The notes under the pieces: model-generated | What the model was told of the DNA's origin: nothing | Databases searched by the model: none | Seen by the model: only the letters and a program-made list of their open reading frames with translations | Shown here: piece by piece, positions 1 through 24,660 of the stretch | Numbering within the stretch: the first letter of the stretch is position 1 | Layout: each line of letters starts with the position of its first letter | Program-made: the position numbers and the translations under genes | Assembly: GCA_002686955.1 (NCBI GenBank) | Contig: NYZA01000186.1 | Span: 1 to 24,660, forward strand | Length of the DNA stretch: 24,660 nucleotides | Reading direction: 5' to 3' | DNA from: Gemmatimonadota bacterium | GTDB lineage: Bacteria > GCA-2686955

Positions 1-2
1 CG

Positions 3-536
3 CACCTTGTCGAGAGAGAAGCAGAGCATGACCGCAACGATGTCCGCACCCCTGGCCGTCATGGCGCCCGCTCCGGCCGCTTCGGGTTGACCATCCATCC
101 GACGAAGAGCCAACTGATCGAATTCAGGCGGCCATCTGGCAGAGACGGAAAGGGCACCGGAACATTCGACTTCCTCGGCTTCACCCACTACTGGGCGAAG
201 ACGCGGCGAGGCGGATGGACCATCAAGCGAAAGACGCGACGCGCCCGGCAACTGCGGGCTCACAAAGCGATCTGGACCTCGTGCCGAGACCATCGACATT
301 GGAGCGTTCCTGAGCAGCATCGCCTGCTCAGCGCAAAGCTCCGAAGTCACTACGCCTACTACGGCATCCGAGGCAATTACGAAGCCTTGGAGGTGGTGTT
401 CGAATACGTGGAGAAGGCCTGGAAGCACTGGCTTAGACGCCGGACCCGAAACGGGTACATTCTGTGGGAGGTGTTCGACACGAAGTACCGGCGGGACTTC
501 CCGCTACCAAAGCCGAGGATCGTCCACTCATGCTGA
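3..536 (+). pseudogene. Group II intron reverse transcriptase/maturase, C-terminal fragment
   Basis: The clear part starts at the TTG at 87 and gives 149 residues. They match the end of group II intron-encoded proteins: the last RT segment (RFGLTIHPTKSQLIEFRR), the FDFLGFTHYW motif that opens the maturase (X) domain, a basic stretch, HYAYYGIRGNYEAL, and the family ending PLPKPRIVHS. Full-length relatives are about 400-450 residues and carry the YADD catalytic motif, which is not in the window. The frame stays open to the window edge, but the residues before RFGLTIHP do not resemble the expected RT palm. The gene therefore runs off the edge, is scrambled upstream, or both. Just downstream lie decayed intron RNA domains, so the element is probably immobile. 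Family assignment is secure; pseudogene status is inferred. Confidence 0.8.
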
Positions 537-579
537 CTCGGGCAGCAACGGTCATGCGCTCGCGGAGGGCGACCGCCGC

Positions 580-670
580 GGGTCTCCCCGTCCCAGGCGG
601 GGAACTAGGGGAATTCTTCACGTCCGGATCTGTGGGGGGGGCCGGGGGCAACCCCGGTCCCTACCCGGAA
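580..670 (+). mobile_element. 3' end of group II intron RNA (domain V/VI remnant)
   Basis: About 80 bases after the maturase stop, CACGTCCGGATCTGTGG (619-635) is the usual 3' strand of domain V in this class of intron. It is followed by a domain VI-like hairpin (CCGGGG at 642-647, CCCCGG at 652-657) and the CTACCCG intron end near 661-667. The 5' strand expected to pair with it, normally GAGCCGGATG, is not seen. The best candidate is GAACTAGGGG at 602-611, which pairs poorly and lacks the catalytic AGC triad. A separate small hairpin (CCCCG/CGGGG, 586-602) lies just before. The exact 3' splice junction is uncertain by several bases. Confidence 0.5.
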
Positions 671-708
671 GACGGATGTCGCTACGCGACGCCGCTTACG
701 CGGGACGA

Positions 709-1224
709 TTAACGTTCCTCTTGGAGCTCACTGAAGGCAGGCAAAAGACCCGGTGCCTCCCGACGAAGATAACGCGCGATATCGTCAACACTGGCGCCTG
801 CTTTCAGTAGCGCTACAACATCAGCCCGATCCTGTGATCGTCCAGCTTCAAGCTTCATGAGGACCAGCGCTTCGACTGGAAGAACGGGAATGGTCGACTC
901 AACAGGCAGGACAAGAAGGTCAGCGATGTGCGGATGGCCAGGGGGAACAGCGATAAGGTCAACGTCACTACGCTCGACCAAGTCTTTCAGGTCGTCTCGA
1001 TACACCAACAGTTGTGACGTGCTGTGAAACGCCGCCTCCCCCACTATATAGTCAGCATCCTTGGTGGCACGCGGATGGCCGTGAAGACCGACTGCCAGTC
1101 CGCCGACGAGGGCATGTGGAACTCCGAGGTTGGTGAGCTTCTTCGATGCCTCGATGGCATCGGTGAGGACCTCTGGTGCGACGACACCAATCAGAGCTGC
1201 TATTCCCGCTGGCTTGGGTCTCAT
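709..1224 (-). CDS. Small nucleotidyltransferase (MNT/AbiEii-like), putative toxin partner
   Basis: This 171-residue protein has the polymerase-beta-type nucleotidyltransferase signature. VGGLAVGLHGHPRATKDADY (residues about 41-60) supplies the GG and the first two catalytic carboxylates (DAD), and SDVDLIAVP near residue 87 supplies the third. The helical C-terminal part resembles the substrate-binding half of minimal nucleotidyltransferases. Such proteins act as toxins or modifying enzymes that transfer NMP to RNA or protein in AbiE-type and HEPN/MNT modules. Its ATG overlaps the stop of the upstream HigA-like gene by four bases (ATGA, 1221-1224), so the two are translationally coupled. A role as toxin of that pair is inference; it could be a housekeeping nucleotidyltransferase moved into the module. 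The target is unknown. Confidence 0.72.
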   Translation of the reverse strand: MRPKPAGIAALIGVVAPEVLTDAIEASKKLTNLGVPHALVGGLAVGLHGHPRATKDADYIVGEAAFHSTSQLLVYRDDLKDLVERSDVDLIAVPPGHPHIADLLVLPVESTIPVLPVEALVLMKLEAGRSQDRADVVALLKAGASVDDIARYLRREAPGLLPAFSELQEER

Positions 1225-1712
1225 AGGGGCGTTCCGACAAGAGCCACTGCACCGCTTGCATACGTGACTTCAGTCGCCACGCGCTTTGAATGGCGTCCCG
1301 ACAATTCCGCTTGCCGCTTCAACTGGTCAAGTTGGGCTGCGTCGATGCTCACCAGATCAGGCTTGAGTAGCGACGTGTCTGACTGTGAAAGCCTGCGCGC
1401 TCCTGTGGGCGTCACCAAGACCTGGTTTATCCCCTCATACGGCGCGACCGCATCATGAATGGTGGTCGTGCGCATACAATTGGCGATGTCGTATTCCGCC
1501 TGCATGTCGAGCCACCACCGCGGCGGGACCTCAAAGAAGAGACCCAAGCGAACCGCAGTGTCGGCGGAAATCCCCCTCCGCCCCTTGATGACCTCAGCCA
1601 CGCGGCTGACGTGGACTCCGATGCTCTTGGCAAGCCGATATGGCGTAATGCCAAGTGGGTCAAGGAATTGGTCTTTCAGGATCGTTCCAGGATGACGTGC
1701 GTTGTCCGACAT
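1221..1712 (-). CDS. HigA-family (XRE) antitoxin-like regulator with C-terminal extension
   Basis: The protein begins MSDNARHPGTILKDQFL and continues with an XRE helix-turn-helix (ITPYRLAKSIGVHVSRVAEV) and the HigA/VapI signature RRGISADTAVRLGLFF, then PPRWWLDMQAEYD. HigA antitoxins are usually about 100 residues. Here about 80 further residues follow with no recognised domain and could contact the partner. I chose the ATG at 1712 because the family match begins there; ATG 1736 and an alternative start at 1763 are open upstream. In classical higBA loci the RelE-like toxin precedes the antitoxin, but there is no room for a HigB upstream here. The partner is instead the nucleotidyltransferase downstream, overlapping by four bases. 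The regulator probably binds its own promoter in 1713-1800, though I could not define an operator. Confidence 0.8.
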   Translation of the reverse strand: MSDNARHPGTILKDQFLDPLGITPYRLAKSIGVHVSRVAEVIKGRRGISADTAVRLGLFFEVPPRWWLDMQAEYDIANCMRTTTIHDAVAPYEGINQVLVTPTGARRLSQSDTSLLKPDLVSIDAAQLDQLKRQAELSGRHSKRVATEVTYASGAVALVGTPL

Positions 1713-1863
1713 GAGGAATTCCAGGGCTTTGGACATGGTACCGTTGAGCGCTACTATCCTCAATTGGTAACATGATCACCGCGCTGGAAGTTCAGGTTTC
1801 TCAAGCTGCGATGGGTCATCACCGCTGCCCAGGTCGGCGCTTCCACTCACTCAAGCGAGGCAG

Positions 1864-2415
1864 CTACCATGACGCGTCAGGCGCGGTAGCGATCTCATCG
1901 TCCCCCAGCCGTGCACCCCAACTGCGAGGACAACCCGCATATAATGCCTCGTAGCATCGCTTTTTGCGCATCCAGTCAACTGCCTTGGCAAGCGGAGCCT
2001 TCTCAAAGTCCACGAAAACCCTTGCACTTTTCCCTCCGTCATTCCGACTCACAACCGGCAAACGAGGACCGTCACCACCGTACCGGATGATGGCACTTTG
2101 TCGCAGACACTCAATGTCCTCGCATATGTCGAGCGAAAATGGCAAGAGTGAGCATGGCCCGTTAACAACCGGCTGATCGTGCCGAGCGAAGCTCGGGACG
2201 ATGGAATAGGGCTTCAATCCCCTGAAATTCGTCAATGTCTCCCAGCGGGTGAGATCGTCGGTGACGGCGATCAAGTCCCGCCCGGCCAAAGGCTAGCCAC
2301 CACGCCGGAAGCCGAACCGAAGTGCAATCTCCGAGAGTAGGTGTTCCATGACGAACGCAACCTGGTGCACTTCTAACTTGAACCTAAGCCCCGAAATATG
2401 TATAGTTGCGGGCAT
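1864..2415 (-). pseudogene. Hypothetical protein, reading frame interrupted by amber codon
   Basis: I do not recognise this family. The frame 2289-1864 (141 residues, TTG first codon) looks protein-like (DLIAVTDDLTRWETLTNF, then ARVFVDFEKAPLAKAVDWM). It begins two codons after an in-frame TAG at 2293-2295. The same frame continues upstream of that stop to an ATG at 2415, adding 40 sensible residues (MPATIHISGLRF to ALRFGFRRGG). The simplest reading is one gene of about 180 codons broken by a nonsense mutation, in a region already full of gene fragments. Alternatively only the downstream part is expressed, from the TTG, or neither is. No good ribosome binding site is seen at either start. It lies upstream of the HigA-like gene in the same orientation, 151 bases away. 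Confidence 0.4.
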
Positions 2416-2714
2416 CTTGATAGGCGCTCTTCGGAGCGTTGAAAGCCGACGTGTTGCATACCACGGAAGGCAGCAGACCGGCCAACGATATGGCGAGCTG
2501 GGCGGTCCCCGCCGGGGTCTGAGAACGGGGCATGCGCATACGGGGGTGACCCGGGAGCTCGGGAGAGCCTCCTGTCTCCTACACATTATCGCCGGAAGAT
2601 CAGGGGTACCGGCTGATCAAGAGCCCTGGCGTTGGGGTGGCGTCCGTGACCGCTTCCTTCGACGAGCCCGACACCATGGTGTTGGGGACACGAACCGAAA
2701 TAGCACGGGTGTAG
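2416..2714. other. Non-coding or degraded stretch
   Basis: About 300 bases carry no convincing gene on either strand. Open frames are short, overlapping and of poor composition. The stretch around 2505-2580 is rich in GGGTGACCCGGGAGCTCGGG-like short inverted repeats. This is structured DNA reminiscent of the RNA-folding parts of group II introns, but I cannot confirm that. It separates the broken hypothetical gene from the methyltransferase remnant and may mark an old insertion or deletion junction. Confidence 0.35.
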
Positions 2715-3047
2715 GTACCGGAAGGGAGCGAGGAGCGAAGCGAGGGCGCCCTCGCGTTCTGGGAGGAGTACCCGGGGATCGACGCGGTGAAGGCCAAGAC
2801 GGCGCAGATCCGGGCGGCCGGTTACGAGGAAGTGCGGCACCACATCCTGCCGCGCTCGGCATGGATGGATGCGTACTATGCACCCATGAAGCACCGTTGC
2901 GACTCGCTCGAAGCGCTGTGGTCCGACGATCCCGAGGGCCAAGCCGCGCTGGCGTCCGCGCGGGCCGAGATCGCGGGCTTCGAGCGCGAGGGCCACACCT
3001 TCAGCTACGCCTTCTTCGTCATGCGACGCCCACCCGCGGGCGCTTGA
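2715..3047 (+). pseudogene. SAM-dependent methyltransferase, C-terminal remnant
   Basis: The frame opens after a TAG at 2712. Its recognisable part is AFWEEYPGIDAVKAK, then RAAGYEEVRHHILP, WMDAYYAPMKHRCDSL, and an ending FEREGHTFSYAFFVMRR. This series is typical of the last third of a class of small-molecule SAM-dependent methyltransferases, in which the substrate-binding helix is followed by a final strand ending in FFV-hydrophobic-RR. The Rossmann core with its glycine-rich SAM-binding motif is absent: the upstream 130 bases do not encode it in any frame. A GTG at 2787 could start an 86-residue product, but that could not bind SAM. I therefore call it a 5'-truncated pseudogene. Confidence 0.6.
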
Positions 3048-3133
3048 ACCGCCTCCTTTTGTCCCTCATTCCGTCGATCGATGCCCTCTGCTGAGCGGCG
3101 AAATCCCTCCTTCCGGGATCTCCCCGGGGCCAC

Positions 3134-3172
3134 TACGCTCGGTTAGAGTGGAGTCTGCGAATTCAGGGGGAA
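3134..3172 (+). promoter_or_regulatory. Possible promoter and ribosome binding site of the radical SAM gene
   Basis: A -10-like TAGAGT at 3144-3149 lies 26 bases upstream of the ATG at 3176. Its -35 is weak, which makes the promoter call tentative. The purine-rich CAGGGGGA at 3165-3172 is a convincing ribosome binding site and supports the chosen start. Confidence 0.3.
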
Positions 3173-3175
3173 CAG

Positions 3176-4332
3176 ATGATCAAGAATCGATCGAGCAGCG
3201 ACCGGAAGCCCTTGCCCGGACCATCCCACCTCATACTCTCGATCGCCGACCGGTGCAATCTGCGTTGCTCGATGTGCCCCACCGCCTTCGATTTCGGGCG
3301 CCCGAGCGGACTTGTCTTCACCGAGCACGGCCGCCGCGTCCTGGAGGAGATCCTACCGCACGTGACCCTCGCCACTCTGACGGGGGCCGAGGTCTTCTAC
3401 ACTCCGCCCGACACCTACGCCTGGCTCATGGGGGCGTTGCTCCGCAACGAGCAGGTCGAGCTGATGGCGGTCACCAACGCGACTCTGCTCGATCATGAGC
3501 GCACTCAGGAGATCGTCGATCGCTACCGCGGCCTGACCCTTTCGCTCGAGAGCCTCGATCCTGAGCTCTACCGGTCGATTCGGGTCGGCGCGGAGCTCGA
3601 ATCCGTGCTGGAGAACCTGGACCGGCTCCACGAGCTCAAGAGGGCGGCGGGGAAGGGGATGCACGATCCCCCACTGCTGCACCTCAACTGCGTGATCTTC
3701 CGCGACGCCCTGGACGGTCTGCCGGAGCTGGTGCGCCTGGCGGCGAGGCTCGAGATCAGGATCGTTGCCTTCACCCGCTTCCTCCTCTTCGACCGGCGAC
3801 AGCGAGGCACCCATGCCGATCAGTCCTTTCCCGTCACCACGGCGGACCGGGCGCGTTGGCGGGAGCTATTCGAGTCGATGGTCGACCTGGGCCGGTGCCA
3901 CGGCGTGACGGTCGTCGATCGCACCGCGACGCTCGTGCCGAGGAGCGAGGATCATTTGCCTTGGCACACCTCGCGCGTCGGCGGCACCGAGACATGTCCC
4001 GATCCTTGGTCCACCCTCTTCGTCCGGACCGACGGCTCGACCGCCTTCTGCACCGCTTCGGAGCTGAACCTGGGCAACGTCAACACCGACAGTTTCGACG
4101 AGTCTGGTTCGGGAAGCGGGCTCGCGACGCGCGCGCGGAGTTCCAGCGGGGGCGACTGCCGAGCTGTGTCGAGATCTGCGCCAGGGGGCTGGTCCCGGAG
4201 CCGCGTCATCCTCGCGCGGAGCTTATGCAACGCCGGTTGCGGTTTCGGTGGCGAAAGGCGTTCGGGAATGGTCTCCTCAGCCCCGGCGAAGCGACCCGAC
4301 GCTTTGGCGCGGCGGATGCCGCGGGGGTTTGA
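3176..4332 (+). pseudogene. Radical SAM/SPASM protein with frameshift near the C-terminus
   Basis: The ATG at 3176 follows a strong ribosome binding site (CAGGGGGA, 3165-3172). LILSIADRCNLRCSMCPTAF carries the CxxxCxxC motif for the radical SAM 4Fe-4S cluster, and LSLESLDPELYRSIR is a typical TIM-barrel strand. A SPASM-type auxiliary-cluster domain begins at CPDPWSTLFVRTDGSTAFC. After NLGNVNTDSFDE (codon 309) the reading frame turns to serine/glycine-rich nonsense and stops at 4336. One frame over, the expected SPASM sequence continues immediately (WFGKRARDARAEFQ, PSCVEICARGL) and stops at 4332. Only two bases (TC, 4103-4104) lie between GAG and TGG, so one base seems to be missing. It is either a real inactivating mutation or a sequencing error. 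The substrate is unknown, and no precursor peptide was seen nearby. Its end nearly abuts the convergent mlaF gene. Confidence 0.75.
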
Positions 4333-4339
4333 GTAGCGA

Positions 4340-5086
4340 CTACTCCGCCGAGAAGAACGCCCGAACCGATTCGACCTCGCAGCGCTCGGCCTCTTCCACC
4401 CTTCCCTGGAAAAGTACCCCGCCCCCTTCGAGGAAGAGCAGCCGATCCGCGATCCTTCGAATGCTCTCGACCTCGTGCGTCACGATCACGATGGTCGTAC
4501 CGAGATCGTCGCGCAGGCGCAGCAAGACCTGATCGAGGTGGCGGGCCATGACCGGATCGAGGCCCGCGCCGGGTTCATCGCAAACCAGCAGAGGTGGGTC
4601 GAGGATGAGGGCGCGGGCGAGGGACGCGCGCTTTCGCATCCCTCCCGAAAGCTCGGATGGCAGGCGTGTCGAGGCCTTCCCCAATCCGAGTTGACTCAGC
4701 CTCAGATCAACCAGGCGGTCGATGACGGGGCGGGGCAGAGTCGTGCGCATCTCCAAGGGCATGGCAACATTTTCTTCGACTGTGAGTGAACCCAGCAAGG
4801 CCCCGTTCTGGAAGAGGAATCCGATCCCGAGTCGTGCCTCTTCCAGCCCTTCCTCTTCGAGAGCCGTCAGCTCGATCCCCTCGAAAACGACGCGCCCCGC
4901 CAGCGGCTCCTCCAGGCGCAACATATGCTTCAGCAGAGTCGATTTTCCGGAGCCGCTTCCGCCGACGATCGCGAGGATTTCACCCCGCGCCACTTCGAAG
5001 GACACCGATTTGAGCACGCGGAGCTCGCCGTACGCCGCGTGCAGATCTTCCACCGACAGAACGACCGCGTTCTTCTTGTCGATCAT
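4340..5086 (-). CDS. mlaF: MlaF-type ABC transporter ATPase
   Basis: This is a 248-residue ATP-binding subunit of an MCE (Mla-type) lipid transporter. Visible motifs are Walker A GGSGSGKST (42-50), Q-loop FQ (92-93), signature LSGGMRKRASLARAL (from 146), Walker B LLVCDEP (166-172) with the family GAGLDP, and the H-loop THE (203-205). FQNGALLGSLTVEENVAMPL is characteristic of MlaF proteins. The ATG at 5086 is preceded by AGGAAA and lies eight bases after the mlaE stop. The open frame extends much further upstream, but that part overlaps mlaE in another frame. This is the last gene of the minus-strand operon. It powers the STAS-MlaE permease, to move phospholipid or another hydrophobic substrate between the membranes; direction cannot be told from sequence. 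Confidence 0.93.
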   Translation of the reverse strand: MIDKKNAVVLSVEDLHAAYGELRVLKSVSFEVARGEILAIVGGSGSGKSTLLKHMLRLEEPLAGRVVFEGIELTALEEEGLEEARLGIGFLFQNGALLGSLTVEENVAMPLEMRTTLPRPVIDRLVDLRLSQLGLGKASTRLPSELSGGMRKRASLARALILDPPLLVCDEPGAGLDPVMARHLDQVLLRLRDDLGTTIVIVTHEVESIRRIADRLLFLEGGGVLFQGRVEEAERCEVESVRAFFSAE

Positions 5087-5094
5087 GTCGTTTC

Positions 5095-6213
5095 CTATTC
5101 GAAGTAGAGGAGCATGCCCGCCAGTGCGTCCACGACGATCACGGCGAAGATCGACGATACAACGGCGGCCGTCGTCGCCCGCCCCACGCCTTCGGCTCCA
5201 CCCCTGACCCTGAACCCCTGGTAGCTGCCCAGAATCGCGATCACCCACGCGAAAACCACACTTTTCCCCATGCTGGTTCCGATATCGATCGGTTCGATGG
5301 CGGCGACGAGCTCGAGGAAAAAAGCCTGGGGCGCCAGATCGAGATAGCCGATCGCCGCGACGAAGCCGCCGAGGATCCCAACGGCCGTCGCCAGGAATGC
5401 GAGCAGCGGGGTCACGAGGGTGAGCGCCAGAAAGCGGGGCACTACGACGAATCGGATTGGATCGAGGCCCAGAGACTTCAATGCGTCGGTTTCTTCCGTC
5501 ACCACCATCGTGGCCACCTCGGCCGCGATCGCTGATCCGCTACGACCGGCGAGAACGATGGCGGTCATCAGCGCCCCCATCTCACGTGCCATCGATATTC
5601 CGATCAGATCGGCGACATAGATATTGGCTCCGAAGCGACGAAGCTGCGCGGATGCCTGAAGCGCCATCACCAGCCCGACGAGGAATGCGATGAGCGACAC
5701 CACGGGCAGCGCGTCGACTCCCATCGATATCGATACCGAAGTGAAGGTCCCCTTTCTTGCGCGCCCGCGCCGAAATAGCGCGCACACACTGAAGTAGAAG
5801 ACATTCGATGTCAGAATCAGCCCTTCGAGAAGCGCCGCGAAGGAGGCAACGCCTTTCGCGCCGATATTTTCGAGTCGGCGGCTCCAGATCGATTCCTTGG
5901 ATCCCACCGAAACGATCGGTTCTTCCGCGGGTTTGCCCGCCGGCGATAGCGCCAAAAAGGTCTTGCGGCATGCTTCGCCGAGCCCGAAGAGATGATCGGA
6001 GTCGATGCGCGTGCCGGTTCTTTCGACCAGCTCGAGAATCAGTGCGACGCCCGCCGAATCGAGCTCGGTGACATCGCGCAGATCGATCGAGACCGGCGTG
6101 CGTGGAAGATCATTCGCAACTTCGCGATAGACATCATGAATAGTGTCTCTGGTGATCCGCCCGCCGATCGAGACACCGGCCCCATCGATCCTTCCCCAGG
6201 CGTCAGAAGACAT
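5095..6213 (-). CDS. mlaE: MlaE-type permease with fused N-terminal STAS domain
   Basis: The roughly 372-residue product has two parts. Residues about 8-90 form a STAS domain with the diagnostic IDLRDVTELDSAG (DSAG at 52-55), like E. coli MlaB. Residues about 115-372 are the multi-pass MlaE permease (YADLIGISMAREMGALMTA-type core as VADLIGISMAREMGALMTA, AGRSGSAIAAEVATM, EETDALKSLGLDP). In E. coli MlaB is a separate subunit that binds MlaF; the fusion delivers it in fixed ratio, as known in some other bacteria. The start at 6213 (ATG) overlaps the end of the beta-barrel gene by 11 bases, and upstream in-frame codons to 6273 are possible. No strong ribosome binding site is visible, which suggests translational coupling. 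Inner-membrane location. Confidence 0.9.
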   Translation of the reverse strand: MSSDAWGRIDGAGVSIGGRITRDTIHDVYREVANDLPRTPVSIDLRDVTELDSAGVALILELVERTGTRIDSDHLFGLGEACRKTFLALSPAGKPAEEPIVSVGSKESIWSRRLENIGAKGVASFAALLEGLILTSNVFYFSVCALFRRGRARKGTFTSVSISMGVDALPVVSLIAFLVGLVMALQASAQLRRFGANIYVADLIGISMAREMGALMTAIVLAGRSGSAIAAEVATMVVTEETDALKSLGLDPIRFVVVPRFLALTLVTPLLAFLATAVGILGGFVAAIGYLDLAPQAFFLELVAAIEPIDIGTSMGKSVVFAWVIAILGSYQGFRVRGGAEGVGRATTAAVVSSIFAVIVVDALAGMLLYFE

Positions 6214-7801
6214 ACGAGAAACGCAGTCGCGCCGATCCATCGACGAGAGGCTCGTCGGCGATCGCGCTGTCATCGAGGTATCGAAGGGAGTAGTAGAGCG
6301 AAAGCCCCTTGGAGAGGCGCAGATTCACGGTCCCCTCGGCGTCGATGATGTTTCTTCCACCCCCTTGCGGGATTAGAAGATCGGCTTCCGCGCCCAGTAT
6401 GATCCTGCGCCCGAGTCTGCCCTCGAAGATCAACGATTCCTCGAAACCGTAAAGGCCGACCGACTCGAGCTCGGTGTAGAGATTCGCGTTCGATGGAGTG
6501 GTCAAAAGGGTGTCGGCACCCACCGCGTCGCGCAGCGCCTGGGTATTCTCCGCGGCACCGAAGACGGAGCGATTGATGGTCTGGCGAAAACCGTAGCCGG
6601 TTCTCAAGAAGAGGCTCGATCGCTCGCTTTTCAGCGCGATCAGATTCACGCCGACCCCTTCCTGCAGCGTCAACGGGAGACCCCCGGGAGAGATCTCTAT
6701 CTCGTCCGAGAGACCATGATCGACCGGCCGCAGATTCCGGTCGATCTTGATGAACTCGGTCGGGTCGTCGAGATAGACGCGCCCGGGGAAGAGCTTGTTT
6801 TCCAGAAGGAGGCGGGCGTAGAGGCCGACTCGAGAACGGAGCTTGCGCACAGCTACCGCGCGGGCCAGGAAACGGTCGGTGATGATCCGCCAGCCGAGCT
6901 CGGGCACGCGGCTGAGACCTTCCTCTCCGAGGCCGCGAATGCTGAGCGTGTACTGCTCTCCCTCGTAGGAGTGCCGGAGCTCGGCGGTGCCGCTGAAGGA
7001 GAGATCTTGGCGCGAGACCCCTTCGGCGCCGCCGTGCTGGTGATCGAAGAGCAGATTCGCATGACCGGCGGCGTAGGTGCGCGAGGTCCGGCCGCGCTGG
7101 CTCCGGGAGAGCGCCAGAGTCCCCGCGCCGAGGAAGTTCCCGGAAACGTCGTCGATCACGACGCTCAGCCGCGTAAGCTCGCCCGGCAGCAGTCGAACGG
7201 TCGCGAAATTGACGATCGAGCTGTAGTCCTCACCCACCGGCAAGATCTTGTAGAGACCGGCGGGGAGCACCCAGGTGAGCTGGCGCTCGCCCAGGGCTTC
7301 TTCGGCCGACCGACCGACTCCAAACGATGCGTAGGCCGGCAGTTGGACCACCTCGTAGCTGTAGCCGACCGTGGTGCGCGTTTCGTCGATCACCTCGACC
7401 ACCAGGGACGACCAATCCGGCTCGAGCACCGTCACGTGCCCCTTTCCCACCCGGAGTGATCTGCGCATCCGCTGCGTAAGGTCCCCGGAGCCCCACCTGA
7501 GCTCGTACTCGCCCGGCTCGAGCACCGCGCTGTGCCCCGTGCGCTGCACCTGCACCATCGCCCCGTCGCGATAAATCGAGTAGGGAGGCTCGTAATCGGG
7601 GTCGGTCATCGCCGGCACGAATGCCGTTCCTGTGCCCCACGGGATCACTAGCGCCTCCCTCTCGATCTGCATCATCGGATCGAGCGCGTCCCATGTGTCG
7701 ATTCCGGCGTCGATGGCGGGTCGAATCGGTGGCGAGTCGTCTCCCAGGGCCGCGGAGGACAGACCGGCGGCGAGGAGCACGATGCGAACCGAGCGCGTCA
7801 T
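6203..7801 (-). CDS. Putative outer-membrane beta-barrel protein of the MCE operon
   Basis: I do not recognise a named family for this 532-residue protein. It has a signal peptide (MTRSVRIVLLAAGLSSAALG). Residues about 55-230 are rich in beta-strands and look like one or two periplasmic beta-sandwiches (LEPGEYELRW, VLPAGLYKILP). From about 235 to the end, alternating hydrophobic/polar strands are rich in Tyr, Leu and Arg. The protein ends in RLRFSYVF, with the terminal phenylalanine expected for recognition by the BAM machinery. It sits inside the MCE operon, overlapping the lipoprotein gene by four bases (ATGA) and the permease gene by 11. A role as the outer-membrane end of this transport line is inferred from operon position. 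An unrelated porin-like or structural role is possible. Confidence 0.72.
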   Translation of the reverse strand: MTRSVRIVLLAAGLSSAALGDDSPPIRPAIDAGIDTWDALDPMMQIEREALVIPWGTGTAFVPAMTDPDYEPPYSIYRDGAMVQVQRTGHSAVLEPGEYELRWGSGDLTQRMRRSLRVGKGHVTVLEPDWSSLVVEVIDETRTTVGYSYEVVQLPAYASFGVGRSAEEALGERQLTWVLPAGLYKILPVGEDYSSIVNFATVRLLPGELTRLSVVIDDVSGNFLGAGTLALSRSQRGRTSRTYAAGHANLLFDHQHGGAEGVSRQDLSFSGTAELRHSYEGEQYTLSIRGLGEEGLSRVPELGWRIITDRFLARAVAVRKLRSRVGLYARLLLENKLFPGRVYLDDPTEFIKIDRNLRPVDHGLSDEIEISPGGLPLTLQEGVGVNLIALKSERSSLFLRTGYGFRQTINRSVFGAAENTQALRDAVGADTLLTTPSNANLYTELESVGLYGFEESLIFEGRLGRRIILGAEADLLIPQGGGRNIIDAEGTVNLRLSKGLSLYYSLRYLDDSAIADEPLVDGSARLRFSYVF

Positions 7802-8526
7802 GATGCGTCATCCCCCCGATGGGTCCGCCGTTCCAGAGGAAGAGGAACCAATCGATACCCTTCGTCATCCACCTCCGATTCCTCCGGCGAGAGTGCCTCC
7901 TCGCCGGACGGCACCGGCTCGATATCGAAGGCCCGCCAAACTTGCGTCAAGAAGACAGCCGTCTCTTCCTCGAGCATCCGCGAGATGGTCTGGGCGAAGA
8001 AGGTCATCGATTCGGTGTGTAGGCGGGTTTCCCGGTCGAACTCGTGGTGCGCCAATACCCGCCCGTCGGTGCGCCGCGAGAGCTTCAGCTCCATCGCCAG
8101 ATGAGCGGCGCCGAACGCTCCGCTGTCGAGCCGCTCGAGGGCGAAGAGTCTGCCTCGAATCTCGAGATCCGGCTGCTCGTCGATGAACTGTCGGCGCACC
8201 TCTTCGAAGATGCCGGCGGCCGCGATATGACGCGCCAAGACGTCGCTCACCATCGTTCGAGGCGGCACGGCCCATTGATGGTAGCGGTAGTAGTTGAGTC
8301 GGTTTGCCGAATGGCGGTAGACGATCCGGTTTCGATCGAGCACCCGCGGAAACTCGACGTCGCGCACGCGAACACCGTAGGCGAGCGGCTCCACGCCCTC
8401 GGGCACTTCCGGCAGGAGTGTCATCGGATGATCGATCAGATAGAGCGAGGGGGTGCTTTGCGACGGCGTCAGGCTCAGACATCCCAGCAAGAAAAAGGGG
8501 GCCGCGAGAAAAACGAGGCTTCTCAT
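7798..8526 (-). CDS. ABC_trans_aux (PqiC-like) lipoprotein of the MCE system
   Basis: The 242-residue product starts with a lipoprotein signal peptide ending in the lipobox LLGC (Cys16). The body matches the ABC-type transport auxiliary lipoprotein family: PSLYLIDHPM near the start, GVRVRDVEFPRVLDRNRIVYR, then the NYYRYHQWAVPPRTMVSDVLARHI segment typical of PqiC-like proteins. These lipoproteins accompany MCE proteins and are thought to connect them to the outer membrane. The last 40 residues are acidic and arginine-rich and look disordered. Its start overlaps the end of mlaD by four bases and its stop overlaps the barrel gene start by four bases, so all three are translationally coupled. Confidence 0.85.
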   Translation of the reverse strand: MRSLVFLAAPFFLLGCLSLTPSQSTPSLYLIDHPMTLLPEVPEGVEPLAYGVRVRDVEFPRVLDRNRIVYRHSANRLNYYRYHQWAVPPRTMVSDVLARHIAAAGIFEEVRRQFIDEQPDLEIRGRLFALERLDSGAFGAAHLAMELKLSRRTDGRVLAHHEFDRETRLHTESMTFFAQTISRMLEEETAVFLTQVWRAFDIEPVPSGEEALSPEESEVDDEGYRLVPLPLERRTHRGDDAS

Positions 8527-9479
8527 TGTGGCTCCTCTCGCCAGGGAGCATCGATCTCGCCATCGCTCGTCCCACGCAGGATTCGGGATGGGTCCTCGGC
8601 GATCAGCCGCGCGAACTCGTTCATGTGGTCCGCCCCCTCTCGCAGGCTCTCGGTCGATCGAAGGATGTCTTCGCGGCTCTGCACCAAAACCAGGTCGAGA
8701 TGCGTGAATGCCCGCTCCGCCTCCGCGAGGGTTTTCGTCGTTCCGGCGGCCAGGGAATCGAGAGCAGCGGCCTCCAGATCGCGGCTCACCGCGGCCAAAT
8801 TGTGGAGGATCTCGCGCATCTGCCCCCCCTGCAGGAGCGAATCGGCCCGCAAGACGGCACCCTCGGTGGTTCGCGTCAACCTCTCCGCATGGCGGGCGAG
8901 CTGCTGAAACTCACCGGTGGCGCCCGCGAGGCTGTCGGCGGCCTCGTGCAGCGTCAACATAAGCGACTCGAACGTGCCCCGATTGTTGGGATCGACCACC
9001 CCCGCCAGGCCGTCCAATACCAGCTCGAGCCGCTCGGCGATCCTCTCGGCGCGTTCCCCCATTCGCGAGACCAGGGTGGTGCTGGCGGGGATCGTGCCGC
9101 CCGGCTCGAGGGCGTCACTTGAGGGATCGCCCGCCTTCAGCTCGATCATCTTGAGGCCGGTGATCCCCTGGAACTCAAGGATAGCTTCCGTGTCGACGCG
9201 GATCGGTGTTCCTTGCCGGAGCGATAGGAGCACGACGACCGTCGTCAGATCGCTCGCATCGATGCCGATGTCGTCCACTCGGCCCACCCGAACGCCTTGG
9301 TAGCGAACGTCCGCGCCGATCTCGAGCCCGGCCACCGACGCGCCGGTGAAGCGCACCTGGTATTCGTCGCGCTCCTCCAGCAGCCGCGCCCCCGACAAGA
9401 CCGCGATGACGGCGATCGCCAGAAGGGTTGCGATCACCAGGAAGGCCCCTAGTCGAATCCGCTCTGAACGACTGATCAA
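8523..9479 (-). CDS. mlaD: MlaD-like MCE domain protein
   Basis: This is a 318-residue substrate-binding MCE protein. One N-terminal membrane helix (LGAFLVIATLLAIAVIAVL, about 10-28) is followed by a single MCE domain (VRFTGASVAGLEIGADVRYQ, then GVRVGRVDDI) and a long helical region of about 190 residues with heptad-like character. The helices could form a periplasmic tube or needle, as in PqiB/YebT-type proteins. The start codon is TTG at 9479, supported by a strong ribosome binding site GAGAGGTG (9485-9492 on the minus strand) five bases upstream. No better ATG exists. It is the first gene of the five-gene operon and is divergent from glgC. Confidence 0.9.
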   Translation of the reverse strand: MISRSERIRLGAFLVIATLLAIAVIAVLSGARLLEERDEYQVRFTGASVAGLEIGADVRYQGVRVGRVDDIGIDASDLTTVVVLLSLRQGTPIRVDTEAILEFQGITGLKMIELKAGDPSSDALEPGGTIPASTTLVSRMGERAERIAERLELVLDGLAGVVDPNNRGTFESLMLTLHEAADSLAGATGEFQQLARHAERLTRTTEGAVLRADSLLQGGQMREILHNLAAVSRDLEAAALDSLAAGTTKTLAEAERAFTHLDLVLVQSREDILRSTESLREGADHMNEFARLIAEDPSRILRGTSDGEIDAPWREEPQ

Positions 9480-9661
9480 CAGCGCACCTCTCGTGAGAGT
9501 GGATTCGCGCCGGGAGAATAGGCTCGCGGCCGATCGAACACCAGATCGATCGGGGATTGCGCCGGATTTGGAGCCGCGTGGCGGGTGTTCGCGCTATCCT
9601 GATCCATGGTGATCAAATCGGCCAAGCGCCGGGATTCCCCCCCCGGCATCGTGGAGAAACA
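9480..9661. promoter_or_regulatory. Divergent promoter region, mlaD operon / glgC
   Basis: The 182-base gap between the two divergent starts contains GCTATCCT (9593-9600) on the plus strand, a -10-like element for glgC. CCTATTCT on the minus strand near 9515-9522 is a -10-like element for the MCE operon. The -35 boxes are weak on both sides. The glgC ribosome binding site is GGAGAAAC just before the ATG at 9662. Positions are assigned by eye. Confidence 0.35.
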
Positions 9662-10927
9662 ATGAACGACGTCCTTGCGGTGATCCTCGGCGGCGGACGG
9701 GGTACGCGCCTCTACCCCTTGACCCGGGATCGCTGCAAGCCTGCCGTTCCACTTGGGGGCAAGTACCGTCTTATCGACATTCCGATCGCCAACTGCATCA
9801 ATTCCGGCTTGCGCCAGATTTTCGTTCTGACGCAATTCAACTCCGCGTCGCTCATGACACACATCCATCGGGCGTACCGATTCGATGGATTCATGCCGGG
9901 ATTCGTGGAGATTCTCGCCGCCGAGCAAACGCCTGAATCCGATTCCTGGTACCAGGGTACGGCTGATGCCGTTCGCCAGAATCTGCGCCGCATCGATCGT
10001 TCAAACTACAATCAGGTCTTGATTCTGTCGGGAGATCAGCTCTACCGCATGCGCGCGGAGCACCTGATCGGTTACCACCGGGAGGTGAAGGCCGACGTCA
10101 CCTTGTCGGTGATTCCCGTTCGCCGGAAAGACACCTCGCGCTTCGGCTTGGTGCGGGTGGGCCACGGCGGCATGGTGAGAGAGTTCGTAGAGAAACCGAC
10201 CGACGCCGCGATCCTCGATCGATTCCGCGTGCCGCCGGAGTCTTTATCGGTTCTTGGCATATCCGACAAAGGTGAAGAGGTGTACCTCGCATCGATGGGT
10301 ATTTATGTGTTCGATCGCGAGGTGCTGGTCAAGATCCTGCGCGACGAGAGCAAGCTCGATTTCGGAAAGGACATTTTCGAAGGCTTGCTCTCGCAGCTCG
10401 AGATCGCCGCGTACCCCTTCGATGGCTATTGGGAAGACATCGGGACGATCGGCGCTTTCCATCATGCCAATATATCGCTGGCGTCGCCCGGTACTCCCTT
10501 CGATTTTTATGATCTGGGTCGACCCGTCTACACTAGCCGACGATACCTACCGGCGTCGAAAGTTGTCGCCTCGAAACTCGACAATACCTTATTGGGAGAA
10601 GGGTGTCGCGTTCTCGAATCCGACATCCGAAGCTCGGTCGTCGGGATTCGATCGATCGTCCGGGAGGGCTCGACAATCTCGGAATCGGTGTTGCTGGGCA
10701 TGGATTTTCTCTCACCGGAACACCGTCCCAAAGATGTTTCTTATGGAATCGGGCACGATTGTGTGATCCACAGGGCGATCATCGACAAGAACGCCCGCAT
10801 TGGCGACGGTTGCATCATACGCGGTGGAGACGACAGACCCGATTCAGAATCGCAAATCCACGCGGTTCGCGACGGCGTGGTCGTCATTCCTAAGAACGCG
10901 GTGGTACCGCCGGGCACCGAGATTTGA
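9662..10927 (+). CDS. glgC: Glucose-1-phosphate adenylyltransferase (ADP-glucose pyrophosphorylase)
   Basis: The 421-residue enzyme makes ADP-glucose from ATP and glucose-1-phosphate, the committed step of bacterial glycogen synthesis. Motifs are [12 protein letters not shown] (10-21), [16 protein letters not shown] (26-41), [20 protein letters not shown] (usually SGDHLYRMDY), FVEKPTD, SMGIYVF and YWEDIGTI. They are followed by the left-handed beta-helix C-terminal domain ending in [10 protein letters not shown]. The sequence is closer to the plant/cyanobacterial style than to the E. coli style. The start at 9662 follows GGAGAAAC; the longer open frame from 9557 adds unrelated residues. No other glg gene is adjacent. 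The stop is two bases from the end of the convergent metallophosphoesterase gene. Confidence 0.95.
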
Positions 10928-10929
10928 TG

Positions 10930-11658
10930 TCAACGCACCGGCCACCAAGTCGCCCTGGCCGGAACCGATATAAAAGTGTCTCTTTCGATCCAGTAGCCGG
11001 TCAAGCGACATCCATAGACACATCCGGTATCGAGCCCGATAGCGCGGGGTTTGCCGGAGACGTCGCGCCATTCCACCAGGCCGCCGATCGCGTCGTGACC
11101 GAAGATCACGAGCTCGTCCCCTCGATAGAAATCGTGCCAATGGGTGCTGAGGTTCCCTGAGGGGGGCCAGAGACGTATTTGGGTCAGAGTTTCCACCGGG
11201 GCGTCCGGTGAGAAGCCGGTATGGGGATCGACACCGGCATGTACCACCACCCAAGGGTGGGAACGATCGCCGGGAGCGGATCGAATCCAAAGTGGCAGCG
11301 CAGCGAGGGTCTCGATCAGATGAGCCAACTCGCCTTCGGCTGCCGTCGCGGCCGCGAATCGCTTCAGTTCCCTCTCGTTTCCGACCGCCTCGCCCGTCGC
11401 CAGGCGGGGCAGAAGATCGAGAAGGAAGGTTTCATGATTCCCCCGCAAGCACTCGATCCCGTAGCCGCGAACGAGCTCCCATACGCCGGCGGGGTTCGGT
11501 CCCCTGGTGAAGAGATCGCCGACTTGAATGCAGCGGTGGAGGGCCGGATCGAGCTCCGCGCGACCCAGCAGCTCTTCGAGCTCATCGGCGCAACCATGCA
11601 CATCCCCGACTACGAAGGTCTCGCGGGGCTGCTGTCGCGCTGTGAGACGAGAGCTCAT
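10930..11658 (-). CDS. PPP-type metallophosphoesterase (serine/threonine phosphatase or Ap4A hydrolase-like)
   Basis: The 242-residue protein has the full set of metal-binding motifs of the calcineurin/PPP family: GDVHGC (18-23), GDLFTRGP (47-54), RGNHE (72-76), VVHAGVD (138-144) and FGHD (186-189). This subgroup includes bacterial PrpA/PrpE-like protein phosphatases and symmetrical Ap4A hydrolases; sequence alone does not separate them. Cytoplasmic, two metal ions expected. The ATG at 11658 is the first good start, though its ribosome binding site is weak. It converges with glgC (two-base gap) and is divergent from the lipoyl-like/FkbH operon. Confidence 0.88.
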   Translation of the reverse strand: MSSRLTARQQPRETFVVGDVHGCADELEELLGRAELDPALHRCIQVGDLFTRGPNPAGVWELVRGYGIECLRGNHETFLLDLLPRLATGEAVGNERELKRFAAATAAEGELAHLIETLAALPLWIRSAPGDRSHPWVVVHAGVDPHTGFSPDAPVETLTQIRLWPPSGNLSTHWHDFYRGDELVIFGHDAIGGLVEWRDVSGKPRAIGLDTGCVYGCRLTGYWIERDTFISVPARATWWPVR

Positions 11659-11698
11659 GATGCAAAGCTATCACCGCGCCCGAGGCGAGGAGGGAGCC

Positions 11699-11785
11699 GT
11701 GGAGACGAAGATCAAGAAAAAGCGGAATGGGACGATCTCCCCGATGGTCTCCGCATCCCAACGCGGAGGATCGAGACGCCGATGA
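11699..11785 (+). CDS. Candidate 28-residue basic small protein or leader peptide
   Basis: GTG at 11699 is preceded, six bases earlier, by a near-perfect ribosome binding site (GAGGAGGGA). The short frame begins VETKIKKKRNG and ends QRGGSRRR, giving about ten positive charges in 28 residues. It stops ten bases before the ATG of the lipoyl-like gene, whose own ribosome binding site (GAGGAGAT) overlaps the stop. This arrangement suits a translated leader or small basic protein coupled to the operon. It may also be a chance frame. I know no family match. Confidence 0.35.
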   Translation: METKIKKKRNGTISPMVSASQRGGSRRR

Positions 11786-11795
11786 GGAGATCTAG

Positions 11796-12092
11796 ATGGA
11801 AATGCGCGTACCCGAAGTCATCGCCGGCAAAGACGCGGATTGCCAGGTGCGGGGATTCAACAAGGAGCCGGGAGATCTGATCGAGGTGGGTGAATACCTG
11901 GGAGAGCTGCGGGTCGAATACGACGACGGCGACTTCACGGATTGCCCGGTCCTCTACTACGGCGATCTGGTCGCGAGAGAGCGGGGCGTGCTCGTGGAAT
12001 CCCGCGCCGAGAAGATCAGCAAGCAGGGAGACGTGCTGGCGATCGTCGGCGAGGAACCAGGCGGATTCTCCATCGAATTCGTCACCTTCTAG
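11796..12092 (+). CDS. Small lipoyl/biotinyl-like domain protein lacking the modified lysine
   Basis: This 98-residue protein has no firm family match. Its layout resembles a lipoyl/biotinyl-type barrel: MRVPEVIAGK then NKEPGDLIEVGEYLGEL (like KEGDxVEEGQxLAEV), and later RGVLVESRAEK then KQGDVLAIVGEE (like KEGDxVxxGQxLAxI). The hairpin that would carry the ETDKA lysine is replaced by EYDDGDFTDCPVLYYGD, with no lysine. It cannot then be lipoylated or biotinylated there. It may be a binding or scaffold domain, or may use the cysteine. The gene lies 16 bases upstream of the FkbH-methyltransferase gene with the same orientation and a good ribosome binding site, so the two are likely co-transcribed. 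The fold assignment is inference. Confidence 0.6.
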   Translation: MEMRVPEVIAGKDADCQVRGFNKEPGDLIEVGEYLGELRVEYDDGDFTDCPVLYYGDLVARERGVLVESRAEKISKQGDVLAIVGEEPGGFSIEFVTF

Positions 12093-12108
12093 ATCTCAGG
12101 AGACCACC

Positions 12109-13665
12109 ATGGAGCACTGCAAACTAGTCATCGTCGATCTCGATGGAACCCTTTGGGATGGGATCCTGCTCGAGGACGGGATTGGCGGACTGTCGCCGCG
12201 AGCCGACATGGTCGCGACTCTCCGCGCCCTCGACCAGCGCGGGATTCTGCTCTCCATCGTGAGCAAAAACCACCCCGAGGACGCTCTGGCCGCCCTGGAA
12301 GAGTTCGGTCTTGCCGATCTATTCGTGTTCCCCCAAATCACATGGGATCCAAAATCCGATGCCGTCAAGCGGATTCTGAAATCGGTACGTTTCTCTCCGG
12401 CCCATGCCGTTTTCGTGGACGACACGGCATATGAGCGAGAGCTCGTGCGCGCGATGCTTCCCGATATCGGCGTGACCACGCCGGAGGAGCTCCCGAGTCT
12501 CGCGACCGCTCCTGCTCTCACCGGCCATCGCACCGAAGAATCGGGCGCCCGCAAGCGATTCTACCGAGACGAAGAGCTTCGCCAACAGGCCGAAGCCGAG
12601 CACGAGGGGGCATATCGGAGCTTTTTGCAGGAGATCGGTCTGGAGATTCGTGTGGGTCCCGCGAATGAGAGATGCGCCGAACGTGTGGCCGAGCTGGTGC
12701 AGCGAACCAACCAGATCAACTTCTCGAACAACCGCTACGATCAGGAGCAAGTGCGCGCGCTCCTGGAATCAGCTCGACACCGTTGCTTCGTCGTCTCCGC
12801 GCAAGATCGTTTCGGTCCATATGGGATCATCGGCTTCGCCAGCATTCGCGACGATGGCGACGGCTCCGCCTTCATACAAGATCTGATGCTCTCGTGCCGG
12901 ATTCAGGGGCGCGGTGTCGAATCAGCGCTGATCGCGACTCTGGCGAAGCTGATGTCCGACGCCGGCCACGGAGAGATAGTGGGGCTCTACCGCGGCACTG
13001 CTCGCAACACACATATCGCGAATGTCTACTCGCGCCTGGGATTCACTCCCGTAGAGCTCGGGCGGGAGGGACACCATTTCTCCTTGGATCTGACTAGCCC
13101 TCTGCCGCAGGCGCCCTCCCACGTACGTGTCGTGCACTGTGACGACGTTTCCGCTGAGCGGAACGAGGGTATCCCCTTCGTCCGTCGTATTGTCGAAGAT
13201 CTCGTCAAGCACGATGTCGTTAGCGGGAAGATCATCGATGTTGGTGCGGGATGGGACGGGGTCCTGGGGGAAGACTGCGATCAGTGGCTCACGCGTGGAG
13301 AGAACAGCCATATCCGCCTCGATCAAGAGACCTATCCCCGCACCGATATCGTCGCGAACGCGCAGCACATGCCCGATGTGGATACCGACGCTTTCGATTC
13401 CCTGCTCTGCCTCGAAGTGCTGGAGCATTGCACCAATCCTTTCGAGTTGAGCCGCGAAATTCTTCGTGTGCTACGCCCGGGCGGCGCGGCCGTTATCTCG
13501 GCGCCTATGAATTATGTCATTCACGAGCACCCCGGCGACTACTGGCGCTTCACTCCCGACGGATTGAAGATGCTCTTGAACGACGGGGCGGACGTCATTC
13601 GGGAGGACGTCGAGGGTGATCCGGAGCACCCCGTTCGGACTGTGCTCACGATTCGAAAGCGCTGA
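12109..13665 (+). CDS. FkbH-like HAD/GNAT protein fused to a class I SAM methyltransferase
   Basis: The 518-residue protein begins at ATG 12109, after the ribosome binding site TCAGGAGA. Residues 1-about 165 are an FkbH-type HAD domain (VIVDLDGTLWDG at 8-19, SKNHPEDALAAL, VFVDDTAYERELVR near 102). Residues about 170-335 are the associated GNAT-like domain (QRTNQINFSNNRY near 199, ESALIATLAKLM). From about 355 a methyltransferase follows (KIIDVGAGWDGVLG near 374, LCLEVLEHCTNPFELSREIL, RVLRPGGAAVISAP). FkbH enzymes load a glyceryl unit from 1,3-bisphosphoglycerate onto an acyl carrier protein, for glyceryl or methoxymalonyl building blocks. No carrier protein is seen here. The fused methyltransferase could methylate the product. 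The 3' end overlaps the convergent SGNH-like gene by 20 bases. Confidence 0.85.
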   Translation: MEHCKLVIVDLDGTLWDGILLEDGIGGLSPRADMVATLRALDQRGILLSIVSKNHPEDALAALEEFGLADLFVFPQITWDPKSDAVKRILKSVRFSPAHAVFVDDTAYERELVRAMLPDIGVTTPEELPSLATAPALTGHRTEESGARKRFYRDEELRQQAEAEHEGAYRSFLQEIGLEIRVGPANERCAERVAELVQRTNQINFSNNRYDQEQVRALLESARHRCFVVSAQDRFGPYGIIGFASIRDDGDGSAFIQDLMLSCRIQGRGVESALIATLAKLMSDAGHGEIVGLYRGTARNTHIANVYSRLGFTPVELGREGHHFSLDLTSPLPQAPSHVRVVHCDDVSAERNEGIPFVRRIVEDLVKHDVVSGKIIDVGAGWDGVLGEDCDQWLTRGENSHIRLDQETYPRTDIVANAQHMPDVDTDAFDSLLCLEVLEHCTNPFELSREILRVLRPGGAAVISAPMNYVIHEHPGDYWRFTPDGLKMLLNDGADVIREDVEGDPEHPVRTVLTIRKR

Positions 13666-15430
13666 TACCGGCCTTTGGCCTTCTTGTCTGAATCAGCGGC
13701 GTAGCGAGTTCAAGCAGTTCCTGGGCGATGGCCTGATTGAAGCGGTCGTTCGGGTGATGATCTTGGTGCAACCACTCGCTCGGGTCCGGGTCGCCCGATC
13801 CCTTCAAACACTCGTACCCCACGAAGAGACCGCCGCGCGCCTCGGCTACACGGCGCAGTGCCCGATCGAATTGCGTATGTCGCTCGGTCTGCCGGCGGCT
13901 GAGCGCGGGCATCGGCAACATGCCCATGTAGGCTTGCGTGGCGCCCGGACAATAGTGCGACAGTAATTGCGCGAGCTGAGCGAGGGTCGCTTCGAAGGTC
14001 TCCGCGCTCACTTGCGGTGGGTACTCGTAGATCAGGTTGGGACGAACCCGGGGGACTGAGCCGAGCTCGAGGAAATCGATTCCGGCCATGAGCCCTTTCT
14101 GTTCCACGAGATCGGTCCGCCCGAGGCAAATGGCGATCAAATCGGGCGAATAGGCAGCCAGTCCCTCGCCGTGGGCTCTAGCGAGGTTGCAGGCGAGCGC
14201 AACGCTGGCGCGTGGGCTGGCGAGATTCCATAGCTCGCTCCTGCGCCATGCATAGACCCGCCCGCGAGCGAAGAGGTAGTCCTGGCTCCACGCGCGATCG
14301 GCGAGCCGCCGCGTGTTCGCGCCTTCATCCGAAAGCGCCTGTTCGAGGCTCCACATGAATCGCAGCGGCCACATGCCCTGCGCTGTATAGCGCTCCCGGA
14401 GAGTGACGGCCCATTCGTCGTGCACGGCCTGTGAGCAGATGACGGAACGCCGCCGGGTCGATTCACTGGCCCCGATGACCAGCACCCGGAAAGGCTCGCT
14501 TCCCTCGGCTCTGCTCTCCAGGCGGGTGATAGAGAACGATCGGCGCTTCGACACGCCCGGCCGCGAGACGCCATCCAGAATCGACTCTCTGAAGCCGCGG
14601 GCCGCTGATAGGTCTTCGGCGTTCGACTCGGGTCGGATTGCCCGCAAGATGGCCGCCGCCGTGGCGGAGTTGTGGCGATCGTTGGGGAACCCGTCGGGCA
14701 GGAACCACTCGTCGCGTTCTTCGGCACCATGCTCCGAAATCGAAGGGGGCGCCACGTACAGGAATCCCCGTTGTGTCGCGATCTCCTTGATGGCCACCTG
14801 AAAGCGTGTCAGTCGGGTCTTCTCGTTATCGTCTCTTGTGGACTTCAGATCGAAGCCGAGAACGATCCCTCGTGCCTTCGGACAGAATTGCCGCAGTACC
14901 GTGGCGAAACGGTCCAGTTCCGACCGAAAACGATCGGCGTCCGGCTCCGCAACGAAATTGTAGCGCAGCGTTGATTTGAACAGGCCGGAATTGCCCGCTT
15001 CGAGCAGGTCGCCACCATCCAACGCCACGGCCTCTCCGCGGAAATCACGCCTCCCCACACAGGCTACGACAAGCTCCGGATCGAAGCTCCGAATCTGCGC
15101 TCCCAGGGTAGCGAGTTGGGCCCGGAGGCAGGCGACTGTGGCCCCAGGGATCGCTACGTTCCACAACTCGCCATGCTCCCACTTCCAGATACTCCCTGAT
15201 CGCTGCGGTGCCACTTGGTTGTGCGATAGAGCGCGCGGATCCGGATTCTCCAGTCCACGGGCCTCGGCATCGAGGCGGGCCATCAGCCAGGCCGGCCACC
15301 CCCCCTGGATCCGGTGGCGGCAGCGCAGCTCTTCCGACCAAATTCGGTGCGCCTCGACACTCCAGGACAGAGGAAGCGCGGCAGCGGTCTCGCTGCCACC
15401 CATCACTAGGACTCTCGTTGTCCGCGACAT
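13646..15430 (-). CDS. Tandem-duplicated SGNH-hydrolase-like protein
   Basis: The 594-residue protein is made of two homologous halves (about 7-270 and 318-580). Each has a block I nucleophile motif (VLVMGGSE; VLVIGASES), GxWPxxxMxxLxxA, a shared ELWNxAxPxAxVA segment, a block like SFDPELVVACVGRRD / YSPDLIAICLGRTD, and a C-terminal block (PDGFPNDRHN; HQDHHPNDRFN). In SGNH/GDSL enzymes this last block holds Asp and His. The first half has Phe where His is expected, while the second half has DHHPND with slightly short spacing. Perhaps only one half is catalytic. No signal peptide is seen. The start ATG 15430 has GGAG upstream. SGNH proteins often accompany FkbH proteins in carbohydrate or acyl-modification loci, so a shared pathway with the convergent FkbH gene is inferred. 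Confidence 0.68.
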   Translation of the reverse strand: MSRTTRVLVMGGSETAAALPLSWSVEAHRIWSEELRCRHRIQGGWPAWLMARLDAEARGLENPDPRALSHNQVAPQRSGSIWKWEHGELWNVAIPGATVACLRAQLATLGAQIRSFDPELVVACVGRRDFRGEAVALDGGDLLEAGNSGLFKSTLRYNFVAEPDADRFRSELDRFATVLRQFCPKARGIVLGFDLKSTRDDNEKTRLTRFQVAIKEIATQRGFLYVAPPSISEHGAEERDEWFLPDGFPNDRHNSATAAAILRAIRPESNAEDLSAARGFRESILDGVSRPGVSKRRSFSITRLESRAEGSEPFRVLVIGASESTRRRSVICSQAVHDEWAVTLRERYTAQGMWPLRFMWSLEQALSDEGANTRRLADRAWSQDYLFARGRVYAWRRSELWNLASPRASVALACNLARAHGEGLAAYSPDLIAICLGRTDLVEQKGLMAGIDFLELGSVPRVRPNLIYEYPPQVSAETFEATLAQLAQLLSHYCPGATQAYMGMLPMPALSRRQTERHTQFDRALRRVAEARGGLFVGYECLKGSGDPDPSEWLHQDHHPNDRFNQAIAQELLELATPLIQTRRPKAGISAFES

Positions 15431-15540
15431 CTGAACTCCGCTGGGCGCCCTCGGGAAGGTCCCGCCATCCTCCTAATCGACGTCCCACATCGATTCTTGA
15501 CTCCCGTCGCAATCGAAATCGACGCGACTCTTCGCCCTCC

Positions 15541-15578
15541 TGGACATCGGCCGATGAATCCAGGCTAGAATCATCTAC
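15541..15578 (+). promoter_or_regulatory. Possible promoter of the SelW-like gene
   Basis: TGGACA (15541-15546) and TAGAAT (15566-15571) form a sigma70-type pair with a long 19-base spacer. Transcription would start near 15578, about 29 bases before the ATG at 15607. A ribosome binding site AGAAAGG lies just before the start. The region also separates this gene from the divergent SGNH-like gene. Confidence 0.35.
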
Positions 15579-15606
15579 CGAGCTGGCGGATGAGAAAGGC
15601 CGAGCC

Positions 15607-15843
15607 ATGCGCGTGTCGATCAAGTACTGCGTCCAGTGAAATTACCTGCCCCGTGCCTCCAGTTTGGGGGCCGCCATTGCCCGCGAGATCGGGATCGAGG
15701 CGGAGCTCATCAAAGGAGATCGAGGGATCTTCGATGTGGCTGCCGACGGCAAGATCATCTACTCGAAGTATGAGAGCGGCGATTTCCCGCCGGACAATCT
15801 GATCATCGACCTCCTGCGCGAGCTACGCGAAGGGGGGCGGTAG
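15607..15843 (+). CDS. SelW/Rdx-family selenoprotein (CVQU motif, in-frame TGA = selenocysteine)
   Basis: Read with TGA at 15637-15639 as selenocysteine, this is a 78-residue protein. It begins MRVSIKYCVQ-Sec-NYLPRAS and continues LGAAIAREIGIEAELIKGD, RGIFDVAADGKIIYSKYES, then GDFPPDNLIIDLLREL, stopping at TAG 15841. This is the thioredoxin-like Rdx (SelW/SelT/SelH) family: YC-x-x-U/C redox motif on the first loop, NYxPRAxxL helix, GxFDVxxDGKxIYSK hairpin, and family length of 75-90 residues. In cysteine homologues the TGA position is Cys. Protein similarity continues in frame on both sides of the TGA, which a simple stop would not explain. The likely role is cytosolic thiol/peroxide redox chemistry; the partner is unknown. 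A hairpin suited to a bacterial SECIS lies right after the TGA. The genome must encode SelA, SelB, SelC and SelD. Confidence 0.87.
15637..15671 (+). promoter_or_regulatory. Candidate bacterial SECIS element
   Basis: Downstream of the TGA, GCCTCC (15655-15660) pairs with GGGGGC (15666-15671) around a five-base AGTTT loop. This makes a six-pair stem with one G-U. The loop G at 15662 is about 23 bases from the TGA, within the spacing of known bacterial SECIS hairpins, which need a G near the start of the apical loop. It lies inside the coding sequence, as bacterial SECIS elements do. It was folded by eye only. Confidence 0.5.
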
Positions 15844-15862
15844 CGCTGCACCCTAGAGACCT

Positions 15863-16873
15863 ATGAGATTCACCAAGAGCTTCCAGATTGCCGCGCTCCT
15901 CTCGGCATCGGCGACCCGTGGCGCGTGGGCCGAGACCGGCGCCGACTCGGTCGGAGCCATCCCCCCTCCCGACTCATCCGCCATCGCGATCGCGCCACTC
16001 GGTACAGCCCTCACCGACACCGCGGCCACCGAAACCGTTCCGCGCGATGAGCGGCGGGCGGCGGCGTTGGCGGAGCTGGAAGATGCAGCCGAGGCAGATG
16101 CGCGTCCGATGGCGCTCTCGCTGCTCGACCACCCCGACGCGGCCCGGCGCGAGGCCGCCCTCACCTTTCTGCGCCGTTTCGAAGACCCCGCCGGTGCCGC
16201 CGACTCCTTGCTTCATGACCCCGACGCCAGCGTGCGCTTGGCGGCTCTCCGCGCGGCCGACGAGTGGAAGCGCGACGATCTGATTAGGCGAGCCCTGAGC
16301 GACACATCTCGGAGCGTGGTGAATGAGGCGATCGAAATCGTTCGTGAGAAGTCGATCGGGAGTGCCGCGATCGAGCTTCAGGCACTCGCTTTCGATCCCG
16401 AACGACCGGGCGCGCTGCGCACGAAGGCGATCGAGCTCCTGACCGAGCTCTCACAGATCCATATCATCCGCTTCTTGGCCGGCGCATCTGTCGAGGATCA
16501 GATACTTGAGATTGCACGCCTGCGTTGGGGCATCGCCCTGGCGGACGAGGTAAAGGTGTACCGATCGGTTCGATCGTTCCTCACGAATCTGATCGATGGG
16601 AAGGGGAACAGCGCCTACCTGCTTCTAACACCCGAGGCTCGCGAAGGCCTCACCCCCGACAAACTGACGCGATCGAGCTCCATTCGTTCCTTCCGCATCA
16701 GCTCGGTGAACCGCCTCGGGCCCGACGATTTCGAGGTTGATGTAAGAGTGATCGTCGAGAGCACGGGGGGGGAGCAGCTCTTCCTGCGCACCGACTATCT
16801 CGTTCTGGAGCGACGGGAAGGCCGTTTCCTGCTCAGGAGGAGGGTGCTCGGGGGCGCAGTCCCTCTGGGCTGA
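15863..16873 (+). CDS. Exported HEAT-repeat protein, function unknown
   Basis: The 336-residue protein has a probable signal peptide (MRFTKSFQIAALLSASATRG, then AWAE), then an alanine/proline/threonine-rich linker to about residue 60. HEAT-like helical repeats fill about 65-200 (LLDHPDAARREAALTFLRRF, LLHDPDASVRLAALRAADEW). The last 110 residues form a separate alpha/beta domain (SVRSFLTNLIDGKGNSAYLL ... VNRLGPDDFEVDVRVIVES) that resembles the SnoaL/NTF2-like or small export-associated folds. That resemblance is weak and I do not name a family. The gene starts 20 bases after the selenoprotein gene and may be co-transcribed with it. Its 3' end overlaps the convergent SprT-like gene by 41 bases. 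Confidence 0.68.
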   Translation: MRFTKSFQIAALLSASATRGAWAETGADSVGAIPPPDSSAIAIAPLGTALTDTAATETVPRDERRAAALAELEDAAEADARPMALSLLDHPDAARREAALTFLRRFEDPAGAADSLLHDPDASVRLAALRAADEWKRDDLIRRALSDTSRSVVNEAIEIVREKSIGSAAIELQALAFDPERPGALRTKAIELLTELSQIHIIRFLAGASVEDQILEIARLRWGIALADEVKVYRSVRSFLTNLIDGKGNSAYLLLTPEAREGLTPDKLTRSSSIRSFRISSVNRLGPDDFEVDVRVIVESTGGEQLFLRTDYLVLERREGRFLLRRRVLGGAVPLG

Positions 16874-17399
16874 GCGCGACCCTTCTCCTCCGTCTTTCCG
16901 GCACCCCACCCAATCGGTCACCGAGCCCTGCGATTGCCCGCTCGAGCTCCGCCTCGGTCGACGGTCGTCCCGGGAGCCGGTGGAAGATCAGCCGCGGATG
17001 CCTCCCCATCCAGTCGCGGCACCGTGCGCAGGCCAAGCGCCGGCGTGTCCGATAGGGGGTGACGGAGGCACAACGCGGGCAGATGGCCAACCATGCCCAG
17101 GCAGCGACGCGCTCGTCCGGATCGGCGGGGCGAGCGTGCAAGAGCGCTCCGACCCGACGAGCTTCGTCCCTGAATCGTCGATCGTGGCGCGGGTGGATCA
17201 GGTGGATCATCTCGTGCAAGAGGATCGGCACCAGATCGTTCGGATGTCGTTCGATATAGTAGGTGGAGAGGCGGATCAAACGGCGATCCGGATAGCAGAG
17301 CCCGGCGGAACGTCGCATTCGGGTCGACCACTCAATGGTGGCGGAGGGCAGACCCCCGGAAAAGTGAGCGCTGCGCAACGACTCGAAGAGATCGGCCAA
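16833..17399 (-). CDS. SprT-like zinc metalloprotein
   Basis: The 188-residue protein has the SprT-type HExxH motif in ILLHEMIHLIHPRHDRRFR (about 58-76), with the downstream histidine expected as third zinc ligand. A zinc ribbon follows, CPRC (108-111) and CARC (about 123-126). SprT-like proteins resemble the protease domain of Spartan, which degrades DNA-protein crosslinks; bacterial members are mostly uncharacterised. The start used is TTG 17399. The frame is open back to 17441 with no ATG or GTG, so the true start could be a few codons earlier. It lies 42 bases downstream of the HEAT gene at 18041 and could be the last gene of that run. Confidence 0.8.
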   Translation of the reverse strand: MADLFESLRSAHFSGGLPSATIEWSTRMRRSAGLCYPDRRLIRLSTYYIERHPNDLVPILLHEMIHLIHPRHDRRFRDEARRVGALLHARPADPDERVAAWAWLAICPRCASVTPYRTRRRLACARCRDWMGRHPRLIFHRLPGRPSTEAELERAIAGLGDRLGGVPERRRRRVALSPEGLRPRAPSS

Positions 17400-17441
17400 G
17401 TCGATGGCGGACGGTAGTGCCGGGGCCGGCGAAATCAGCGC

Positions 17442-18041
17442 TCAGTTCTCCTTGTCGAGCTCGGCGTCGATCGTCGCGAATCCCTTTTCCTCCCATTCCC
17501 CCACATTCAGGGCGCGTCGCGCCGCCCGCCCGGCTTCGACCAGCGCCTTCTCGAGCTCTTCCGACATGTGGACCGCCTCGAGCAATGCCGCCGCAGATTC
17601 GATCGGCCGCGCCGCCAGCTCCAAGAGCGCCTCCACCGCCCGCTCACGAATCTCCAACGCGAAGCTCGCGCCGTCCCATATCACTCGTTCGAGAAAGAGC
17701 ACCATCGCTTCGTTGCCGACGTGACCGATCACCGCAACGGCGGCGGCGGCTTCGTCGAGATCGAGTCGATGGGTTTCGACGAAAGTGGTGAGCGGTCCGA
17801 GCGCCCCTGAATGCTCCAGCTTTCCAAGCCCTTCCAGCGCAAGGCCCCGCATCGCCTGGGAAGGCGAATCCAGCAGCCCAACCAGGGCATCGAGCACTTC
17901 GTCGTCGCCTCGAAACCACGGGATTGCCTGCACCGCATCGAACACGGTGCGCGGCTGGTCGGCGCCGAGGCCCTCGATGCACTGCGCCCGCAGCTTCGAT
18001 TCGTCCTCTGTCGAGATTCGGCGGAATTCGATCTGGTCCAT
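17442..18041 (-). CDS. HEAT-repeat protein, function unknown
   Basis: This is a 199-residue all-helical protein with no signal peptide. Repeated helix pairs are visible (DALVGLLDSPSQAMRGLALE, GLGKLEHSGALGPLTTFVET, EIRERAVEALLELAARPIES), typical of HEAT/Armadillo adaptor proteins that bind other proteins. There are no catalytic motifs. The ATG at 18041 has no ribosome binding site. Instead a -10-like TAGAAT ends six bases before it, so the mRNA may be leaderless. It follows the UbiA-like gene by 23 bases, so it may also be read through from that operon. Confidence 0.7.
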   Translation of the reverse strand: MDQIEFRRISTEDESKLRAQCIEGLGADQPRTVFDAVQAIPWFRGDDEVLDALVGLLDSPSQAMRGLALEGLGKLEHSGALGPLTTFVETHRLDLDEAAAAVAVIGHVGNEAMVLFLERVIWDGASFALEIRERAVEALLELAARPIESAAALLEAVHMSEELEKALVEAGRAARRALNVGEWEEKGFATIDAELDKEN

Positions 18042-18047
18042 AGGGGG

Positions 18048-18053
18048 ATTCTA
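18048..18053 (-). promoter_or_regulatory. -10-like element giving a possibly leaderless HEAT mRNA
   Basis: On the minus strand TAGAAT is followed by CCCCCT and then the ATG at 18041. Transcription six or seven bases after the hexamer would begin at or next to the start codon. No TTGACA-like -35 is seen at the right distance, so this rests on the -10 and on the missing ribosome binding site. Confidence 0.25.
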
Positions 18054-18064
18054 CACCCGGGCGC

Positions 18065-18961
18065 TCAAACCAGATAGATGATCGCTCCGGCGGAGAGGAT
18101 CCAGAGAAGCACGCAGGTCAGGATTCCTCGATCTGTCAGGAAGATTGTCTCGGGGTTGCCGCCCATCTGCCTGCGATGAACCAAGTACATATAGCGAAAG
18201 ATCCCGTACATCACGAATGGCGTCGTTGCCGCGAGCGCCGCCGATCCGAACGATTGCACGGTTCGCTCATCGAAGGTATAGAGAGCGTACGCCACGATCG
18301 TCGCTGAGCTGACGGCTGCGGTCATCTGGTCGAGAAGGGGAAGAGTGTACTCGTCGAGCACGGCGCGGTGAGCCGCCGCGACCTTCCCTTCCTTTTCGAA
18401 GCTCGAGATCTCGTTGCGCCGTTTCGCCAAAGCAAGGAATGTCGCTAGCAGAAAAGTGCAGATCAAGAGCCAGGGCGAGAGCTCGATCGAGCTTCCCTCG
18501 AGCGCCAGCGCCTCGACACCAGCGACGGCACGCAACACGAAACCGAGCGCGATGGCGAAGACATCGACCACCACCACGTTCTTCAATCCGAAGGAGTAGG
18601 CTGAAACCAGTGCCACATACCCCGCGGCGAGTGCGCCGAACTTCGGATTCAGTGCGAAGGCCGCCGCCAAAGACCCGGCGGCGAGCACGATCGCGGCACC
18701 CCATGCTTGGGCGACCGAAAGCGCCCCCGAGGGCAGCGGACGTTTGCACTTGGTGGGATGGCGGCGGTCCTTGTCGATGTCCTTGATGTCATTGATGAGA
18801 TAGACGGAACCGGAAAGCAAGCAGAAAATCGCCACCGCCGCTACCGCACGCAACACCATTTGCGGCTGGCCGAGGCTTCGCGAGAAGATCAACCCCGCGA
18901 AAACAACACCGTTCTTCGTCCACTGTTTGGGACGCATGCTCCGGACGATGGCATCGATCAT
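18065..18961 (-). CDS. UbiA-family prenyltransferase, decaprenyl-phosphate phosphoribosyltransferase-like
   Basis: The 298-residue integral membrane protein has about eight hydrophobic helices. It starts with MRPKQWTKNGVVFAGLIFS, the hallmark of the UbiA subgroup that includes decaprenyl-phosphate phosphoribosyltransferase (mycobacterial Rv3806c). The first aspartate-rich motif is NDIKDIDKDRRHPTKCKRPL, and a second Asp-containing region lies at VVDVFAIALGFVLRAVAG. Such enzymes transfer phosphoribose from PRPP to a polyprenyl phosphate, giving a donor for ribose or arabinose sugars of the cell surface. In non-mycobacteria the end product is often unknown. It lies 13 bases after the DUF362 gene stop, so the two form an operon. 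Family certain; exact substrate inferred. Confidence 0.85.
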   Translation of the reverse strand: MIDAIVRSMRPKQWTKNGVVFAGLIFSRSLGQPQMVLRAVAAVAIFCLLSGSVYLINDIKDIDKDRRHPTKCKRPLPSGALSVAQAWGAAIVLAAGSLAAAFALNPKFGALAAGYVALVSAYSFGLKNVVVVDVFAIALGFVLRAVAGVEALALEGSSIELSPWLLICTFLLATFLALAKRRNEISSFEKEGKVAAAHRAVLDEYTLPLLDQMTAAVSSATIVAYALYTFDERTVQSFGSAALAATTPFVMYGIFRYMYLVHRRQMGGNPETIFLTDRGILTCVLLWILSAGAIIYLV

Positions 18962-18974
18962 TTCGCGTCGCTCC

Positions 18975-20105
18975 CTAGTACGACTGAAAGAGCCGACCCC
19001 AATCGGTCTTCATGATCTCCGCGACACGCCGCTTGCCGATCAGCGGATACCACAGGCCGTCGTGGTAGAACCGCGACGCCAGATAGGACCACGGCACGAG
19101 CGGCGTGCGAAGCAACAAGTGTTCTAGGGGCTTTAGCCCCCCATGGTAGATCATCTTTTGGCCGCGTGAAGCAAAGGTGTCTTTCTTCCCCTCGAAGTGC
19201 CAATTCACGTTCTTGATCTCTTCGCCAACGATCTCAATCTCACCCGGATCGCCACAGCCCAGCCCGTCTTCATGCGCCATCCGAATGAACTTCAGGCTCA
19301 TCGGATCGAATCCCATGAGTTTCGCGCTGATCGAGTCGATCGCCACCTGATCCTTCGATGCCAACAGCACATTCTTTATATGTGGTTTCATACACCTGGG
19401 CCCGGGGCCGTCGCCCGCGATCGTGCCGTCCATCACCGCGAACACGCCCGAGTGAATTTCTTTCTGAATCGCGAGAAGATCGACCAGGGTCTCGTGGATC
19501 ACCGAGTGGGTCCAGTGCCGCCGATTGTTTAGAAGTCCCCCAAATGCGTTCTTCATCGCGCCGGTCATCGTCGTAAAAACGTGTGTCTTGACGGTCGGCA
19601 GATGGATGATCGATTCGCCAAAGAACTTCTTCGGAACATGAACTCCATCTGGATACACATCGTTCAGCGCATGCAGCTTGGCCTTCGGCTCGATGCGCAC
19701 CCACTCCACCTGCGGCTCGTTCAGATACGAATAGTCGAGACCATGTTTGGCCACCACCGGATCGATCTTGTTTCGCTCGGCGCCAACATATGGATCGACC
19801 ACCACCGTTCCGTTCTGGCAGGCCACGAGAGTCTCGCGCGGATAGCCGTCGGCGAGCAGCTTGCCGATCACACCGTCGAGCTGCCACGGCGTCGTGGAGC
19901 AAGCGGGGTAGTAGTGGTGCCAAGAGATATTGATCTTCAGATTGACATTCGGACCGACCGGAATCGCTTCGCTGTAGCCGGCCATCTCCATGACCCTGCC
20001 GATGTCTTCGACGACGCTCTCCGGGCTCGTGAAGAGAACGGCTACCTTCGCAGGGGTGGAAGGTTGCGATTGGGTAGTGCTCGGGGCGGGGATTGGCTTG
20101 GGCAT
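18975..20105 (-). CDS. DUF362 domain protein
   Basis: The product is 376 residues from the ATG at 20105, which has GGAG upstream; a GTG at 20156 is an alternative. After a short Pro/Ser/Thr-rich leader, the DUF362 domain covers most of the protein: VAVLFTSPESVVEDIGRVME, VNLKINISWHHYYPACSTTP, then HLPTVKTHVFTTMTGAMKNA, FGGLLNNRRHWTH, and AVMDGTIAGDGPGPR with VLLASKDQVAIDS. DUF362 proteins have no established biochemical function; some carry ferredoxin domains, but this one does not. The C-terminal 60 residues are basic/aromatic and may touch the membrane. It is co-oriented and nearly adjacent to the UbiA-like gene, which suggests a shared polyprenyl-sugar or membrane-lipid pathway. That is inference. 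Confidence 0.82.
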   Translation of the reverse strand: MPKPIPAPSTTQSQPSTPAKVAVLFTSPESVVEDIGRVMEMAGYSEAIPVGPNVNLKINISWHHYYPACSTTPWQLDGVIGKLLADGYPRETLVACQNGTVVVDPYVGAERNKIDPVVAKHGLDYSYLNEPQVEWVRIEPKAKLHALNDVYPDGVHVPKKFFGESIIHLPTVKTHVFTTMTGAMKNAFGGLLNNRRHWTHSVIHETLVDLLAIQKEIHSGVFAVMDGTIAGDGPGPRCMKPHIKNVLLASKDQVAIDSISAKLMGFDPMSLKFIRMAHEDGLGCGDPGEIEIVGEEIKNVNWHFEGKKDTFASRGQKMIYHGGLKPLEHLLLRTPLVPWSYLASRFYHDGLWYPLIGKRRVAEIMKTDWGRLFQSY

Positions 20106-20217
20106 GGGGGCTCCGGAAGAGGCTGGCTCGGCGGACGACAAGAAACGAGCGACCACCGGCGAGGGGGTGATGATAGGGGTTGGCCGGTCTTGCGCTCAAC
20201 CGGGAACGCGTCGCCCT

Positions 20218-21795
20218 CTAACCGTCCAGCCCCAACCCCGCCAGCAACTCCAACCGAAATGGCTCCTCATCCAGCAGCTCCGGCCGATCGTCGAAGAGCT
20301 TTCGCAGATCGCTCATCAGCACGCCGGTCTCGGGAGGCATGCCGGTGTCGATCAGGCAGCGTGCAATCTTCACGAACTCTTCTCGCAGCATGGTGCGGAA
20401 GGTCTCCTGGCTGCGGTCCCCTTCCGCCACTTCCTTGAGCTCGAAGTACTCGCGGATGTTCTGGGCCGACTTCAGGATCAGCATCGGATTTCCGTCCGGG
20501 TCCGGTTCGAGGCGCCCGCGCACCGTGGCGTCGAAGAACATCGGTGAGAGATCTTCGTGGGCGATGTTCCAGAAGCGTTCGTAGGGGCGATGCGTGAAGA
20601 GCTCGATCTCGTTCTCGCCGGTGATGGCGATCGCGAAGATGCAGCCTCTGGGGTCGGCGTCAGATCGGCGATAGTCGCTCAGGATCAAGTCGCCGTATCT
20701 CGGCTCGTCCGGCGGCCTCCCATCGGCGTCCGATCGCGGCTCACCTGCGCCCTCCTTTTTCCCTCGAGGGTCGTCCACCGGCTCCAAAGCCGGCAGCATC
20801 CGCTTCTCGACCGCGAACTTCTCGCACTTCGATCGCTGGCGAGGGGGGGCCTCGGCGCCGGGGAGGTATGGAAGACGGACCGTAATCGTCGTTCCCTTTC
20901 CCCCTTCGCTCTCGATGCTCAGCTCACCGCCGAACTGGGCGATCGTCTGCCTCACGAACACGAAGCCGAGCGAGTGCAGCTCTCCGTCCAACGATTCCTT
21001 GTCGGTCAAAAGCTGCTCGTTCTTGCTCGGGGAGATGCCCGTACCGTCATCGCTCACTCGGAGCACGACCCGGTCCCCTTCGATGACCTCACTGATCGTG
21101 ATTACGCCGACCCGTTTGCCGCCCATCGCATCGACCGCGTTCATCACGAGATTGAAATACATCCGCCTGAATCGATGACGGTTCCCTTCGACGACGGCCG
21201 GGTCGAGGCGGTCGATCTGCAGCTCGATGCGGGCCCCCCCTTTTTCCGACACGTAGCCGTAGATGACGTTTCGGGTGAAGTCTGCGATGTCATGGGCGAT
21301 GTCGAAGCGTTCGCTGACGTATTTCCTGATCTGCTCTTCGAGGAAATGCTCGATCCGGTAGTAGACGCCACAGACCCAGTGAAGGCAGTTCCGGTAGTGC
21401 CGCTGCGATTGAACCGAGCGCGATTCATCCGGCAGAAACGACATGACCTTGTCGAAACGACCCCAGAGCGGGTTCAGGATCAGCTCGCAGATCTCGTAGG
21501 TCCCCTCGATGTGCTTCTTGCCGGCCAAGAGGATCGTACGGTCCGGGGAGAAGCTGGTGACCGCATTGCAGTACTCCTGATGGGCGCGCCGCACGTCCGC
21601 GGCCTTCTGCTTCAGCTCCTGCAGGTCTTCGCCGTGGATGGCCTGCACCTGGTCGATGCTGTAGAGCTCGAGGTCGGTGTTGAGCGTGACGTGGAAGTGG
21701 ATCACCTCGTTGATGAAGCGTTCCACGCGCAGGTCGTGGATCAGGAACTTGAGCTCGGCGACCTCTCTCTTGAGGCCTTTCTCGAAGTCGGTCAT
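20218..21795 (-). CDS. Histidine kinase-like ATPase protein, atypical
   Basis: This is a 525-residue soluble protein without transmembrane segments. The N-terminal 200 residues are helical. The HATPase domain follows: N-box FNLVMNAVDAMGG (about 232-244), G1 VSDDGTGISP (about 267-276), and G2 LGFVFVRQTIAQFGGELSIE with GGKGTTITVRLP. No clear H-box (HxxxNxL/HExRTP) is seen before the N-box; HDIADFTRN (about 190) may be its relic. After a charged linker (about 340-390) comes a roughly 140-residue C-terminal domain (IFAIAITGENEIELFTHRPY to the end) that I do not recognise. No response regulator gene is nearby. It may be a phosphotransfer or regulatory ATPase rather than a standard sensor kinase. 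Divergent from the citrate synthase gene. Confidence 0.78.
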   Translation of the reverse strand: MTDFEKGLKREVAELKFLIHDLRVERFINEVIHFHVTLNTDLELYSIDQVQAIHGEDLQELKQKAADVRRAHQEYCNAVTSFSPDRTILLAGKKHIEGTYEICELILNPLWGRFDKVMSFLPDESRSVQSQRHYRNCLHWVCGVYYRIEHFLEEQIRKYVSERFDIAHDIADFTRNVIYGYVSEKGGARIELQIDRLDPAVVEGNRHRFRRMYFNLVMNAVDAMGGKRVGVITISEVIEGDRVVLRVSDDGTGISPSKNEQLLTDKESLDGELHSLGFVFVRQTIAQFGGELSIESEGGKGTTITVRLPYLPGAEAPPRQRSKCEKFAVEKRMLPALEPVDDPRGKKEGAGEPRSDADGRPPDEPRYGDLILSDYRRSDADPRGCIFAIAITGENEIELFTHRPYERFWNIAHEDLSPMFFDATVRGRLEPDPDGNPMLILKSAQNIREYFELKEVAEGDRSQETFRTMLREEFVKIARCLIDTGMPPETGVLMSDLRKLFDDRPELLDEEPFRLELLAGLGLDG

Positions 21796-21921
21796 GGCGC
21801 TTTTGGACTCGTTTCGCGCGGGGGCGGGTTGCGACGGCGTGTCGCGCAGTCAGGATAGTCCCATTGGACGCCCCGGATGCGACGAACCCGCTTTTCGTAC
21901 GAGGATTCCATGCCGCATTGC

Positions 21922-21966
21922 GCTATTCTTGTCTCCATATAGATTTCGACCAATTGGCCTAGGAGC
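21922..21966 (+). promoter_or_regulatory. Possible citrate synthase promoter and ribosome binding site
   Basis: GCTATTCT (21922-21929) is a -10-like element like those before glgC and the SelW-like gene. TAGGAG (21960-21965 region) is a good ribosome binding site seven or eight bases before the ATG at 21973. No convincing -35 was found. Confidence 0.3.
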
Positions 21967-21972
21967 CCCTTC

Positions 21973-23280
21973 ATGTCGACGCTGAAAGAAACCCTCTTCA
22001 ACAAGATCGAAGAGCACAGATCGCGGACCACGCGACTCCTAAAGAAACACGCGGACACGAAGGTGGGTGAAGTAACGATCGGCCAGGCGATCGGCGGCGC
22101 GCGCGGCGTCCGCTGCCTGGTGACCGACATCTCCTACCTCGACCCGATGGAAGGCATCCGCTTCCGCGGCAAGACGATCCCCGAGACCTTCGCGGCCCTA
22201 CCGAAAGTGCCCGGTAGCGACTACCCCTATGTGGAGGGCTTCTGGCACTTTGTCCTGACCGGCGAGGTGCCCACTCTCGAGCAGGCGCAGGCAGTCGCCG
22301 CCGACTTCAAGACCCGTTCTCAGGTGCCGCAGTACGTGTTCGACGTGCTCCGCGCCATGCCCCGTGACACCCACCCGATGACCATGTTCTCAGCCGCGAT
22401 CCTCGCGATGCAGCGCGAATCGGTCTTCGCCGAGCGGTATCGCCAAGGCATGAACAAGATGGAGTTCTGGGATCCGACCTACGAGGACTGCACCAATCTT
22501 TTGGCGAAGCTCCCGCAGATCGGCGCCTATATCTACCGCATGAAGTTCAAGGGCGACACACCGATCGCTCCCGATCCAGAGCTCGATTTCGGCGGCAACT
22601 TCGCCCATATGATGGGGATCGACACCCCATACGACGACGTGGCGCGGATGTACTTCATCCTCCACTCCGATCACGAATCGGGGAACGTCTCCGCTCACAC
22701 GGTGCACCTCGTAGCGTCGGCCCTCTCCGACTGCTACTACGCCCTCTCCGCTGGCCTGAACGGGCTAGCCGGGCCGCTGCACGGTCTGGCCAATGAGAAC
22801 GTGCTGCGTTGGACGCAGAACTTCATCGCCGAGCTGGGCGACAAAGAGCCGACGGAAGAGGTGATCAGACAGGCCCTCTGGGACACGTTGAACAGTGGCC
22901 AGGTCATTCCGGGCTATGGCCACGCGGTTCTGCGGAAGACCGATCCGCGCTACGTCTCGCAGATGGAGTTCTGCCAGAAGAACCTGCCGGACTACCCACT
23001 CTTCAAGGTGATCAACACGATCTACAAGGTAGCGCCCCCGGTGCTGATGGAGCACGGCAAGGCGAAGAACCCGTGGCCGAACGTCGACGCCCAGTCGGGC
23101 GTGATCCAGTGGTACTACGGCGTGACAGAATACTCCTTCTATACGGTGCTCTTCGGCATCGGTCGAGCGATCGGCACCTTGGCCAACATCACCTGGGACC
23201 GCGCTCTGGGCTACCCGATCGAGCGGCCGAAGTCGGTCACGACGGCGATGTTGGAAGAGGTCGTGGGCATCAAGGACTAG
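21973..23280 (+). CDS. Citrate synthase, eukaryotic (mitochondrial) type
   Basis: The 435-residue enzyme condenses acetyl-CoA and oxaloacetate to citrate at the start of the TCA cycle. The sequence follows the mitochondrial type I pattern rather than the NADH-regulated gram-negative GltA or the short type of Bacillus: HSDHESGNVSAH, LAGPLHGLANENVL and PGYGHAVLRKTDPRY, with the aspartate in PNVDAQSGVIQWYYG. Catalytic residues equivalent to pig His274, His320 and Asp375 are present at about 271, 317 and 372. Length and spacing match the mature mitochondrial enzyme. The start at 21973 follows TAGGAG. The gene ends before a strong bidirectional terminator. Confidence 0.95.
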   Translation: MSTLKETLFNKIEEHRSRTTRLLKKHADTKVGEVTIGQAIGGARGVRCLVTDISYLDPMEGIRFRGKTIPETFAALPKVPGSDYPYVEGFWHFVLTGEVPTLEQAQAVAADFKTRSQVPQYVFDVLRAMPRDTHPMTMFSAAILAMQRESVFAERYRQGMNKMEFWDPTYEDCTNLLAKLPQIGAYIYRMKFKGDTPIAPDPELDFGGNFAHMMGIDTPYDDVARMYFILHSDHESGNVSAHTVHLVASALSDCYYALSAGLNGLAGPLHGLANENVLRWTQNFIAELGDKEPTEEVIRQALWDTLNSGQVIPGYGHAVLRKTDPRYVSQMEFCQKNLPDYPLFKVINTIYKVAPPVLMEHGKAKNPWPNVDAQSGVIQWYYGVTEYSFYTVLFGIGRAIGTLANITWDRALGYPIERPKSVTTAMLEEVVGIKD

Positions 23281-23289
23281 ATCTGGACT

Positions 23290-23324
23290 CCGCGGCGAGG
23301 GGTGATCGCTTCCCCTCGCCGTGG
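23290..23324. terminator. Bidirectional terminator between citrate synthase and hsp20
   Basis: CCGCGGCGAGGGG (23290-23302) and CCCCTCGCCGTGG (23312-23324) form a 13-pair stem with one G-U and a nine-base loop, right after the citrate synthase stop. The convergent hsp20 gene ends at 23341, so the hairpin can serve both. No U-tract follows on either side, as is common in high-GC genomes. Confidence 0.75.
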
Positions 23325-23340
23325 CGGTCCAGGTTGGGGA

Positions 23341-23778
23341 CTACCGCCGCGTAATCGACAGGGCGCGCGGCTTGGATTTTTCCGACTTCGGGATCCTTAC
23401 TTCGAGCAGTCCGTTGTAGAACTCGGCGGTCGCGCCTTCGGCGTCGATGCCGTCGGGCAGGCGAAAGGTGCGGGTAAAGGCGCCCTGTTGGCGTTCGAGC
23501 CTGTGGTAGGTCGAGCCCTCGTCTTCGGCGCGCGCCTCCATCTCGCCCCTGATGGTGAGCAGGCCGTCTTCCACCGTCACCTCGACGCTCTTCTCGTCGA
23601 AGCCGGGAACCTCGACCACAACCCGGTGGGCCTCGGCGTCCTCGATGACATCGGTGCGGGGCAGCGAGGTGCGGTGGGTGGCGAGCGAGTGGAACGGCGC
23701 GTCCCACAGGTCGGCGAAGAAGCGGTCGAAGTCGTTGCGTAGGGCGGGGGTTCTGGGGGTGCGGGTTGCCAGCGTCAT
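23341..23778 (-). CDS. hsp20: Hsp20/alpha-crystallin small heat shock protein
   Basis: The product is 145 residues from the ATG at 23778, preceded by GAGGAGAC. The alpha-crystallin domain spans about 45-135: RTDVIEDAEAHRVVVEVPGF at its start, VEDGLLTIRGEME in the middle, and the closing signature NGLLEVRIPK. The N-terminal arm is short (WDAPFHSL), and the C-terminal tail has no clear IxI motif. Such proteins are ATP-independent holdases that keep unfolding proteins soluble. A near-perfect sigma54-type promoter lies about 55 bases before the start, so expression probably needs RpoN and an activator. No CIRCE element was found. The gene ends by the shared terminator. Confidence 0.92.
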   Translation of the reverse strand: MTLATRTPRTPALRNDFDRFFADLWDAPFHSLATHRTSLPRTDVIEDAEAHRVVVEVPGFDEKSVEVTVEDGLLTIRGEMEARAEDEGSTYHRLERQQGAFTRTFRLPDGIDAEGATAEFYNGLLEVRIPKSEKSKPRALSITRR

Positions 23779-23843
23779 GGCGGGTCTCCTCGGTCCGTTG
23801 AAACGAAGTGGTGGCGGGTATCGCCACGGGTGGAAGGGCAGAC

Positions 23844-23859
23844 TGCAACCCGTGTGCCA
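23844..23859 (-). promoter_or_regulatory. Sigma54 (-24/-12) promoter upstream of hsp20
   Basis: On the minus strand the sequence TGGCACACGGGTTGCA matches the sigma54 consensus exactly at the -24 (TGGCAC) and -12 (TTGCA) elements, with the required five-base spacer. Transcription would begin near 23833, leaving a leader of about 55 bases to the ATG at 23778. An enhancer-binding activator would bind further upstream; I could not pick its site. The same pattern was not found before other genes in the window. Confidence 0.7.
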
Positions 23860-24009
23860 GAAGGCGAGGCGCAGGGACCGAATCGCTGCTAAGCTGTTGA
23901 TACGGAAGGACGGACAATCGACGGTGGGAACCAATCCTCGACCCCCGGAGCCCAGACACGCGCCCCGAGAGCGGGTCGGGCATGACAGAACGGCAGATTT
24001 TATGCCATT

Positions 24010-24606
24010 ATGGCACCATCGATGGCAGGGCTACTCGCGATGACCACTCTGATCGCTCATCTTGAAAGGGTCTTGGCGGCCCATCCGCCCCTAGACCTGG
24101 GCGCGGAGCACCCCGATCTGCGCCCAGCGGCGGTGTTGGTGCCGATCGTGGATCGTGTGGGAGATCCCCATCTCGTCTTCACGCGCAGAACAGCGACCGT
24201 CGAGCACCACAAGGGGCAGGTCTCATTCCCCGGAGGCGGGTTTGAGAAAGGTGACGGTGATCTGCTGGCCTGCGCGCTTCGGGAGGCGGAAGAAGAGGTG
24301 GGAATCCGGGACGTTCGTATCTTGGGCGCTCTCGATCAGATGGTGACGACTTCCGGTTTCCGGGTTGCCCCCTACGTGGGCGTCGTGCCTTCCGATCTGT
24401 CCTACTCGCCTCAACTCACCGAAGTCGAGCGTGTGATCGAGATCCCCTTCAGCGCGATCGCGGAACGGTTCGGCGTGAGAGAAGTCGAGTGGCGGGGAGC
24501 GAGTGTCAAGTCGTACGCGGTTGAATGGAAGGGGGTGCTCGTGTGGGGGGTGACGGGGTGGATTCTGAGGAGTTTCTTGCGGCATGCCGTCGGGGTTGGG
24601 GGATGA
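24010..24606 (+). CDS. NUDIX hydrolase, CoA pyrophosphatase-like
   Basis: The protein is up to 198 residues, with the NuCoA pattern VFTRRTATVEHHKGQVSFPG, then GGGFEKGDGDLLACALREAE and EEVGI, the Nudix box with its catalytic REAEEE. The family hydrolyses CoA and its thioesters to 3',5'-ADP and phosphopantetheine, or acts on related nucleotides. The start is uncertain: ATG 24010, 24022 or 24040. Conserved sequence begins only after 24040, and that ATG has CAGGG about ten bases upstream. The C-terminus is glycine-rich and ends 54 bases before the window end. Cytoplasmic housekeeping enzyme. Confidence 0.85.
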   Translation: MAPSMAGLLAMTTLIAHLERVLAAHPPLDLGAEHPDLRPAAVLVPIVDRVGDPHLVFTRRTATVEHHKGQVSFPGGGFEKGDGDLLACALREAEEEVGIRDVRILGALDQMVTTSGFRVAPYVGVVPSDLSYSPQLTEVERVIEIPFSAIAERFGVREVEWRGASVKSYAVEWKGVLVWGVTGWILRSFLRHAVGVGG

Positions 24607-24660
24607 GAGCCGCGTTTTGCTCCGATCAACGCCGCTCTCCGATCCGATAGACGCATCGCG

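Follow-up and report, generated by a model that had tools for sequence, protein, structure and literature searches.

The locus lies on a 24,660-nucleotide contig, analysed over its whole length (hereafter the window), from a Gemmatimonadota MAG (4.28-Mb, 270 contigs, 84.5% complete, 0.9% contamination). UGA is normally a stop signal. A sequence-only reading of the window had described an in-frame TGA at the redox position of a CxxU motif, with IKYC before it, NYLPRASSL after it and a stop 68 codons on; all of these are present, the TGA being codon 11 of a frame that ends with TAG at 15841-15843 (Table 1). Read through, the frame yields the product MRVSIKYCVQUNYLPRASSLGAAIAREIGIEAELIKGDRGIFDVAADGKIIYSKYESGDFPPDNLIIDLLRELREGGR, with the redox motif C8-V-Q-U11. 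Without read-through, the upstream part falls inside a 143-aa frame that starts with GTG, stops at the TGA and is mostly antisense to a GDSL-domain gene. Automatic annotation would be likely to miss or truncate the SelW-like gene. A HEAT-repeat gene follows on the same strand and is possibly co-transcribed with it. Elsewhere in the window, an Rfam group-II-D1D4-6 intron match occupies 2272-2527 (+, 74.8 bits), and a frame at the left edge (3-536, +), which has no Pfam match, resembles by eye a group II intron reverse transcriptase/maturase, specifically its C-terminal part.

Table 1. Features of the SelW-like locus, in window coordinates
Feature	Position	Strand	Basis or remark
Possible ribosome-binding site, purine-rich, contains AGAAAGG, 6 nt 5′ of the ATG	15591..15600	+	sequence inspection
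Predicted Rdx/SelW-like selenoprotein gene, 78 aa, ATG at 15607, Sec at codon 11, TAG stop	15607..15843	+	read-through frame, family profiles, TGA orthologue
Cys codon of the CxxU motif (Cys8)	15628-15630	+	
In-frame TGA, almost certainly a Sec codon, closing the CxxU redox motif	15637..15639	+	TGA or Cys codon in the same column in homologues
bSECIS-like hairpin, stem GCCUCCA/UGGGGGC, 7 bp	15655..15671	+	fold, homologue pairing, covariation
Hairpin loop GUU	15662-15664	+	22 nt between UGA and loop
HEAT-repeat protein gene, 19-nt gap downstream of the SelW-like gene	15863..16873	+	

With TGA translated as Sec, the product scored above the cut-offs of both Pfam Rdx (PF10262; 57.2 bits against 22.6, E 1.9e-15, profile positions 1-73 of 74) and TIGR02174 CXXU_selWTH (45.1 bits against 34.2), in agreement with the SelW/Rdx identity first proposed for it, and the Rdx family match spans residues 2 to 71, across the TGA. 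It fell below the threshold of the narrower equivalog NF041051 (SelTWH_Campy; 73.3 against a cut-off of 88). Matches to SelW-related proteins of solved structure were also found, among them 2fa8, in which the residue aligned with Sec is Cys. An AlphaFold prediction built from eight homologues, with Sec modelled as Cys, reached a mean pLDDT of 93.1 and places a strand at residues 3-8, then the CxxU loop and a helix at 14-28. Foldseek aligned the model to the SelW-related 2fa8 chain A with a TM of 0.90 and to mouse SelW (2npb) with 0.66; the top PDB matches are without exception bacterial SelW-related proteins, and human MIEN1, mouse SelW and thioredoxins come next. The model has a thioredoxin-like SelW fold, in which the Sec-bearing loop joins strand 1 to helix 1.

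One reading in which such a frame would not be translated is that of a pseudogene, a former Cys-form Rdx gene with a nonsense mutation; TGT or TGC becomes TGA by one base change, and a single genome is insufficient to exclude this. A second genome of the phylum (G001), which also encodes SelA, carries a protein 61% identical with the same TGA, alongside genes related to the window's glgC, phosphoesterase, SprT-like, HEAT and MlaD-like genes. Past the TGA, the two genes differ at 15 first, 14 second and 38 third codon positions (pN 0.25, pS 0.74), and this low ratio and third-position excess indicate selection on the protein downstream; by this codon comparison, the sequence after the TGA is under purifying selection. 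Among 386 genomes sampled across bacteria, 67 had an Rdx match and 57 the TGA form, and SelA scored above its cut-off in 55 of these 57 as against 170 of the 386 overall (p=5e-20, with genomes treated as independent). In the homologue loci read, TGA always occupied the last CxxU position, and Cys was seen at this site in 12 homologues of greater divergence; a phage homologue was searched for and not found. A shared TGA followed by selected sequence, its recurrence across bacteria together with SelA, and the covariation of the hairpin described below make a pseudogene very improbable. Two assemblies with a TGA-form Rdx gene (G032, locus L047; G191, locus L089) have no SelA match, perhaps through missing contigs or perhaps because Sec is made another way there.

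The sequence-only reading had also implied an active Sec-incorporation system, and sequence matches to all four of its components were found in the same assembly, on contigs other than the window's: SelA on C8 (498.7 bits), SelB on C119 (327 bits, or 359 counting a C-terminal match), a tRNA-Sec with UCA anticodon (selC) on C140 (76.9 bits) and SelD on C248 (322.6 bits). With Cys or Sec at the TGA position of homologues and sel genes in the assembly, neither of the outcomes named in that reading as refuting it was observed. The tetranucleotide profiles of these contigs correlate with that of the window at r 0.92-0.96, as compared with 0.91 between the window's own halves, and because of this resemblance misbinning of the sel contigs is unlikely. 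General reassignment of UGA, for example to Trp or Gly, would likewise produce in-frame TGA codons; against it, TGA ends 12 of the 20 window genes checked, the SelA and SelB frames contain no internal TGA, the TGA codons fall on Cys positions of redox motifs and a tRNA-Sec is present, leaving this explanation with a negligible share of the probability. Equally negligible is an accident of unrelated short frames flanking the TGA, or a sequencing error: GC-rich DNA abounds in short ORFs (the window has 115 mechanical ones of at least 80 aa), yet a single Rdx profile match in a single frame covers both sides of the TGA, and the separately assembled G001 carries the same codon. Pseudogene, code reassignment and chance were all rejected on the conservation of the TGA, the use of TGA as a stop elsewhere and the single-frame profile match.

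Other genes of this assembly also contain in-frame TGA codons, bringing the UGA-containing redox or selenium genes in the genome to at least five. The SelD gene on C248 (L018, from about position 1489) is itself a selenoprotein gene, with its TGA in the motif GG-U-ARKLG (MNEPRLTTLVPAGG-U-ARKLG), and making SelD therefore needs the selenophosphate that SelD makes. Three AhpC-TSA/redoxin-like frames have TGA exactly at a UxxC active site, on contigs C66 (L120; ASW-U-PVC), C27 (L122; ANW-U-PIC) and C14 (L123; EYW-U-GSC). The C66 redoxin frame has a FlgD Ig-like domain after it and the C27 frame an Ig-like domain before it, and from these neighbours both proteins look surface-located or secreted; if they are exported, selenocysteine would occur outside the cytosol, which would merit attention. 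A CMD/AhpD-like frame (C34:6350-6577, L126) has one in-frame TGA within the matched stretch, which in a simple scan lies in neither a CxxU nor a UxxC motif, and the formate dehydrogenase-like frames of the genome have no in-frame TGA.

Shortly past the TGA of the SelW-like gene, the mRNA is predicted to form a hairpin (-12.4 kcal/mol) that satisfies, in position and loop sequence, the constraints of the published bSECIS model used for comparison (PMC13188914). Its single-sequence stability is no greater than that of shuffled sequences (z -0.29 to +0.85), and a loose bSECIS scan passed 117 of 144 random codons of genes in this GC-rich window (81%), so that a fit to the model is weak evidence when taken alone. 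Because a loose energy scan is unable to discriminate in GC-rich coding DNA, a comparative test was used. Across all 66 TGA homologues, a mean of 5.86 of the 7 pairs can form, as against 3.08 in the 12 Cys homologues, controls that come from a remoter branch of the family. Column shuffles of the same 66 sequences gave 5.35 ± 0.06, with the native value reached by none of 1000, and synonymous codon redraws gave 4.33 ± 0.11. In these alignments, pairing exceeds that expected from synonymous codon choice and is weaker in the Cys homologues.

Covariation was scored in an alignment of 54 TGA homologues, giving 0.284 relative to 0.138 ± 0.012 in shuffled alignments (reached by 0 of 500), with stem partners pairing in 89% of cells compared with 23-52% for slid partners. 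This alignment (A2) is favourable to the structure, since it lacks 12 members of the full set, three shifted-register and several distant homologues among them; the test on all 66 agrees with its result. The G001 orthologue has the hairpin GCUUCCA-GGU-UGGAAGC, in which a C-G pair of the window is replaced by U-A. Four further loci (L047, L081, L084, L085) instead have GCUGCA-AGUU-UGCAGC or a variant that is shorter or has wobble pairs, paired by inspection, and keep a G within the first two loop positions. A tentative and rather doubtful extension is that one bSECIS module, specific to the family, is common to the Sec-form SelW genes of bacteria; its consensus would be GCCGCCA-GUY-UGGCGGC, at a constant distance of 22 nt, and would shift register (to GCUGCA-AGUU-UGCAGC) in a few lineages with the loop G kept. 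On that same reading, the RNA element would limit which residues the first helix of the protein can have.

The recoding set out below has strong support from sequence: coding is conserved on both sides of the UGA, Sec and Cys share one position in homologues, sel genes lie in the same assembly, the hairpin is conserved, and the predicted fold is that of SelW. In our view this is very probably the gene of a SelW-like selenoprotein of the Rdx family, a predicted CxxU oxidoreductase whose UGA SelB would decode with the help of the hairpin, and the UGA is almost certainly read as selenocysteine, as first proposed from the sequence and as borne out by homologues, sel genes and covariation. In the mechanism we infer, SelB carrying GTP and Sec-tRNA(Sec) would bind the small hairpin just 3′ of the UGA on the mRNA and deliver Sec at codon 11, whereupon translation would continue past the UGA. 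The product, probably cytosolic, would be a thioredoxin-like domain whose Cys8-x-x-Sec11 pair makes and breaks a selenenylsulfide bond, and would act as a small thiol/selenol oxidoreductase. The neighbouring genes are uninformative on its substrate because adjacent genes differ in G001, where the HEAT-repeat gene is not next to the SelW-like orthologue.

The SelW-like CxxU type is a well-established family of bacterial selenoproteins: marine GOS data contain 427 of them, more than of any other selenoprotein (PMC2398784), and Geobacter, Desulfotalea and Symbiobacterium are among the bacteria that have them (PMC1794560). The present gene enlarges that family by one member and extends Sec use, together with all of the sel machinery, to a phylum that has been little sampled; about the mechanism of Sec insertion, nothing new is learned from it.

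Compared with known systems, the hairpin resembles the bacterial SECIS in lying within the coding sequence directly past the UGA, with a G-first 3-nt loop 22 nt after that codon (PMC13188914); no departure from the consensus model was found, and binding by SelB is predicted here. The protein shares with bacterial SelW-like selenoproteins (PF10262; TIGR02174) a CxxU close to the N-terminus, a length of about 75 residues and a thioredoxin-like fold, and its Sec form is the one prevalent among Sec-using bacteria (PMC1794560, PMC2398784); it shows no essential difference from them beyond a divergent sequence, which is about 50-60% identical to the closest ones found. Atu0228, the Cys-form SelW-related protein of known structure (PDB 2fa8), is alike in fold, and its CTQC motif aligns with the redox motif described here, but it has Cys where the present protein is predicted to have Sec.
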